From positions 1 to 64,000 of the forward strand of contig NZ_LJAK01000008.1 in NCBI RefSeq assembly GCF_001420005.1: a stretch of DNA of 64,000 bases. Reading direction: 5' to 3'. Position numbers and translations under genes: made by a program. The notes under the pieces are model-generated. The model saw only the letters and a program-made list of their open reading frames with translations, made no database searches and was not told where the DNA came from. Position 1 is the stretch's first letter; the number at the start of each line of letters is the position of its first letter. Positions 1-64,000 of the stretch are shown piece after piece. Source of the stretch: Loktanella sp. 3ANDIMAR09 (lineage in GTDB: Bacteria > Pseudomonadota > Alphaproteobacteria > Rhodobacterales > Rhodobacteraceae).

Positions 1-2184
1 GCGACAGCGCCTGAGGCACCGACCATCGTGGTTGGACCGGCAAACCCGGATGCCACACTGACGATCACGGGTGTCGGTGAACTCGGTGCCACGGTCACGG
101 TCATCATGCCGGACGGCGAGACGGTGACGGCGATCGCGGATCCGATCGACGGCAGCTACAGCGCGACGTCGACGGAACCACAGTCGGATGGTCCGGTGAC
201 GGCGACGCAGGTCGATATCAACGGCGAAGGTCCGTCGCCCCAGGCTACGGACAGCTATACGGCGGTGCCGGATGGGTCGGTTCAGGGGACCACCGGGGAC
301 GACATCATCGGGCCCGGTACGCCGGACGCCCAGGGTGATATCGTCGATGGACCCGACGGCGAGACCGCGACGAACGACAACATCTTTGGTGGTGGCGGCA
401 ACGACAGCATCAACGGTGGTCGCGGTGACGATTCGGTGTTCGGTGGTGCCGGTGGTGACACGCTGATCGGTGATCAGGACCCCGATCCTGTACCGGCGAC
501 GATCCAGAGCGTCCCGGATTGGCAGGCTATCTTCCTGGGCAATGCGGCCGACGTCGATACAAACGAGGGTTCAATCGCGAACGAAAACCCCGGACTTTTG
601 CTTGGCACATATGGATCGACCGCAGCGCCGTTGAGCGGACAGGTGGTGTTCGTCGACAATAACGATGCCGACAATGACGGGATCATTGACCGGAACAACA
701 CGACGAACGGCAATGGCAACAACGAGCCGATGATCATCGATGGCGTATCGAAGATCATGGACAGTGCCGATGCCTATAACGCAGAGGTTGTGTTCGAGGG
801 TGAAACCACCGCGTTTACTTTCTCTGCGGTTGTGTTCCAGACAACGGACGGTGATTTCTACCTGGCACCGGAGTTCAGTCAGGGCGCAGATTCCGATCTG
901 TTGCTGGGCAAGCCGATCAAGTCGATCCGGCTGATTTCGGACATTGATGCCGTGAATGGAACCAACCTGGGTGCCAACCGACTGGAGATGGTTTACCAGG
1001 ATGCGGCCAGTGGCGATGACTACCTCGACGGTGGTGAAGGCAACGACACGATCGACGGGCGCAGCGGCAACGATACGCTGATCGGTGGCGAGGGTAGCGA
1101 CTCGATCATCGGTGGTGCCGGCAACGATCAGATCTTTGGCGGTGCCGGGGATACGATCGCGGCCGGTCTGGGTGACGACACGATCTTCTTTGACGGGACG
1201 CTGACGGGGAATGCGACCATTACCGTCACGGGCGGCGAAGACGAAGAGATCGCTGGCGACACGCTGGATACGACCGGGCTGACCAATGTCATCAGTGTGT
1301 CCAACACGGGCGAGGCTGGTCAGTTCACGTATGAAAATGCGGCGGGTCAGACGGTCACCGTCAACTATTCGCAGATCGAGACCTTTGTCGGTATCGTGCC
1401 GCCAATCGCGATCGATCTGAGTGGCGACGGGGTGATCAGCTACGGCGAGAACTACGTGGATCTGTCAGGCGAGGGTGATTTTGCCACCATCGGCTGGACG
1501 GGGGCCGAGGACGGCATCCTGTTCCACGATGTTCACGGGGACGGATCTGTCCGCAGCTCGGCGCAATATGCGTTCAGCGTGGATGGTTCCACCGACCTCG
1601 AAGGTCTGGCGATGACCTATGACCTGAACGGGGACGGCGTGTTCGATGCGCAGGATGACGGTTTTGCGGACTTTGCGGTCTGGCAGGATGCGAACGTCAA
1701 CGGCGTGTCGGACGAAGGGGAGGTCTTCTCCTTGACGGACCTGGGGATCACGTCGATCAACCTGATCAGCGATGGCATCAGCGCCGATCCGACCGAAACG
1801 GTACATGTGACGGGGTCCACGACCGCCGAAACAGCGGATGGGCAAACCGTGCTGGTTCAGGATACGCAGTTCACGTTCCACATGGACCTGACGGATGACA
1901 CTGTCGATCTGGCGGGCGTCGATGATACCGTCGTCATGGATGATTTCGACGCGATCGATTTGTCCGACGAAGGTGCGGATCACATCACGCTCTCCTTTGA
2001 GGATGTGATCGAGGCAGCGCCCTCGGGTCTGCTGGTCATCGCAGGGACAGCAGAGGACAGCGTGACCGTGACGGATGCAACCTATACGGGTGAGCAGCAG
2101 TCGATTGAAGGTCAGGTCTATGATGTCTATGCGCTGGACGATGCCACACTGGTCATCGACGAAGACATCAGCGTGATCACCTAA
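1..2184 (+). CDS. C-terminal part of giant RTX/Ig-like type I secreted protein (5' end outside window)
   Basis: The frame is open from the first base, so this is the C-terminal 727 residues of a longer protein. It begins with a bacterial Ig-like segment (about nt 28-250). Glycine/aspartate-rich RTX nonapeptides of GGxGxD type follow in two blocks (about nt 380-470 and 1021-1190), separated by a domain I do not recognise. Two EF-hand-like Asp-rich loops lie near nt 1411-1480 and 1621-1720. The last 70 residues resemble the hydrophobic/acidic C-termini of type I secretion substrates. RTX repeats bind calcium outside the cell and help folding after export. The next three genes encode a complete type I exporter, so this is its likely substrate, probably a surface adhesin or matrix protein. 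The function of the missing N-terminal part is unknown. Confidence 0.9.
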   Translation, partial: ATAPEAPTIVVGPANPDATLTITGVGELGATVTVIMPDGETVTAIADPIDGSYSATSTEPQSDGPVTATQVDINGEGPSPQATDSYTAVPDGSVQGTTGDDIIGPGTPDAQGDIVDGPDGETATNDNIFGGGGNDSINGGRGDDSVFGGAGGDTLIGDQDPDPVPATIQSVPDWQAIFLGNAADVDTNEGSIANENPGLLLGTYGSTAAPLSGQVVFVDNNDADNDGIIDRNNTTNGNGNNEPMIIDGVSKIMDSADAYNAEVVFEGETTAFTFSAVVFQTTDGDFYLAPEFSQGADSDLLLGKPIKSIRLISDIDAVNGTNLGANRLEMVYQDAASGDDYLDGGEGNDTIDGRSGNDTLIGGEGSDSIIGGAGNDQIFGGAGDTIAAGLGDDTIFFDGTLTGNATITVTGGEDEEIAGDTLDTTGLTNVISVSNTGEAGQFTYENAAGQTVTVNYSQIETFVGIVPPIAIDLSGDGVISYGENYVDLSGEGDFATIGWTGAEDGILFHDVHGDGSVRSSAQYAFSVDGSTDLEGLAMTYDLNGDGVFDAQDDGFADFAVWQDANVNGVSDEGEVFSLTDLGITSINLISDGISADPTETVHVTGSTTAETADGQTVLVQDTQFTFHMDLTDDTVDLAGVDDTVVMDDFDAIDLSDEGADHITLSFEDVIEAAPSGLLVIAGTAEDSVTVTDATYTGEQQSIEGQVYDVYALDDATLVIDEDISVIT

Positions 2185-2206
2185 GGTCTGCTGAATAATC
2201 CAGAAC

Positions 2207-2242
2207 AGGGCGCGCATCCGAAACGGTGCGCGCCCTTTGTTT
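2207..2242 (+). terminator. Rho-independent terminator after the RTX gene
   Basis: A perfect 10-bp stem (arms AGGGCGCGCA at 2207-2216 and TGCGCGCCCT at 2227-2236) has a 10-nt loop and is followed by a short T-rich tail. It lies 22 nt after the RTX stop codon and separates the substrate gene from the exporter operon. Confidence 0.85.
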
Positions 2243-2468
2243 CAGCGGCATTGAATGGTGCGGGTCGGGCAAGAGCGCCTGTCACCGGCATCAATAACGG
2301 CGGTTATCCTGTCGGGTCTTCATCACGGGTGTGGATGTTTCGCGCAAAACACAGCATGATTGACGCCACCGGTTCAAATATCGGATACAAAGTTGAGCAA
2401 TGGCCGATCAACCGGCACAATGAAAAGAGCAGCACCGCGCGGTGGGTCGGGGACAGGAAAAGTCTGAG

Positions 2469-3830
2469 ATGGCAGTGAATACTTTGGATCGGCATGCGCG
2501 ACGCGCCGGCCCCGCACGCGGGCCCCTGGCGATGGCTGCGGTGTTTCTGGGACTGGTTGCGTGCAGTCCGCAAGAGGTGCCGGAATTTCAGGCCGAACAG
2601 GCGATCATTGCCGGGGCGCTGGACCCTGTTGCCGTCCGGACCAGCCCGCTTGGCGTCGAGGACGCGGTGCGGATCGGGATCATTTCATCGCGGAACGTGC
2701 AGAATTCGGCCATCGCGATACGGCAGTCCAACAACGAGGTCATTATCAACCGTGCGTTGTATTACCCCGAGCTCTATGCCTCTGCGTCCGTCAGTGCAGG
2801 CAGCACGACGCCGGTCGGCGTCGAGGCCGGGCTGCGCTACACATTGTTCGATTTCGGCGAGCGTGCGGCCAAGGTGGACGGTGCAATCGCGACGGTCGAT
2901 CAGTCGCGCTATGCCCTGTTCACCGAGATCGAGACATCGGCAGAGGATATCCTGTCGGATTACATCGATTTTTCGATCGAGACTGCGGGTCTCGCAGATG
3001 CCCGGTCCTATGTGGACAGCATCAGGTTGCTGGAGGATGGCGTGCGCGGCAGGGTGCTGATTGGTGCGGCATCCGAGGTGGATACCAACGATTTCGACAC
3101 GTCGTTGATCCGCGCGACGACCGAAGTTGGCAACGCAGAGGCGCAAACGGCCGCTGCCCGCAACACATTGTCGTCAGCCTTGGGGATTTCCGTGGGGTCG
3201 GTGCTGTCGCCGCAGCAGATCTACGCCCAATTGCAAACGCGGACGGGTTTGATCGCGGATGACAGCCTGATGGCGCATCCGCGTTACCTGGCGCGGCAGT
3301 CCGAAATCGAAATCGCGCGGGCCGAACGGAACGCCGTTGCGGCGGGCCTGTTTCCCGCCATCGGGGTCAAACTGGGGATCGGTGGCGGTTTGAACACGGA
3401 CGGCGATTTCGTGAATAACGGAATCGTGGCCGGTCCGAGCGTGTCGCAAAGCTTTCCTTTGGGGGGTGGTCGCAAGGAGGCCGTCGCGAATGCCGATCTG
3501 GCAATTGCGATCGCCGAACAGAACCTGACCGAAGAACTGCGGCTGCTCAAGCTCGAGGCGCAGAATGCCCGGACGGCATTTGTGAACAGCAATCAGCGTG
3601 TCGAGCAGCTCAAGGATGTGGTGAACATTTCGATACGGACCCGCGACATCATGCTGGGTGATTATGAGGTCGGGAACCGGGCGTTGCGTGACCTGCTGGA
3701 TGCGGAAGAACGGATCTACGATGCCCGTGCCGACCTGAACGAGGCGCGGCGCGTCAATCTGCAAAACCTAACCCGGATGATCTTTGCCTACGATCAGGCC
3801 TCTGGAAAACTGTATAGCGCACCGGAATGA
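2469..3830 (+). CDS. TolC-family type I secretion outer-membrane lipoprotein
   Basis: The 453-residue product forms the outer-membrane/periplasmic tunnel of the exporter. ATG 2469 is preceded by AGGAAAAG, a better start than the in-frame GTG at 2442. A lipobox (L29-V-A-C32) follows a hydrophobic stretch, so lipidation at Cys32 is expected. The rest is the helical, Ala/Glu/Gln-rich repeat pattern of TolC/OEP proteins, with two OEP halves (roughly residues 60-240 and 260-440). The stop codon overlaps the ATG of the ABC exporter gene (ATGA). A weak promoter-like TTGACG with GATACA 18 nt downstream lies at 2360-2389. The family is clear. The assignment to type I secretion rests on the operon. Confidence 0.88.
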   Translation: MAVNTLDRHARRAGPARGPLAMAAVFLGLVACSPQEVPEFQAEQAIIAGALDPVAVRTSPLGVEDAVRIGIISSRNVQNSAIAIRQSNNEVIINRALYYPELYASASVSAGSTTPVGVEAGLRYTLFDFGERAAKVDGAIATVDQSRYALFTEIETSAEDILSDYIDFSIETAGLADARSYVDSIRLLEDGVRGRVLIGAASEVDTNDFDTSLIRATTEVGNAEAQTAAARNTLSSALGISVGSVLSPQQIYAQLQTRTGLIADDSLMAHPRYLARQSEIEIARAERNAVAAGLFPAIGVKLGIGGGLNTDGDFVNNGIVAGPSVSQSFPLGGGRKEAVANADLAIAIAEQNLTEELRLLKLEAQNARTAFVNSNQRVEQLKDVVNISIRTRDIMLGDYEVGNRALRDLLDAEERIYDARADLNEARRVNLQNLTRMIFAYDQASGKLYSAPE

Positions 3831-5962
3831 CGGACGCGGGCAAGTCAGGCGATGAATACGCGCAGTGGATGGTCGTCGCCAATCATCTGGCACAGGTCAA
3901 AGGCACTGATTACAGCAAGCCGTTTTTGCCCGACCAGATATCGCGTGTCATCCGCGAAGAAGCCTCTGCCAGCCTGATCGCTGATGCCTTTGGCGAGGCA
4001 TTCAGAAAAGACGTGACCTATGTCGATTTCGGCGACATCGCAAAGGCCGCGCGGCAACAGGCCGTGCTGTGCTGGGACGACGCGCGCCGACCGTTTCTAG
4101 TGACGGGGCGGACGCTGCGTGGCCGTTACCGGATTGCGGCACCCGGTCCCGACGGCACGATGACCGAGGACACGATCACGTCCCGGCAGTTACGCCGCAG
4201 GTTCGCCGATGGTGTGATGTTTCAGGACGCGGTGCCGCTGGATGTGTGGTCCACGGATTCGACCTTCAAGGATGCCAGCAGGTGGTTCTGGGATTCCATC
4301 CGTCCGCTGTTTTCCAGCATGCGCTATCTGGTTCTGGCCGCCATCGTGGGAAACATCCTGGCTGTGGCCGCATCGCTGTTTGCCTTGCAGGTCTGGGACC
4401 GCGTGATCCCTGCGCAATCGGTCAATTCGCTGACCGTGCTGGTGATTGGTGTGGGTTTCGCCGTCCTGTTCGAGCTGATCTTGCGATTGCAACGGGCCGC
4501 GTTGATCGACGATGTCGGCAAGACCGTTGACCACAGGATTTCGGCAGGTGTGTTTTCGCACATGCTGAACCTCAAGGCCGATAGCCGCCCGGCCAGTCTG
4601 GGGGCCATGGCCGCCCAGATCCGCGAGATCAACCAGATCCGCGAGGCGATATCGTCCTCGATGCTGAGTGCCGCGATCGATCTGCCGTTCCTGCTGATCT
4701 ACGTTGCGATCATCTACCTGATCGGGGGCGCGCTGGTGTTCCCGATCCTGATCGTCATTCCGGTCATCGTGATCATGGGGATCATCGCGCAGGTCCCGCT
4801 GGCGCGGTTGGCGAAACAGGGTCTGTCCGAGGCATCATTGCGCAACGGTCTGATCGTCGAATCCATCCTCAAGTCCGACGAGATCAAGTTGCAAGAAGCC
4901 GAGTCCACCATGCTGTTGCGTTGGGAACGCACGGTGGATGTCGCAAATACCATCGGCAACAAGCAACGCTGGTGGCGCAACCTGTTGATGAACACCACCC
5001 AGTCTTTCCAGCAATTGTGCTATATCGCGGTGGTGTCATTCGGTGCGATCGGCGTCATCAATGGTGATTTGACGATGGGTCAGGTCATTGCCTGTTCGAT
5101 CTTGACGAACCGGGCCATCGCGCCACTGACGCAGGTGTCGGCGGTGATGGGGGCGATCCAGGGCAGCATCATGGCCAAGCGCAGCATTGACGAGCTGACC
5201 AGCCGCCCCGCGGATACGGCCAATCCCAACCATCTGCGCCGCGATCTGGACAGCCCGGATTATGCGATCCGTGCCCTGAAATATGCCTATCCGGGTCACG
5301 ACCATACCGCGTTGATCATCCCCAAGCTGCACATCAAATACGGAGAGCGGATCGGCATTGTCGGTCGCATCGGTTCCGGCAAATCGACGTTCCTGCGTCT
5401 GCTGTCGGGCATCGTCGAACCCAGCGACGGCACGATCCTGCTGGACGGGACCGAGATGAAAACCGTCAGCCCCTCTGACGTGCGCCGTGCTGTCGGGTAT
5501 CAATCGCAGGATTCCATGTTGCTGCGCGGGACGATCCGCGACAACCTTGCGATTGCGCGTCCCTCTGCCAGTGACAGCGAGATGATCGAGGCCTGCAAGG
5601 TTGCGGGTGTGCTGGACCTGATCAAGAGCAATCCGCAGGGGCTGGACCTGATGATCAACGAGGCCGGGCAGGGGCTATCGGGGGGGCAGAAACAATCGCT
5701 GATCCTCGCCCGCACGATCCTGCGACAGCCCAAGGTGGTGCTGATGGATGAACCTACGGCATCCATGGATGACCAGACCGAGGCGAAATTCATCGCGTCA
5801 CTCTCGGAATGGGGGGCGGGCAAGACCATCGTCATTGCAACCCATCGTCTGCGACCGCTGAGCATCTGCGACAGACTGATCGTCATCAATGAGGGACGGA
5901 TCGTCAACGATGGACCAAAAGACGACGTCATCGCCAAACTGAAATCGAATGGGGGCAGTTGA
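3827..5962 (+). CDS. Type I secretion ABC transporter permease/ATPase (LapB/HlyB-like)
   Basis: The 711-residue product is the inner-membrane ATP-driven exporter. Residues 1 to about 150 form an N-terminal C39-like domain without an evident Cys/His catalytic pair, as in LapB and HlyB, which do not cleave their substrates. Membrane helices occupy about 165-460. The ATPase domain follows with Walker A (GRIGSGKST, Lys519), Q-loop (YQSQDS), signature LSGGQKQ, Walker B (VVLMDEP) and the switch His in ATHR. The start overlaps the tolC-like stop by 4 nt and the HlyD gene begins 3 nt after the stop codon, so the three are translated together. It most likely exports the upstream RTX protein. Confidence 0.93.
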   Translation: MTDAGKSGDEYAQWMVVANHLAQVKGTDYSKPFLPDQISRVIREEASASLIADAFGEAFRKDVTYVDFGDIAKAARQQAVLCWDDARRPFLVTGRTLRGRYRIAAPGPDGTMTEDTITSRQLRRRFADGVMFQDAVPLDVWSTDSTFKDASRWFWDSIRPLFSSMRYLVLAAIVGNILAVAASLFALQVWDRVIPAQSVNSLTVLVIGVGFAVLFELILRLQRAALIDDVGKTVDHRISAGVFSHMLNLKADSRPASLGAMAAQIREINQIREAISSSMLSAAIDLPFLLIYVAIIYLIGGALVFPILIVIPVIVIMGIIAQVPLARLAKQGLSEASLRNGLIVESILKSDEIKLQEAESTMLLRWERTVDVANTIGNKQRWWRNLLMNTTQSFQQLCYIAVVSFGAIGVINGDLTMGQVIACSILTNRAIAPLTQVSAVMGAIQGSIMAKRSIDELTSRPADTANPNHLRRDLDSPDYAIRALKYAYPGHDHTALIIPKLHIKYGERIGIVGRIGSGKSTFLRLLSGIVEPSDGTILLDGTEMKTVSPSDVRRAVGYQSQDSMLLRGTIRDNLAIARPSASDSEMIEACKVAGVLDLIKSNPQGLDLMINEAGQGLSGGQKQSLILARTILRQPKVVLMDEPTASMDDQTEAKFIASLSEWGAGKTIVIATHRLRPLSICDRLIVINEGRIVNDGPKDDVIAKLKSNGGS

Positions 5963-5965
5963 TCC

Positions 5966-7135
5966 ATGGCCGTCATGACAGATACGCCCCCCATGGCGGG
6001 GCGCAGGCAGAAACGGATCATCGTGACGATCACGGTGGTTGTTGCCGCGTTCTTTGCCTGGGCATCGATGTCCCCGCTGGAAGAGGTGGCGGTGGGACCG
6101 GGCCGCGTCATCCCATCTTCACAGTTGCAACTGGTTCAAAGCGTGCAGGGCGGCCGCGTGGTCGAACTGTTGGTGAACGAGGGCGATATCGTCGAGGAAG
6201 GACAGCTGCTGGCCATTCTCGACACGACCCGCGATGACGCCGAAACAGAAGAGCTTGCCAGCGGGGTCAACGACGGCATCGCGCAGCAACAGGTGCTCGA
6301 GGCGCTTTTGGCGGACCGACCGACCCTGACCATCACCGGGCTGCCAGAGGGGCAAGAGGTGCTGATCCGGCAGAAAACGGCACTGTTCAACGACATGCGC
6401 GAAAACCAGATTCAGGCGGTGCAGGATCTGGAAAACGAGCTGGATCTGCTCAATCAGGAAATGGCGATTTTCGAGCGCGCATCGCAGTTGGGTGGCGGCA
6501 CGGAAATCGAACGACTGCGTCTGTCCCAGAAAATCGCATCAGTGACCACGCGGTTGAACAGTCAGCGGCAGACCTTCAAGAGTGACCTGCAAATCGAGCT
6601 GGACGAGGTGATCCGTACAACTCGGCAGTTGCAAATCCGGCTGCTGGCGCAGCAGGGGTTGTCGCGCGGGAGCGAATTGCGGTCACCGCGCCGGGGTGTG
6701 GTTCAGGATATTCTGGTCAGCACTGCGGGTGGCGGCGTTCTGCCGCCGAATGGTACGGTCATGGAAATCGTGCCCATCGAGGACCGTTTGCTGATCGAGG
6801 CTCGTTTCAGCCCGCGTGACATCGCCTTTATCGCGCCGGGGCAAACCGCGCGGATCAAGGTGTCTGCCTATGATTTCGCGATCTATGGCGGTCTGGAGGC
6901 CGAGGTCTTGCGCGTGTCGCCTGACAGTTTTCAGGACGAACTGAACAACGGCGAATATTATTTCGCGGTCACGCTGGAATCCGAAAGCACCTATTTCGAC
7001 ACGCCCAACGGCGACCGGCTGCCGATCATTCCGGGCATGGTCACGACAACCGACATCCTGACGGGCCAGCGCACCGTGCTGCAATATTTGCTGAAACCGT
7101 TGAACAGGGCGGGTGAAGCCCTGCGCGAACGCTGA
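5966..7135 (+). CDS. HlyD-family type I secretion periplasmic adaptor
   Basis: The 389-residue membrane-fusion protein links the ABC exporter to the TolC-like tunnel. It has a short cytoplasmic N-terminus, one membrane helix (about residues 18-37), a lipoyl-like half motif (VVELLVNEGDIVEEGQ, about 68-83), a long coiled-coil hairpin (about 110-230), the second lipoyl half (ELRSPRRGVVQDI) and a beta-barrel C-terminal part (LIEARFSPRDIAFI). Its length matches LapC/HlyD-class adaptors. It is the last gene of the exporter operon. Its stop lies only 3 nt from the stop codon of the convergent sulfotransferase gene, with no terminator between them. Confidence 0.93.
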   Translation: MAVMTDTPPMAGRRQKRIIVTITVVVAAFFAWASMSPLEEVAVGPGRVIPSSQLQLVQSVQGGRVVELLVNEGDIVEEGQLLAILDTTRDDAETEELASGVNDGIAQQQVLEALLADRPTLTITGLPEGQEVLIRQKTALFNDMRENQIQAVQDLENELDLLNQEMAIFERASQLGGGTEIERLRLSQKIASVTTRLNSQRQTFKSDLQIELDEVIRTTRQLQIRLLAQQGLSRGSELRSPRRGVVQDILVSTAGGGVLPPNGTVMEIVPIEDRLLIEARFSPRDIAFIAPGQTARIKVSAYDFAIYGGLEAEVLRVSPDSFQDELNNGEYYFAVTLESESTYFDTPNGDRLPIIPGMVTTTDILTGQRTVLQYLLKPLNRAGEALRER

Positions 7136-7138
7136 GAC

Positions 7139-10100
7139 CTAGCGCGGCTTTTCCACAAAGATCGTCACGGCGTTGGAGTTGAGCAGAACCGCATGGCGGG
7201 CCGGGATATTGGCCGTCACATGCCCGTTTTCAACACGCGCCGGATAGCGACAGATCATCCGGGGCGTTCCGCTGCGATGATCGACCAGTTGCCAATGGAC
7301 CATTGCACCGTCCGGTTGCGGTGTCGAAATGCGCACGACCGGAGAGCCTTCTGCGTAGCCGGTGTGGAAATCATCACGGTGTGGACCCTCGGGAAAGGGG
7401 CGGGGGTCCATGAAGCCGAAAACGCTGTCATGCTGCATGATATCCTGCCGTCCGTAAGGCCAGACGTAGGTGCGCAGAAATTCCTGGTCTGCGTAATGCG
7501 CGCTGTTGACGGGCGTCTTGAGGAAATCGGCCACAAGTGCCCGCATTGCGGGCAGTGCGCCCTTGCGAACCCCCCAAAGCCCCGCAAGCAGTAGTTCGGT
7601 ATGGGTGCCCGCATCGCGCATCGCATGAAAGGCCTGACCGCCCTCGATCCATTCCCTGACCGCGCCGGCCTCGCGTTCAGAGATCACGGAATCCGCATCG
7701 CGGAAAATCACGCGGCGCACATCAGGTGCGTCATAAGCTGCGAAACGCCACATTGGCCCGGGCCAGCGCAAGAGCGTATCGTCGACATGAATGACCTCGC
7801 CGCCTGCATCCGCAATGCGGGTCGTGACATGATCAGGCACGGTATCGTCGATGTAGAAACGGCAGACCCATCCGGGATAGATCCGGGGCTGGTCGATGCA
7901 GTTCAACACGGCTGTCTCGCAGTATTTCGACTGTCCGCCGAACAGTGAAAACGCGATGACATCGGTCTGGGCCTGTGCTGCGGGCACAGCCAATGGCAGC
8001 TTGATTGGCGCTGTTGCCGGGACAGCCGCATCGCGCAGCGTCAATGCCTTATGCCCGGCGGCGCGTGCGGCGTCCCATTGGCGCAAAGCGCCATGCGCAT
8101 GTGCGATCGTGTCGTATATCCCAAAGGTGTCCAGTCCCAGTGCAACGGCCTGTTCGGCATGATCCAGCGCGTCCTGCCACCGTTCGAGGTAAAGGGCGGC
8201 AACGGCTGCATCGGCATAGATGTTTGCGTTTCTGACGCCCTTGGCGATCAGACCGTTCGACACGGCCAGCGCCTGGGCGTAGCGCCCTGCGCGGTAGTGC
8301 TGCATGAACGACGCCTTGGCCTGATCAAGCGCGCGCGCGGTGACTTGCGCGGACTTGGCCTTGGGTTTTGCCTTCGGCCCGGGCTGCGGCACGGCTTGTT
8401 GCGTGATGGGGGAAACCTGCGCCGCAAGGTGGCCAGTCGCCAGTTGCGCAAGATAGGTCTTGGGTACGAGGTCCATGACCGTCCCGTGTTTCACCACCGC
8501 CGGATACCGGCAGATGGTGACGGGACCATCCGCGGTGGTTTCTGTGATGTGCCAAACAACGGGTGTATCGTCGGGCAAATCGGTTTTCAGGGACAGATGG
8601 GAAAGTTCCACCGCGCGGCCGACTTGAGCCGTCGCTGCATCAACCCCGTCGGGAAAGGGCCGAGCATCGCCGAACCCGAAAACGGAATCGTGCTGCGTCA
8701 GATTTGCTTGTGCGTATGGCCAGATATGGTGTTGCAGAAAATGTTGATGCGACAGCTTTGCCTGCTGTTCGCAATGGCCAACCAGATCCGTAATCCTTGG
8801 CAGCGCGCCGCGTCGCAGGCCCCACAAGCCCGTCGGCAACAGGTCGGTATGCGTCGCATGATCGCGCATGACGTGGAATGACGCATCGCCATTGATCCAG
8901 TCGCGCACGGCATCGGCTTCGCGCGTGGTCAAGAGTGCTGCCGCGTCGCGGAAAATCACCCGGTCCGCGGCCGGATCGTCTGCTGCCGCGAGGTGCCACA
9001 TGCTGCCGGGCCATCGGGCGACGGCCTCGTCCACCTGCACGACCTCTGCGCCAGCGGCGCGCAGGCGGTTCACCACGTTCTGTGGCACGGTATCGTCGCT
9101 GTAAAAGCGACAGATCCAGCCCGGATAGATCCGGGCTGCGATTTGGGCGTTCATGACTGCCGGTTCGCAATCCCTCGCCTGATCGCCGTGGATCGAAAAC
9201 GCGATGATATTGCTGCAGGCCTGCGGTGATCTGGTCTGCATCGGCAGGTTGACGGACGGCGTTCTGGTCGCGTCTGCACCCCGCACGGTCAGGGCCATTT
9301 TGCCGTATAATGCGACATGGGCCGTGATCCCCAGTTTCCCAGAGGCGTCAGCCATCAGGTCCAGTGCCGCGAGGTTTTCGGATTCCGATGCCAGCGCATG
9401 GGCTGCCATCTTGCGGGCCTCCTTGATGCGGCCCAGACGCATCAGGGCCTGTGCTGCATTGGTGTAGGTTGCGGCGGTTCTGTCGCCGGTCGCAATTTGC
9501 CGCGACGCAATGTCGAATGCGGCCTGATACCTGCCGTCTGCGAATGCCGATGCGAAATCGGTCGTGACCGGCGCTGCATCCGGGATAGACGGACGTGACA
9601 CCCGACGGGGCGCAGGCGCTGCGGTTGGCGCGTCGCGTCCCCAATCACCGGGCATCGTGTCCAAGGCACCATCGAGAAACGGCGCGAATTTGCGCCATTT
9701 TTCAGAACTGCCCTGATAAACTTCTTTGCGGACCTGCATCTTGGATGCGGTGGCGATGCGGCGTTTGGTTTCATGCGGCCGCATGCAGGCGTCCTCCCAC
9801 GGGACGCCGATATGTGCGATGGCCTGTTCCGACATCTGTAGTTGATCCGTCGTCAGGCGCTCGTAGTTTACCGTGTGGATGCGGCCGCCCAGACGATGAT
9901 GCCATTCTGCCATCAGATCCCGGTAGAGTGCGTGATAATTCAGGATATCGTCCAGATCGTAGCTGTACCCCAGACCATCGAAACCAAAGTTGTGTTTGAA
10001 ATTGGACCATGCAACGGCGCGTGGATCGCGGGTTGCGTGAAATATCACCGCCTCTGGCAGGGCTTTTGCGATCAGTGGCAAATACCTGAAGTTGCTGGGC

Positions 10101-11104
10101 ATCTTGTCGGTGACATAGGCCTTGCCGTCAGCGTGGCTGGCCGCTGCGCGCAAATAGCTTTTGCGAAAGATCGCAAGCGCGCGCGGCGTGATGGCCTTGC
10201 GGCCTGTCGAAAGCGCGTTGCCGTGGTTTGCGACATAGGGAAGTTCGCCGCCACCGCTGATCTGCGAATGGCTGGCCAGTATCTGTTCGAACAACGTGGT
10301 GCCTGACCGTGGCATGCCCACGATGAACACAGGGACCGGCATTGAACCGATCGGAACAGGGTCGAATTCGGTATCCATGATCGCGTCTGCCGTGCGGCGC
10401 AGGCTGTCGAAATGTCGGATGTCGTCCTCGAACCTGTAACCGATCAATTTCCGCCGGGTGGCGTTCCCGCTCTTGAGCTGCGACACGGTTTCCGCCGCCA
10501 TGTCTGCATTTTCATAGGCGCCCGCGAGGCAGAAATGTATTTTGGTCCGATTTTCGAGGCTGATATCGCTGCGTGTCACGGCTTGTTGCAGGTATTTGAT
10601 CTGAGGATCGTCCAGCGTCAGCTTCTTGACCTGACCAAGCGCTGTATAGCTGGGCAGGTAGTCGGGTTTGAGCCGGATCGCCGTTTCAAAATGGGTCGCC
10701 GCAGGGATCATCTGATCCGTTTCGCGGTAGCAGATTCCGAGGTTGTAGTGAGCATAGGCATTGTCAGGCCGGATGGCGGTGCTTTTTTCGAGATGAGTCA
10801 AAGCATCCTCGTAACGCCCGGCCTGCATCAGCGATGTGGCCATGTTATAGTGGGCGTCCGGGTCGTTGGGCTTGATCGCAATCCATTTCGCAAATGCCTC
10901 GAGGGCGCGGTCGGTCTGTTTCAACTCGTGGCAGGCAGAGCCCAGAATGTTCCAGACCAGCGTCGATCCGGGCAGTTGTTTGACCAGACTTTCGGCACCA
11001 TCGCGTGCCGCATCAAATCGTCCCGCACGAAACAGCCCGAGAATGTTATCGATCTCGGCTTGGTTGGATTTGCTGATCGCTCTGGTCTGCTTGCGAATGG
11101 TCAT
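7139..11104 (-). CDS. TPR-sulfotransferase with two glycosyltransferase-like modules
   Basis: This 1321-residue protein carries N-terminal tetratricopeptide repeats (about 15-200). A sulfotransferase domain follows with the PAPS 5'-phosphosulfate loop (VGMPRSGTTLFEQ, near residue 257) and the 3'-phosphate motif (ATRDPRAVAWS). After it come two tandem units, each of TPRs plus a module of about 200 residues with conserved IYPGW, CRFY, DDTVP, MW and QHDSVFGF. The second module has the DxD-type RDADS (near residue 1134). The first has RDAAA at the equivalent place (near 717). ATG 11104 (MTIRKQ) with AAGG upstream was chosen over a TTG at 11194. The cellular target is unknown. Convergence with the exporter operon makes modification of a surface product possible, but this is inference. 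Confidence 0.82.
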   Translation of the reverse strand: MTIRKQTRAISKSNQAEIDNILGLFRAGRFDAARDGAESLVKQLPGSTLVWNILGSACHELKQTDRALEAFAKWIAIKPNDPDAHYNMATSLMQAGRYEDALTHLEKSTAIRPDNAYAHYNLGICYRETDQMIPAATHFETAIRLKPDYLPSYTALGQVKKLTLDDPQIKYLQQAVTRSDISLENRTKIHFCLAGAYENADMAAETVSQLKSGNATRRKLIGYRFEDDIRHFDSLRRTADAIMDTEFDPVPIGSMPVPVFIVGMPRSGTTLFEQILASHSQISGGGELPYVANHGNALSTGRKAITPRALAIFRKSYLRAAASHADGKAYVTDKMPSNFRYLPLIAKALPEAVIFHATRDPRAVAWSNFKHNFGFDGLGYSYDLDDILNYHALYRDLMAEWHHRLGGRIHTVNYERLTTDQLQMSEQAIAHIGVPWEDACMRPHETKRRIATASKMQVRKEVYQGSSEKWRKFAPFLDGALDTMPGDWGRDAPTAAPAPRRVSRPSIPDAAPVTTDFASAFADGRYQAAFDIASRQIATGDRTAATYTNAAQALMRLGRIKEARKMAAHALASESENLAALDLMADASGKLGITAHVALYGKMALTVRGADATRTPSVNLPMQTRSPQACSNIIAFSIHGDQARDCEPAVMNAQIAARIYPGWICRFYSDDTVPQNVVNRLRAAGAEVVQVDEAVARWPGSMWHLAAADDPAADRVIFRDAAALLTTREADAVRDWINGDASFHVMRDHATHTDLLPTGLWGLRRGALPRITDLVGHCEQQAKLSHQHFLQHHIWPYAQANLTQHDSVFGFGDARPFPDGVDAATAQVGRAVELSHLSLKTDLPDDTPVVWHITETTADGPVTICRYPAVVKHGTVMDLVPKTYLAQLATGHLAAQVSPITQQAVPQPGPKAKPKAKSAQVTARALDQAKASFMQHYRAGRYAQALAVSNGLIAKGVRNANIYADAAVAALYLERWQDALDHAEQAVALGLDTFGIYDTIAHAHGALRQWDAARAAGHKALTLRDAAVPATAPIKLPLAVPAAQAQTDVIAFSLFGGQSKYCETAVLNCIDQPRIYPGWVCRFYIDDTVPDHVTTRIADAGGEVIHVDDTLLRWPGPMWRFAAYDAPDVRRVIFRDADSVISEREAGAVREWIEGGQAFHAMRDAGTHTELLLAGLWGVRKGALPAMRALVADFLKTPVNSAHYADQEFLRTYVWPYGRQDIMQHDSVFGFMDPRPFPEGPHRDDFHTGYAEGSPVVRISTPQPDGAMVHWQLVDHRSGTPRMICRYPARVENGHVTANIPARHAVLLNSNAVTIFVEKPR

Positions 11105-11425
11105 GCGTCGGCCTTGTTGGGGTGGCATGGCGACCATAGCAGCCGCACCTTTGAATGCACGCGATCGGGTGAAAATTTTGCCGCGCTGTGTCAACGCGGC
11201 CCGTACTGCCGTTCCGCCGGGCCATGTGTAGCGTCAGAACCATTCAGACGCTTGCCTGACGCGGGGCCAGACAGCACAAACGGGATGATCCGACAGTCCG
11301 ACTGGTGCACTTGTTTTCGACAGATGCAGCCGCGTTATTTGTGTATCCATGCGGAACGTCGGAATCGTGGTCACGCTGGTGACACATGGGCCGCTTAGGT
11401 CGGGGGCACTGGCAAAGGAGGCCTT

Positions 11426-12640
11426 GTGCGTAGAAATGTCGAGGCAGATCAGGCTGAGGCGGCGCACCTGCGGGGACATCCCAAAGAGGTCTTTGCCACT
11501 TTTCTAAAGCTGGGCCTGATGTCCTTTGGCGGACCGGTCGCGCATCTTGGCTATTTTCGCGATGAACTGGTAATCCGGCGCAGGTGGCTGTCTGACAGTG
11601 CCTATGCCGAACTGGTCGCTTTGTGTCAGTTTTTGCCCGGTCCGGCCTCGTCGCAGGTGGGATTCGCAATCGGTTTGCTGCGCGCGGGATGGCTGGGGGC
11701 GCTGGCTGCCTTTGCCGCGTTTACCCTGCCGTCGGCGGTGGTCCTGTTCGCCTTTGCCATGACCGCAACGCGGATTTCGGGACCCGTAGGAACAGGGGTC
11801 CTGCACGGGCTGAAGATCGTCGCGGTGGCGATCGTGGCACAGGCGGTCTGGGGGATGGCGCGAAACCTCTGCCCCGACCGCGAACGCGCGGGGATTGCGG
11901 TTTTGGCGGTGGTGATGCTGGCCATTTTGCCCGGCACATTGGGGATGATGGGGGCGATCACCGTGGGAGCGCTGGTTGGCCTTGCGCTGGGGCGGGGCAT
12001 CGGCGCGCCCCGTGGCGGTGATGTCATCGTGCCGGTGTCGCGCCGCGTCGCAGGATTTGCCCTGTTCATCTTCGTGGCGCTGCTGGTTTGCCTGCCACTG
12101 GTTGCGGGGCAAGGGCAGGGGCTGGCGATCCTGGACAGTTTCTTCCGCGCGGGGGCGTTGGTCTTTGGCGGCGGGCATGTGGTGCTGCCGCTGTTGGAAA
12201 CAGAGGTGGTGCAATCGGGTTGGATGACGCCGGACGCATTTCTTGCGGGCTATGGCGCGGCGCAGGCGGTGCCGGGGCCGCTGTTTACGATCGCAGCCTA
12301 TCTGGGAGGGGGAGCATATGGGTTGGCAGGGGCAGTCATCGCGACCTTTGCAATATTCCTGCCGGGATTTTTGGTTTTGATCGGTGTTCTGCCGTTCTGG
12401 GACCGGTTCCGGTCTATGGCCCGGGCGCAGTCGCTGATGCAGGGCGCGAATGCTGCTGTCGTCGGTATTCTGGGGGCCGCGCTATATGCGCCGGTTTTCA
12501 CCAACGCGATCAGCGACATGTCGGACTTTGCGCTGGCGCTCGTTTGTTTTGTGTTGCTGACAGCCTGGAAAGTGCCGCCCTGGGGTGTCGTGATTGTCGC
12601 GGCACTTGGCGGTGCCGGTCTGATGCTGATGCGCGGCTAG
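11426..12640 (+). CDS. chrA: Chromate transporter, long-chain CHR family
   Basis: The 404-residue inner-membrane protein belongs to the CHR family, which exports chromate and confers tolerance. Two homologous CHR halves are visible. The first contains LGLMSFGGPVAHLGYF and LCQFLPGPASSQVGF. The second contains GALVFGGGHVVLPLL and GYGAAQAVPGPLFT. About ten hydrophobic segments span the protein. GTG 11426 is supported by AAAGGAGG 5 nt upstream. It appears to be a single-gene unit, with no chrB regulator in view. Whether chromate or a related oxyanion is the natural substrate cannot be read from sequence. Confidence 0.93.
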   Translation: MRRNVEADQAEAAHLRGHPKEVFATFLKLGLMSFGGPVAHLGYFRDELVIRRRWLSDSAYAELVALCQFLPGPASSQVGFAIGLLRAGWLGALAAFAAFTLPSAVVLFAFAMTATRISGPVGTGVLHGLKIVAVAIVAQAVWGMARNLCPDRERAGIAVLAVVMLAILPGTLGMMGAITVGALVGLALGRGIGAPRGGDVIVPVSRRVAGFALFIFVALLVCLPLVAGQGQGLAILDSFFRAGALVFGGGHVVLPLLETEVVQSGWMTPDAFLAGYGAAQAVPGPLFTIAAYLGGGAYGLAGAVIATFAIFLPGFLVLIGVLPFWDRFRSMARAQSLMQGANAAVVGILGAALYAPVFTNAISDMSDFALALVCFVLLTAWKVPPWGVVIVAALGGAGLMLMRG

Positions 12641-12841
12641 CGTCAGGTTCGTGTGATCCATCTGTTTAAACGGGGCATACCTGGGCGCGTGCAGGTCTCG
12701 CCCTGCACCAATTGCAGACAGCCTGTCGCATCTGTGATCCGCCAAACCGGTTCGGCTGACTTGTGCTGGCCCTGAAGGCATCCGATAGTCCCCGAATACC
12801 CGCAGAGCGACCCCGGGCGCGCGACAGGACGAGGACAGGAA

Positions 12842-13408
12842 TTGAGTAAGACGTTAAAGATCGTCGTTTCGGGCTGCATCGCCATGGTCGCGCTACTGGC
12901 CGTCGTGTTCGTCGCGCGACCCGGCGGCGCAAGCGGGCAAGCCTATGCGGCACCGGGGACCGGCGCTGTAACAGCGGATGAATTCCGCCAGGTTTCATTT
13001 CAGATTGTCCCTGAAATCCTCGCGGTCGTTTACCGCGCCTTTGCGGAAACGGATGAATCGCAGATCTACGACAGCCTGTCAGAGGTCTCGGCGCGTGACG
13101 CGCTTGAAACGCTTTATCTTGAACGGGTGGGTGCGATGGCCGGCGGCGGTCTGGAGGCTGCGGACCAGGAATTGCACGCGATGGAACTGGAAGGTCTGAC
13201 ATCACGTCAGGACGGCGAGGCATTTGACATGAACGTCACATGGCGGGTGGTCGGCACGGTCGGTCACGCCACCCACCTCCATGTGCGTGGCAACACCTAT
13301 TCCGCCAATCTGATGATCGAACCCGTGGATGGCGCCTGGCGCATGACCAGTTTCGAGCTGACCGACGTGGATCGCACCGATGCCGGTGAAATGGTGGCTG
13401 CGGAATGA
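12842..13408 (+). CDS. Membrane-anchored periplasmic protein with HxxHxH motif
   Basis: The 188-residue product has one N-terminal signal/anchor helix (about 7-26), an Ala-rich linker and a periplasmic domain. The most striking feature is a histidine motif near the C-terminus, GHATHLHVR (His142, His145, His147), followed by a beta-like segment with W-R near its end. I do not recognise a named family. The motif and its place as first gene of a metal-uptake-like operon suggest metal handling. The start is TTG 12842 with AGGACAGGAA immediately upstream. ATG of the next gene overlaps its stop (ATGA at 13405-13408), so the two are coupled. Confidence 0.7.
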   Translation: MSKTLKIVVSGCIAMVALLAVVFVARPGGASGQAYAAPGTGAVTADEFRQVSFQIVPEILAVVYRAFAETDESQIYDSLSEVSARDALETLYLERVGAMAGGGLEAADQELHAMELEGLTSRQDGEAFDMNVTWRVVGTVGHATHLHVRGNTYSANLMIEPVDGAWRMTSFELTDVDRTDAGEMVAAE

Positions 13409-14079
13409 TTGCAATCAACGATCTCTCGTTTGCCTATCCGGACAGTGATTTCCGGCTGACCATCCCCAGCCTGGTGCTGGAGCCGGGCGAAAAGGTCGCT
13501 GTGGTCGGCCCCAGCGGGACTGGCAAGACGACGCTGCTGAACCTGATCGCTGGCATTACCGTGCCGCAATCTGGCACGGTGCGGCTGGGCGACGTCACCG
13601 TGTCGAACATGGGGGATGCCGCCCGCCGGAGCCTGCGGGCCGCCCGCATCGGTTTCGTGTTTCAGGATTTTGCGCTGCTGGAATATCTGACCGCACGGGA
13701 AAACATCCTGTTTCCCTACCGTATCGCGGCCGGTGCGAAAATCGATGACGCCGCGCGGACCCGTGCTGTTCAACTGGCGCAGTCATGCGGGCTGGACGGC
13801 AAGCTGGACCGCCGACCCGGCGCATTGAGCCAGGGCGAACAGCAGCGCGTCGCCCTGTGCCGGTCGCTGATCATGAAGCCGGACCTGGTGCTGGCGGACG
13901 AAGCGACGGGCAATCTGGATCCCGCGAATAAGGTTGCCATCCTTGACCTGCTGTTTGCGCGCACCTCCGAACAAGGTGCCACATTGCTGGCTGTGACCCA
14001 TGATCACGAATTGCTGCCGCGGTTCGACCGCGTCATCGATTTTGCGACATTCCGCGATACAGGGGAACATGCCGCATGA
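13405..14079 (+). CDS. LolD/MacB-type ABC transporter ATP-binding protein
   Basis: The 224-residue ATPase has Walker A (GPSGTGKTT), Q-loop (FVFQDFALLEYLT), signature (LSQGEQQRV), Walker B (LVLADEATGNLD) and the switch His (AVTHDHE). The LSxGEQQRV signature and the ADEATGNLD sequence are typical of the LolD/MacB/FtsE branch, whose partners are FtsX-type permeases rather than ordinary importers. It overlaps the genes on both sides by 4 nt (ATGA), placing it firmly in an operon with the His-motif protein before it and the FtsX-type permease after it. Confidence 0.9.
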   Translation: MIAINDLSFAYPDSDFRLTIPSLVLEPGEKVAVVGPSGTGKTTLLNLIAGITVPQSGTVRLGDVTVSNMGDAARRSLRAARIGFVFQDFALLEYLTARENILFPYRIAAGAKIDDAARTRAVQLAQSCGLDGKLDRRPGALSQGEQQRVALCRSLIMKPDLVLADEATGNLDPANKVAILDLLFARTSEQGATLLAVTHDHELLPRFDRVIDFATFRDTGEHAA

Positions 14080-15233
14080 ACGCGTTTTTTCTGGCGATTT
14101 CCTATCTGCGGTTTCATTGGGCACGCTCGCTTGTCTTGATCGTGGTGACCGCGCTGATTCTGTCCGTGCCGATCATCAGTCAGGTGTTGCTGAACGGGTC
14201 GCAGACCGCATTGACCGAGAGGGCAGAGGCGACACCGCTGGTTTTGGGTAGTCGGGGCAGCCAGCTCGATCTGGCGATGAATGCGCTGTATTTTTCCGAC
14301 GACCGCGCAAACCCTGTGACCATGGCGGATGCCGATGCAATCTGGGATTCGGGGCTGGGTCTGCCGATCCCGTTGAACACGGCATTTGAAACCAATGGCG
14401 CGCGGATCATCGGCACCTCGGTCGAATATTTCGAGTTCAGGGGCCTGAATGTCGCGCAAGGCCGCCAGATCGCCCTGCTGGGAGAGGCCGTTTTGGGTGC
14501 ATCCGTGGCCGAACGTCTGGGGCTGGCCCCCGGCGACACGGTCGTGTCGGCCCCGCAGAACCTGTTCGATCTGGATGGTGTCTACCCGCTGGAGCTGAAC
14601 ATCGTGGGTGTTCTCGCACCGACCGGCACCCCCGATGACGAAGCCGTTTTTGTCGATATCAAGACGTCGTGGGTGATCGCCGGGATCGGACACGGCCACG
14701 ACGGCGTGCTGGCCGAGGGAGCGACCTCTGGCGATATCGTCGCCAACGCCGCGATCGTCGAATTCAACCGCATTACCGACGACAATATCGACAGTTTTCA
14801 TTTTCACGGCGATCCTGCGGATTATCCGGTGTCGGCGGTCGTGCTGGTTCCCAATGACGCCCGCGCCGCAACCATGCTGCGGGGGCGCTATCTGGATGCG
14901 GAAAATCCCGTTCAGATCATCGTCCCGCGTGACGTGATCGGCGAACTGGTCGGGCGCATTTTTCGGATCAAATCGCTGCTGGATGCGGTGACACTGATTG
15001 TCGGCGGCGCGGCCTTGGCGGCCGTGGGTCTGGCGATTTTCCTCAGCTACCGATTGCGCGCGCGCGAAATGCAGACCGCGTTCAAGATCGGTGCCCGCAA
15101 AAGCATGATCCTGCAATTTATCGGGGCCGAGACCATTCTAATTCTATGTATTGCGGGCGTCATCGCCATCGCACTGACGTTCGCCGTTCAGACAAACGGC
15201 AGCACCATCGTCGCCTGGTTGTTGGCGACCTGA
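14076..15233 (+). CDS. FtsX/MacB-like ABC transporter permease
   Basis: The 385-residue permease has the FtsX layout: one N-terminal membrane helix (about 15-35), a large periplasmic domain of about 240 residues, then two or three C-terminal helices starting near residue 305 (LIVGGAALAAVGLAIFLS and ILQFIGAETILIL). Such permeases usually act by mechanotransmission, as in MacB or Lol, not by classic substrate import. Here the permease is followed by metal-binding-like exported proteins, a combination reminiscent of the zinc-regulated Zrg transporter described in Vibrio cholerae. The substrate is not evident from sequence. It is translationally coupled to the ATPase gene. Confidence 0.88.
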   Translation: MNAFFLAISYLRFHWARSLVLIVVTALILSVPIISQVLLNGSQTALTERAEATPLVLGSRGSQLDLAMNALYFSDDRANPVTMADADAIWDSGLGLPIPLNTAFETNGARIIGTSVEYFEFRGLNVAQGRQIALLGEAVLGASVAERLGLAPGDTVVSAPQNLFDLDGVYPLELNIVGVLAPTGTPDDEAVFVDIKTSWVIAGIGHGHDGVLAEGATSGDIVANAAIVEFNRITDDNIDSFHFHGDPADYPVSAVVLVPNDARAATMLRGRYLDAENPVQIIVPRDVIGELVGRIFRIKSLLDAVTLIVGGAALAAVGLAIFLSYRLRAREMQTAFKIGARKSMILQFIGAETILILCIAGVIAIALTFAVQTNGSTIVAWLLAT

Positions 15234-15263
15234 AACCGAACAAGAAAACGGGAGTTTTGAGTA

Positions 15264-16031
15264 ATGAAAAAGACATTCGCAGCGACAGTGGCGCTGACCG
15301 CACTCAGCGGGACGACGGCACTGGCGCACTACGGGATGATTATCCCGAACGATCCGATGATCAGCCAAGAGGACGGCCGGTCCGTGCAGCTGGAAATGTC
15401 GTTTTCGCACCCGTTCGAATTGTTGGGCATGGAACTGGTCGAACCCGTCTCCTTTACGGTGACCCATGCCGGTGAAACGACCGATCTGCTGGGTGATCTG
15501 ACGGCAGCACAGATCATGGGTCAGCCCGGCTATACCCTTGATTATCCGCTGGAACGCCCCGGCACCTATGTCTTTGCGATGGAACCGCAGCCCTATTGGG
15601 AACCGGCCGAGGACAGCTATATCGTCCATTACACGAAAACCTACGTCAGTGCCTTCGATGATGACGAAGGCTGGGACACCGAACTGGGTCTGCGCACCGA
15701 AATCGTGCCACTCAGCAAACCCTTTGGCCTGTGGGAAGGCAACGTGTTCCAGGGCACCGTCATGCTGGAAGGTGAGCCCGTCCCTTATGCCGAGGTTGAG
15801 GTCGAATACTACAACGAAGACGGTGAGGCATCCGTCCCCAGCGAGTTGATGATCACGCAAACGGTCAAGGCCGACGCCAACGGTGTATTCACCTATGCGG
15901 CGCCGACGGACGGTTGGTGGGGCTTTGCCGCGCTGAACACCGCACCGGAAACCATGGCCTTTGAGGGCGAAGAGAAAGCCGTCGAACTGGGTGCCGTAAT
16001 CTGGGTCGAATTCGAAGAATGGGACGACTGA
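15264..16031 (+). CDS. DUF4198/NikK-like exported metal-uptake protein
   Basis: The 255-residue protein is secreted to the periplasm by a Sec signal peptide ending ALA (residues 19-21), so the mature protein would start with His22. It belongs to the DUF4198 group, related to NikK-type components found beside nickel/cobalt transporters. Recognisable segments are [18 protein letters not shown] and the following beta-sandwich with [16 protein letters not shown] upstream of ATG 15264 is a weak ribosome site. Its stop overlaps the next ATG (TGATG), so the two exported proteins are made together. The metal (Zn, Ni or Co) cannot be decided from sequence. Confidence 0.8.
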
Positions 16032-16366
16032 TGCGCCGTTTGTTCGCAGCACTGGCGGTGGTTGCTTTTGCAACCGCCGCACAGGCCCATAACCTGAACG
16101 TATTCGCATTCGTCGAGGACGGAACGGTCGTTGTCGAAACCAAGTTTTCGACCGGCAAGATCCCGGTATCCGGCGAGGTGCGCGTTCTGAACGCCGCATC
16201 AGAGGTAGTTCTGACATTGCCGTTGCAAGAAGACGGGACGGTCCGGTTTCCGTTGGATCCTGATGCCGCGTCGGGTGGACTGACCATCGAAGTCATGACC
16301 GGCGAAGGTCACGACGATTACTGGATACTGACGCCAGAAGACATCGCAAACGGATCCGAAAGCTGA
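16031..16366 (+). CDS. Small exported NikL-like protein
   Basis: The 111-residue product has a signal peptide ending AQA (residues 17-19), giving a mature N-terminal His20 and then NLNVFAFVE. This start, the VVVETKFSTGKIPVSGEV strand pattern and the short beta-sandwich resemble the N-terminal domain of NikL-type components of nickel transport systems. It is coupled to the DUF4198 gene by a TGATG overlap and followed after 4 nt by the ZnuA-like gene. The family match is from memory of the motif, so the label NikL-like is moderate in certainty. Signal peptide and operon position are clear. Confidence 0.72.
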   Translation: MRRLFAALAVVAFATAAQAHNLNVFAFVEDGTVVVETKFSTGKIPVSGEVRVLNAASEVVLTLPLQEDGTVRFPLDPDAASGGLTIEVMTGEGHDDYWILTPEDIANGSES

Positions 16367-16370
16367 CCCT

Positions 16371-17264
16371 ATGAACCTGACCCGTCGTGCCGCGCTGGCC
16401 TTGATCATATCGACCGCAGCCCTGCCTGTCGCAGCGCAGGATCGTCCGGTCGTCGCAACCGACAACTATCCGCTGGCCTATTTTGCGGAACGCCTTGGCG
16501 GGGAGGGCGTGGACGTGCTGTTCACGGTGCCCGGCGATGTTGATCCGTCGTTCTGGCGGCCGGGAATCGCGGATATCACCGCTATTCAGGCGGCGGATGT
16601 CATCGCGCTGAACGGGGCGGGTTTTTCCACCTGGCCGACCAAGGCCTCGCTGCCGCGATCACGCACCTTCGATACCACGGCCGGTCTGTCTGATCGTCTG
16701 ATCCAGACCGATACGGTGACGCATTCGCACGGGGACGATGGCGAACATTCGCACGAGGCGACGGCAAACTATGTCTGGCTCGATTTCGAACTGGCGCAAC
16801 AGCAGGCGGCGGCTATTGCCGAGGCGATGACGCGACAGATGCCGGACCTGGCCGAGACGATCACGTCCAGCCGTGACGGCCTGATGGGGGACCTGGCGGC
16901 GCTTGATGCACAAGGACGTGCAATCGGCGACATGGCGGATCTGCCGCCCGTCGTCACGTCACATCCCCGCTATCAATATCTTGGCGCGGCCTATGGGCTG
17001 GATATCTCGGCGCTGGAATGGGATGCGAACATGGACCCGACCCCGGATCAATGGGCAGCACTCGAGGCGCTCGTGGCGCAGACGGGCGCAAAGGTGTTCG
17101 TCTGGGAAGCAGAACCAAGCCCTGGCGCGCGTGCGCGCATGGCAGAGATCGGTCTGACGGATGTCGTATTCCCACCACTGGCCAATCGACCCGCCGCTGG
17201 CGATTTCGTGTCCGTCATGCAGGCGTCGCTGACGACACTGTCCGAGGCGTTTGACGCGCTTTGA
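16371..17264 (+). CDS. ZnuA-like metal-binding periplasmic protein, altered ligand set
   Basis: The 297-residue product has a signal peptide (cleavage near AAQ/DRP, about residue 23) and the fold order of cluster A-I metal-binding proteins. A His-rich loop (His118, 120, 126, 128) is typical of zinc binders. The loop normally reading DPHxYEP here reads DVDPSFWRP (residues 56-64), and the usual HxWLD segment reads NYVWLD (Tyr134), so two canonical His ligands are absent. The third, in SHPRYQYLG (His198), is kept. No ZnuB or ZnuC gene lies nearby. The only ABC partner in the operon is the FtsX/LolD pair. Confidence 0.82.
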   Translation: MNLTRRAALALIISTAALPVAAQDRPVVATDNYPLAYFAERLGGEGVDVLFTVPGDVDPSFWRPGIADITAIQAADVIALNGAGFSTWPTKASLPRSRTFDTTAGLSDRLIQTDTVTHSHGDDGEHSHEATANYVWLDFELAQQQAAAIAEAMTRQMPDLAETITSSRDGLMGDLAALDAQGRAIGDMADLPPVVTSHPRYQYLGAAYGLDISALEWDANMDPTPDQWAALEALVAQTGAKVFVWEAEPSPGARARMAEIGLTDVVFPPLANRPAAGDFVSVMQASLTTLSEAFDAL

Positions 17265-17703
17265 CCTGACAGGTCGGTCAGCCACGGTCGTTGATTGCGC
17301 CGGCCGTTCGGCGCAGTCCAAAGCCTGCGTTGACATTTGGTGACGACACCAAATTTTGCCGTAGCATCTCTGTGTCAAAGGCTTGTCACGGGGCGACGCG
17401 TGGCGATCACCTGACACTATGCCACAACCTTTGCGGGCGCGCTCAGCGTGAAAAATTGCCGCGCGGCCGCGAAATGGCTGCTGCATTAAAGAGTCGGTAT
17501 CGGTCATTCATGCCGTTTGATTCACCTGCGAATGACTAAGAATTGTCGGAGGAAGTTTAGCTCTGCGTGCGACAGCCGGCGCGCCCTGAACATCAAGATC
17601 GTCGCCATCGCGACTGACCCAAATGGGTCGCATAGGATCACCCTCTTAATCGGCGCTCTTTTTGATGCAAATATGCTACGCAAGTAGTGGACAACGACCC
17701 GTC
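17265..17703. other. Intergenic region between metal operon and TCS operon
   Basis: About 440 bp without a convincing gene lies between two stop codons. It contains a perfect palindrome (see 17335-17354) and otherwise no RNA gene or long hairpin that I can recognise. Base composition is lower in GC than the flanking genes. Confidence 0.5.
17335..17354. promoter_or_regulatory. Perfect 8-bp-arm palindrome overlapping a TTGACA box
   Basis: Arms ATTTGGTG (17335-17342) and CACCAAAT (17347-17354) are separated by 4 nt. A consensus -35 hexamer TTGACA (17330-17335) abuts the left arm. A clear -10 hexamer at the right spacing and a downstream gene on the plus strand are both missing. It could be an operator left from a lost gene, or the promoter of a small RNA. 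Confidence 0.4.
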
Positions 17704-18444
17704 TCAAGCGAGGGGTGCTACGCTTAGACCTTTTACATTATGTCTCTTAATCAGTTTGGCGATAAAGCCGCTCGATTTCAGGTCTTCAACCACGTCACGC
17801 AGCCAAATTGCTGCCGCTACATTTTTTTGTGGCGTTCCGACAGCTTGCTGCACGGCGCTGAATTGGCCACTAAGAATGCGTGCGCCGGAAAGGCGTGCAA
17901 CATCCGAGATCAGGCGCGGTCGCAAGCCGGCCAGCACATCCAGCCGCTGATCCACGAATACGTCAAATGATGCGTCAATCGTTTCAGTCCGCACAAGCTC
18001 GGCAAATTGCAAGTTGTTTTCAAGCCAAAGTCCGTATGCGGCACGATCTTTCACCGCGACGCGAACGCCGGGGCGGTCCACGTCGGCTATGATCTTTATT
18101 GGCGATCCGGCGGGGACCAGATAGGTCGCCTCGATTTCGCTATAGGCGGCAGTGAAGGTGATTGTCTCCGCGCGCTGCGGTTCTGCACCGATGTTCCCGA
18201 TGTCCCACTCGTCGTGATCACTTGCGTCTGCCAGTGCGCCAGGAGAAGGATAGGTGACGAACTGCACGGCAACGCCCAGCCGGCGCGCAATTTCTGCAGC
18301 TACGTCCGGCGAGACCCCGACAGGGTCACCATTTTCTGCTTCGCCGGTCACCAACAGAAAGTTGCTGAGATTAATGCCGGCCCGCAGAGTGCCAGTCGGT
18401 GCCAGCTCTGCCAACACGGCTGGATCGATGTCTGAATTGCTCAT
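17704..18444 (-). CDS. Amino-acid-type ABC substrate-binding protein without signal peptide
   Basis: The 246-residue product has the type 2 periplasmic-binding fold of the SBP_bac_3 family. It shows GTLRAGINLSNFLL at the start, GVSPDVAAEIARRLG, EWDIGNIGAEPQRAETI, and AVKDRAAYGLWL. It starts directly with the mature-like sequence after about 13 hydrophilic residues, and no signal peptide or lipobox is present. Its start overlaps the TctE-like kinase stop by 4 nt, so it is the third gene of a regulator-kinase-binding protein operon. A cytoplasmic ligand-sensing role or an accessory role in signalling is possible. Export by another route cannot be excluded. Confidence 0.8.
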   Translation of the reverse strand: MSNSDIDPAVLAELAPTGTLRAGINLSNFLLVTGEAENGDPVGVSPDVAAEIARRLGVAVQFVTYPSPGALADASDHDEWDIGNIGAEPQRAETITFTAAYSEIEATYLVPAGSPIKIIADVDRPGVRVAVKDRAAYGLWLENNLQFAELVRTETIDASFDVFVDQRLDVLAGLRPRLISDVARLSGARILSGQFSAVQQAVGTPQKNVAAAIWLRDVVEDLKSSGFIAKLIKRHNVKGLSVAPLA

Positions 18445-19820
18445 GAATTTAACTCTCTCTTGCGCGGAAGCCGCATTGTGACACTCAGGCCGCGTTCCTG
18501 CGATGTGACAGTCATTTCGCCACCAAAACTATCCGCGACGGCCATCGAAATCGGCAAACCGAGGCCTGTTCCTTCAGATTGGGATACCTGCCCAAAGCGG
18601 GCAATTGCGATGGAAACCTTTTCAGGCGCAATGCCAATACCGTCGTCACTGATCTTGATTCTGATTTCCGTGTCGGTCACGGTGGTTGCAGCGTGGATCA
18701 CTGACAGGCTTTTGCCGCCGTGGGTCAGAGCGTTGTCAAAGAGGTTCAACAGACCCTCGCGCAACAGCACAGGGTCAGCCTGAACGGAGCCTTCCGTTTC
18801 CGAGCGATCAAAGACAAGTGATACACCTTGGCTGGTAGCGCGATCCGAAAGCGTCGCAATGATATCCTCGACGATCGGATTGATCGGAATGACGGGGAAA
18901 TCGGAAACCTTCTTGGGCGTTTTGGCGCGCTCAAACGCCAGAAGGTTATTTGCTAATGCCGAAGCACGACGCGCAGCACCGATTAGAACGTCGGTGCGAT
19001 CCTGGACATCTTGCATAGTCGCGGCAGACTGCACGGCTTCAGACATTGCAAGGACGCCTGCTATTGGATTTCGAAGTTGATGCGCTGCGTTTGAAATAAA
19101 TTCGTCTTTCGTCCGAAAAGTCGCGCTCAGCTCTGATAGCAAACTGTTCAATGTACGAACAATGCCGCGAACCTCGGCGGGCACCGGACGCTGGATCGAA
19201 TGCAATTCCTGCGGAGATCGCTGCGCGATCGCGTCTTGCAAATCCAGCAGAGGACGTAGGCCAAGCCTGACGCCGAACCAGACGATCAGGGCCAGCGCAG
19301 CGACAATGACGGCAATCATTCCGAACGTGCGGCTGGTGCTGTCACCTACGAAACGATCACGAATGGCTGTGTCCTGCCAGACAGTGAATGTGAAATCCCC
19401 TGTCAGCCCGTTGATCGACATCGCGTCGACAAAGCGAAGCACCCGAACAGGATTCCCGCGGTAGGTCGCATAGAAATAGGCCTGACGCTGCCCGTGCAGC
19501 GCTGCGGGATCATCCGGCACGGGCGGAGTTGCATAGCCGGTCACGTAGAAACCGTTTGGTGCATAGACGTGATAAAACACCGGACCGCCGGATGTGTCGC
19601 GCAACAAATCACGCGTGGACGTGCTAAGCGCATCGCCCCCTGACAGCGCCGTATCCCGTGAAATGGCGAGTGCCGTAGACAGCAATGATCTGTCGAACCG
19701 ATCGTTGGCGCGGTCTTGTGCATCCCTGAACGCCAAATTCCCGAGGCCCAGCGAGATCAACATCAAAGGTGTCAGAATGATCAGGATCAGCCGCGTGCGC
19801 AGTGACATTGTCTTTCTCAT
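18441..19820 (-). CDS. tctE: Sensor histidine kinase, TctE family
   Basis: The 459-residue inner-membrane kinase has two membrane helices (about 8-28 and 167-186) flanking a periplasmic domain of about 140 residues that resembles the TctE sensor domain. A HAMP-like linker, a dimerisation/phosphoacceptor box (ISNAAHQLRNPIAG) and an HATPase domain with N box (NLFDNALTH), G1 (DDGIGI) and G2 (GTGLGLPIS) follow. It overlaps the response regulator gene by 4 nt. In Salmonella TctDE controls citrate/tricarboxylate uptake genes. The divergent tctC-tctAB genes make the same logic likely here. Confidence 0.9.
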   Translation of the reverse strand: MRKTMSLRTRLILIILTPLMLISLGLGNLAFRDAQDRANDRFDRSLLSTALAISRDTALSGGDALSTSTRDLLRDTSGGPVFYHVYAPNGFYVTGYATPPVPDDPAALHGQRQAYFYATYRGNPVRVLRFVDAMSINGLTGDFTFTVWQDTAIRDRFVGDSTSRTFGMIAVIVAALALIVWFGVRLGLRPLLDLQDAIAQRSPQELHSIQRPVPAEVRGIVRTLNSLLSELSATFRTKDEFISNAAHQLRNPIAGVLAMSEAVQSAATMQDVQDRTDVLIGAARRASALANNLLAFERAKTPKKVSDFPVIPINPIVEDIIATLSDRATSQGVSLVFDRSETEGSVQADPVLLREGLLNLFDNALTHGGKSLSVIHAATTVTDTEIRIKISDDGIGIAPEKVSIAIARFGQVSQSEGTGLGLPISMAVADSFGGEMTVTSQERGLSVTMRLPRKRELNS

Positions 19821-20488
19821 GGGGTGCTGGCTTGCATACTGTACCCCAATCCGCGTTGCATCTTGATCTCGATATTAAAGGGTTTCAGTCGCCCGCGCAG
19901 TCTTGAAACATAGACCTCGACAACCTGTTCATCCACGTCCGCCCCTGTCCCGTAAACCTTGTCCAAGAGGATCTGTTTGGACACCGTCCTTGTCTGCGCC
20001 ATGAGTAGGGCTTCGAACATCGCGACTTCACGCCGTGGAAGCTCCAGCGGCCCCTGCGGCCCGATGATCTGTCGTGCCTGGGTGTCGAACCGGAGTTCGC
20101 CCAAGGCAAGCGTCTGAACAGGCGCAGAAGCGCCGCGCCGTAGCAACGCCCGCAGGCGCGCACGCAGCTCGGACATCTCGAAGGGTTTGGCCAGATAGTC
20201 GTCAGCCCCAGCGTCCAATCCCTCGACCTTGTCACCCAGCGCGGACCGGGCCGTCAGCATCAGAACCGGGCGCATGTCGCCGCGTCTGCGCATTTCGCGC
20301 AACACGTCCATGCCGCTTTGCCCCGGCAGGTTTACGTCGAGGATCACGATGTCAGCGTCGTCGTCACACAGAAATTGCGCGGCCTCGCAACCGTCAAAGA
20401 TAAGATCGACGGCATGCCCTTCATCCCGCAACACATAAGCGATCCCATTTGCGACCGCTTCGTTGTCTTCGACGATGACAATGCGCAT
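19817..20488 (-). CDS. tctD: Response regulator, TctD/OmpR family
   Basis: The 223-residue regulator has a receiver domain with acidic pair Glu7/Asp8, phosphoacceptor Asp51 (VILDVNLPG), Thr79 and Lys101 (AKPF), followed by an OmpR-type winged helix (about 128-218, with VEVYVSRLRGRL). It is the first gene of the minus-strand operon. It is divergent from tctC across 145 bp (20489-20633), where its binding sites would be expected, although I could not define a repeated site by eye. Phosphorylation by the adjacent TctE-like kinase is inferred from gene order. Confidence 0.92.
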   Translation of the reverse strand: MRIVIVEDNEAVANGIAYVLRDEGHAVDLIFDGCEAAQFLCDDDADIVILDVNLPGQSGMDVLREMRRRGDMRPVLMLTARSALGDKVEGLDAGADDYLAKPFEMSELRARLRALLRRGASAPVQTLALGELRFDTQARQIIGPQGPLELPRREVAMFEALLMAQTRTVSKQILLDKVYGTGADVDEQVVEVYVSRLRGRLKPFNIEIKMQRGLGYSMQASTP

Positions 20489-20633
20489 GTGGTGTGCCTC
20501 TCATAAAAATGCCCGATGCAAGGTTCGCGCAAGTTTGGCGACCTAGCATTAACTGATCAAGCAGGCTGGGAGGGCTGTGCTGATTCTAAAACGTCGCCCT
20601 GAGTAGTCAGGGCAAACTGTCTGGGAGGACAAT

Positions 20634-21725
20634 ATGACACTTATCTCATTTATGCGCGCGGGCGCAATTGGTGCGGCTGCGTTGGGCGCAACGACGGCTC
20701 TGGCCGATGCGCACCGTTTGGATCTGTCCGGCGAAACCGTGGAATGGATCATTCCGTTTTCCGAAACCGGCGGCTCTGCGCGTTGGGCAAACTTTTACGC
20801 CCCCCTGCTGAGCGAAGCTCTGCCTGGTAACCCGACGGTTGTGGTCAAGTTCATGCCTGGTGCAGGTTCGACGACAGGCGCAAACCATTTTCAGGGCCTG
20901 AGCTACGAAGACGGCACAACGCTATTCGGGTCGTCGGGTTCGACACAGTTCCCGTATCTTTTGGGTGATCCGCGGGTCCGCTACGAATATGGCGATTGGC
21001 CAGTTGTGCTGGCATCAGGCACCGGCGGCGTCGCCTATCTGCCGCCAGCCATGGCCGAAGCCTATGCGGCTGATCCAACAGCTCTGAACGACGAAAACTT
21101 TATCTATGGCGCTCAATCAGCGACTGGCCTTGATCTTGTGCCGTTGCTGGCATGGGAAATGCTTGGCCTGAACGTCGAACCTGTGTTCGGGATCGAAGGT
21201 CGCGGTGATGGTCGCCTGATGTTCGAGCGTGGCGAAGCCAATATCGACTATCAGACATCGTCGTCCTATCTGTCTGGCGTCGCTCCGCTGGTCGAGGCCG
21301 GAACAGCAACACCTTGGTTCAGCTTTGGTGCGCTTGATGGCGACGGCAATATCGTTCGCGATCCGACATTCCCCGACATGCCAAGCTTTAAGGAAGTCTG
21401 CGAAGCCAGTCCCGTTTGTGAAACGAGCGGCACGACATGGGACGCCTGGAAAGCCTTCTTCGTGGCGGGTTTCCCGGCACAAAAGATGGTCTTTCTCGCC
21501 AACGGCGCACCTGAAGAGGCTGTCGCGACGTTCACCGAGGCTTTTGCATCGATCAAGGATCGCCCCGACTACGCTGAAATCTCAGAGGCCGCCCTCGGCC
21601 TTTACCCGCAGCTGACGGGTGCAGGCGCAGAGCGCGCCAAATCGGACGCAACGAGCGTTCCGGACGAAGCCCGCGCGTTCGTGCGTGAATGGCTTCAGGA
21701 CAGCTACGGCATCGTTCTCGAGTAA
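20634..21725 (+). CDS. tctC: TctC-type tripartite tricarboxylate transporter binding protein
   Basis: The 363-residue periplasmic receptor belongs to the Bug/TctC family. A signal peptide ends near TTALADA (residue 26). Family segments include VEWIIPFSETGGSARWA, GNPTVVVKFMPGAGSTTGANHF and the C-terminal helical region. It captures a carboxylate and delivers it to TctA/TctB. ATG 20634 has a strong ribosome site (GGGAGGA) 5-6 nt upstream. The protein is longer than the usual 320 residues and has two Cys residues (in KEVCEASPVCETS) that could form a disulfide. The substrate is not readable from sequence. Confidence 0.88.
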   Translation: MTLISFMRAGAIGAAALGATTALADAHRLDLSGETVEWIIPFSETGGSARWANFYAPLLSEALPGNPTVVVKFMPGAGSTTGANHFQGLSYEDGTTLFGSSGSTQFPYLLGDPRVRYEYGDWPVVLASGTGGVAYLPPAMAEAYAADPTALNDENFIYGAQSATGLDLVPLLAWEMLGLNVEPVFGIEGRGDGRLMFERGEANIDYQTSSSYLSGVAPLVEAGTATPWFSFGALDGDGNIVRDPTFPDMPSFKEVCEASPVCETSGTTWDAWKAFFVAGFPAQKMVFLANGAPEEAVATFTEAFASIKDRPDYAEISEAALGLYPQLTGAGAERAKSDATSVPDEARAFVREWLQDSYGIVLE

Positions 21726-21743
21726 CGGCGCCGATGACTGGAA

Positions 21744-21778
21744 CCTCGCCCCGTCTATGGGGCGAGGCTCTCTTTTAT
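21744..21778 (+). terminator. Intra-operon stem-loop with T tract between tctC and tctA
   Basis: A 9-bp perfect stem (CCTCGCCCC at 21744-21752, GGGGCGAGG at 21759-21767) is followed by CTCTCTTTTA. It resembles a Rho-independent terminator but lies inside a likely operon. Partial termination would yield more binding protein than permease, which is common for such transporters. Confidence 0.7.
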
Positions 21779-21797
21779 CTTAACATTGGGGAGTCCG

Positions 21798-23825
21798 ATG
21801 GACGTTTTGGCAACAGCGCTACCCGCGCTCGGCGACGCTTTTGGCATGATACTGCAACCTCATGTCATGGGGTATCTGGTGTTGGGGGTTCTGATGGGCC
21901 TGTGCATCGGGGTCTTTCCTGGGCTTGGCGGTATCGCGGGGCTTTCCCTCCTTCTTCCCTTCATGTTCGGAATGGAGCCGCTGACAGGTCTGGCCCTGAT
22001 GGTCGGCATGGTCGCGGTGGTTCCGACATCGGATACGTTTTCATCCGTCCTCATGGGTATTCCCGGATCCTCGGCGTCGCAGGCCACGGTGCTCGACGGG
22101 TTCCCTATGGCCAAGAGAGGTCAGGCCGCGCGCGCGTTGTCGGCCGCATTTGCATCGTCACTCTTTGGCGGTCTGCTGGGCGCTGCGTTCCTGTCGGTCT
22201 TTATCCTGATCGCCCGTCCGATCGTTCTTTTGTTTCAGACACCCGAACTGTTGATGATTACAATTTTCGGTTTGTCGATGGTCGGTATCCTCGCGGGCCG
22301 TGTCGCGATCAAGGGGATCGCCGCCGCCGGTCTGGGTCTGCTGATCGGGACAATTGGCCAGGGGTCCAGCGCGGGTGCCTTGCGCATGTCGACATTCGAT
22401 ATGCCCTATCTGATGGACGGCCTGAAACTCGTCATTGTTGGCCTCAGCATATTTGCGATTCCCGAAATCGTGGCCTTGCTGCGCCAGGACAAAGCCATTT
22501 CAGACCGCAGAACGATCGGCGGAGGCTGGTTGCTGGGCATCAAGGACTGGTGGACCAACATCTGGTTGTCCGCACGCTGTTCACTGATCGGCGTCATGGT
22601 TGGCGTTATCCCCGGCCTTGGCGGCTCGGTGGTGGACTGGATCGCCTACGGCCACACGGTCCAGACAGCAAAAGACAAATCCCAGTTCGGTAACGGCGAC
22701 GTGCGCGGCGTGATCGGGCCTGAAAGTTCCAACAACGCCAAGGAGGGTGGGGGGCTTGTTCCCACCTTGTTGTTCGGCATCCCCGGGTCGGGTTCCATGG
22801 CGATCTTCATTTCGGGAATTGCCCTGCTGGGCACCGGAAACATCGAAGTCGGACCTTCGATGCTGAAAAACAACCTCGATTTCACCTATGCGATTGTCTG
22901 GCTTTTGGCGCTGGCAAATGTCGTAGGCACCCTGGTATGCATCGCGGCCTCGGGTGGTATTGCCAGACTGACCAACATCCGTTTCGCTCTCTTGGCGCCG
23001 TTCCTGTTCATGATCATCGCCTTCGCGGCATTCCAGTCGCGCCAGTCCATCATGGACCTCGTCGCGCTGTTCGGCATCGGTTTTCTTGGGATCATGCTCC
23101 GCCGCTTCGACTGGTCGCGCCCAGCCTTTTTGATCGGTTTCGTGCTGGCCTCGCCCGCGGAACGCTACACAAACCAGGCCTACCAGATCGCAGCATCGCG
23201 GTTCCGCCGCAGCTTTGAGGATGGCATCGACTATATCTTTAGCCCGATCGTCATTGTGCTGATCATCATCACAATCATCTCCGTCTATGTCGGCCTGAAA
23301 AACGCCAAAAACATCATGGCCGAGGGCGATGTGAACGCAGGTTCCAAGCGCGCGCCATTGCTCTTCCTCCTGGTCATCACGGCCTACGTGGCTTTCGCCT
23401 ACGTCAATGCGTCGCTGATCCCCGACTATGCGCGGATGGACCGGGTTTTCCCTGTATTTGTCGCCACCGTGACACTTGTGTGCCTTGCAATCCTTTTGGT
23501 TCAGATGCGGTTCCTTCCCGACACACATTCGCTGTTCGCCGACCGCGAAGCCCAGGATGCGGACATCAACACCCACGGGCTGTGGTCAACCCTGGCATGG
23601 TTTGGCGGGCTTCTCTTGGGAACGGCAATCGTCGGGTTCATCCTTGCGCTTGCGGTCTTTCTTGTGGGGTTCATCAGGTATCGCGCCCAGAAAAGCTGGG
23701 TGTATGCCGTCGCCTATGGCGCCGCGGGTATCGTCTTCATCTGCGCAATGGCGTGGTCTTTGAACCGCGATTTCCCGCCCGGGCTTTTGCAGCAGTTCGT
23801 GCGACTTCCTTGGCCCCTGGCGTAG
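21798..23825 (+). CDS. tctA: Tripartite tricarboxylate transporter permease, TctA fused to TctB
   Basis: The 675-residue membrane protein starts at ATG 21798, 4 nt after GGGGAG. Residues 1 to about 490 are TctA, with the duplicated motif GVFPGLGG and GVIPGLGGSV, VPTSDTFSSVLMGIPGSSA, and GGLVPTLLFGIPGSGSMA. After a polar linker, residues about 520-675 have the four-helix pattern of the small TctB subunit. TctA and TctB are usually separate genes of about 500 and 150 residues, so this is a natural fusion. It forms the channel for the substrate bound by TctC. The tautomerase gene starts 8 nt after its stop. Confidence 0.9.
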   Translation: MDVLATALPALGDAFGMILQPHVMGYLVLGVLMGLCIGVFPGLGGIAGLSLLLPFMFGMEPLTGLALMVGMVAVVPTSDTFSSVLMGIPGSSASQATVLDGFPMAKRGQAARALSAAFASSLFGGLLGAAFLSVFILIARPIVLLFQTPELLMITIFGLSMVGILAGRVAIKGIAAAGLGLLIGTIGQGSSAGALRMSTFDMPYLMDGLKLVIVGLSIFAIPEIVALLRQDKAISDRRTIGGGWLLGIKDWWTNIWLSARCSLIGVMVGVIPGLGGSVVDWIAYGHTVQTAKDKSQFGNGDVRGVIGPESSNNAKEGGGLVPTLLFGIPGSGSMAIFISGIALLGTGNIEVGPSMLKNNLDFTYAIVWLLALANVVGTLVCIAASGGIARLTNIRFALLAPFLFMIIAFAAFQSRQSIMDLVALFGIGFLGIMLRRFDWSRPAFLIGFVLASPAERYTNQAYQIAASRFRRSFEDGIDYIFSPIVIVLIIITIISVYVGLKNAKNIMAEGDVNAGSKRAPLLFLLVITAYVAFAYVNASLIPDYARMDRVFPVFVATVTLVCLAILLVQMRFLPDTHSLFADREAQDADINTHGLWSTLAWFGGLLLGTAIVGFILALAVFLVGFIRYRAQKSWVYAVAYGAAGIVFICAMAWSLNRDFPPGLLQQFVRLPWPLA

Positions 23826-23833
23826 GTGACAAC

Positions 23834-24922
23834 ATGACCCAGACAGCAATCCCATTCCTGTTCATGCGCGGCGGTACATCCCGAGGGCCATATTTCAATC
23901 GCGCGGACCTGCCCGACGATCGCGACACGCTCGCGCAGGTCCTGGTTGCGGCAGTCGGCTCGGGCCATCCTCTCAATATCGACGGGATCGGCGGCGGCAA
24001 TGCCGTCACGACCAAGGTCGCGATGCTGTCGCTGTCTGACGACGACTGGGCTGATATCGACTATTTCTTTGCACAGGTCAGCGTCGAAGACGGCACGGTC
24101 GATTTCAAACCCACTTGCGGCAATATCCTGAGCGGGGTCGGTCCGGCCGCCATCGAAATGGGATTGGTCAAGGCCACGGGCACCAAGACCCGCGTGAAAA
24201 TTCTGGCCACCAACACCGGCGCGCGGGTTGTCGCCAACGTTCAGACCGCGCCGGACGGCGTTGTCTATGACGGTCGCGCCCAAATTGACGGTGTTCCCGG
24301 AACAGCGGCCCCCGTGGGCTTGCAATTCATGGATACGGTCGGCGGCGCGACGGGGGCCTTCCTGCCCACGGGCAACCTGATCGACACCTTCGAAGGTGTC
24401 GACGTGACCTGCATGGATGTCGCAATGCCTATGGCGATCGCCCGCGCTGATGCCTTTGGGTTGACGGGCTACGAGACCGTCGCCGAATTGAATGAGAACC
24501 GCGATTTTTTCGCCCGGATGGAGGCTGTCCGCATCCAGGCGGGTGAGGCGATGGGCATCAAGGACGTCGCAGCATCCGTGACACCCAAATTCGGTTTGCT
24601 GGCCCCCGCCCGTGACGGCGGTACGGTCGCTGCGCGGTATTTCATGCCCTGGACCGCGCATCCGACCATGGCTGTCACGGGCGCGCAATGTCTCGCGTCC
24701 TGCGTGCTGACACCTGGCACTGTCGCCCAGGGGCTTGCGGCAATTCCGAACGAATCTCCCGCGCCGATCACTTTGGAACATGCCTCCGGCATGATCGACG
24801 TGTTGGTTGACTATGCTTTGAACAATGACGGGATCACCTTGAATTCTGCGGGCCTCGTGCGGACGGCCCGATTGCTTGCGCGGGGCGAGGTGATGGTGCC
24901 GAGACGCATTTGGGAAGGTTGA
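23834..24922 (+). CDS. PrpF/GalD-family tautomerase (4-oxalomesaconate tautomerase-like)
   Basis: The 362-residue enzyme belongs to the PrpF family of proline-racemase fold. It opens with IPFLFMRGGTSRGPYFNRADLP and has GGGNAVTTKVAM and DFKPTCGNILSGVGP, the last carrying a likely catalytic Cys (TCGN). Relatives move a double bond in aconitates: GalD acts on 4-oxalomesaconate and PrpF on 2-methyl-trans-aconitate. ATG 23834 was chosen because it follows the permease stop and begins at the conserved N-terminus. It stands between transporter and dehydrogenase genes, so its substrate is probably an unsaturated tricarboxylate brought in by TctABC. The exact reaction is inference. Confidence 0.87.
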   Translation: MTQTAIPFLFMRGGTSRGPYFNRADLPDDRDTLAQVLVAAVGSGHPLNIDGIGGGNAVTTKVAMLSLSDDDWADIDYFFAQVSVEDGTVDFKPTCGNILSGVGPAAIEMGLVKATGTKTRVKILATNTGARVVANVQTAPDGVVYDGRAQIDGVPGTAAPVGLQFMDTVGGATGAFLPTGNLIDTFEGVDVTCMDVAMPMAIARADAFGLTGYETVAELNENRDFFARMEAVRIQAGEAMGIKDVAASVTPKFGLLAPARDGGTVAARYFMPWTAHPTMAVTGAQCLASCVLTPGTVAQGLAAIPNESPAPITLEHASGMIDVLVDYALNNDGITLNSAGLVRTARLLARGEVMVPRRIWEG

Positions 24923-24923
24923 G

Positions 24924-25892
24924 ATGAAAGTCCATATCCTTGACGATTGGTTTGACACCCTGCGCACCCTGCCGTGCTTTGCCAAACTGGACAGCCATCA
25001 AGTGACGGTGTGGACAGACCACGAACCCGATCCGGTTCAGCTTGCCCAGCGGGTGCAGGATGCCGAATGTCTGGTTCTGTTCCGCGAACGCACGCGGATC
25101 GGTGCAGACCTGCTTGCACGGTTGCCAAAGCTAAAACTGATCAGCCAGAGGTCGGTCTATCCGCATGTGGATGTGGAGGCCTGCACCGAGAATGGCGTCC
25201 TGCTTTGTTCGAACATGGGCAGTGAGACACCGTCTTATGCGGCGGCGGAGATGACGCTGGCGTTGATCCTTGCCAGCTATCGCCAGATCCCGCAGCAGGC
25301 AGTATCGCTGCGGGCCGGGACATGGCAGATGGGCGTGGGACGGACGCTGCGTGGCCGCACGCTGGGTCTTTATGGCTATGGGCGAATAGCGCGGGTCGTT
25401 GCGCAATATGCCAAGGCCATGGGCGTCAACGTGCAATGGTGGGGGTCAGAGGCCGGCCGCGCGCTGGCGGCGGCCGATGGCGAAATCGTTGCGGCATCTC
25501 GTGAGGCATTTTTTGCCACCTCGGATGTGGTCAGTGTGCATGTTCGCCTGAAACCGGAAACCAGGGGGCTGATAACAGCCGATGATCTGGCGGCCATGCC
25601 GGCCCGGTCCCTGTTTGTGAACACCTCACGCTCCGGGCTTGTGGTGCCGGGTGCGCTCGAGGCTGAAATTGCAAAGGGTCGCATCTTTGCGGCCCTGGAT
25701 GTGTTCGACACCGAACCGATGCGCGACCCGGACCATATCCTTGCGACCCACCCCAACGTGTTAGCCACGCCGCACATCGGATATGTCACCGAAGACGAGT
25801 TCAACATGCAGTTCAACGACATTTTCGATCAGATCAACGCTTATGCAGCCGGCGCGCCGATACACATGATCAATCCGTCGATCTGGATCTGA
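24924..25892 (+). CDS. D-2-hydroxyacid dehydrogenase, NAD(P)-dependent
   Basis: The 322-residue enzyme has the two-domain D-isomer 2-hydroxyacid dehydrogenase fold. A Rossmann motif (LGLYGYGRIARVV, near 147-160), the catalytic Arg region (NTSRSGLVV), the Glu region (DVFDTEPM) and the His loop (ATPHIGYVTED) are all present. It would reduce a 2-oxoacid or oxidise a D-2-hydroxyacid. It starts one base after the tautomerase stop, so it belongs to the tct operon. It ends in a 23-bp overlap with the convergent AbrB gene. The substrate is unknown but is probably an intermediate of tricarboxylate breakdown. Confidence 0.88.
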   Translation: MKVHILDDWFDTLRTLPCFAKLDSHQVTVWTDHEPDPVQLAQRVQDAECLVLFRERTRIGADLLARLPKLKLISQRSVYPHVDVEACTENGVLLCSNMGSETPSYAAAEMTLALILASYRQIPQQAVSLRAGTWQMGVGRTLRGRTLGLYGYGRIARVVAQYAKAMGVNVQWWGSEAGRALAAADGEIVAASREAFFATSDVVSVHVRLKPETRGLITADDLAAMPARSLFVNTSRSGLVVPGALEAEIAKGRIFAALDVFDTEPMRDPDHILATHPNVLATPHIGYVTEDEFNMQFNDIFDQINAYAAGAPIHMINPSIWI

Positions 25893-26898
25893 ATAATCGC
25901 GCCGCGAGCGGTGCGCCAAGAATGACCACGAAAATTCGCAAGACGTGATGTGCGATCACAAAGGCCATGTCTGCCCCGACAATGAGCGCCAGAACCGTCA
26001 TTTCCGCCTGACCGCCGGGCGCAAAGGCCAGAAGCGTTTCCATGGGCGGTGCCAGGTCCATCAAATAGATTGCCTCGGCGAAGATCACTGTCAGCACCAG
26101 AAGGATCACACACAAACCAAGGGCTGCGGTAACATCGCGGCGCACTTCTGGCATCGTCACGCCAACGTATTTGGTTCCGACAGTCATCCCGATGAAAAAC
26201 TGGGCCATCCAGATTGCTTCGGCAGGAGGGCGGTGTTGCAAAATACCCAGCAGAGATAGGATTGCGGCAACGATCAGGGGGCCGAGAATGGACGCCCCGA
26301 ACATGCCCACGGCCTTGGCACCGCGCCAACCGACCAGGCCGCAAAGAGCCATCAGCAAAAGTTGGGATGGCGCGATCGACGCCGCGGGCGCGCCGGGCGG
26401 GTTGGACAAGTCAGCATCCCACACACCCTGCAAGATGAAGGGCAGCGCCACGACAATCACCATGACCCGCGTGGCATGGATCAGCGACAGCGCACGCACG
26501 TCACCTCCTGCCTCTTCTCCAAAGGCCAACATGTCCTGCAAGCCCCCCGGCATCGCCGAATAATAGCTGGTCGCGAAATCAAATCCCCAGATTTTCTGGA
26601 AATAGGGCACGCCAATTAAACCAATACTGGCGATCATCAGGGGGATCATGAGCAACGTCGGCCACATTGCGCCCATCGAACCGAGCAAGGCGACCGTAAA
26701 GGTCGCGCCGACCGCGACCCCGAGGATGGACCGCATCGCATCATTGACCAGTTTGTTTCCCTTGAGCGGCACCCCTGCGAGAGCGGCAACCAGGCAGGCA
26801 AAGATCGGCCCGAGCAGCCACGGCAACGGCAGGTTCAACAGCTGGAAAACCACGACACCCGTACCCGCCACTGCATAGGTCAGGCCAAGACGTTTCAT
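25870..26898 (-). CDS. AbrB-family membrane protein (putative transporter/regulator)
   Basis: The 342-residue protein has about ten hydrophobic segments in two homologous halves, the AbrB (ammonia monooxygenase-type) duplication, with LPLPWLLGPIFACLVAA near the N-terminus and AFAPGGQAEMTVLALIVGADMAFV near the C-terminus. The molecular role of the family is not established. It often sits beside carboxylate or TctA-type transporters. Its start overlaps the gntR stop by 4 nt on the minus strand, so regulator and membrane protein are made together. It overlaps the convergent dehydrogenase gene by 23 bp. Confidence 0.85.
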   Translation of the reverse strand: MKRLGLTYAVAGTGVVVFQLLNLPLPWLLGPIFACLVAALAGVPLKGNKLVNDAMRSILGVAVGATFTVALLGSMGAMWPTLLMIPLMIASIGLIGVPYFQKIWGFDFATSYYSAMPGGLQDMLAFGEEAGGDVRALSLIHATRVMVIVVALPFILQGVWDADLSNPPGAPAASIAPSQLLLMALCGLVGWRGAKAVGMFGASILGPLIVAAILSLLGILQHRPPAEAIWMAQFFIGMTVGTKYVGVTMPEVRRDVTAALGLCVILLVLTVIFAEAIYLMDLAPPMETLLAFAPGGQAEMTVLALIVGADMAFVIAHHVLRIFVVILGAPLAARLFRSRSTD

Positions 26899-27545
26899 CC
26901 TCGCATGACCGACAAGCGGTGTCGCAGCGACGTTTGCAAATGCGCCTCGGCTGATGCACCTGCCGCCTCTGCATCCCCATTGCGGATTGCATCGATGATG
27001 TCCTTATGTTGGCGGCACACGACCGTGATCCGCGCCTCATCGGCCAGCGTTGTCGGGCCCAACAACATAAGGGCGTTGTTCAATGCACGCGCGGATTCCA
27101 ATAGAAACCGGTTGCGCGTGGCAAGGTAGATGCAGCGATGAAACTGTTGGTTGATCGACGCCGCCTGGGCCGGATCAGCCACGGCATTGGCAATTGCCTC
27201 GTTCAATTCTTCCAACTCGTCAATTTCGGCGGCTATCGCATGTTTCGCGGCCATTTCGGCTGCCGTGCGTTCCAGCACCAGACGCATTTCATACAGCTCG
27301 ACTACCTCGGTATGGTTGAGCGCGCGTACGACCGCTCCCAGGCGCGGGCGATGTTCAACAATACCGTCAGATTCGAGCTTGCGCAGGGCTTCACGGACCG
27401 GGGTGCGAGACAACGCCAATCGTGTTGCGACATCCTCCTCGCGCAAACGGTCACCGGGTTGAAATACACCGCCGCGGATGGCCTCGAGCAGGGTCGCATA
27501 GGCCACCTCGCCTTGGGACATTTCGGATTTGTCGGGTGTCTGCAT
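26895..27545 (-). CDS. GntR-family regulator, FadR/FCD subgroup
   Basis: The 216-residue regulator has an N-terminal winged helix (about 8-75, with REEDVATRLALSRTPVREALRKLE) and a C-terminal FCD ligand-binding domain (EMRLVLERTAAEMAAKHA, followed by FHRCIYLATRN with the metal-binding His). FCD domains usually bind organic acids through a metal ion. ATG 27545 was chosen over the in-frame TTG at 27596 because the longer form would place the operator palindrome inside the gene. It likely represses itself, the co-transcribed AbrB gene and the divergent TcuA-like gene through that operator. Confidence 0.92.
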   Translation of the reverse strand: MQTPDKSEMSQGEVAYATLLEAIRGGVFQPGDRLREEDVATRLALSRTPVREALRKLESDGIVEHRPRLGAVVRALNHTEVVELYEMRLVLERTAAEMAAKHAIAAEIDELEELNEAIANAVADPAQAASINQQFHRCIYLATRNRFLLESARALNNALMLLGPTTLADEARITVVCRQHKDIIDAIRNGDAEAAGASAEAHLQTSLRHRLSVMRG

Positions 27546-27560
27546 ATTCAGGCTTTCAAA

Positions 27561-27582
27561 ATTGTATCCGCTTGGATACAAT
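27561..27582. promoter_or_regulatory. GntR operator palindrome in the divergent promoter
   Basis: Perfect 9-bp inverted arms, ATTGTATCC (27561-27569) and GGATACAAT (27574-27582), are separated by GCTT. The site sits centrally in the 62-bp spacer between gntR and the TcuA-like gene. FadR-type regulators bind short spaced palindromes of this size, so this is the likely site of autorepression and co-regulation. Confidence 0.8.
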
Positions 27583-27607
27583 ATGGTGGTAGCCAAGGAA
27601 GCGCATC

Positions 27608-29080
27608 ATGTCAAAGAAGAAAATCATAGTCGTCGGATCAGGAAACGCCGCCCTCTGCGCCGGGATCGCCGCATTGGAACAGGGCGCGGACGTTTTGATG
27701 CTGGAAAAGGCGGATGAGGCGCTGGCGGGCGGCAACACGAAATACACCGCAGGCGCAATGCGGTTTCCGTATGACAGTGGCGAAGACCTCATCCCGCTGT
27801 TGCGCAACCCGGATGATCCGCGACTGCCCGACACCGATTTCGGCAGCTACACGCAGGCCAAAATGACCGAAGACCTGCTCGGGTTTAACGACGGTCGCCC
27901 CCTGTCGCCCGAACAGACGAACTTGGTCACCAAGGGGCTTGAGACGATGCAATGGCTGTCAGGCCACGGCGTCACGTTTGAGCCAATTTACAGCCGCCAG
28001 AGTTTTGAAAAAGACGGCAAGTATGTGTTTTGGGGTGGTCTGACACTGGCGGCCGAAAACGAAGGCGTCGGTCTTTGGGAAATGGAAATGACCGCCTTTC
28101 AAAACCTTGGCGGCACTGTGCGGTATGAAAGTGGCGTCACCAGTTTGATCATGGAAGACGACATTATCAGCGGCGTCATGGTTGGCGAAGAGGCGATCCG
28201 CGCCGATGCCGTGATCCTTGCCTGCGGCGGGTTCGAAGCAAACGGCGACATGCGCACACAATACATCGGACCGAATTGGTCCAAGGCAAAGGTTCGCGGC
28301 ACGCCGCACAACACCGGCGACGGACACAAGATGGCATTTGGCGTTGGTGCGGCTGAATACGGGCTCTATGAGGGGTGCCACGCCACACCGATGGATCTGC
28401 ATATGGCTGATTTCGGCGGCCTCCACTTGCCGCCGGGCGAGCGAAAGAATTACCGAAAGATCAGCTATTTCCTTGGCGTGATGTTAAACGCGAACGGCGA
28501 GCGGTTCGTGGATGAGGGCGAAAACTTTCGCAACTATACCTACGCGCAATTCGGGCGTGCCGTGCTGGAGCAACCAAACCACTTGGCGTGGCAGGTGTTT
28601 GACGCAAAAGTCGACGATCTTCTTTATGCGGAATACCGCTTTCATGATGCTCATTTCGTCGAGGCTGATACGCTTGACGCGCTTTGTGGCAAACTCGACG
28701 GCGTTGATCCGACAGGCGCAAAGGCGACGCTGGATGCCTTCAACGATGCCGTAGATGAAGGCACCCCTTTTGACCCTACGGCACTGGACGGCAAAGCCAC
28801 GCGCGGCCTGCCTTTGCCCAAATCAAACTGGGCGCAGCGCCTCGATACTCCACCGTTTCGTGCCTATCCGGTCACGGGCGGGATCACGTTCACTTATGGC
28901 GGTGTTCAGGTCGCCGAAAACGGTGGTGTCCTGCGCGCTGACGGAACTGTCATCCCCAATCTGTTTGCCTGTGGTGAAATGGTTGGCGGCGTGTTTTACA
29001 ACGGCTATCCCGGCGGCTCGGGGCTGACCTCTGGGGCAGTCTTCGGACGGCGCGCAGGCCGCGGTGCATCAATGGCTTAG
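27608..29080 (+). CDS. tcuA: FAD-dependent tricarballylate dehydrogenase-like protein (TcuA family)
   Basis: The 490-residue flavoprotein has the GSGNAALCAGIAALEQG dinucleotide-binding motif at residues 9-25, the substrate-side motif GGNTKYTAGAMRFPY, and a C-terminal FAD segment (GEMVGGVFYNGYPGGSGLTSG). This is the fumarate reductase/succinate dehydrogenase flavoprotein fold. The N-terminal half strongly recalls TcuA, which oxidises tricarballylate to cis-aconitate in Salmonella. No TcuB-like iron-sulfur/heme partner is visible nearby, so the electron acceptor is unknown. AAGGAA 7 nt before ATG 27608 supports the start. The GntR operator lies just upstream. Confidence 0.82.
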   Translation: MSKKKIIVVGSGNAALCAGIAALEQGADVLMLEKADEALAGGNTKYTAGAMRFPYDSGEDLIPLLRNPDDPRLPDTDFGSYTQAKMTEDLLGFNDGRPLSPEQTNLVTKGLETMQWLSGHGVTFEPIYSRQSFEKDGKYVFWGGLTLAAENEGVGLWEMEMTAFQNLGGTVRYESGVTSLIMEDDIISGVMVGEEAIRADAVILACGGFEANGDMRTQYIGPNWSKAKVRGTPHNTGDGHKMAFGVGAAEYGLYEGCHATPMDLHMADFGGLHLPPGERKNYRKISYFLGVMLNANGERFVDEGENFRNYTYAQFGRAVLEQPNHLAWQVFDAKVDDLLYAEYRFHDAHFVEADTLDALCGKLDGVDPTGAKATLDAFNDAVDEGTPFDPTALDGKATRGLPLPKSNWAQRLDTPPFRAYPVTGGITFTYGGVQVAENGGVLRADGTVIPNLFACGEMVGGVFYNGYPGGSGLTSGAVFGRRAGRGASMA

Positions 29081-29542
29081 GTGCAATTGCAAAAGTCGGA
29101 TTCCTCCTGCGTCCTGTTTGTTACGCTTGGGCAGAACTAAATGGCAGTTTGTTGATGCGCGACTTTAGACCCTGTAAATGGCTGGTTTGGTGAGATCGCC
29201 CGCGCTGCAAAAAGCGCACTGTCGCACATTAAAGGAAATGCTGCGTCAGCATTGGCCGCATCTGCATAAGTCCACTTTGTCCCGCCTTGCGGTCATCTGA
29301 CATCCTGGAATGCAGCAATCCCGACCAAGGTCCGCTATGCGGACTGCGGACGCAGCATTGCGACGGTGAGGCGAAGGGCAGGTTTGGGCCGAGACCGACG
29401 CTCTTGCACAGAGGGGGGAGGCCACCATCTGTCATGCGCCAATTGGTGCGGAAAACGATTTGAGTTCGACGGGCTACTATATTTGTCAGTTTGACTGAGA
29501 AGCACCGCCTTGCTGGAACTGCGGCGATGCTTCTCGGCTTGA
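29081..29542. other. Non-coding spacer between convergent genes
   Basis: These 462 bp between the TcuA-like gene and the MDR oxidoreductase contain no convincing gene. Short open frames lack ribosome sites and domain-like sequence. I see no clear terminator hairpin or RNA gene. It may be decayed DNA or one edge of an older island. Confidence 0.4.
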
Positions 29543-30655
29543 TTACCCCCACGGGGTGACGAGGTACTTCTCACCGGTGCGCATCGTGCGGTAGTCCATG
29601 ACGGCCTCCTTCGTCAGCATCTCGTCGAGTGTGACGTGCGCCTTGTAATGGCTGGCGAAGGTCGTTGTGAGGTTGTCGCGCACACGTTGGCGCATACGCC
29701 CCATTGTCTCTTGCCCGGCCGATTGAAGGAAGGGGAACAGCAGCCAACCCGACAAGGTCCAGCCGAAGCCGTAGCTTGGCGTCAGCACAGTCGCGCCGGT
29801 GTCGAGGCGGCCGTAGATGAACATGCGTTTCTGCTGGTTCGAGCCGTAGCGAGAATATTCGCTCATCCGTTCGACCGCGACACGCTCCATGGCCCTGAAC
29901 GCTGTATCGACGAGCTTTCCACCGCCCACGGGATCGAACCCGTAGAAGGCACCCGTGTCGCGGATGCCGGCGATCAGCTGGTCCATGAAGTCGTCGTCGG
30001 AGGAATTGGCCACGTGCTTTGCGCCAATATCCTTCAGCAGGTCGACCTGTTCGTCCTTGCGGACGATGTTCACGAGGCCGATTCCGTCCTCCTGGCAGAT
30101 CCGGGTCAGCATCTGGCCAAGGTTGGAGGCACCGACAGTGTGCAGTATGGCGTTCTGCCCGTCCGCCTTGGCGTTCTCGACAAAGCCCAGTGCGGTCATC
30201 GGGTTGACGAAAGCGCTCGCCCCTTCTTCCGCCGAATGTTCGCCCAGAGGCAGGCACATTCCGGCATCGGCGATGCAATACTGGCTATAGGCATTGCCCG
30301 GAACACATGAGACGCGCTGCCCCATCAGGGCTTGCGCTGCGTCGCTGTCGCCGGCGGCGATCACCGTGCCAGCGCCCTCATTGCCGGCAGGCAGCTTCAA
30401 GCCATGACGGGCCTTCGACGCCGCGTTGACGTTCTCCGGCATTTTCGCGACGAACTTGCCGGGCGTGTACGTTGCATTCTCCATGTCCGCGCCACCGACG
30501 AGGATCGCAAGGTCGGACGGGTTGATCGGGGCGGCTTCCATGCGCACCAGCACCTGGTTGCCGGTCGGTTCGTCGAAGGTCACGTCCTCCAGCGCGACAG
30601 TCAACGTTCCGTCCGCCTCCAGCGTGGTGAAGAGTTGTTTTCCGGTCGTGGCCAT
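29543..30655 (-). CDS. Zinc-binding-dehydrogenase-fold MDR oxidoreductase
   Basis: The 370-residue protein has the medium-chain dehydrogenase/reductase fold. The GroES-like part carries VRMEAAPINPSDLAIL and LPAGNEGAGTVIAAG. The nucleotide-binding part has LHTVGASNLGQMLTRICQ, where the usual GxGxxG is relaxed to GASNLG. The Cys/His ligands of the catalytic zinc are not evident, so it is more like quinone reductases or enoyl reductases than zinc alcohol dehydrogenases. It appears to be a single gene. It lies between the TcuA-like gene and the integrase remnant, so it could belong to an older island. Its substrate is unknown. Confidence 0.85.
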   Translation of the reverse strand: MATTGKQLFTTLEADGTLTVALEDVTFDEPTGNQVLVRMEAAPINPSDLAILVGGADMENATYTPGKFVAKMPENVNAASKARHGLKLPAGNEGAGTVIAAGDSDAAQALMGQRVSCVPGNAYSQYCIADAGMCLPLGEHSAEEGASAFVNPMTALGFVENAKADGQNAILHTVGASNLGQMLTRICQEDGIGLVNIVRKDEQVDLLKDIGAKHVANSSDDDFMDQLIAGIRDTGAFYGFDPVGGGKLVDTAFRAMERVAVERMSEYSRYGSNQQKRMFIYGRLDTGATVLTPSYGFGWTLSGWLLFPFLQSAGQETMGRMRQRVRDNLTTTFASHYKAHVTLDEMLTKEAVMDYRTMRTGEKYLVTPWG

Positions 30656-30811
30656 GGCGGGGTCCTTTGCTTGATCCGTTTAGGGTATAACTAAGCCAAG
30701 TGGTTCAAATGTCATGGAGCACGGTCAGAGCGTCACGTGAGGTCAGGGAGAGGTTCGCGTGGCGGAAGGTCGAATTGGCGCGATCGGAAAACAGGGCCGC
30801 CTGCGTCAAGA

Positions 30812-31714
30812 TTAGCGCGCCTGCTGCGCGCGCAACGCGTCGATCGTCAGCGGTTCCCGGATTTCGTCGACGCCGGGGGTGAAGCGCCCCTCGCGCCTGT
30901 CCGGGCTGATCCGGATCGCAGGGGCAGGTTCGAGCGATCGTGTCGGAACCTGCTGCGGCATCACCGCGACCGGGGATGTGGCGGGGGTGGCGGGTGTCGG
31001 GGTCACGGTTTCGGTCAGGACTTCACGCGCCGCGACAGGGGGCGGTGCTTCTCTGCGGCTGACGAGCGTCTTTGCAAGATCGGCATAGACCTGCGCGCGC
31101 AGGTCCCGACAATCCTGTTCGGCGCCCAGGGCCGCGAGCCGTGCGTGAAGGTATGCCTCGATGATCTGATATTCGTGCTCGCGCGACGCAGCCTTGACGC
31201 CGGTGGCGTTCTCGAAGTCGCGGATCACGCGCCGGCGCTGATCCTGGTCGCGCAATCCGCGGACATCGTTCGCATAAAGGGTCACGGCACCCTGCACTTC
31301 GTCCGCGGTCCACGACGGATTGATCCGCGCCGGTTCGAGCGCGGACGCGATGCCGTCTTCGGCCTATGCCCGCAGGACCGCACGCTGCACGCGATGGGTT
31401 GCGTGGGGCGCGTTCTTCCGCCCGGACATCCGTTCAATCCGCAACGCGCGGCGGAGGTCGTCGATGATCACCTGCATCCGCGTCTGGATGTAGGATGCGA
31501 TCAGCTCTTCCGTCAGCGGGTCGATCAGGAAGGAGAAGGCGTTCAGCATGGCGTCGAACTCTGTCGTCAGTGTTCTGGACCAGGTATGCGCCGCTTTTTC
31601 ATCTGTCGTCCTCAAGGCGACCTGAACGGGGTGGATAGATGTAGATAACCCTGAGACGCGGCGCCAGAAGTGGAAATGGCGGCGCGGCCGGTAGAGGTGA
31701 GTAGGCTGTGGCAT
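30812..31714 (-). pseudogene. Tyrosine integrase remnant (5' third, nonsense-broken)
   Basis: This is a diverged copy of the N-terminal third of the integrase at 51367-53445. Translation from ATG 31714 runs for 116 codons and meets an in-frame TAG (31364-31366) where the intact copy reads through. The same frame then continues as homologous sequence to about 30818, where similarity stops abruptly inside the hinge region (DALRAQQA). The catalytic domain is therefore deleted. The upstream DNA up to the att repeat at 31860 is also homologous to that of the intact copy. It marks an earlier island inserted at the same tRNA-Asn. Confidence 0.9.
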
Positions 31715-31859
31715 GTTGCCCTCCTGAAGAGGTACCCGAACCTGCCATGTTCAACCTGCGCGATGCCTGTGTGACACCTGAGTGGAACATCGGCGGGTTG
31801 AGCTGCAAAAAACATCGAAGTTAAACTCCGAAAATGAGCCTTTCCAAAACCTTGAGGAG

Positions 31860-31884
31860 GAATTGGCTCCGACGGTAGGGATCG
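31860..31884. repeat. Left attachment site (attL) direct repeat
   Basis: The 25 bp beginning GAATTGGCTCC and ending GGGATCG are identical to 53592-53616. They reproduce the 3' end of the tRNA-Asn gene (3' T-arm, acceptor strand and CCA). To the right of the repeat the sequence diverges from the tRNA, as expected for an island boundary. Confidence 0.9.
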
Positions 31885-31971
31885 GAGGTAAAATTTACCC
31901 GATTTAGTAGGTGTCTGAAAAGTAACGGTTTTTATGGTTGGTCTTGGTGCCCTGAGTGTCCTTTGTGAAAC

Positions 31972-31994
31972 CTGTGTGCAACCGAAGTGCAACC
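31972..31994. repeat. GTGCAACC repeats near attL (putative integrase arm sites)
   Basis: Two copies of GTGCAACC (31977-31984 and 31988-31995 approximately) lie about 100 bp inside the left att repeat. The same word recurs near the right end at 53479-53520. Spaced short repeats at both ends of an element are typical arm-type sites for tyrosine integrases. Confidence 0.5.
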
Positions 31995-32791
31995 GGCTGG
32001 TCGGGAGATGATGGCATTGTCGGGTCATCTTGTCATCAGACTTCGCGGATTTGAATTCCGCGGTCAGTAGTCATCCATCTCCCGCAGGCGCCATATTGCT
32101 CGTTGGGATCGTGGGCAGCCGGTCGCACGACAGACAACGCAGAAGTTCCTGTATTTGCTAGCACTAGCTTTGCTGGTGGATCGAGCCAAGATGGGCTCGG
32201 TCAAATTTGACGACTGCCAGCTCGGGGTCTATGGCCTGATACCTTCTCGGTTTGGCGCTGAAACGGCTTGAGCCACTGGCGTGGTTTCGTGCGATATCGA
32301 TATCGATATTGATATCGAGATACGCATTATCGAGAAGGCTGCCGGAGCGCCTCGTGAAAGTGCGGGCGCGGGAGGTGGGTCTGATATCGATATCGATATC
32401 GCTCCAGGTCAGTTTCTCATTTACACCCTCGTGCGTTTCCTAGCCGCGACGCGAAAGGAGCGTCCATCGCCGGATAGCGTGCCTAGCCTTCCATCCAGAA
32501 GAAGTGCCAGGATTTCGGCAAGGACAACCTCATGCCAGAGGCTGCGACACTGGAAAGTAGGAGGTCTGATTCGCTGGATGCTGTAAGTCCAGAGTTCAGC
32601 GATCTTGTAACCATGACAGCGAAGAGGAAACACAGGCTCGTCGAAAAGCCTTGGCTGAGGACCTGTCAAACTGTTTTCTACGTCGCACCGGTTTTCTTTC
32701 ATCAACTTCGCAAAAGAAACGATCCCGCCGTACCTGGTCAAATCCTTGGTTTATGACGAAGGTATAGGACCTGACCTGACGGAGAGCGATA
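31995..32791. other. Gene-poor left end of the island
   Basis: These 800 bp hold no convincing gene. They contain a short inverted repeat (CGCGGA and TCCGCG around 32045-32063) and two blocks of GATATC repeats. A stretch from about 32420 to 32740 is open on the minus strand (about 106 codons, start near 32741) but lacks recognisable domain or ribosome site, and looks like decayed coding DNA. Confidence 0.45.
32293..32400. repeat. Two clusters of tandem GATATC palindromic hexamers
   Basis: The left block (32293-32318) has four GATATC/GATATT units and the right block (32383-32400) three perfect GATATC units, separated by 64 bp. Each hexamer is self-complementary, so each block is both a direct and an inverted repeat. 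This could be a protein-binding array near the island end. Function is unknown. Confidence 0.7.
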
Positions 32792-33382
32792 TTGCCCGAC
32801 TACTATGACCAACAGGCGACAACGTTCATCGCGACCACGCGCGATGTCGACATGTCGCATGCAAGGCAACGGTTCTTATCGGTTGTACCTCCGCGGGCGG
32901 ATGGTGCAACACGTATACTTGACGCTGGGTCGGGGGCAGGGCGCGACGCGTTGTCTTTCCGCGTCCTGGGCTACGATGTGGAGGCTTTCGATGCATCGTC
33001 TGCGATGGTTGCTGCCACGCAATCTCATGCGTCGGTCCCGGCACGACAGATGAGGTTCGAAGATTTTGCATGGAAGCATCCGTTTGAGGGGATCTGGGCA
33101 TGCGCGTCTTTGCTGCATGTGTCTGAGGCTGACTTGCCAAAGGTCATCGCCCGCCTTGCCGCCCATCTTGTTACAGGCGGCGCGCTTTATACGTCCTTCA
33201 AACGCGGTACTGGCGAGCGGGTGAAAGACGGACGCCGGTTTACTGACATGACGACAAAAACTCTAGGAGCATTTCTCGAAGAATGCGGCGAGTTCAGCCA
33301 ACCTGACGTTTGGGAAAGCGACGATTGTCGCCCGGGTCGCGCGGCGGAAGTGTGGGTAAATGCAGTGGTGAAAAAGGCGTGA
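32792..33382 (+). CDS. SAM-dependent class I methyltransferase
   Basis: The 196-residue enzyme has the SAM-binding motif I (ILDAGSGAGRDALSF, about 41-55), an acidic loop after strand 2 (VEAFDASSAMV) and the motif around RFEDFAW and GIWACASLLHV. This is the small-molecule/TehB-like methyltransferase pattern. DNA methyltransferase motifs such as DPPY or PCQ are absent. TTG 32792 with GGAGAG 5 nt upstream is the start. Its stop overlaps the GTG start of the following helicase gene (GTGA), so the two are co-translated. The substrate is unknown. Confidence 0.88.
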   Translation: MPDYYDQQATTFIATTRDVDMSHARQRFLSVVPPRADGATRILDAGSGAGRDALSFRVLGYDVEAFDASSAMVAATQSHASVPARQMRFEDFAWKHPFEGIWACASLLHVSEADLPKVIARLAAHLVTGGALYTSFKRGTGERVKDGRRFTDMTTKTLGAFLEECGEFSQPDVWESDDCRPGRAAEVWVNAVVKKA

Positions 33383-36300
33383 CCGGCGGATCGGGCGTCC
33401 CTGCTGCGGTGGCAAGCACTCCTGCCTGCACTGTTTGCGATGCCGCCGCCAGCGCCATCGTGGAATGTGACGCCGAGACCATCTTAATCCGCCACGGCGC
33501 GGGTCTCGCCCTCGCACCCCGTCGTCACTTGGCGCGCTGGCGGGACCTTTCCTCCGCAGAGCAAGCGGCCCTCGCCGCCAGGATTGGAGCGGCGCAAGCC
33601 CTCCTCGAGACCGAGGGCACGACCGCGCGGGTGACGCTTGTCGAGACTGGTGGCCATGTCCACCTGCGCCTCGATCCACCATTGGCGGCACCCGGCCTCT
33701 TGCCGGGCATGCCGCACGACCGGCCGCTGATCTCGGGCGGCGAAGATGCGCTCCATGCTCATTTGCGCCCCTTGATCGACCGGGCGCGTGCCGTTGATCT
33801 GTCGGTGTCCTTTCTGATGACCTCCGGCGTGCGTCTGGTCCTGCCGCATCTGCGCGACCTGCTGGATCGGGGAGGCGAGCTGCGGCTGTTGACTGGCGAC
33901 TATCTGGGCGTGACGGAACCGGCGGCGCTACGACTGATTGCCGACCTTGAGGGCGCACGCAGACTGCATGTGTTTCAGGCTGCGCAGATCCCGTTTCACC
34001 CCAAGGCCTGGATGTTCACATTTGCGGGCGACGGCGGAGCGCTGATCGTCGGATCGTCGAACCTATCCCGGTCGGCGCTGACAGACGGCATCGAATGGAA
34101 CCTACGTCATGTCGATCCGGTCGATCCTGCGCCGCTTCTGGCCGCCCGCGAGGCCTTCGAGGCGCTGCTCGCCCGGCCCGAGGTCACAGAGCTGACGCCC
34201 GCCTGGATCGACGCTTACGAGGCGCGTCGCATCGCACCCCTGCCCACGGCCAGCGGCGCACCGGTGGAAGCCCCGGAAACCGCTCCCACCCCGCATGAAG
34301 TTCAGGCGGAGGCGCTGGCGGCCCTGCGCGCGACCCGGGCGAAGGGTTATGGTGCCGGGCTTGTGGTTTTGGCCACGGGCCTTGGCAAGACATTCCTCGC
34401 GGCCTTCGACAGCGCGGATGCGGCCCGCGTCCTGTTCGTCGCGCATCGCGAGGAAATCCTGACCCAAGCCATGGCCGCCTTCCGCGCTGTCCGGCCTCGC
34501 GCCCGGCTTGGGCGCTACTCAGGTGAGGAAAAGGACGCCGAGGCTGACATCGTCTTCGCCTCTGTCCAGACTCTCGCGCGAAATGCGCATCTGACCCGGT
34601 TCGATCCGCGGGCGTTCGATTACATCGTCGTCGACGAATTTCACCATGCGGCCGCTGCCACCTATCGGCAGATCATCGACCATTTCCAGCCCGGTTTCCT
34701 GCTGGGCCTGACCGCCACGCCCGACCGCTGTGACGGTGGCGACCTGTTGGGCCTGTGCGAGGAAAACCTCGTCTACGAGTGTGATCTGTGGTCGGGCATC
34801 GACCGAGGACTTCTGGCACCTTTCCACTATTTCGGCGTGCCCGACCCGGTCGAGTACTCCCAGATACCTTGGCGCAGTGGCCGTTTCGACGAGGCAGCCC
34901 TAACCGAAGCCGTCGCGACGCAAGCCCGTGCCGAAAACGCACTTGAGCAACTTGCCAAGCGCGGCGGCAAGAAGGCCATCGGCTTCTGCGTCTCACGCCG
35001 CCATGCCGATTTCATGGCCGATTTCGCACAGGCCCGCGGCCTGCGGGCCGTGGCTGTCCATTCAGGTGATACGTCTGCCCCGCGTGCCAGCGCGCTGACT
35101 GCGCTGGAGGATGGCGACCTCGACATCGTCTTTGCCGTCGACATGTTCAACGAGGGCGTCGATGTCCCCTCCATCGACACGGTGCTGATGCTGCGTCCGA
35201 CCGAGAGTCCGGTCATCTGGCTGCAGCAACTGGGCCGGGGCCTGCGACGGTCGGCGGAGAAATCGCATCTGGCGGTGATCGACTATATCGGGAACCACCG
35301 GACTTTCCTGACCAAGTTCCGGACCTTGCTGAAAGTAGGCGCGGGCGACGGTGCGCTGCGGCTGGCACTCGAGCGGCTGACCGACCATCTGATCCAGTTC
35401 CCGGCAGGATGCGAGGTTACCTATGACCTCCAGGCGCTAGACATCCTGCGATCCCTGATCCGCCAACCGCGCGATGGCGAGGAATTGGCCGCCTTCTACC
35501 GTGATTTCCGTGATCGTCACGGCTCCCGGCCGACAGCCTCCGAGGTGCAGCACGCCGGCTTCAACCCTGGCCGCACGGGCCATGCCGGCTGGCTCGGGTT
35601 CGTCGATGACATGGGCGACATGTCTTCGACGCGACGCGAGGCATGGACCGCGCATCGAGCGCTTCTGGATGAGATCGAGACAACCCGCATGACCCGCAGC
35701 TACAAGATGCTGGTTTTGCGGGCGATGATTGAAGCGGGCACCTTTCCAGGCCGCATCGCGCTGGCCGACCTGGTCGAGCGCGTCGGCCGACTTGCCCGCC
35801 GCAATCCTCAGATCAAGGCGGACCTGAGCGTCGATCCGGATGACGCGGCTCGGCTGCGGACACTTCTGATGCAACAGCCGCTGAAAATCCTGTCCGAAAC
35901 GGACTGGTTCAGGTTGGGGCCTGGCACATTCGAGACGACGTTTGCCGTGACCGAGAACGCGGCACTCGAGGCGCTTGCCTCGGAGCTCGTGGACTGGCGG
36001 CTTCTGCGATACTTGCAGACACGGGAGCTCACCTACGCGATGCCTGAGGGTAGCAGCGTGGCGGAGGCCGCCGAAGATGCGGCACCTGCTCCGGTCGCCC
36101 CGGCGAAGGGGCTGACCCTGTGGAACGAATACCAGCGTGACCAGATCGCACCGCATTTCGGTGCCGTGTTCAACACCGGCGCGTGGAACGCAGGTATCGT
36201 GGTGCTCAAGGGCGTCCGGTCAATGATCCTTCTAGTGACGATGGACAAGGGCAGCATGTCGGTCGGTGGCCACTACGCCGACCGGTTCGCCAGCCCCACG

Positions 36301-36558
36301 CGCTTTGTCTGGCAAACTCAGACCAGCACCCGCCGCGACGACCTGCGCGGTCGCATCATCTCGGGCGCAGAACCTGGCTGGACAGTTCACCTATTCCTGC
36401 GCAAGTCCAAATTGCGGGAAGGCCGCGCTGCACCGTTCCGCTATGCTGGATTGGTGCAGTTTGCGGGCTGGGAGGGCAACTCACCGATAACGGTGCAATG
36501 GGATATCGCCGAGCCGGCCCCTGTTCATTTGCGTGAATTGTATGGTATTCGGATGTGA
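33379..36558 (+). CDS. HIT-like/PLD nuclease-like/SF2 helicase/DUF3427 protein
   Basis: The 1059-residue protein contains, in order: a HIT-like domain (about 13-100, CxxC and GGHVHLRL, where the third His of HxHxH is Arg); a phospholipase-D-like domain (about 115-290, with FHPKAWMF and GSSNLSRSAL, one HxK half-site); an SF2 helicase (Walker A ATGLGKTFLA, DEFH box VVDEFHHA, LTATPDR, motif VI QQLGRGLRR); and a C-terminal DUF3427-type region of about 400 residues. GTG 33379 overlaps the methyltransferase stop and begins just before the HIT domain. PLD-helicase-DUF3427 proteins occur on accessory elements, and a role in DNA processing or phage defence is plausible but unproven. Confidence 0.88.
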   Translation: MTGGSGVPAAVASTPACTVCDAAASAIVECDAETILIRHGAGLALAPRRHLARWRDLSSAEQAALAARIGAAQALLETEGTTARVTLVETGGHVHLRLDPPLAAPGLLPGMPHDRPLISGGEDALHAHLRPLIDRARAVDLSVSFLMTSGVRLVLPHLRDLLDRGGELRLLTGDYLGVTEPAALRLIADLEGARRLHVFQAAQIPFHPKAWMFTFAGDGGALIVGSSNLSRSALTDGIEWNLRHVDPVDPAPLLAAREAFEALLARPEVTELTPAWIDAYEARRIAPLPTASGAPVEAPETAPTPHEVQAEALAALRATRAKGYGAGLVVLATGLGKTFLAAFDSADAARVLFVAHREEILTQAMAAFRAVRPRARLGRYSGEEKDAEADIVFASVQTLARNAHLTRFDPRAFDYIVVDEFHHAAAATYRQIIDHFQPGFLLGLTATPDRCDGGDLLGLCEENLVYECDLWSGIDRGLLAPFHYFGVPDPVEYSQIPWRSGRFDEAALTEAVATQARAENALEQLAKRGGKKAIGFCVSRRHADFMADFAQARGLRAVAVHSGDTSAPRASALTALEDGDLDIVFAVDMFNEGVDVPSIDTVLMLRPTESPVIWLQQLGRGLRRSAEKSHLAVIDYIGNHRTFLTKFRTLLKVGAGDGALRLALERLTDHLIQFPAGCEVTYDLQALDILRSLIRQPRDGEELAAFYRDFRDRHGSRPTASEVQHAGFNPGRTGHAGWLGFVDDMGDMSSTRREAWTAHRALLDEIETTRMTRSYKMLVLRAMIEAGTFPGRIALADLVERVGRLARRNPQIKADLSVDPDDAARLRTLLMQQPLKILSETDWFRLGPGTFETTFAVTENAALEALASELVDWRLLRYLQTRELTYAMPEGSSVAEAAEDAAPAPVAPAKGLTLWNEYQRDQIAPHFGAVFNTGAWNAGIVVLKGVRSMILLVTMDKGSMSVGGHYADRFASPTRFVWQTQTSTRRDDLRGRIISGAEPGWTVHLFLRKSKLREGRAAPFRYAGLVQFAGWEGNSPITVQWDIAEPAPVHLRELYGIRM

Positions 36559-36701
36559 ATGACTGCGGTGAACTTGGGCGGAAACCGGAAGTTCGCTGCG
36601 GATGCGAGCCCATGATGCTGCGTTACAGTAAAGCGGACATTCTGAAATCTTGACTGGCAACCTAAGTTCACACAGCCGGAAGGCTGCTTCAATGTGCAGG
36701 A

Positions 36702-37367
36702 CTACTTCATTGCCCTCACCGCGATAATCCAAAGCATCACGCAGAACGCCAATATAGCAAGCGAGGACGAAACAGCTCGCAGGGAGAAGATCTCTGCGGT
36801 TGCGCCGACAAGAAGTGCTCCGACGGCGGGCATGCCACGGAAGGTCATCGTATAGAGCGAAAGTGCCCGCCCTCGAACTTGCAAGACGAGCTGCGTTTGT
36901 CGGGCGACCTGTGTCGCTATCCCGTTGATCAGGACAGCTCCCGAGAGCAGCGCCATGGCGATCAGCGCGACGAAAAACCCGCCGGACCCAAGGAAAATAA
37001 GCTCGGAAAGAATTGCCAGCATGCCAAAGATCATGGCAACGACCGCGAAGGACCATTTCCGAAGCAGCCAAGAAACTGCCAGAGCACCTATCATCGCGCC
37101 GAACCCTTGCGCCGACGTGAGGAGCGAAAACGCCTGGGCATGATCGAGGCCGTCCGTGGCTAAACCATCGACAAATCCTGGAAGCAATTCGAATACTGGA
37201 CGTATCAAGGCAGCGATCATCGCGAATTGGGCAAATGCGAGTGCGAGAGGCCGGTCGAAAGCCCGCAGAACATCGTGCCACCGGAACAGTCCATCGAACA
37301 TCCTATCAGCGTGAGGCTCTTGGACATCTGGACCTGTCGCGGTTTGATGCCGCTCCTTTGATAGCAT
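36702..37367 (-). pseudogene. MFS transporter, C-terminal half only
   Basis: The frame encodes about 221 residues with six membrane helices starting at LALAFAQFAMIAALIRPVFE, matching TM7-TM12 of major facilitator exporters of the EntS/DHA3 type. The N-terminal half is missing. Upstream lies an IS3 remnant, so deletion by IS activity is likely. The preceding 40 hydrophilic residues look like the central loop of the transporter. It is unlikely to be functional. Confidence 0.75.
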
Positions 37368-37400
37368 TTTCTGCGCCGAAGGAGACTGACTATGTGACTA

Positions 37401-37884
37401 AAACGGACGGACGAGTTCCGTCATAAAAAGGCCACCAAGTTCTTCGCGGGCCTAAAGCAATGAGATTCAGGTTCATCGAAGAACACAGAGCCAGCTTTCC
37501 AGTCAATCGCCTATGCGATGTCGTGGGTGTCAGCACACGCGGGCTACGCGCATTCCGCAGCAGTCTTGCCAGCCGCTGACAGCGGTCTGACTTGGTCACG
37601 CTTGCTCACATCAAGGAACAGTCGCGTCTCAGTCCGGCAGCTATGGTAGGCCACGGATGACGGAAGAGTTGAAGGAGATCGGCTTGGACGTGGGGCATCG
37701 CCGTGTTGGCCGTTTGATGCGTCAGAGCGGCATATCAGTGATGCGAACCCGCAAACACAAGGTGACGACGGACAGCGATCACAAGTTCAACATTGTGCCG
37801 AACTTGCTGGATCGTGACTTCGCGGCGGATGCACCCGACCAGAAGTGGGCAGGCGAAATCAGCTATGTGTGGACGCGTGAAGGA
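37401..37884 (+). pseudogene. IS3-family transposase remnant
   Basis: Translation gives transposase pieces: FRHKKATKF joined to MRFRFIEEHRASFPVNRLCDV (from ATG 37461), then after an in-frame TGA the segment QRSDLVTLAHIKEQSRLS, then in another frame MTEELKEIGLDVGHRRVGRLM to KWAGEISYVWTREG. Similarity ends at about 37884, before the catalytic DDE core is complete. One nonsense codon, one frameshift and both end deletions are visible, and no terminal inverted repeats remain. It separates the MFS fragment from the LysR gene. Confidence 0.85.
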
Positions 37885-37892
37885 ATGTCTGG

Positions 37893-38765
37893 TCATTTGT
37901 GCCTATGGGAAGACCTGATGCATCCAAGCATTGCCTGCACTTTTTCTGTTCGGTGCAGATCAACATGCGTGACAAGCCATAGCGGCGCGGTCCAGTCCTT
38001 GTTTGCCGGCAGTACGGGGTGGAAACCGCCACGGGACTCTGCCTCGTGGTCCAGGATAAAGCCCATTCCGATGCCCGCGGACATTGCTGCGATGTTGACC
38101 TCGATGTTGCGGGACGACAGCGCAATCATGTCAGGACGCGTGTGGTCGTTTATCCACGACCGGAACGGCAGACGGCCGCCTTCGACACTTGAAACGACAA
38201 ATTGATGGCCCTCCATATCACGCGGGTCTTCCGGCAGGCCAAACCGGCGAATATAGCTCTCGTGTGCATAAAGGTTGAAACCGAAGCGCCCGAAGAAACT
38301 CGCAACATAGTCCGGATGGTCCGGCTTCGCCCCTGCGCGGAGGGCGATGTGCGCCTCGCCGTATTCAAGCCGGGCAAGGTCTTCGCTCGTGTCGATATGG
38401 ACGAGGCAGTTGGGGTTCTGCGCTCTGAAGCGCGCGATTGCGCCCATCAACAGCCCGGCAAAAGGCGCAAGGATCGTCAGCTTGATCTCACCTGAAATCT
38501 CGGTTTTGGCACCGTTTGCACGGCCTGCCAGGTCGTCGATCAATTCTTCTGTCTTTTGCGCGACGCGCAGCACGTCTTCGCCCAGCTCTGTCAGCGCGTA
38601 GCCCCGCGCGTGGCGGATAAAGAGTCGTCCGCCCAGCTCCGCCTCAAGCAAGTCTATGTGACGGTTGACCGTCGCGCGGTGAAAGCCAAGCGCGCCAGCG
38701 GCAGCACTTACGGTTCCCAACTTGGCGACCTGGTATGCCGTTCGTAGCTCAGCCCATTTGTCCAT
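37893..38765 (-). CDS. LysR-family transcriptional regulator
   Basis: The 290-residue regulator has the N-terminal helix-turn-helix (about 5-65, with AAAGALGFHRATVNRHIDLLEAELG) and a C-terminal substrate-binding-like domain. It is divergent from the DoxX gene over 112 bp (38766-38877), the usual arrangement for LysR control of a neighbouring operon, here the redox cluster that runs to 43647. Its stop codon lies only 9 bp from the IS3 remnant, but the length is normal for the family, so the gene seems intact. The inducer is unknown. Confidence 0.9.
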   Translation of the reverse strand: MDKWAELRTAYQVAKLGTVSAAAGALGFHRATVNRHIDLLEAELGGRLFIRHARGYALTELGEDVLRVAQKTEELIDDLAGRANGAKTEISGEIKLTILAPFAGLLMGAIARFRAQNPNCLVHIDTSEDLARLEYGEAHIALRAGAKPDHPDYVASFFGRFGFNLYAHESYIRRFGLPEDPRDMEGHQFVVSSVEGGRLPFRSWINDHTRPDMIALSSRNIEVNIAAMSAGIGMGFILDHEAESRGGFHPVLPANKDWTAPLWLVTHVDLHRTEKVQAMLGCIRSSHRHK

Positions 38766-38877
38766 TGTTCATATGCCTATTTTGCGCGCATCAAGTGCAG
38801 GATTCCCGCGCGTTGATCTCCATAGTGTACATAGCATTTAAGACGCCAAGACAAACATTATTCCTTGGAGCCATCCC

Positions 38878-39249
38878 ATGACCTACTTTTCACTCGGCCT
38901 TCGTATCCTGCTGACCCTTGCATTCGTTGGCGCAGGCGGCGCCAAGCTCGCCGGTGTCGAGATGATGGTCGCAACCTTCGATCAAATCGGCTTTGGTCAG
39001 GGGTTTCGCTATTTCACCGGCGCTGTCGAGCTTGCTGGCGCGGCACTGCTCTGGCTGCCCCGTCGTCAGGTCATCGGTGCCGCCGCTCTAGGGGGCACAA
39101 TGGTCGGTGCGGTGCTGACGCATTGGTTCATACTTGGCCCGCCAGCAGTTCCCGCGATCGTTCTTGGCCTGCTCTGTGCGACGGTTCTTTACATCCACCG
39201 CGCTCAAATTCCAGAAGTTCTGGGTCGTACCAACACCTCTCCATCCTGA
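38878..39249 (+). CDS. DoxX-family membrane protein
   Basis: The 123-residue protein has four predicted membrane helices and opens with LRILLTLAFVGAGGAKLAG, the DoxX signature. DoxX-like proteins are associated with quinone or thiol redox reactions in several systems. It is the first gene of a plus-strand run divergent from lysR. The FMN reductase gene starts 12 nt after its stop. The role here is inferred only from neighbours that handle flavins, quinones and glutathione. Confidence 0.85.
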   Translation: MTYFSLGLRILLTLAFVGAGGAKLAGVEMMVATFDQIGFGQGFRYFTGAVELAGAALLWLPRRQVIGAAALGGTMVGAVLTHWFILGPPAVPAIVLGLLCATVLYIHRAQIPEVLGRTNTSPS

Positions 39250-39261
39250 TCGGAAAGCGTC

Positions 39262-39831
39262 ATGTCTGAACAATTAAATATCGTCGTCTTTGCCGCCAGC
39301 AACAGCACGCAGTCGATCAACAAAAGACTTGCCTTGCATGCCGTCAGCATTCTTCAGGATGAGTTCAAGTCCCAGGTGAAAATTAAGGCCTTGGACCTGA
39401 ATGATTACGAAATGCCTATCTACAGCCCCGAGCGCGAGGCGCAGGGCATCCCGCAGCTTGCACAGAATTTCTACGCTGAGCTGGGGGCGGCTGACGGGGT
39501 GATTATCTCGCTCGCCGAACACAATGGCGCTTATACGGCCTCGTTCAAGAACATCTTAGACTGGTGCAGCCGCATCAAGATGAAGATTTTTCAAAATCGC
39601 CCCGTGATGCTGTTGGCCACATCCATTGGCGGACATGGAGGCCAGAATTTGCTTGCCGTGGCGATGAGAGACTTCCCGAAATTGGGCGCGAACATCACTT
39701 CCCACTTCAGCTTTGGTCCCTTCAAAGAACATTTTGATCGGCAAGCTGACCAGCTAATAACGCCGGAACTTGCGCTTGAGCTGCGCGAGGCCATTGCCGC
39801 ATTCCACGACGCCGTGCCTGCAAACGCTTAA
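39262..39831 (+). CDS. NAD(P)H-dependent FMN reductase-family flavoprotein
   Basis: The 189-residue flavodoxin-like enzyme has the phosphate-binding loop ASNSTQSINKRLA near the N-terminus and EHNGAYTASFKNILDW, the classic signature of the FMN_red family (usually EYNxxxPxxLKNALDW). GGHGGQNLL replaces the common GGxGG-loop residues. Family members reduce FMN, azo dyes, quinones or chromate with NAD(P)H. It lies in the lysR-linked redox cluster, so quinone or nitro-compound reduction is plausible. Confidence 0.9.
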   Translation: MSEQLNIVVFAASNSTQSINKRLALHAVSILQDEFKSQVKIKALDLNDYEMPIYSPEREAQGIPQLAQNFYAELGAADGVIISLAEHNGAYTASFKNILDWCSRIKMKIFQNRPVMLLATSIGGHGGQNLLAVAMRDFPKLGANITSHFSFGPFKEHFDRQADQLITPELALELREAIAAFHDAVPANA

Positions 39832-39851
39832 ACTCCGAAAAGGATAATCTC

Positions 39852-40310
39852 ATGTCTCAGTCCACAACCTCACTCCTCCTCAAAATAGCTGCTGGTCTTT
39901 GGTCAGTTTGGGGCCTCGTCCACATGCTGGCGGGCGTCCTCACTATCTCGTTCGATACGCCGGATGCGGTTGCGGGCATTGCAGACGCGGTCGATCCCGC
40001 GCTGCTTGCCGGCCCCTATCACGAAGCGATCGGGGCCTTGATCAACCAGCACGGGTTCAATCTGCTTTGGGTCGGGACCTTCACCTTGGTGGGGGCTGTC
40101 TACATCTGGCGCAGCTCGATCACGGCGTTGTTCTTTACCGGTATCATCGGCGGGCTGGCTGATATCGGTTATTTTGTCTTCATGGATATGGGCGGCTTTG
40201 TGAATTTCGTTCCCGGAACTGTCATGACGCTTGTTTCCAGCGCTGCCATTATCCTGAGCCTTGTTGCCTATTTCGGGGGCCTGCGCGGGCGGGACATACC
40301 GGTGGCATAA
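39852..40310 (+). CDS. Four-helix membrane protein of unknown function
   Basis: The 152-residue protein has four hydrophobic segments (about 8-32, 68-86, 92-113 and 120-143) and short loops. I do not recognise a named family. The layout resembles small DoxX/DUF-type membrane proteins. ATG 39852 is preceded by AAAGGATAA. It lies in the same direction between the FMN reductase and the CDGSH-glutamate synthase genes, with 20 nt before and 132 nt after it. Confidence 0.75.
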   Translation: MSQSTTSLLLKIAAGLWSVWGLVHMLAGVLTISFDTPDAVAGIADAVDPALLAGPYHEAIGALINQHGFNLLWVGTFTLVGAVYIWRSSITALFFTGIIGGLADIGYFVFMDMGGFVNFVPGTVMTLVSSAAIILSLVAYFGGLRGRDIPVA

Positions 40311-40442
40311 GACCGACAGTCGCAATCTTCAGATCAGCAAGCTTTGGAAATGGGAAGATCAAACGCCCGCTCCATCCCGCCGTTTACCAAAGCGCGACCC
40401 ACGTGGGAGCGGACCTTTCGCACATCATCAAGGAGGCCCATC

Positions 40443-41981
40443 ATGACCCAAGCCGTGTCCATCATCGCCGGAACATCACCGATCAAGGTGACGCTCGAAA
40501 GAGGGAAAGACTATTTCTGGTGCCAATGCGGCAGGTCCAAAAGCCAGCCGTTCTGCGACGGCAGCCATTCAGGCACCGACATCGGCCCGTTGAAATTCAC
40601 TGCTGACAAGGATGGCGATGCGGCCTTGTGCCAGTGCAAAGCCACCGCCAACGGCCCCTTTTGTGACGGCTCCCACACACGCCTCGGGGCGGCCGGGGTC
40701 GGAGATGCGGCACCGGCACCGCAATCGGATGTTCCGCAAGCCAGACCGACGCCCGAAGAACCCACTGTCGCGCGCATCCATGCCCTGGCGAAAGACGGTC
40801 TGTCAAAGCTGGGCCACCACGGCGAGATGAGCTCGATGGGTGTGCCGCGCAAAGACCTGCCGCATTGGGACGACATCCAGATATTGCCCGCACAGATGGC
40901 GCGCAAACCCTTGCTGGATCATGTGCCGGTGACAACGTCGGTCACCATCGGTCCGCGCGCGGCCAAGCCTTTGCAGCTCGATATTCCGCTGTTTGTGTCC
41001 GACATGAGCTTTGGCGCGCTATCGGAGGAGGCCAAGACGGCCCTTGCGCGGGGCGCGCAGATGGCAGGCACTGGCATTTGCTCGGGCGAGGGTGGGATGC
41101 TGCCCGAAGAACAGGCAGAGAATAGCCGTTATTTCTACGAACTGGCTTCGGCGAAGTTTGGCTGGTCGCTGGATCATGTTGCGCACGTGCAGGCGTTTCA
41201 CTTCAAGGGCGGCCAAGGGGCCAAGACAGGCACTGGCGGTCATTTGCCCGGGGAAAAGGTGCAAGGCAAAATCGCCACGGTGCGCGGCCTGGAGCCGGGT
41301 CAGGCTGCGATTTCGCCCGCGACTTTCGCTGACCTGCATACGCCTGCCGATTTCCGGCGGTTGGCGGATCAGGTGCGCGAACGCTCTGGTGGCATTCCGA
41401 TCGGCTTCAAACTGTCGGCCAACCATATCGAGGACGATATCGACTTTGCCCTCGAGGCCAGCGCCGATTACATCATCCTTGACGGGCGCGGCGGCGGCAC
41501 GGGGGCGGCTCCGTTGATCTTCCGCGACCACATCTCGGTGCCGACGATCCCAGCATTGGCACGCGCGCGCAGGCACCTCGACGCCAGGACAGGGCGCGAC
41601 GTCACGCTTGTGATTACCGGCGGTCTGCGAATGCCTGAGGATTTTGCCAAGGCCATGGCGCTTGGTGCGGATGCCATCGCGGTCAGCAATTCCGCCATGC
41701 AGGCCGTGGGCTGCATCGCCGCCCGCATGTGCAATTCCAACAACTGCCCCACGGGCGTCGCCACGCAAAAGCCGGAACTACGCAAGCGGCTGGATGTGCA
41801 AATCGGTGCCGAGCGTCTGGCGCGGTATTTCGGAGCGAGCGTTGAACTGATGCAGGTGCTTGCCCGCGCCTGCGGCCACGACAACCTGTCGGGCTTCACC
41901 CCGCGCGACGTCACCGCGTGGAAACGCGATGTCGCCGAGTTGAGCGGCATTCGCTTCGCAGGCGTCTCGCCAAGCGCATAG
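40443..41981 (+). CDS. CDGSH iron-sulfur fused to FMN-binding glutamate-synthase-like protein
   Basis: The 512-residue protein starts at ATG 40443, 7 nt after AAGGAGG. Two CDGSH-type 2Fe-2S motifs occupy the first 80 residues (Cys27, Cys29, Cys38, His42, and Cys63, Cys65, Cys74, His78). The rest is the synthase domain of glutamate synthase, with FVSDMSFGALSEEAK, GQGAKTGTGGHLPG, LDGRGGGTGAAP, ITGGLRMP and the 3Fe-4S Cys cluster GCIAARMCNSNNCPTG. The glutaminase domain is absent. Such stand-alone FMN/Fe-S proteins are probably oxidoreductases of unknown substrate. The hemerythrin and glutathionyl-hydroquinone reductase genes follow closely. Confidence 0.92.
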   Translation: MTQAVSIIAGTSPIKVTLERGKDYFWCQCGRSKSQPFCDGSHSGTDIGPLKFTADKDGDAALCQCKATANGPFCDGSHTRLGAAGVGDAAPAPQSDVPQARPTPEEPTVARIHALAKDGLSKLGHHGEMSSMGVPRKDLPHWDDIQILPAQMARKPLLDHVPVTTSVTIGPRAAKPLQLDIPLFVSDMSFGALSEEAKTALARGAQMAGTGICSGEGGMLPEEQAENSRYFYELASAKFGWSLDHVAHVQAFHFKGGQGAKTGTGGHLPGEKVQGKIATVRGLEPGQAAISPATFADLHTPADFRRLADQVRERSGGIPIGFKLSANHIEDDIDFALEASADYIILDGRGGGTGAAPLIFRDHISVPTIPALARARRHLDARTGRDVTLVITGGLRMPEDFAKAMALGADAIAVSNSAMQAVGCIAARMCNSNNCPTGVATQKPELRKRLDVQIGAERLARYFGASVELMQVLARACGHDNLSGFTPRDVTAWKRDVAELSGIRFAGVSPSA

Positions 41982-42052
41982 CGGCCATGGCCGCAGGAAG
42001 GCTGGTGGGGCGGCGAAACCGGCCCCATCTGTGCCCCGAAAGGAAGTGTGCC

Positions 42053-42619
42053 ATGTTCGATACCTATCATATCCGCGAAAGCGCGATGCCCGCCGAGATG
42101 CAAACCCTGCTGGCGCGCGATCCCCGCGACAGCTGGGAAGCCCATCCCGGTTTCCGGGAAAAGACCATGCACTGGCTGGGTGCGCATCAGATGTTCCGCC
42201 GCGTGGCGGAACGCATCCGGCTGGATACCGAAGCTGTGCTGGCCAAGGACGTTTCGCTGGATGATTATGCCGGGCGTCTCTCATACTATGGCGGCAACCT
42301 AGTCGGGAACCTGCATGGCCATCATGGCTGGGAAGACCGCAGCTATTTCCCGGAACTTGCGGCGGCGGATCCGCGGTTCGCCGCCGGCCTGGACGTACTG
42401 GAACAGGATCACGCCGATCTGGACAGGGTACTGGATGAGTTTACCCGGCAAGCCAACCGTGTGATCAAGCTGTCAGCGCTCGATGAGGCGCAGGCCCGCG
42501 ACGAGGCCGGTGTGGTGCATGACACCAGCCGGGTCATCGAGGCCTTTCTGAAACGTCACCTGACGGATGAAGAAGACCTCGCCGTGCCGATCATCCTGCA
42601 CCACCGGCTGAGAGGATAG
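42053..42619 (+). CDS. Hemerythrin-like di-iron domain protein
   Basis: The 188-residue protein has a four-helix HHE-type domain. Likely ligands are in LGAHQMF, NLHGHHGWEDRSYFP, LEQDHADLD and LKRHLTDEEDL, giving the spaced His/Glu/Asp set that binds two irons and oxygen or nitric oxide. ATG 42053 follows AAAGGAAG at 42039-42046. The next gene starts 2 nt after its stop, so they form one unit. A role as oxygen/NO or iron sensor/buffer in the redox cluster is inferred. Confidence 0.88.
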   Translation: MFDTYHIRESAMPAEMQTLLARDPRDSWEAHPGFREKTMHWLGAHQMFRRVAERIRLDTEAVLAKDVSLDDYAGRLSYYGGNLVGNLHGHHGWEDRSYFPELAAADPRFAAGLDVLEQDHADLDRVLDEFTRQANRVIKLSALDEAQARDEAGVVHDTSRVIEAFLKRHLTDEEDLAVPIILHHRLRG

Positions 42620-42621
42620 CC

Positions 42622-43647
42622 ATGACCAAGGACATCTCGACACAAGAAGACCAGTCAAACGCCAGGGAACGCCGCGCGCGGGGCGAGTTCGTGCGCGGCG
42701 TCAGCGGCTTTCGCAATGCCATCGGCGATCCGGATTTTGCGCCAGAGTCAGGCCGGTATCACCTGTTCGTTGCGCTGAACTGCCCATGGTGTCACCGCGT
42801 GACCCTCGCGCGCAATGTGCTGGGCCTTCAGAATGGCATCACGATGGATGTGGCGTTCCCGAACCGGACGGGTGATGACGACCCCGAAGGTCCCAACCTG
42901 TGGCAGTTCGCGCCCGACAGGATTGCGACATTGACCGGGAATGCCTTGCCCGAATGCACACATGAGACGGGCACCGGAAAACGCCTGCGTTTGGCCAGGC
43001 AAATCTATCTGGCCGAAGGCTCGCAAGAGCAGTCCCTTCCCATTTTGTTTGACAAAGTCGCCGGTCGGATCGTCAACAACGAAAGTGCAGAGGTCATCCG
43101 CATGCTTGATGTCCATGCCGAAGCCTTGGGGAGCACGATCCCAAGCGCTGACCGGGTGTGGCTCTACCCCGATCATCCGACACGTCGGCAGGAGATCCAA
43201 ACGCTGAATGAACTTGTCTACACGACAATCAATAACGGCGCCTACAAAGCCGGGTTTTCGTCCGATCAAGCGATTTATGCCGCCACTTTTGACGCATATT
43301 TCGAGACCCTTGCCGCGCTTGACGGCCGTTTGTCGGATGGTCGCCCGTTTCTGACCGGGGCGGAGTTCACCGAGACGGACCTGCGCCTGTTCCCGACACT
43401 CTATCGGCACGATCCCGTCTACTATGTTCGGATGAAACTTAACGGTGCGCGAATCCTTGACTACGCCCACTTGTGGCGCTGGCTCTGCCGTGTCCACGCA
43501 TTGCCCGGCATCTCGACCGCAGGATCACTCATACACTGCCGCCAAGGCTATTTTGGACGCAGCTGGAATGGAGTAGTGCCCAAAGGCCCTTTCAAGCCAA
43601 TGGAGTATCCCGAGGCCTATAATTACCCTCAGCTCGCTTTGGGTTAG
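42622..43647 (+). CDS. Glutathionyl-hydroquinone reductase (Xi-class GST)
   Basis: The 341-residue enzyme belongs to the YqjG/EcfG glutathione transferase class, which removes glutathione from glutathionyl-hydroquinones. The catalytic motif is N-C54-P-W-C57-H, followed by an alpha-helical domain with NNESAEVIRML and TETDLRLFPTLYRHDPVYY. Length matches the class (about 320-340). It is the last gene of the lysR-linked cluster. Together with FMN reductase and DoxX it suggests a pathway for quinone or aromatic electrophile detoxification. Confidence 0.93.
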   Translation: MTKDISTQEDQSNARERRARGEFVRGVSGFRNAIGDPDFAPESGRYHLFVALNCPWCHRVTLARNVLGLQNGITMDVAFPNRTGDDDPEGPNLWQFAPDRIATLTGNALPECTHETGTGKRLRLARQIYLAEGSQEQSLPILFDKVAGRIVNNESAEVIRMLDVHAEALGSTIPSADRVWLYPDHPTRRQEIQTLNELVYTTINNGAYKAGFSSDQAIYAATFDAYFETLAALDGRLSDGRPFLTGAEFTETDLRLFPTLYRHDPVYYVRMKLNGARILDYAHLWRWLCRVHALPGISTAGSLIHCRQGYFGRSWNGVVPKGPFKPMEYPEAYNYPQLALG

Positions 43648-44177
43648 TTGAGAGTTTCAGGGCAAAGCCGGAGCATCTTATGAAAAGCAGCCAATGGCGC
43701 AACTGCAGTAAATGGGCGCTTTGTCCACTTTGCCGTCACTCGCAATCTCAAAATGCTGCGCGATGCACGAGTGTCCGGTTCGGTGACGCCGCACCGCAGC
43801 GTCATTGACCTTGGTCAAGGTCCGCTCTGGGCCGTGAGCGGTCCTTGGATACCGAAAGGTTATTAAAGGGCGGTAGTCACAGCCAGGTTGAACGAAGTAC
43901 CATTCCGCAACGAGTAACACGCAAGAGAAGGTAAAGATCTTACACGCGTCTAGTTTTTTGAAATACTGAAGTAACGTGACCTCACCAAGAAATTCGGCAA
44001 GGTGCATTAAGGAATGTGTGTTCTCAGGCCACATACTAACCCGGTCCTCAGCGCGAATTGTTTCGATCCTTGACGGGCGCGACTTGGATCGACTGATATG
44101 TGTTTTGAAAACCTTGTTGGTGATGTCTGTCACATTCTGCCGATCAGCACGCAGCGCTTCTGACGCATTGCCTTTCC
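43648..44177. other. Decayed spacer before the fusion helicase
   Basis: About 530 bp without a convincing gene. A hairpin-rich segment (TTGACCTTGGTCAAGG near 43807-43822) and low-GC stretches are present. The helicase frame is open only back to a stop at 44121. The region probably contains a recombination junction. Confidence 0.4.
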
Positions 44178-47100
44178 GTGGATCTGGAGGTCGATCCCAA
44201 GACCGCGCGCGTCTTCGATCTGGCGGCGGTGTCGGGCAATGGGGGCCACGCGATCCGGGCCAAGCGGGGGCAGGTTGACGCAGCCCTTGACCAGATCGAA
44301 GCCGCCGCCGGGGACATGCGGCACCTGATCGGCCACAATATCCTGCGCCACGACCTGCCGCATCTGCTGGCGATCCGGCCACGGCTGGCGCGGCTGGCGG
44401 AGGCGCCGATCGATACGCTGTGGCTTAACCCATTGGCGTTTCCGCGCAACCCGTATCACCACCTCGTCAAACACTATCACGACGGGCGGTTGCTGTCGGG
44501 CCATGTGAACGATCCAGAGGCGGATGCCCGTCTGGTCTTCGACGTGCTGCGCAATCAGGTGGAAGCGTTCCGCGCCCTCGACGCCCGGTCGCCCCATGTG
44601 GTCGCCGCCTATCATTTCCTGACCGCCCGTGGGGCGCAGGGGGCAGGGTTCGACGCGGTGTTCGGCCATGTCCGGGGGGCAGCTGTACCTACGCCGTCAG
44701 AGGCACAGCACGCCATCGCACGGGTGCTGTCAGGCCACAGCTGCACCGAAGCCTTGGGTGCTGTGATGGAGAATGTCGGGTCGCCCATACAACGGTGGCC
44801 CTTGGCCTATGCGATGGCGTGGATCTCGGTCGCGGGCGGCGAGTCCGTCATGCCGCCTTGGGTGCGGTTGCAGTTTCCGGATGCCGCGCGCATGGTCAGA
44901 CGCCTGCGCGATACCGCCTGCGACAATGCCGATTGCACCTGGTGCCGCGAGAAAGGCGATCCGGTCAAGGCATTGTCGCGCTGGTTCGGGTTTGAGAGCT
45001 ATCGGCCGACCCCTGTGGATGACGCAGGCCGCCCCTTGCAGGAACGCATCGTCGATGAGGGGATGCAGGGCCAAAGCTTGCTGGGCATCCTGCCGACCGG
45101 CACGGGCAAGTCGGTCTGCTATCAGATCCCGGCGCTGGCCAAATACGACCGCACCGGCGCGCTGACAGTCGTGATCTCACCCCTCGTGGCCCTGATGGCC
45201 GATCAGGTGGCCGGGATGGAACGTTCCGGCATTTCCGCCGCCGTCACCGTCAACGGCCTGCTGTCCGTGCCTGAACGGCAGGATGCGCTGGAAAAGGTGC
45301 GGATGGGCGAGGCCGCGATGCTGCTGATCTCGCCCGAACAGCTGCGCAGCGTCGGTGTGCGCAGCGTGCTGAAGCAGCGTGAAATCGGACTCTGGGTGCT
45401 GGACGAGGCGCATTGCGTCTCGAAATGGGGTCACGATTTCCGGCCCGATTACCGCTACGTCTCGCGCTTCATCAAGGAGACGGCGGGCGACATGGACCCC
45501 GCGCCGGTCATCTGCCTGACCGCCACCGCCAAGCCGGAGGTAGTCAAGGATATCCGCGATCACTTCCAAGAGCGGCTGGGGACCGAGCTGATGCTGCTGG
45601 ACGGCGGGGCGTCCCGCACCAACCTCAGCTTCGAGGTGCGCACGACTGGGCGCAGCACCAAGCTCAGCGATATCCTCGACGTTATCGAACAACGCCTGCC
45701 GACGGAAGGCGCATCAGGCGCGGTCGTCTATTGTGCCACCCGTGGCGCGACCGAAAAGGTGGCGGAGTTCCTGCAACAGCAGGGGCTAGCGGCGGAACGG
45801 TTTCATGCCGGACTGACCCCCGACGAAAAGAAGACGATCCAGGAACGCTTCCGCACCGGCGATCTGCGGGTGATCGCCGCCACCAACGCCTTCGGCATGG
45901 GTATCGACAAGCCGGACATCCGGCTGGTGGTGCATGGCGACATTCCCGGTTCGCTTGAGAACTACCTGCAAGAGGCAGGCCGCGCAGGACGTGACCGCGA
46001 CCATGCCAGTTGCGTGCTGCTCTTCGCGCAGGACGATGTGGAACGGCAGTTTTCCCTGTCCGCGCGGTCCCGCCTTGCGCGGCACGAAATCGGTGCGATC
46101 CTGAAGGCCATCCGCCGGATGGACACGCGGTCGCGCAGCACCGGCACGGTGGTCGCCACCGCGGGAGAGATCGTGCGCCACGAACACGACCGCGAATTTC
46201 AGCGCGAAAGCGCCACCGACGACACGCGGGTCAAGACGGCGCTGTCATGGCTGGAGGAATCGAAACTCCTCTCGCGCGAGGAGAATCGGGTGCAGGTCTT
46301 CCCGTCGTCCCTGCGGATCCGCACGCTGGAGGAGGCGCAGGCGCGGCTGGAAGCGGCGCAGATCACCGGCGCGCGCCGCACGCAACTCAGCGACATCGTG
46401 CGCCACCTGATGAATGCGCCCAAGGACATCGGCATCTCGACCGACGAGCTGACGGGCGTCAGCGGCCTGACGGGCGGGCAGTTGACCAAGGCAATGGCCG
46501 ATTTGGAAGTTCTGGGGATTGCCCGCAACGACACCGCCGTGACGGTCTTTGTCCATGCGGGCGTGCGCGACGATTCCCGCGGGCGTCTGGCACAGGCGAC
46601 ACGGCTGGAAACCGACCTTGTCGCCCTGATGCGCGAACAGGCACCAGAGGCAGAGGATGGCGTGAGTTTGCCGTTCAACCTGCAACAGGCCTGCCAGACC
46701 CTGCGCGACGGCGGACATGCGGACGTGCGCCCCGATGTAGTCGAAAAGCTGCTGCGCGGCATGGCGCATGATGGCAAGGACCTTGACGGCGGCAAAGGCA
46801 ATATCCGGCTGCGCAAGGTCAACCGACAGACGCTGTTTGTGGCGTTGCAACGGTCGTGGTCGGTGCTGACCACGACCGCCGATCTGCGGCGGCAGGCGGG
46901 CGGGGCGCTGCTCGATCACCTGTTGGGCAAGCTCGAGAAGGGCGTCAAAGGGAAGGACCTTCAGGTCGAGACGACTCTCGGCGACATGCTGGCCAGCCTG
47001 ACAGGGGATGCGCTTCTGCGGGGGCAGGTTCGTGACATGACGCGGATGATGGATCGTGCCGTGATGTGGCTGCACGAACAGGGCGTCGTCACGCTGGGCA

Positions 47101-49232
47101 AGGGGCTGACCGTGTTCCGCCCCGCGATGACCCTGCAACTGGCACCGGGCAAGGCGGGGTTTCTGGTCAAGGACTTCACCCCGCTGGAGGAACACTACGC
47201 CGAGCAGACCGTGCAGACGCATGTCATGGCGGCCTATGCGGAACGCGGCCTCGCCTCGATGGATGACGCGGCGCGGCTGTCGCAGGATTACTTCACGCTC
47301 GATCAGGACGCCTTCATGGGCCGCTGGATGAAAGGCCGCGCGACTGAGGTGAAGCGCCAGACCACGGCCAGGTCGTGGAAGGCGGTTGTCGACGTGCTGG
47401 ACAACCCGGTGCAGCAGCGCATCGTCGCCGATGACCGTGACGCCACCAACGTGCTGGTGCTGGCGGGGCCTGGGTCCGGCAAGACCCGCGTGCTGGTCCA
47501 TCGCATCGCCTACCTGATCCGCGTGCGCCGCGAAGATCCGCGCAGCATCCTCGTGCTCAGCTACAACCGCCACGCGGCGGTGGAAATCCGCGCGCGGCTG
47601 CGCCACCTGATCGGGGACGATGCCTTCGGCGTCACGGTATCGACTTGCCACGCGCTGGCCATGCGGCTGGTCGGGGCGAGTTTCGCAGGCGGTCAGGCCG
47701 AAACCCGCGACTTCGACGGCCTGGTGATGGAGGCCGTGCGCCAGCTGAACGGCGAGGGCCTTACCAAGTCGGAGGCGGAGGCACAGCGCGAGACCCTGAT
47801 TGAAGGCTACCGCTGGATTCTGGTGGACGAATATCAGGACATCGGGCCAGAGGAATACGCCCTGATCGCGGCCGTCGCAGGCCGCACGATCGAGGACGAA
47901 GAGATGCGGCTCAGCCTGTTCGCCGTCGGTGACGACGACCAGAACATCTACGCCTTCGCCGGCGCCTCGATCCGCTACATCCGGCAGTTCGAACAGGACT
48001 ACCGGGCCAAGCCCGAATATCTGGTGGAAAACTATCGCTCCACCGCCCACATCGTCGCCGCCTCGAACACCGTCATCGCCGGGGCGACCGATCGGATGAA
48101 GCGTGATCACGACATCACGGTCAATCGTGCGCGGCGGCACGACCCGCCGGGCGGGGCGATGGCCCAATGCGATCCGGTCGGGCAGGGGCGGGTGCAGCTG
48201 TTGCAGGCGGTGCAGGGCGACCCGGCACAAGCCGCCGTCGCGGTGGGAGAGTTGCAGCGCCTCGCAGCACTCGACACCGGCTGGACCTGGGCGCGCACCG
48301 CGATCATCGCGCGGAACTGGCGGCAGCTTGCCGCAGTGCGGTCCTACGCCGAGGCGCAGGGCATCCCCGTCGAGATGGCGAACGAAAGCCTGCCAAGCCT
48401 GTGGCGCCTGCGCGAGATGCAGACCTTCATCGCCCGGATCGGCGCCGACCGGACACGGCTTCTGGACGTGGGCGATCTGCTGGATATCGCGAACGGGCTG
48501 CCGCGCAACCGCTGGACCGATCTCATCGCGGTGGGTGTGGCGGCCCTCGCGCAAGAGGTCGGGGCAGGGGCGGTGTCCGTGCCGGACCTTGTGGAATGGT
48601 TCGGCGAATGGTCGCGCGATGCCCGCAGCGAACAGCAAGGCCTGATGCTGATGACCGCCCACCGCGCCAAGGGGCTGGAGTTCGACGACGTGGTGATCCT
48701 CGACGGCGGCTGGGACAGGCCATCGCAGGGCGAGGACCCGGACGCGCCGCGCCGTCTGTTCTACGTCGCGATGACCCGCGCCCGCCGTAGCCTGTCGGTC
48801 GTCACGCAAGGCGCGCACCCCTTCCTGCGGGCAGGCACCGACGGCATCCTGCAACGCCGCCCGCCCGCGCCCGACCTGTCTGACATGCCGCCGGATCGGA
48901 CCTATCTGATGCCTGACTTGGCGCAGGTCTTCATCGACTGGGCCGGACGGTTAGCGGAGCACGACTCATCGGTGTCCGCGATCAACGCCGCACAGGTCGG
49001 CGACGCCGTCACGCTGACCGACGACGGCGGCCGCTGGTCCGTGCGGGACGCGCAAGGGCGAAAGCTGGGTGCCATGAAGGGTGGCTGGGCCTTGCCCGCG
49101 GGACGCCGGATCGTGTCGGCGGAAGTCGGCGCGATCGTGGTCCGTCATGCCTATGAAAGCGGCGAGGACCATCGCCCGAAACTTCGCAGGACCAGTTGGG
49201 AGATTGTCTTGCCGGAGATCATTCTCGAGTAA
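44178..49232 (+). CDS. DnaQ-like exonuclease / RecQ helicase / UvrD-like helicase fusion
   Basis: The 1684-residue protein combines three DNA enzymes. Residues 1 to about 120 resemble a DEDD 3'-5' exonuclease (DLEVD as motif I, LIGHNILRHDLPH, NDPEADARLV). About 290-650 is a RecQ helicase (Walker A LPTGTGKS, DEAHCVSKWGHDFRPDY, TATAKPEV, ATNAFGMGIDKPDIR, QEAGRAGRD). About 1075-1600 is a UvrD/PcrA-type SF1 helicase (AGPGSGKTRVL, VDEYQDIGPEEY, GDDDQNIYAFAGA, TAHRAKGLEFDD, YVAMTRARRSLSVV). The start is GTG 44178, the only usable start after a stop at 44121. It cuts very close to motif I, so the N-terminus may be shortened. It probably processes branched or broken DNA. Confidence 0.9.
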   Translation: MDLEVDPKTARVFDLAAVSGNGGHAIRAKRGQVDAALDQIEAAAGDMRHLIGHNILRHDLPHLLAIRPRLARLAEAPIDTLWLNPLAFPRNPYHHLVKHYHDGRLLSGHVNDPEADARLVFDVLRNQVEAFRALDARSPHVVAAYHFLTARGAQGAGFDAVFGHVRGAAVPTPSEAQHAIARVLSGHSCTEALGAVMENVGSPIQRWPLAYAMAWISVAGGESVMPPWVRLQFPDAARMVRRLRDTACDNADCTWCREKGDPVKALSRWFGFESYRPTPVDDAGRPLQERIVDEGMQGQSLLGILPTGTGKSVCYQIPALAKYDRTGALTVVISPLVALMADQVAGMERSGISAAVTVNGLLSVPERQDALEKVRMGEAAMLLISPEQLRSVGVRSVLKQREIGLWVLDEAHCVSKWGHDFRPDYRYVSRFIKETAGDMDPAPVICLTATAKPEVVKDIRDHFQERLGTELMLLDGGASRTNLSFEVRTTGRSTKLSDILDVIEQRLPTEGASGAVVYCATRGATEKVAEFLQQQGLAAERFHAGLTPDEKKTIQERFRTGDLRVIAATNAFGMGIDKPDIRLVVHGDIPGSLENYLQEAGRAGRDRDHASCVLLFAQDDVERQFSLSARSRLARHEIGAILKAIRRMDTRSRSTGTVVATAGEIVRHEHDREFQRESATDDTRVKTALSWLEESKLLSREENRVQVFPSSLRIRTLEEAQARLEAAQITGARRTQLSDIVRHLMNAPKDIGISTDELTGVSGLTGGQLTKAMADLEVLGIARNDTAVTVFVHAGVRDDSRGRLAQATRLETDLVALMREQAPEAEDGVSLPFNLQQACQTLRDGGHADVRPDVVEKLLRGMAHDGKDLDGGKGNIRLRKVNRQTLFVALQRSWSVLTTTADLRRQAGGALLDHLLGKLEKGVKGKDLQVETTLGDMLASLTGDALLRGQVRDMTRMMDRAVMWLHEQGVVTLGKGLTVFRPAMTLQLAPGKAGFLVKDFTPLEEHYAEQTVQTHVMAAYAERGLASMDDAARLSQDYFTLDQDAFMGRWMKGRATEVKRQTTARSWKAVVDVLDNPVQQRIVADDRDATNVLVLAGPGSGKTRVLVHRIAYLIRVRREDPRSILVLSYNRHAAVEIRARLRHLIGDDAFGVTVSTCHALAMRLVGASFAGGQAETRDFDGLVMEAVRQLNGEGLTKSEAEAQRETLIEGYRWILVDEYQDIGPEEYALIAAVAGRTIEDEEMRLSLFAVGDDDQNIYAFAGASIRYIRQFEQDYRAKPEYLVENYRSTAHIVAASNTVIAGATDRMKRDHDITVNRARRHDPPGGAMAQCDPVGQGRVQLLQAVQGDPAQAAVAVGELQRLAALDTGWTWARTAIIARNWRQLAAVRSYAEAQGIPVEMANESLPSLWRLREMQTFIARIGADRTRLLDVGDLLDIANGLPRNRWTDLIAVGVAALAQEVGAGAVSVPDLVEWFGEWSRDARSEQQGLMLMTAHRAKGLEFDDVVILDGGWDRPSQGEDPDAPRRLFYVAMTRARRSLSVVTQGAHPFLRAGTDGILQRRPPAPDLSDMPPDRTYLMPDLAQVFIDWAGRLAEHDSSVSAINAAQVGDAVTLTDDGGRWSVRDAQGRKLGAMKGGWALPAGRRIVSAEVGAIVVRHAYESGEDHRPKLRRTSWEIVLPEIILE

Positions 49233-49671
49233 ATACTGGCGGTCGTTTTTATGATGTTCCCCGTGTGATTCGAGAAAGCTTGTCTCGGGATTGAAACGGA
49301 CAAGAGGATTGAGGTGTATCGAAATCCGGGTGGTCCGTTAATCGGATTGGGCACTTGGTGGTCCGAAGGTGCAAGCGCTAGCCGCGATGAAGTCCTCGAC
49401 CTCTGTTATCGTTAAACCGTCGCGGTCTGTAAGGCTGATCTTGAGAACCTAAGGCGTGACGTCATTTTCCCATTCTCCCGTGAAATTGTTTTTCATCAGA
49501 TCGCCTCCGTGAACGAAAATCGCTGCCGTCTGGATTTCGCTGATAGGAGGCGGCTGCGGTAAGGCATTGTATTTATTCAAGATGCTCCTCGATACCTGAC
49601 AGCGCGAAATCTCCGCCCTCGGTCAATGCCACCCGCCTTGGTAAGCTGGGTTATTGAAAAGAGGATCGGTC
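49233..49671. other. Intergenic region upstream of the mobilization genes
   Basis: About 440 bp lacking genes separate the fusion helicase from the MobC-like gene. The position just upstream of mob genes makes it the expected place for an origin of transfer. I see no clear inverted repeat plus nic-like sequence, so oriT is not called. Confidence 0.4.
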
Positions 49672-49977
49672 ATGCCCGCGAAAACCATCTCCTACACGAT
49701 CCGCCAGGCACCGGAGGTCGCTTCTCAGATCGATGACATGGCGAAAAAGAACGGGTTTGCCACGCGTGCGAAATTCATGACGCATGCGGCTCTGACCTAC
49801 GGCTGCGGTGGGGATGAAGCCATCGTCGCCGAACTCTCCTGGATCAGCTACGCGCTGCACCAACTCGACCGCGCGGCCGCGGGGCGTCTGCATCTTCTCA
49901 AGCCGCGCGCCATCGACGACATCGGCCGTCGCGCCAGGGCCGCGCTGAACGCCATCATCGACCGGAACGCCGGATGA
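49672..49977 (+). CDS. Ribbon-helix-helix/MobC-like mobilization accessory protein
   Basis: The 101-residue protein starts at ATG 49672 with AGAGGA 6-8 nt upstream. Its N-terminus (KTISYTIRQAPEVASQIDDMAKKNGF) has the short strand followed by two helices seen in ribbon-helix-helix DNA binders and relaxosome accessory proteins. The C-terminal half is helical with the DDIGRRARAALNAIIDRN pattern. The next gene, a relaxase-like frame, begins in its stop codon (ATGA), the usual coupling of mobC and mobA. DNA binding at oriT is inferred from that arrangement. Confidence 0.75.
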   Translation: MPAKTISYTIRQAPEVASQIDDMAKKNGFATRAKFMTHAALTYGCGGDEAIVAELSWISYALHQLDRAAAGRLHLLKPRAIDDIGRRARAALNAIIDRNAG

Positions 49978-50810
49978 GGCGCTACACGACATTCCCGTCC
50001 CAAGCTTTCCCGATCTTGTCCTACCTGTCGAAGGATGGTCAGATGATGGCGGGTTCGATGCCGGTCCGGTCATGGCGGCAGGCGTGCGACCTGTTCCAGA
50101 CGTTCGAGGCCCCGCAGGCCGGTGGCCTTGTTCATTTGACGCTTTCGATGCCCGTCGGTTGGACCCTGGCCGACGACGTCTGGCTCGCCGTCGCGCGCAG
50201 GGTTCTGACCGCTAGTGGGCTGCCGTCCGAAATGGTGCCTTGGGTGATGTGGGGCAGGGAAGCCACGCGATGCGACCACATCCACCTCGTTGCCGCCCGG
50301 CAGACCTATACCGGACGCCATCTCGAGATCGCGACTTCAGTTCGAGAAACTGATCGCATCGAGCGCGACGTGTGCCAGTTCCTTGGACTACCGGAACCCG
50401 TGTGGCGTCCTGATCCGGAGATGGTTCTGGCGCCTCCGATCACAGTGCGGGGCGCGGCGGAAATCCGGACAGGCGGCATGGTTCGCGGGCGACCTGAACG
50501 CGGTCATGTTCAAGGCCCGACCTGCCAGCCTTTCTGCGCTCAACGACGTCCTTCGGGCACGAGGCTCCCCTTGGTCGCTGACCTTGTCCGAAGATTGTCC
50601 GGGTCTGTTGATCCCGCGCAACGCCCTGACGGGCAAGACCATCAACCCGAAGCTCGCGGGCAGCGCATACTCGTCGGTGCTGATTTTGAATCTTCTTGCA
50701 CTGGCCGCGCGCATTCGAGCGGTGGCGCTGACGGTATTCCTGCGCCGTGTCGCCGAGGCGATCCGCAACCTCCCTGGACTGACGCACACCTTGAAAGGAC
50801 CCTCGCATGA
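49974..50810 (+). pseudogene. Relaxase (MobA-like), disrupted by frameshift
   Basis: The first about 155 residues (VHLTLSMPVGWTL, WVMWGREATRCDHIHLVAARQ with the HIH metal motif of relaxases) read in one frame to about 50450. From there the convincing protein sequence continues one base over (AWFAGDLNAVMFKARPASL and GKTINPKLAGSAYSSVLIL) to about 50800. The switch lies in a G-rich run (GCGGGGCGCGGCGG). The original frame's TGA at 50808-50810 overlaps the next ATG and looks like the ancestral end. So either the sequence has indels or the relaxase is dead. Full-length product unlikely as sequenced. Confidence 0.72.
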
Positions 50811-51112
50811 CAGACCTGAATACGGGCCACGACCGCACGCACGCGATGCTCGACAAGACGCGCGAGGACGTGCGGCGGTTGCACCCGCTGCTGCAGCTCC
50901 TCGACCCGGATCAGGCGGACATCACGACGGAATTCGCGGTCAGGTTGATCGGGCTGCTGGTCGAAGTCGAAGAGCGGCTGACGGAACAGACCGCAGCGTT
51001 CATGGCACAAACGGCGGAAATGTCCGGCCTGCGGTCGCAGCTGGACGACCTTCAGGCAGACATGGCCTTCCTGATGGGGAGCGGCGATCCCGTGGAGGAT
51101 GGGTCACGCTGA
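50807..51112 (+). CDS. Small coiled-coil protein of the mobilization module
   Basis: The 101-residue acidic protein is rich in Leu, Glu and Gln in heptad-like order (residues about 40-90: RLIGLLVEVEERL, SQLDDLQADMAFL), suggesting a coiled coil. AAAGGACC 9-12 nt before ATG 50807 is a good ribosome site, and its start overlaps the relaxase frame end. I recognise no family. Position suggests an accessory role in mobilization. Confidence 0.65.
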   Translation: MTDLNTGHDRTHAMLDKTREDVRRLHPLLQLLDPDQADITTEFAVRLIGLLVEVEERLTEQTAAFMAQTAEMSGLRSQLDDLQADMAFLMGSGDPVEDGSR

Positions 51113-51180
51113 TCTATCGGCTGGCCAGCCGCGCCGGGCTGCGCCTGCGGCACCGGTTTGTCGCGCAAGGTTCGGCGATA

Positions 51181-51366
51181 ATGCTCATGGGGACAAGCGG
51201 AGAACGCGCGATCCTCGACATCACGGAGAAGATCATCATCACCGGTAGCGACATCCCGCTTGGCCCATGGCGCGGCTTCCTTGATCGCCTTGTCCGAGAT
51301 GCCGGCTGCACGATTGACCTGATCCCGGATGCCGTCACGCAGAACGACGACCCGACGCTCGTGTGA
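51181..51366 (+). CDS. Short hypothetical protein next to integrase
   Basis: From ATG 51181 a 61-residue frame reads ILDITEKIIITGSDIPLGP and ends at the TGA shared with the convergent integrase region. The frame stays open and protein-like upstream to about 51109, right at the stop of the previous gene, but no standard start codon lies there. Reality and start are uncertain. It could begin by coupling at a non-canonical codon. Confidence 0.4.
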   Translation: MLMGTSGERAILDITEKIIITGSDIPLGPWRGFLDRLVRDAGCTIDLIPDAVTQNDDPTLV

Positions 51367-53445
51367 TCAGAACAGCCGCGGGAGCTTGTTGATGGCCGCC
51401 ACCTTCAGGTGGATCGGGGCTTCGCCACGGTAGACGGAGGTGTTCGTATCTTCATTTTCGGATTTCACATGTCCAACTAGATCGAAGCGTACGGCTCCAA
51501 GAACATCGGACGAAAACAGGAAAAAATCGTTCACGTAATGACGCATGGAATGCATGCACAGGTTTCTGGGATTGCCATCCAAGGCGGCTTCCAGCGATGT
51601 GCGCCACATGTAGTCGATGGACGCGCCGAATTTGTCGACCATCAAGGCGGGGTCGGTAGCCGCTGCCCTGCGAGATTTCTTTCGGGGGACTGGGACAACA
51701 TCCGGGAACATCAGTTTTTCTCCGCGATCCGCCATCTCGGAAACGTGTCTGCATAGTTCAAGTTCGATGAGGTGCGGATGAAGCGGCACGATGCGGGTCT
51801 TTTGGAATCGCGCGTCAGTTTCCCCCGGTTCCTCACCCTTGATGGAACGGTACTCGTTTGCCTGAATCACGATGCAGGGATGACCGTCGATATCCTTGAG
51901 GTCACTGATCTTGAGGCCTGCGATTTCTGCCCGGCGTGCTCCGGTGTAGGCCAAGATGAGAGGGATCCAATAGCGCGAATCCCGGACAATTACCGATCCC
52001 GGCTCATGTCGACTCCCTTCGCTCTGGGCACCTTGCCACAGGTGATGCGCAAAGACCGTTTTCAGCTCCTCCGCAGTGAACACGGGTCTCTGCTTGTGCT
52101 TCGCGCTCTTTCCCTTGGCTTTCGGTTTGATTTTCTTGGTGTTCAGGGCGGGGTCCAGATCGTGGCCTTCCGATGCCGCCCGCTCCAGCAGAAGCTCGAC
52201 CGACTTGATGTGGCGCTGGCGTGTGGAGACGTGGGGCCCCTTTTCGGAGTCGGGCAAGAAACGTGCCTGCTCCATGACCTCTTCGATTGTCCTCGAACCG
52301 TCCTGCGGAGACCTCATGAAATGGATCGGGAAGGTCGCAAGGGCATCCCGGAATCCCGACAGATGATGCTGACGGATGTCATCGACCCGCTGAACACCGG
52401 TGATCAGGCAGAACAGACGGAGGCTTGCGGCGCGCTGCGCGATCGTTTCCTTGCTCAATCCGTCTGTCGTTGCCATCCGCCAAAAGACACCGGCGATGTC
52501 CGGACCATCGATGACCTTTTCGTGGTGCCGTGCCACCGCTTCGGCTTGGGCCTGCTGTGCGCGCAGCGCGTCGATCGTCAACGGTTCGCGGATTTTGTCG
52601 ACGCCGGGCGTGAAACACACCTTGCGCTCGTCGGCAGTGATCTGGGTCGCGCGGGCAGGCTCGATCGCTTGCGTCGGAACCTGCTTCGGCAGGACCGCGA
52701 CCTTCGATGGGGCTGGAGCTGCGGGAGGCGGAGTCACGGTTTCTGTCAGAACTTCACGCACCGCGACAGGAGACAATGTTTCGCCGCGGCTGATGAACGT
52801 CTTTGCAAGATCGGCATAGACCTGCGCGCGCAGGTCCCGACAATCCTGTTCGGCGTCCAGTGCCGCGAGCCTTGCGTGAAGATGGGCCTCGATGATCTGA
52901 TATTCGTGTTCGCGAGACGCAGCCTTGACGCCGGTGGCAATTTCGAAATCGCGGATCAGGCGCCGGCGCTGATCCTGATCGCGCAATGCCCGTACATCGT
53001 TCGCGTAAAGCGTCACGGCACCCTGCACTTCGTCCGCGGTCCACGACGGATTGATCCGCGCGGGTTCGAGCGCGGGCGCGATGCCGTCTTCGACCAATGC
53101 CCGCAGGACCGCACGCTGCACGCGATGGGTTGCGTGGGGCGCGTTCTTCCGCCCGGACATCCGTTCCATCCGCAACTCGCGGCGCAGTTCGTCGATGATC
53201 ACCTGCATCCGCGTCTGGATGTAGGATGCGATCAGCTCTTCCGGCAGCGGGTCGATCAGGAAGGAGAAGGCGTTCAGCATGGCGTCGAACTCTGTCGTCA
53301 GTGTTCTGGACCAGGTATGCGCCGCGTTTTCATCTGTCGTCCCCAAGGCGACCTGCACCGAGCGGATAGATGTGGATAACCCCGGGATCCGGCGCCTGAA
53401 GTGGTAGTGGCGCCCCTTGCGGAAAAGGTATCTGGATTGGTGCAT
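51367..53445 (-). CDS. Tyrosine recombinase/integrase of the island
   Basis: The 692-residue integrase is transcribed away from tRNA-Asn. Its catalytic domain has Arg in LAYTGARRAEIAGL, the HxxR box in CMHSMRHYVNDF and the nucleophile Tyr in TNTSVYRGE. The first about 330 residues hold an AP2-like/SAM-like DNA-binding part and a hinge. Start ATG 53445 has AGGAGGG 5-6 nt upstream, preferred over a longer GTG form at 53547. It is longer than phage integrases (about 400) and matches the large DUF6538-type island integrases in alphaproteobacteria. It should catalyse recombination between the repeats at 31860 and 53592. A broken paralogue lies at 30812-31714. Confidence 0.93.
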   Translation of the reverse strand: MHQSRYLFRKGRHYHFRRRIPGLSTSIRSVQVALGTTDENAAHTWSRTLTTEFDAMLNAFSFLIDPLPEELIASYIQTRMQVIIDELRRELRMERMSGRKNAPHATHRVQRAVLRALVEDGIAPALEPARINPSWTADEVQGAVTLYANDVRALRDQDQRRRLIRDFEIATGVKAASREHEYQIIEAHLHARLAALDAEQDCRDLRAQVYADLAKTFISRGETLSPVAVREVLTETVTPPPAAPAPSKVAVLPKQVPTQAIEPARATQITADERKVCFTPGVDKIREPLTIDALRAQQAQAEAVARHHEKVIDGPDIAGVFWRMATTDGLSKETIAQRAASLRLFCLITGVQRVDDIRQHHLSGFRDALATFPIHFMRSPQDGSRTIEEVMEQARFLPDSEKGPHVSTRQRHIKSVELLLERAASEGHDLDPALNTKKIKPKAKGKSAKHKQRPVFTAEELKTVFAHHLWQGAQSEGSRHEPGSVIVRDSRYWIPLILAYTGARRAEIAGLKISDLKDIDGHPCIVIQANEYRSIKGEEPGETDARFQKTRIVPLHPHLIELELCRHVSEMADRGEKLMFPDVVPVPRKKSRRAAATDPALMVDKFGASIDYMWRTSLEAALDGNPRNLCMHSMRHYVNDFFLFSSDVLGAVRFDLVGHVKSENEDTNTSVYRGEAPIHLKVAAINKLPRLF

Positions 53446-53478
53446 CTTGCCCTCCTGACGAGGGCACCCGGACCTGAC

Positions 53479-53520
53479 CTGTGCAACCGAAGTGTCTGCC
53501 GTGTGCAACCTGTGTGCAAC
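53479..53520. repeat. GTGCAACC repeats near attR (putative integrase arm sites)
   Basis: Three copies of GTGCAAC(C) occur in 42 bp upstream of the integrase start (53481-53488, 53503-53510, 53514-53520), one followed by GAAGTG exactly as in the left-end copy at 31977. Likely arm-type binding sites; they may also affect integrase transcription. Confidence 0.5.
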
Positions 53521-53591
53521 ATCGGCGGAGATGTCGGTCAAAACCATCGGAGTTAAACTCCGAAGTCGAGCCTTTTCAGCACCTTGAGGAA

Positions 53592-53616
53592 GAATTGGCT
53601 CCGACGGTAGGGATCG
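53592..53616. repeat. Right attachment site (attR) direct repeat in tRNA-Asn
   Basis: Identical over 25 bp to 31860-31884. It covers the 3' end of tRNA-Asn plus four bases beyond the CCA. Integration here restores a complete tRNA. Confidence 0.9.
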
Positions 53617-53670
53617 AACCTACGACCAATTGATTAACAGTCAACTGCTCTACCGCTGAGCTACGTCGGA
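53596..53670 (-). tRNA. tRNA-Asn (GTT anticodon)
   Basis: Read on the minus strand, the 75-nt gene starts TCCGACGTAGCTCAGCGGTA and ends with GGTTCGATCCC, an acceptor strand CGTCGGA and encoded GCCA. The anticodon loop is CTGTTAA, giving anticodon GTT (Asn). All cloverleaf arms pair, and the 7-bp acceptor is perfect. It is the attachment gene for the adjacent island, the integrase being next to its 3' end. Confidence 0.97.
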
Positions 53671-53873
53671 AAACCTGCGGGCTCTATAGCGGTGTGGTTT
53701 TGGGGCGTAAAGCGGAAATCTGCAGTTTGAGGCGAAGTTTTTGTCGCCCCTGCGACAAACAGGTCTGTGGCGTGAGTTGCCTAAAATTCATGCTGGACCG
53801 GTTGCGGACTGTCCTTATAGTCGGGCGAGGCGAAGGTCTGGAGGATGGGCCCGCCCAACAGGAGGAATTCTAT

Positions 53874-54956
53874 ATGAAACGCAGACAATTTCTGACGTCC
53901 GCTGCCATTGGTGGCGCGGCGACTGCGCTGGCCACACCGGCACTGGCGCAATCGGCGACCGAAATGAACATCGTGTCCACATGGCCGCGTGACTTTCCTG
54001 GTCTGGGCACGAGCGCGCAGCGCCTGGCTGCACGGATCGAGGCGCTGACCGAGGGTCGGATCGCCGTGAACTACTTTGCGGCAGGCGAGCGCGTCGGTGC
54101 GTTCGACAGCTTTGACGAAGTCGCGTCCGGCAACTCTCAGGCCTATATCGGTGCCGACTACTACTGGAAGGGCAAGCACGCCGGCTGGTCGCCGTTCACC
54201 GCGATCCCGATGGGTCTGACCTATACCGAAATCGACGCCTGGATGAAATTCGGCGGCGGTCAGGAGTTGTACGAAAAGCTGGGCGACGAATTCGGCGTCA
54301 TCGGCTTTCCGGCAGGCAACACCGGCGTGCAGATGGGCGGCTGGTTCAACAAAGAAATCGAATCCGCCGATGACCTGCGCGGCCTGAAAATGCGTATCCC
54401 CGGTCTGGGTGGTGACGTCATCGCCAAGCTGGGCGGCTCGCCTGTGTCCGTCCCGGGCGGCCAGATCTACGAAAACCTTGTCTCGGGTGCGATTGATGCG
54501 ACCGAATGGGTCGGTCCTTGGAACGACTTCTTCCTCAAGCTTTATGAAGCGGCACAGTACTACTACTGGCCCGGCTTCCACGAGCCCGGATCGCAGCTTT
54601 GCCTGGGGATGAACAAGTCCTGGTGGTCCGGTCTGTCGTCCATCGACCAGGAAATCATCAAGGTCGCCTGTGCCGAGGAAAACGCCGTGTCCATGGCAGA
54701 AGCCAATGCAAACAACGGTGTCTACCTCAACCGTCTGATCAACGAATACGGCGTGGAACTGCGTGAATTCAACGATGACGTCTACGAGGCCTTTGGTTCG
54801 GCCTCTGCCGAGGTGATCGAGGAGGCCCGCGATCACAGCCCGCTGGCCGCCGAAATTTTCGACAGCCACCTGAACGCGCGCGCGTCGGTTGGTGCATGGT
54901 CGAACCTTTCGGACGCACCCTATGTCACGAAGCGTAACCGTATTCTGGACATCTAA
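53874..54956 (+). CDS. dctP: TRAP transporter solute-binding protein (DctP family, TakP-like)
   Basis: The 360-residue periplasmic receptor has a twin-Arg-like signal (RRQFLTSAAIGG, cleavage near ALAQ/SAT, residue 26), so Tat export is possible. The DctP signature appears as ADDLRGLKMRIPGLGGDVIA and GQIYENLVSGAIDATEWVGP. TakP-like relatives bind 2-oxoacids or similar carboxylates. ATG 53874 follows AGGAGGAA. It is the first gene of dctP-dctQ-dctM. Two stem-loops after it may raise its level relative to the membrane subunits. The substrate cannot be assigned from sequence. Confidence 0.9.
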   Translation: MKRRQFLTSAAIGGAATALATPALAQSATEMNIVSTWPRDFPGLGTSAQRLAARIEALTEGRIAVNYFAAGERVGAFDSFDEVASGNSQAYIGADYYWKGKHAGWSPFTAIPMGLTYTEIDAWMKFGGGQELYEKLGDEFGVIGFPAGNTGVQMGGWFNKEIESADDLRGLKMRIPGLGGDVIAKLGGSPVSVPGGQIYENLVSGAIDATEWVGPWNDFFLKLYEAAQYYYWPGFHEPGSQLCLGMNKSWWSGLSSIDQEIIKVACAEENAVSMAEANANNGVYLNRLINEYGVELREFNDDVYEAFGSASAEVIEEARDHSPLAAEIFDSHLNARASVGAWSNLSDAPYVTKRNRILDI

Positions 54957-54999
54957 ATCGTCCCATCGGGACTGACCCCGCCCGGTCTGGGGTGGGACA

Positions 55000-55030
55000 G
55001 ATCAGGGCAGATATCATGTCTGCCCTGATC
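55000..55030 (+). other. Perfect 12-bp hairpin in the dctP-dctQ spacer
   Basis: Arms GATCAGGGCAGA (55000-55011) and TCTGCCCTGATC (55019-55030) flank a 7-nt loop, with no T tract after. An additional stem (GTCCCA 54960-54965 with TGGGAC 54993-54998) lies just upstream. Probably mRNA-stabilising hairpins protecting the dctP message. Confidence 0.65.
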
Positions 55031-55064
55031 GGATATCAGACACAAATTTTCAGGAGACACTGGA

Positions 55065-56027
55065 ATGGAAAAAGAGTCAGCGTCGCGTGCATTGGTTGCG
55101 CGCGGGTTCGGATGGTTGGTGCTGGCCGTGACGGCCGGATACATGGTCAACGTTGTTCTGAACTTCTGGTTCGATTTTCCGGGTGTCACCGCCGGGCTGG
55201 AAAACCCGCTGTCCCTGGTGCAGGTCGCCGTGTTTGCAGTGCTGGCGGCTGTCGCCGTTTTGTACGTGCTTCGCAGCCCTGACGTCAGTCTGCGGGCGGA
55301 TGCGGCGCGGATCAGTGATTTCAACCGGTTTCTGGTGCGGGCCGCGTTCTGGGTGGTGCTGCTGGTCGGGATCGGGGATTCGATCCTGTCGTTCCTGCGC
55401 GTGCAGGGCTTTCTGGAGGGGATCGTCGGCGATGACCTTGCCGGCAGCCTTGCGCGGGCCGATTTCCGCGGCGTTTACCTGCATGTGCCGCTGATTATTC
55501 TGGGTATCGTCATTGGTGCCGTGACCCGGGGACTTGGGTTTACCTGGCTGACCCTGATGGTTGTGATTGCCGAACTGGCCATCGTGTTCAGCCGCTTTGT
55601 GTTTTCCTACGAACAGGCGTTTCTGTCCGACCTTGTGCGGTTCTGGTACGGGGCGCTGTTCCTGTTTGCCTCGGCCTATACCCTGCTCGAGGATGGTCAC
55701 GTGCGCGTCGACCTGTTCTACGCCTCGATGCGGCGCGAGACAAAGGGCCGCGTCAATTCTGTCGGGGCCGTCATCATGGGGATGACACTGTGCTGGACGA
55801 TCCTGATCGTTGGCTTTGGCACGGCGAGCAGCGTGATCGTCGGTCCGATCCTTGTCTTTGAGGTGACGCAGGCGGGCTTTGGCCTCTACGTCAAATATTT
55901 CATGGCGGGTTTCCTCGCTGTCTTTGCGATCACTATGATGGTGCAGTTCGTGGCGCAATTTATGGATTCCATCGCTGACAAACGCGGTGAGCCGGGCGGG
56001 CGCGACGCGCACGCCGGCACGATGTAA
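55065..56027 (+). CDS. dctQ: TRAP transporter small permease (DctQ family, enlarged)
   Basis: The 320-residue membrane protein has about seven hydrophobic segments. The C-terminal part from about residue 150 is DctQ-like (LVRFWYGALFLFASAYTLLEDGHVRVDLFYASM is characteristic, though split here by position). Ordinary DctQ proteins are about 160-200 residues, so an extra N-terminal block of three helices (about 10-120) is present. ATG 55065 follows CAGGAGA. It should form the membrane part with DctM, whose gene begins 21 nt downstream. Confidence 0.85.
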   Translation: MEKESASRALVARGFGWLVLAVTAGYMVNVVLNFWFDFPGVTAGLENPLSLVQVAVFAVLAAVAVLYVLRSPDVSLRADAARISDFNRFLVRAAFWVVLLVGIGDSILSFLRVQGFLEGIVGDDLAGSLARADFRGVYLHVPLIILGIVIGAVTRGLGFTWLTLMVVIAELAIVFSRFVFSYEQAFLSDLVRFWYGALFLFASAYTLLEDGHVRVDLFYASMRRETKGRVNSVGAVIMGMTLCWTILIVGFGTASSVIVGPILVFEVTQAGFGLYVKYFMAGFLAVFAITMMVQFVAQFMDSIADKRGEPGGRDAHAGTM

Positions 56028-56048
56028 TCGCATCCAAGGGATACTGAT

Positions 56049-58694
56049 ATGGAACTTTTCTTCCTTTTGATGCTGGTCGTCATCATGGCTGGGGCGCTTG
56101 GGTCGGGCTATCCGGTGGCGTTTGCGCTGCCCGGTGCTGCCATCCTGACGATCGGTGCGGCTGCCGCGACGGGCTATGTCTTTGCCGGTGATACGTCGGC
56201 GTATTTCTCGAACTCCGGGCCGTCACAATGGCTGTCGGCGGGGGTGACGAACCTGCGCGGGGTCTATTGGGAACCCGAACGGGATACGCTGATCGCCATT
56301 CCGCTGTTCATTTTCATGGGGATCATGTTGCAGCGGTCCAAGATCGCCGAGGATCTGCTGGTCACCATGGCGCAGCTGTTCGGTCCGGTGCCGGGTGGTC
56401 TGGGTATTTCGGTTGTCGTGGTGGGTGCGCTGCTGGCCGCAACCACGGGTATCGTGGGGGCGACGGTGGTCGCGATGGGGATGATTTCCCTGCCCGCGAT
56501 GATGCGCAACGGATATTCCAATGCGCTGTCCACGGGCACGATTGCCGCCTCTGGGACCTTGGGCCAGATCATTCCGCCATCCATCGTGCTGATCATTCTG
56601 GCCGACCAGTTGGCCAGTGCCGTCGATCAGGCGGGGCAGGCGCGTCAGGCCCTGTACCGGTCGTCAACCGGCGAGCTGTCCATGCCGACGGAATTCGCGG
56701 TCAGTTCCACATCCGCCGGTGACATGTTCCTGGGGGCCATGATCCCCGGCCTGCTGCTGGTCCTGCTCTATATCGTGTTCATCCTCGTGGTGGCGATCGT
56801 GCGGCCCAAACTGGCACCTGCCGTTCCATACGAGGGCAAATACGACACGGCGTTCCTGGGTAACGTGCTGCTGGCGATGATCCCGCCGCTGGCGCTGATC
56901 CTGCTGGTGCTGGGGTCGATCATCGCGGGTATCGCCACGGTCAACCAGGCCGGGGCCATCGGTGCGGTGGGGGCCATGATCATGGCCGGATACCGCCTGC
57001 ATCCCGAAGGGCGCGGTCAGAGGTTCACGCCAGCCATCATCGCCATCGTCGGTCTGGGCGTCGTGACCTACGCCCTGTCCAATTACGACACCAACGTGCT
57101 GAACATGCAGACCGCAGAGGACCGCACCGGCGTCACCATCGCGGCCGTCGGTGTGGCGCTGCTGACGATCTCGATCATCTGGTCGGGCATCCGTGCATTC
57201 TTTAACGAAGACGCGCTGCGCGGTGTCATGGTCGAAACAGCCAAGACGACATCGCTGGTGTTCATCATCCTGCTGGGTGCGGCCATGCTGACCGCGGCCT
57301 TCCGCGCCTTTGGCGGCGAAGAACTGGTCAAACACTTCCTCGAAGGTCTGCCGGGTGGTTTCTGGACGAAATTCATCATCGTCATGGTGGTGATCTTTGT
57401 GCTGGGCTTCTTCCTCGACTTTATCGAAATCGCGGTGGTCGTGGTGCCGATCGTGGCTCCGATCCTGTTGGCCGATCCAGAGGCGAATATCACGGCCGTC
57501 TGGCTGGGTGTGATGATCGGTCTGAACATTCAGACGTCGTTCCTGACACCGCCGTTCGGATTTGCACTGTTCTACCTGCGCGGTGTCGCGCCCGCGGCGG
57601 TCAAGACCATCCAGATCTACAAGGGGGTCGTGGCCTTTATCGGATTGCAGCTTGCGGCATTGGTCATCGTGGCGTTCAACCCGCCGCTGGTGAACTATCT
57701 GCCTGCCCGGACCTCGCTCATATCCGAAAACGCGCCGCCTCCGGTGAACCCGGCATTGCAGTATTGCATCGAGGAATTCGTGGCCGAACAATTCGCGGCG
57801 AATTCAGCGACGATTTCTTCGGCGATCCAGCAGGCGCGTGCGTTGGACGTGTCCTATCTGCCAGAGGATCTGGTTGACGACTGGACCGATGGTCTGGACA
57901 AGGCCGAACAGGCGATGCCGATGATGCAACGCATCGTGGATGCGACCGCAGCACAATACGCTGCCGCCGAGGACTACCGCGAGCCGCATACCTTTGTGCG
58001 GGCACTTGAACGCGACGCCCGCATGCTGGAGCCCGAGATTGAGGAGCTGCGTTTGCGGGCCTCGCGTGGGTTCGGCGACCCAGAGGCGCAACTGGCCCGC
58101 GCCGACATGCTGCAGGCAGAGCGCGACGCGCTCTTGGCACAGATCCCGGCAACCTGGCCCGAAACCCAAGAAGCCTATGCTGTGCTGAACCGGGAAAACC
58201 AGACGGCGCGCAACATGTACCGCCGGAATGTCGATCAGGCCTACGAACCTGTGCCGGAACTGCGCGGCATCATCGCCTCTGCTGACGCGCTGGCGGCACT
58301 GGGTCCGCAGATCGACGCGCTTGCCGCTGATGCGCTGACGATGGACGCGGAAACGGCCGATGTCCGGTTCCGCGAAGTCGAGAGCGCGCTGGGCGATGTC
58401 GCGGGTGCCCGCGATATCCGGGGCCTCTTGTCGGATGCCCGCAACGAGATCGACGACAGGTCGCCAGATCCCGAGCGTGGTCTGGAATACGTGGTCGAGG
58501 CCCAGGAACTGTTCGCGGCAGAAGTCGCATGGCGGACCCGTGCTGCGACCGAACTCTTGCCCGGTCTGATTGCCTATGACGAGGCGATCCAGGGAACCAT
58601 CGGTCTGCGTCAGCAGTCACGTTTGCCCCGCGAGACGGCATTGTATGTCGCGGGTTGTTCCGCGCGGCACCGGGATATCTCGCTCAACTTCTGA
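56049..58694 (+). CDS. dctM: TRAP transporter large permease (DctM) with C-terminal extension
   Basis: The 881-residue protein contains the DctM permease in about residues 1-555 (IPLFIFMGIMLQRS, GIVGATVVAMGMISLPAMM, GTLGQIIPPSIVLIILADQL, TSFLTPPFGFALFYLRGVAP). After NPPLVNYLPA a soluble, charged and mainly helical segment of about 320 residues follows, absent from typical DctM proteins of about 430 residues. An insert also enlarges the middle (about 190-230). The protein transports the DctP-bound solute with sodium or proton gradients. The function of the extension is unknown. Confidence 0.88.
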   Translation: MELFFLLMLVVIMAGALGSGYPVAFALPGAAILTIGAAAATGYVFAGDTSAYFSNSGPSQWLSAGVTNLRGVYWEPERDTLIAIPLFIFMGIMLQRSKIAEDLLVTMAQLFGPVPGGLGISVVVVGALLAATTGIVGATVVAMGMISLPAMMRNGYSNALSTGTIAASGTLGQIIPPSIVLIILADQLASAVDQAGQARQALYRSSTGELSMPTEFAVSSTSAGDMFLGAMIPGLLLVLLYIVFILVVAIVRPKLAPAVPYEGKYDTAFLGNVLLAMIPPLALILLVLGSIIAGIATVNQAGAIGAVGAMIMAGYRLHPEGRGQRFTPAIIAIVGLGVVTYALSNYDTNVLNMQTAEDRTGVTIAAVGVALLTISIIWSGIRAFFNEDALRGVMVETAKTTSLVFIILLGAAMLTAAFRAFGGEELVKHFLEGLPGGFWTKFIIVMVVIFVLGFFLDFIEIAVVVVPIVAPILLADPEANITAVWLGVMIGLNIQTSFLTPPFGFALFYLRGVAPAAVKTIQIYKGVVAFIGLQLAALVIVAFNPPLVNYLPARTSLISENAPPPVNPALQYCIEEFVAEQFAANSATISSAIQQARALDVSYLPEDLVDDWTDGLDKAEQAMPMMQRIVDATAAQYAAAEDYREPHTFVRALERDARMLEPEIEELRLRASRGFGDPEAQLARADMLQAERDALLAQIPATWPETQEAYAVLNRENQTARNMYRRNVDQAYEPVPELRGIIASADALAALGPQIDALAADALTMDAETADVRFREVESALGDVAGARDIRGLLSDARNEIDDRSPDPERGLEYVVEAQELFAAEVAWRTRAATELLPGLIAYDEAIQGTIGLRQQSRLPRETALYVAGCSARHRDISLNF

Positions 58695-58699
58695 TGGAC

Positions 58700-58730
58700 A
58701 AAGGGCCGGGGGAAACCCCGGCCCTTTGGC
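58700..58730. terminator. Bidirectional terminator after dctM
   Basis: A perfect 12-bp stem, AAAGGGCCGGGG (58700-58711) with CCCCGGCCCTTT (58716-58727), closes a GAAA tetraloop. It lies between convergent dctM and the CBS-domain gene. A/T tracts at the two ends suit termination on both strands. Confidence 0.85.
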
Positions 58731-58751
58731 TTTGGACGAACCCGGCGGGTG

Positions 58752-59291
58752 TCAGAGCATGCTGACGACGATCACCATGATGATCGAGTACAGCGCGATA
58801 CCACCGCCGATCAGGTAGTAGGGGAAATTGCGCGTCACGTTCGCCGTGGCCATCGTGCGCGCCTGATAGATCAGTTCGGGCCAGCTGTAGGACACAAAGT
58901 CGCCTTGGGTAAAGACCACCTTGATGCGGCCTTCGGCGTCGACGACGGGCAGGCGGCGGAACCGTTCGTTCGACATCTGGCGCATCCAGTCGGTCACGTC
59001 GTCGGTTTCCACGGCCAGCCGCGGATTGGCGGTCATGATGTCCGACAGCTTGGTCGTCTTGGCGTCCATGCCCTTGCCAACCAGTTTGTTCATCACGTCG
59101 CGTTCCGTCACGACGCCGATTACCTTGTCGTCGGCATCGACCACCATCACAGAGCCATAATTCTTGTCCGACATTGCGGCCACGGCATCGAAAACCGTGG
59201 TTTCGGGGCTGCGCGTCAGTGGCTTTGGCTTGGACTTGTATTCAGGCCGATCCATCAAGCGGCTGCCGGGTCTTTGTGTTGACTGTGCCAT
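58752..59291 (-). CDS. CBS-domain protein with C-terminal membrane helix
   Basis: The 179-residue protein has two CBS motifs (about 26-80, with SVMVVDADDKVIGVVTERDVM, and 84-140, with LPVVDAEGRIKVVFTQGD), the pair that binds adenine nucleotides. A hydrophobic helix (about 157-177) ends the protein, so it is probably anchored in the membrane with the CBS part in the cytoplasm. It is a single gene, convergent with the TRAP operon and divergent from the ABC exporter. The regulated target is unknown. Confidence 0.87.
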   Translation of the reverse strand: MAQSTQRPGSRLMDRPEYKSKPKPLTRSPETTVFDAVAAMSDKNYGSVMVVDADDKVIGVVTERDVMNKLVGKGMDAKTTKLSDIMTANPRLAVETDDVTDWMRQMSNERFRRLPVVDAEGRIKVVFTQGDFVSYSWPELIYQARTMATANVTRNFPYYLIGGGIALYSIIMVIVVSML

Positions 59292-59450
59292 TGCGCGATC
59301 CTCTGTTTGTTACTGTGTCATTTGACCTAATGCAGGTTGACCACAGGGCAAGTTGGTGCGCGTCAGCTGTGCCGCGACTGTGCGGCATTGCAGCTTTGCC
59401 ATTAGTAAGCGCCTGTGTAGGGTGCGGCAAATTGGCAAAGGACCGTCCCG

Positions 59451-60380
59451 ATGAATGCCATCGTTTCCATCAAGAACCTGCACAAGGCCTACGACAGTGG
59501 ATTCGTCGCACTGCGCGGCGTCGATCTGGATATCGCCGAGGGCGAAATCCTGGCGTTGCTGGGGCCGAACGGTGCGGGCAAGACCACGCTGATTTCGACC
59601 GTTTGCGGTATCACCGTCCCGACGTCCGGCAAAATCACGGTCGGTGGTCATGACACGGTCACGGACTACCGCGCGGCCCGTAGTCTGATCGGGCTGGTGC
59701 CGCAAGAGATCAATCTGGAACCCTTTGAGACCGTCGAAAACACCGTATCGTTTTCGCGCGGGTTGTTCGGCAAGAAAAAGGACCCGGCCCGTGTGGCAGA
59801 GGTTCTGAAAATGCTAAGCCTTGACGACAAGGCCAAATCCAAGATCAAGGAGTTGTCGGGCGGCATGAAACGCCGTGTGCTGATCGCCAAGGCGCTGGCG
59901 CATGAACCAAGGGTCCTGTTTCTGGACGAGCCGACAGCCGGGGTCGATGTTGAGCTGCGCAAGGACATGTGGAACGTCGTGGCCGACCTCAAGGCACATG
60001 GCGTGACGATCATCCTGACGACGCATTACATCGAAGAGGCCGAGGCGATCGCCGATCGTGTAGGCATCATCAGCAAGGGTGAAATCCTGCTGGTCCAGAA
60101 CAAGGACGAGATGATGGCGCAGATGGGCCGCAAGGAGTTGCGTGTCGATCTGGTCGAACCGGTGGAAACTATCCCGGACGCATTGACGAAATACGATCTG
60201 GTGCTGGCCCCGAATGGTCGGGCCGTCACATATACCTATGACACGCGCGCCGAACGGACCGGCATCCGCACCGTGTTGAACGACCTCGACGCAGCGGGGC
60301 TGCGCATGGCGGACCTGCAAACCCAACAATCCAGCCTGGAAGAAATCTTTACCACGCTGGTCAAGGAGCAAAGCGCATGA
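59451..60380 (+). CDS. ABC-2 type exporter ATP-binding protein (YadG-like)
   Basis: The 309-residue ATPase shows Walker A ([12 protein letters not shown]), Q-loop ([15 protein letters not shown]), signature (LSGGMKRRV), Walker B ([13 protein letters not shown]) and switch His (TTHYIEEAE), followed by the C-terminal regulatory tail found in ABC-2 exporters (about 220-309). The YadG/CcmA-like sequence suggests export rather than uptake. Its stop overlaps the permease start by 4 nt (ATGA). The exported molecule is unknown. Confidence 0.92.
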
Positions 60381-61138
60381 ACTGGACCGCGATCCGCGCC
60401 ATCTATGTGTTCGAGATGGCCCGCTTTTTCCGGACGCTGACGCAATCACTGATCAGTCCGGTGCTGTCGACATCGCTGTATTTCGTGGTGTTCGGCACCG
60501 CCATCGGCAGCCGGATCGAAACGGTCGAGGATGTCAGCTATGGCGCGTTCATCGTGCCGGGGCTGATCATGCTGTCGGTCATGACGCAGGCCACCAGCAA
60601 CGCCAGTTTCGGCATCTATTTCCCGAAATTCATCGGCACGATTTATGAACTGCTGTCGGCACCCGTAAATTTTCTGGAAATCACCTTGGGCTATGTCGGG
60701 GCCGCGGCGACCAAGGCGTTGTTCATCGGTGTGATCATCTTTGTCACCGCGTTCTTTTTCGTCGATATTACCGTGCAGCACCCGTTCGCGATGATTGCGT
60801 TTTTGTTGATGACTTGCGTCAGTTTTGCCCTTCTGGGGTTCATCATCGGCATCTGGGCGGGCAATTTCGAACAGCTGCAACTGATCCCCTTGCTGGTGAT
60901 CACGCCACTCGTGTTTCTGGGCGGGTCATTTTATTCGGTCACGATGCTGCCGCCGATCTGGCAGACGATCACGATGTTCAACCCGGTGGTCTATCTGATT
61001 TCAGGGTTCCGCTGGGCGTTCTTCGGCACGGCGGATGTGCCGGTGGCGATCAGCCTTGCGGCCATCGCGTTTTTCATGGCCGCCTGCTTGGCCGCGATAT
61101 GGTGGATTTTCCGCACTGGCTGGCGCATCCGCCAGTAA
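60377..61138 (+). CDS. ABC-2 type exporter permease (YadH-like)
   Basis: The 253-residue membrane protein has six helices and the ABC-2 family motif [20 protein letters not shown] with [16 protein letters not shown] near the end. It pairs with the ATPase encoded just upstream, to which it is coupled by a 4-nt overlap. Family members export polysaccharides, lipids or drugs. Nothing nearby fixes the substrate. Confidence 0.92.
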
Positions 61139-61176
61139 GCCTTGTCGCGGGGCCATCGGGAGCCTAGATCGGGGGG

Positions 61177-61971
61177 ATGAAAAACATCCTCCCGTTTATG
61201 AAATCCGATCCCGTGGTGAATGTGGTGCGCCTGCAAGGCGCGATCACGACCACCGGGCGTGGCCTGGACGATCCCGGCCTCGCGGCTGTGCTGCAAAAAG
61301 CATTTACCAAGGGCCGCCCCAAGGCCGTTGCCTTGCAGATCAATTGTCCCGGCGGCAGCCCTGTGCAGTCATCGTTGATCGCCGCGCGGATCCGGCGGCT
61401 GTCGCAGGAAAAGAACGTGCCGGTCTATGCCTTTGTCGAGGACGTGGCCGCCTCTGGCGGTTACTGGCTGGCCTGTGCCGCGGATGAAATCTATGCCGAT
61501 CAAGGCAGTATCGTGGGGTCCATCGGCGTGATTTCCGCAGGCTTTGGCCTGCATGACCTGATTGGGCGTTACGGCGTGGAACGTCGGGTGCATACGGCGG
61601 GCACATCGAAATCCATGCTGGACCCGTTTCGCCCCGAAAAGGAAGAGGACGTCACTCGGCTGAAAGGCTGGCTGGACGATCTGCACGGCATTTTCATCGC
61701 ATATGTGAAATCCCGGCGCGAGGCGCATCTGGACGATGATCCTGCGATCTTTTCCGGCGAGGTCTGGATCGGGCAAAAGGCGGTGGACAAGGGTCTGGTC
61801 GATGGTCTGGGTCACCTGATCCCGGTGATGAAGGCCGAATTCGGCGACAAGACGCGGTTCCGCCGCTATGGCCCGAAAAAATCACTGTTTCAGCGTCTGG
61901 GTGCGCGGATCATCGGCGACGCAATCGGCACGGTCGAGGACCGCGCCGCATTCGCACGGTTCGGTCTGTAG
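61177..61971 (+). CDS. S49-family serine peptidase (SppA/SohB-like)
   Basis: The 264-residue enzyme has the S49 core with the nucleophile Ser93 (DVAASGGYWLACA) and the general base Lys145 (GTSKSMLDPFRP), the Ser/Lys dyad of signal peptide peptidase A. The C-terminal part has GQKAVDKGLVDGLG. It is the short form with one S49 domain and lacks an obvious N-terminal membrane helix, so its membrane association is uncertain. It may clear signal peptides or membrane fragments. A zinc-ribbon microprotein gene begins one base after its stop. Confidence 0.92.
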   Translation: MKNILPFMKSDPVVNVVRLQGAITTTGRGLDDPGLAAVLQKAFTKGRPKAVALQINCPGGSPVQSSLIAARIRRLSQEKNVPVYAFVEDVAASGGYWLACAADEIYADQGSIVGSIGVISAGFGLHDLIGRYGVERRVHTAGTSKSMLDPFRPEKEEDVTRLKGWLDDLHGIFIAYVKSRREAHLDDDPAIFSGEVWIGQKAVDKGLVDGLGHLIPVMKAEFGDKTRFRRYGPKKSLFQRLGARIIGDAIGTVEDRAAFARFGL

Positions 61972-62139
61972 ATGATCATCAAAGCGGTCGCCATCTTTCT
62001 GGTCGGCATGGTCGTGCTTGGCATTTTCGGCAAGCTGAGATTTCCCGGGCAACAACGGCTGGCGGACGCCAAATGTAAAAACTGCGGTCGCTACCGCATC
62101 GGCAAGGGGCCTTGCCCCTGTGAAAAAGGGCATCCCTGA
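61972..62139 (+). CDS. 55-residue membrane protein with zinc-ribbon-like C-terminus
   Basis: The small protein has one membrane helix (about 3-20) followed by KCKNCGRY and PCPCEKGH, four Cys as two CxxC/CxC pairs that could bind zinc. The gene begins at 61972, immediately after the S49 peptidase stop, and its TGA overlaps the ATG of the antiporter gene (62137-62141). This gapless packing supports reality. Function is unknown. Conserved neighbours suggest a membrane partner role. Confidence 0.75.
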   Translation: MIIKAVAIFLVGMVVLGIFGKLRFPGQQRLADAKCKNCGRYRIGKGPCPCEKGHP

Positions 62140-63092
62140 TGGAATGGATTCTTGTCATCGTGGGTCTGGTCATCCTGCTGTTTGCAGGTGACGCATTGGT
62201 CAAGGGCGCGGTCAACCTGTCGCTGCGGCTGGGTGTGCCCGCGCTGATCGTGTCGTTGACCATCGTGGCATTCGGCACATCCGCGCCAGAGCTGCTGATT
62301 TCTGTGAAATCGGTGATCGAGGGTGTGCCGGGGCTGGCGCTGGGCAATGTCGTGGGGTCGAACACCGCCAATATCCTGCTGGTGCTGGGCGTGCCTGCGC
62401 TGCTGGCCACGATGCACACGGCGGAACATGACACGCGGTCCAGCTACGTGCAGATGCTGGTCGCCTCTGCCTTGTTCATCGCGCTGTGCTTTGTGGGCGT
62501 GCTGACCTGGATTTCGGGTGTGGTTCTGCTGGTGGGCCTTGCGCTGATGCTGGGCTGGTCGTTCCAGCAGGCGCGCCGCGCACGTGCAGCCGACGCCGCT
62601 GCTGCGGCACTGGACGATACCGACGAGCTGGAAGGGGCCGATCCCGACATGAGCGGGAAACTGATTGCCTTGTTCCTGATAGCAGGCCTGATCGGCCTGC
62701 CGGTCGGGGCCGAGATGCTGATCCGGGGTGCGACCAAGATCGCGCAGGATTTCGGCCTTTCTGACAGCGTGATCGGCCTGACACTGGTGGCGCTTGGCAC
62801 ATCCTTGCCCGAACTGGCGACGACCGTCATGGCAGCCCTGCGCCGTCAGGCCGATGTGGCCCTGGGCAACGTGATCGGGTCGAACATGTTCAACCTGCTG
62901 GCCATCATCGGCATTGCGACGCTGTTCGGACCGATCCCCGTGGATGCCCAATTCCTGCGGTTCGATCTGTGGGTCATGGCCGGTGCGTCCCTGCTGCTGA
63001 TCCCGTTCGTCTTCATGCGGATGAACATCACCCGGATCTGGGGCGTGGCGCTGACGCTGGGCTATATCGTCTATGTCTGGTCGCTGCTGTGA
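62139..63092 (+). CDS. Calcium/sodium antiporter (CaCA family, YrbG-like)
   Basis: The 317-residue membrane protein has the two inverted CaCA repeats, each with a conserved acidic helix: TIVAFGTSAPELLISVKS with GNVVGSNTANILLVLG, and LVALGTSLPELATTVMA with GNVIGSNMFNLLAIIG. Ten helices are predicted, with an acidic cytoplasmic loop (about 150-168). The protein would exchange cations such as calcium for sodium or protons. It overlaps the microprotein stop and ends in a GTGA overlap with the SDR gene. Confidence 0.92.
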   Translation: MEWILVIVGLVILLFAGDALVKGAVNLSLRLGVPALIVSLTIVAFGTSAPELLISVKSVIEGVPGLALGNVVGSNTANILLVLGVPALLATMHTAEHDTRSSYVQMLVASALFIALCFVGVLTWISGVVLLVGLALMLGWSFQQARRARAADAAAAALDDTDELEGADPDMSGKLIALFLIAGLIGLPVGAEMLIRGATKIAQDFGLSDSVIGLTLVALGTSLPELATTVMAALRRQADVALGNVIGSNMFNLLAIIGIATLFGPIPVDAQFLRFDLWVMAGASLLLIPFVFMRMNITRIWGVALTLGYIVYVWSLL

Positions 63093-63868
63093 CCCGTGCC
63101 CTGGTGACAGGCGGCGGCGCGCGGCTGGGGCGTGCCATGGTGCTGGGGCTGGCGGCACGGGGCTATGATGTGGCTATCCACTACAATACTTCGGCGGATT
63201 CCGCGCATGAGGTGGCGGACATGGTCCGCGCCTTGGGCCGGCAGGCCGTCTGCCTGAAGGCCGATCTGCTGGATGACGGGCCGACAGCGGCGTTGATCCC
63301 GGATGCCGCCCGCGCCTTGGGCGGGCCGTTGACGGTGCTGATCAACAATGCCTCGATCTTTGAGGGTGACGATTTCGAAACCGCCACGCGCGAGAGTTGG
63401 GACCGGCACATGGGCAGCAATCTGCGCGCGCCGTTCGTCCTGACCCAAGGGTTCGCAGCCCAGGTTGCGGAACCGCAACCCGACGACCGGGGCGAGCCGC
63501 TGGCGCAAGGGCTGATCGTGAACATGGTCGACCAGCGCGTATTGAAACTGACGCCCCAGTTCACGACCTACACGCTGGCCAAGGCCGCATTGTGGACCCT
63601 GACCCAGACAAGCGCACAGGCGCTGGCCCCCCGCGTTCGGGTCAACGCAATCGCACCCGGACCGACGTTGCAGGGCGCACGGCAATCCGCATCGGATTTC
63701 GCGCAGCAGCGCGCTGCCACGGTGCTGTCGCGAGGGGCGAGCCCCGAAGAAATCGTCGCAGCGCTGGGCTATCTGCTGGACGCACGCGCCGTCACCGGGC
63801 AGTTGATGACCGTGGACGGCGGTCAGCATCTGGGTTGGGAAACGCCTGACGCGATGGTGTCAGAGTAG
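63089..63868 (+). CDS. Short-chain dehydrogenase/reductase, FolM/pteridine-reductase-like
   Basis: The 259-residue enzyme starts at GTG 63089 in the antiporter stop (GTGA). It has the Rossmann motif TGGGARLGRAMV, NNAS at strand 4, the active-site YTLAKAAL (Tyr-x3-Lys) and NAIAPGPT. The Arg in the first glycine loop (GGGARLG) and the MVDQRVLKLTP segment are features of pteridine reductases such as PTR1/FolM, so NADPH-linked reduction of dihydropteridine or folate is likely. The genes after it lie outside the window, so linkage to folate genes cannot be checked. Confidence 0.85.
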   Translation: MTRALVTGGGARLGRAMVLGLAARGYDVAIHYNTSADSAHEVADMVRALGRQAVCLKADLLDDGPTAALIPDAARALGGPLTVLINNASIFEGDDFETATRESWDRHMGSNLRAPFVLTQGFAAQVAEPQPDDRGEPLAQGLIVNMVDQRVLKLTPQFTTYTLAKAALWTLTQTSAQALAPRVRVNAIAPGPTLQGARQSASDFAQQRAATVLSRGASPEEIVAALGYLLDARAVTGQLMTVDGGQHLGWETPDAMVSE

Positions 63869-64000
63869 TCTGACACTTGAGTTGTGCACTTTGGATAGCA
63901 GCCTTCCGTGGCGTTAATAAATTCTGTTTAACAACAGCAGTTTACAAATCTGTGATAAATAATACTTTTAATTTCAATGTATTAAATCTGTGCCTCAAAA

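Follow-up and report, generated by a model that had tools for sequence, protein, structure and literature searches.

Whether ABC units of the FtsX/MacB type take part in metal acquisition is disputed: in the accessible parts of the reports, the Zrg system of Vibrio appears as a zinc importer and that of Pseudomonas as a pyochelin-cobalt exporter. A gene cassette of Loktanella sp. 3ANDIMAR09 raises this question again, as it sets an FtsX-type permease and its ATPase beside several periplasmic metal-type proteins. What does such a unit do there? The cassette was analysed within a stretch of 64,000 nucleotides (contig NZ_LJAK01000008.1), hereafter the window.

Gene content of the cassette

As the preliminary description had it, six closely packed genes lie at 12842..17264, all on the + strand. 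The sequence gives the following features:

12842..13408, + strand: NTF2-like His protein of 188 aa with a membrane anchor; starts at TTG; single N-terminal helix, then the domain
13265..13282, + strand: codons of its HxxHxH motif (H142..H147), in 33/33 alignment rows
13405..14079, + strand: LolD/FtsE-like ABC ATPase, 224 aa; Walker A, LSQGEQQR, Walker B, VTHDH
14076..15233, + strand: FtsX/MacB-type permease, 385 aa; TM1, periplasmic domain, TM2, TM3; TM4 absent
14691..14699, + strand: permease HGH codons (H206-G207-H208), invariant, in the periplasmic domain
14799..14807, + strand: permease HxH codons (H242, H244), invariant
15264..16031, + strand: NikK-like exported DUF4198 protein, 255 aa, assigned by Pfam
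16019..16366, + strand: NikL-like short exported protein, 115 aa; NCBIfam match under cut-off; no membrane segment by hydropathy
16371..17264, + strand: periplasmic protein of 297 aa, ZnuA-like (cluster A-I type); Pfam ZnuA, altered metal site
16722..16754, + strand: codons of its THSHGxxGxHSH loop (H118, H120, H126, H128), from the alignment

Four of the six proteins were assigned to Pfam families: the ATPase to ABC_tran (108.5 bits, cut-off 25), the permease to MacB_PCD (37.6 bits, cut-off 27), the NikK-like protein to DUF4198 (PF10670; 197.9 bits, cut-off 34), and the ZnuA-like protein to PF01297 (130.6 bits, cut-off 29). The NTF2-like protein belonged to no Pfam family, and the Pfam scan of the fifth protein gave no match above cut-off. 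The latter matched the NCBIfam NikL model NF058648 with an E-value of 6e-20 and 71.9 bits, under the 100-bit cut-off. All motifs of the ATPase are intact; it scored 164.4 bits against the NCBIfam LolD equivalog, whose cut-off is 307.75, and its match to FtsE was far under cut-off. With cleavage sites placed by eye, both the NikK-like and the NikL-like mature proteins are predicted to begin with His (codons 15327-15329 and 16088-16090, respectively), the latter as HNLNVFAF after AQA.

Conservation across phyla

Among 41 distinct Rhodobacterales-type loci, in which the ATPase and the gene order were scored separately from the other genes, 38 carried the full six-gene set on a single strand near the permease. 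This grouping exceeds chance, and it bears out the proposal of a conserved, metal-linked six-gene system joining an FtsX-type ABC unit to several periplasmic metal-type proteins. A four-part core, consisting of the anchored NTF2-like His domain, the LolD/FtsE-like ATPase, the FtsX-type permease, and the ZnuA-like protein, was also identified in Bacteroidota, Planctomycetota, Gemmatimonadota, Myxococcota, and Gammaproteobacteria. The preliminary description had named the regular lack of NikK, NikL, and ZnuA genes in homologous clusters as evidence against it. The survey divided this point: the ZnuA-like gene adjoined the permease in 22 of the 24 loci outside Rhodobacterales, whereas NikK and NikL occurred in 0/24 and are thus not general parts of the system. 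In a wider phylum survey, the cassette was found in 2 of 299 genomes, the source genome included. No paper was recognised as describing the six-gene set in a literature search for which most subscription journals were beyond reach.

Histidine motifs and the short membrane part

Two features of the permease, both unmentioned in the preliminary description, emerged from a 33-row alignment picked from the surveyed loci across phyla. The permease stops ahead of the fourth membrane helix in all 33 aligned rows: 30-37 residues follow E352, compared with 79 in all eight Zrg permeases. Consistent with the sequence, the FtsX C-terminal domain (PF02687) was not found in the window permease by Pfam scan, whereas it scored above cut-off in both Zrg permeases scanned. 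The AlphaFold2 model of the permease (mean pLDDT 85.4) had the MacB/LolC fold by VIA-align. In addition, H206, H208, H242, and H244 are invariant across phyla, and these HGH/HxH motifs were absent from 8/8 Zrg permeases, the LolC of the same genome, and two YbbP-type rows. The three-helix permease and its invariant motifs are new observations, as are the ligand changes of the ZnuA-like protein given below.

The NTF2-like domain carries its own invariant motif, H142-x2-H145-x-H147-x-R149-x-N151, of which H142, H145, and H147 occur in 33/33 rows. Its predicted model has a helix-then-sheet fold, and its sequence relatives in the PDB were three weak matches to designed proteins, with E-values of 0.08 or worse.

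The ZnuA-like protein had been described as a binder of ZnuA kind. Its family match supports this, but its canonical metal ligands do not. The three positions that are His in all three canonical ZnuA proteins compared are S60, Y134, and H198 in the window protein, and His is kept in 0/33, 7/33, and 28/33 rows, respectively. A loop of the form THxHG...HxH has H118 and H120 in 33/33 rows and H126 and H128 in 30/33; of the five Planctomycetota-type rows shown, three are without the third canonical His and two of the four loop His. We infer that the His residues of the cassette bind metal, and likewise which metal this would be and in which direction it would be passed.

Neighbouring genes, regulation, and genome context

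Metal-related neighbours occur at a minority of loci: zur-znu at two, zrg at one, nikR at one and at one plasmid copy, and ABC-3-type systems at two (L020 by Pfam, L111 by BLAST). At L041, where zur-znuCB/znuA genes come with a Zur-like box, the cassette follows znuA directly on its 3' side, and at L022 zur-znu is 2.1-2.2 kb away. L040 has the cassette divergent from a zrg operon (ZrgA at 173 bits, two DUF3299 genes), with Zur-like boxes in between. nikR lies 91 bases 5' of the cassette on the same strand at L027; at the plasmid copy, L125, nikR and a TonB receptor are nearby and CopC is on the opposite side. None of the znu, zrg, nikR, or ABC-3 neighbours was found in the retrieved flanks of 35 of the 41 Rhodobacterales-type loci. 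The hints from neighbours and boxes (Zur, NikR, and a Fur-like box at L020) point at different metals. The case for nickel is roughly as strong as that for zinc.

The Zur box suggested upstream of 12842 was not found at the window copy by pattern search; the same pattern gave a zero-mismatch Zur-like box at the znu locus of this genome. One exact E. coli-type NikR pattern and the Rfam search gave no match at the window copy, and promoter and terminator scans gave counts near those of shuffled sequence. A shared perfect palindrome 5' of the first gene was sought by eye in 29 loci, with none seen. Pfam analysis of 103 of the 224 neighbouring frames of Rhodobacterales-type loci found no family in more than two frames, and in 78 of 98 frames at the other loci, with L031 counted among them, no family had more than three members. 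Conserved flanking genes were also considered and rejected; clusters outside the cassette recurred only within close kin, as antisense frames, or as a common short-chain dehydrogenase family (five loci).

The claim that no ZnuBC or NikMNQO partner is present holds for the cassette. Elsewhere in the genome there are znuA/zur/znuC/znuB genes and, on another contig, a CbiM-like gene beside cobW- and cobN-like genes (the latter two recognised by eye). Dependence on NikM/CbiM was rejected, PF01891 occurring in 6/15 cassette genomes and 49/134 others, with no association.

Urease is a nickel enzyme, and it was found at the family cut-off in 25/25 cassette genomes versus 289/369 others (Fisher one-sided p = 0.003). 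With a threshold of E 0.001, the count in the others was 296/369 (p = 0.005), and among genomes at least 90% complete the counts were 23/23 versus 270/324 (p = 0.018); the association thus weakens with completeness, and the statistic ignores kinship.

Proposed function and alternatives

On balance, we favour the cassette being an ATP-driven type VII (mechanotransmission) ABC machine that handles metal and would let the cell gather zinc or nickel, as a divalent transition metal in short supply. The exported ZnuA-like, NikK-like, and NikL-like proteins would catch metal in the periplasm, and the HGH/HxH motifs of the permease and the His motif of the NTF2-like protein would be docking and hand-over sites. 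Binding and hydrolysis of ATP in the LolD/FtsE-like subunit would then move the permease domain and force release or transfer of the metal. Any entry into the cytoplasm would perhaps proceed through the complex, whose missing helix the anchored partner might provide, or else by way of a different importer. In favour of this reading stand the conserved gene set, the invariant His of three proteins, the metal-gene neighbours, and the urease association. An FtsX-type permease with three helices gives no known import path, which counts against acquisition. Further points against it are the negative Zur-like, NikR-like, and Rfam searches at the window copy, the many retrieved flanks in which no metal-gene neighbour was found, the hints at different metals, the pyochelin-cobalt export argued for a Zrg-type operon, and the His missing from some Planctomycetota-type ZnuA-like rows.

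That same short permease would suit periplasmic metal insertion. NosDFY loads metal for nitrous oxide reductase, and by analogy the ABC unit here would load periplasmic or secreted metalloproteins and import nothing. In the accessible part of the literature, FtsX-type units do mechanical work and not transport, and in Paracoccus liaowanqingii such an operon lies immediately next to gspD, part of a type II secretion locus. However, this link was seen at one locus only, the remaining retrieved loci having no match to gspD, G, I, or N; no client enzyme recurred beside the cassette in the part of the neighbouring frames covered; and the zur-znu, zrg, and nikR neighbours favour acquisition. We therefore regard insertion as unlikely.

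Two further readings start from relatives of the permease. Its MacB/LolC fold could belong to an exporter that expels a metallophore or excess captured metal, as the available text on the Zrg-type operon PA4063-PA4066 argues for pyochelin-cobalt (PMC11481552). Efflux seems very improbable, since no MacA- or TolC-type adaptor is among the six proteins, and the ZnuA-like protein and the uptake-type genes near some loci suit scarcity over excess. The cassette could also be an ordinary Zrg-type zinc importer with swapped periplasmic parts and cosmetic differences. Of the relatives tested, the Zrg permeases count among the closest, and Zrg supports zinc uptake with a MacB-like permease in Vibrio, according to the part of the report available (PMC9820375). 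This is rather improbable in view of the separate permease clade (95/97; Zrg rows 94/99), the HGH/HxH motifs, and the loss of TM4. Moreover, the two systems lie together at L040, which shows that one is not a simple replacement of the other.

Returning to metal acquisition by a type VII machine, we tentatively raise a bolder possibility, which we hold to be doubtful: a new class of ABC machine, in which a three-helix FtsX-type permease, unable alone to form the usual membrane unit, relays metal between periplasmic proteins using ATP and its own His motifs. The anchored NTF2-like protein would complete the membrane part, and the collectors would be interchangeable (NikK and NikL in Rhodobacterales, a large NTF2-like-fused region elsewhere).

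The cassette family couples an FtsX/MacB-type ABC unit to a recognisable metal-carrier relative, with invariant His in the permease itself, which makes the acquisition question testable by point mutation. It also illustrates how parts have been exchanged naturally between phyla, and with its unusually short membrane part it lends itself well to testing the working of such machines.

Comparison with known systems

The preliminary choice of Zrg (zrgABCDE of V. cholerae, PA4063-PA4066 of P. aeruginosa) as the near analogue was apt. The cassette permease (A3) profile gave 98-113 bits for eight Zrg permeases versus approximately 15-25 for PDB chains of FtsX, YbbP, YtrF, LolE, and MacB. One of the seven loci fetched by ZrgA match, L101, was excluded from the Zrg comparison for having no permease of the cassette kind; L105 came from a permease search and was later found to have a ZrgA-like neighbour. 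Both systems have a separate ATPase, an FtsX/MacB-type permease, and periplasmic metal-type protein(s). Unlike Zrg, the cassette has ZnuA-like, NikK-like, NikL-like, and NTF2-like proteins instead of ZrgA or DUF3299, and three permease helices instead of four, and its window copy is without a Zur-like box. ZrgA (PF10986) had no match among the six proteins or in the genome.

With ZnuABC the cassette shares a cluster A-I protein over the Pfam cut-off, but it has no ABC-3 permease, and the first canonical His is gone. The adjacent NikK (DUF4198) and NikL-like genes recall the ECF system NikKMLQO, of which NikM, NikQ, and NikO are absent from the cassette operon. NikL is described as an integral membrane protein in the part of the source available (PMC2868824), whereas the cassette protein is short, without a membrane segment. 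MacB, LolCDE, FtsEX, and HrtBA, the type VII ABC systems, share the MacB_PCD domain, the permease fold, and the ATPase type; the cassette differs in lacking TM4, in its periplasmic metal-type partners, and in an ATPase under the LolD and FtsE cut-offs. A 2009 survey, in the portion accessible, noted orphan NikK/NikL without NikMQO in unexplained neighbourhoods (PMC2667541). The FtsX-type ABC cassette offers a gene context for NikK/NikL without these partners, possibly including the proteins of that survey.

Gene content of the window copy

The preliminary description of six clustered genes was correct. They lie on the + strand of the window with overlaps or gaps of at most 30 bases, and the segment is organised as follows.

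7139-11194, - strand: 1351-residue open frame; by eye, TPR and sulfotransferase-like text followed by two similar repeats
11426-12640, + strand: ChrA-type transporter for chromate (337.9 bits to TIGR00937), separated from the downstream cassette by 201 bases
12842-17264, + strand: six-gene cassette (NTF2-like His protein, ATPase, permease, NikK-like, NikL-like and ZnuA-like proteins)

Pfam and NCBIfam concurred with the earlier assignments of the ATPase, the MacB/FtsX-type permease, the DUF4198 (NikK-like) protein and the ZnuA-like protein. The NikL match was genuine, although its score fell under the curated cut-off, and neither database assigned a family to the first protein. The window's genome (3.67 Mb) is of the Rhodobacterales type, and the nearest named locus is that of Loktanella sp. 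DSM 29012 (L035), whose permease is 99% identical to that of the window. The ChrA-type transporter was not among the gene clusters common to at least four loci.

Distribution and conservation

When the genome collection was scanned for the permease by pattern, 85 stretches matched and 44 loci resulted. The system is sporadic, because 15 full-length matches were found in 149 genomes of the window's family (25 in 394 in a larger draw including those 15) and 2 of 299 genomes of the phylum were positive, the window's genome included. G573, one of the 25, lies at the end of a contig and is not among the fetched loci.

Removal of exact duplicates left 65 distinct permease-bearing loci; two plasmid loci, L124 (Paracoccus liaowanqingii) and L125 (Methylomagnum), stand outside this count. 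The fetched contigs L033 (6.2 kb) and L034 (16.5 kb) were uncounted because no permease was found. L034 gave a weak NTF2-like match (E 3.5e-4), so this domain may exist apart from the other cassette genes as well.

All six genes were present on one strand near the permease in 38 of the 41 Rhodobacterales-type loci, which include the window, one locus labelled Alphaproteobacteria only (L042) and near-kin such as three Mameliella. At L044 the contig ended before the ZnuA-like gene; in L114 the permease and ATPase were broken and NikK had no match; L031 was without NikK and NikL. Gene order was that of the window in the Rhodobacterales-type loci whose order was listed. Plasmid locus L124 (4016-9116) is rearranged to NTF2-like, ATPase, permease, ZnuA-like, NikK and NikL, the ZnuA-like gene thus preceding the latter two.

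The other 24 loci (L055-L078) belong to Bacteroidota, Planctomycetota, Gemmatimonadota, Verrucomicrobiota, Myxococcota, Thermodesulfobacteriota and Gammaproteobacteria or carry no label; some are closely related to one another, such as three Christiangramia and a number of near-identical planctomycete-type MAGs. Conservation of the six-gene set did not extend to them, as none had NikK or NikL. The ZnuA-like gene was found in 22, truncated at a contig end in L058 and L060, and was absent in L068 (4.2-kb contig) and L072. The NTF2-like domain was detected in 19, of which L064 and L066 had it on the opposite strand. All five loci without it were on contigs of at most 7.3 kb; Thermodesulfobacteriota therefore showed only three core parts.

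Permease

The most surprising part of the system is the permease, which has three helices and His motifs of its own. Structure comparison of the AlphaFold2 model (mean pLDDT 85.4) indicated the fold of LolE, HrtB, FtsX and MacB, with large whole-chain rmsd. Beyond the periplasmic domain there are only two hydrophobic segments, and the chain ends 30-37 residues past the invariant E352 in all 33 cassette permeases aligned (the window and 32 of the 44 loci), whereas in all eight permeases of the zinc system Zrg it continues for 79 residues and includes one or more additional segments. The Pfam FtsX C-terminal domain scored over the cut-off in both Zrg permeases scanned but was not found in the window permease. 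By coordinates, the permeases end at genuine stop codons, the next gene in the window following 30 bases on.

H206-G207-H208, which in the model lies next to a loop of low confidence (210-227), and H242/H244 were invariant in 33/33 cassette permeases, but were missing from all eight Zrg permeases, from the LolC-type protein of the window's own genome and from two YbbP-type proteins. Cassette permeases formed one clade (95/97) and Zrg permeases another (94/99); deeper order is unsure because outgroup branches are long. The cassette permease profile scored the eight Zrg permeases at 98-113 bits, against 15-25 bits for PDB chains of FtsX, YbbP, YtrF, LolE and MacB.

An FtsX-type relative from the window's family (L104; G042:C11, 2796-4214) scored 106.5 bits, falls outside both clades and carries a different His-rich stretch, HGLANGHAPAAAHDDHETHAHAQDED, at the site of these motifs. 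It is possibly a third metal-linked type.

ZnuA-like protein

The ZnuA of the window's genome and two other canonical ZnuA proteins have His at three positions, the usual metal ligands. In the ZnuA-like family, His occupied these positions in 0/33, 7/33 and 28/33 proteins, and an invariant P59-x2-W62-x-P64 stands in place of the first. The loop, which according to PMC9820375 varies and is unstructured in canonical zinc proteins, is by contrast conserved here (H118 and H120 in 33/33; H126 and H128 in 30/33). Because the first canonical His is lost throughout and the second mostly, the Pro-Trp motif is in place and the loop His residues are conserved, the protein is, judged from its sequence, a ZnuA relative with an altered putative site for metal or a metal complex.

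NikK, NikL and the NTF2-like protein

Both NikK (AHYGMIIP) and NikL (AHxLxVFA) have a predicted mature N-terminal His, which was kept in more than 95% of 32 aligned rows. The presence of DUF4198 is no proof of nickel, because two Caulobacter paralogues are under iron and Fur control (PMC3751524) and one appears in a zur-mutant table (PMC4176598). A 2009 survey recorded orphan NikK/NikL with uninformative neighbourhoods (PMC2667541). A second DUF4198 gene of the window's genome lies away from the cassette (G000:C15:54106-54771). L124 has an additional, distinct DUF4198 gene ahead of the NTF2-like gene, adjoining a type II secretion locus at gspD; relatives of the additional gene are also found next to the cassettes at L028 and L032.

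In loci outside Rhodobacterales, a large N-terminal region precedes the NTF2-like domain, which ends a longer protein of 402-756 residues (nine complete frames with ATG, GTG or TTG starts, and L060; L078, masked, was left out). This form has one to three hydrophobic segments, and 14 in the Christiangramia protein examined. Because the short form of Rhodobacterales accompanies NikK/NikL and the long form occurs without them, also at L031 of the window's own family, gene content suggests that NikK and NikL replace the large N-terminal region.

Metal specificity

Metal-gene neighbours were found within flanks of a few kb at 6 of the 41 Rhodobacterales-type loci; plasmid locus L125 is outside the 41.

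L041: cassette directly behind znuA; the zur-znuCB/znuA locus carries a Zur-like box
L022: cassette followed by zur-znu at a distance of 2.1-2.2 kb
L040: zrg operon running divergently from the cassette, Zur-like boxes between the two
L027: nikR at 1027-1500 (NF002815, 124 vs 83 bits), 91 bases upstream of the six-gene cassette, same strand
L020: ABC-3 permease (Pfam) and a Fur-like box
L111: ZnuBC-like pair 5.6 kb away (BLAST)
L125: CopC on one flank; nikR and a TonB receptor on the opposite flank

Zinc and nickel are about equally weighted as the metal of the cassette. For zinc, the chance of two znu loci within ~7 kb among 39 loci was ~0.014, a rough post hoc estimate. For nickel, nikR of L027 is likely the regulator of the adjoining cassette, and urease was present in 25/25 cassette genomes and 289/369 others (p 0.003, kinship ignored; p 0.018 among genomes at least 90% complete). 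No regulatory site was found at the window copy, where the preliminary description envisaged a search for a Zur box.

Comparison with known systems

NosDFY would be the model for a less likely reading of the cassette, as a metal-insertion system. The mechanical coupling put forward in the preliminary description is, we infer, the most likely mechanism. Zrg has been reported to support zinc uptake and has a MacB-like permease with four helices (PMC9820375), and its Pseudomonas relative was argued to be an exporter (PMC11481552). Among type VII ABC metal systems, the gene set is a conserved variant of which no description was found in the literature searched.
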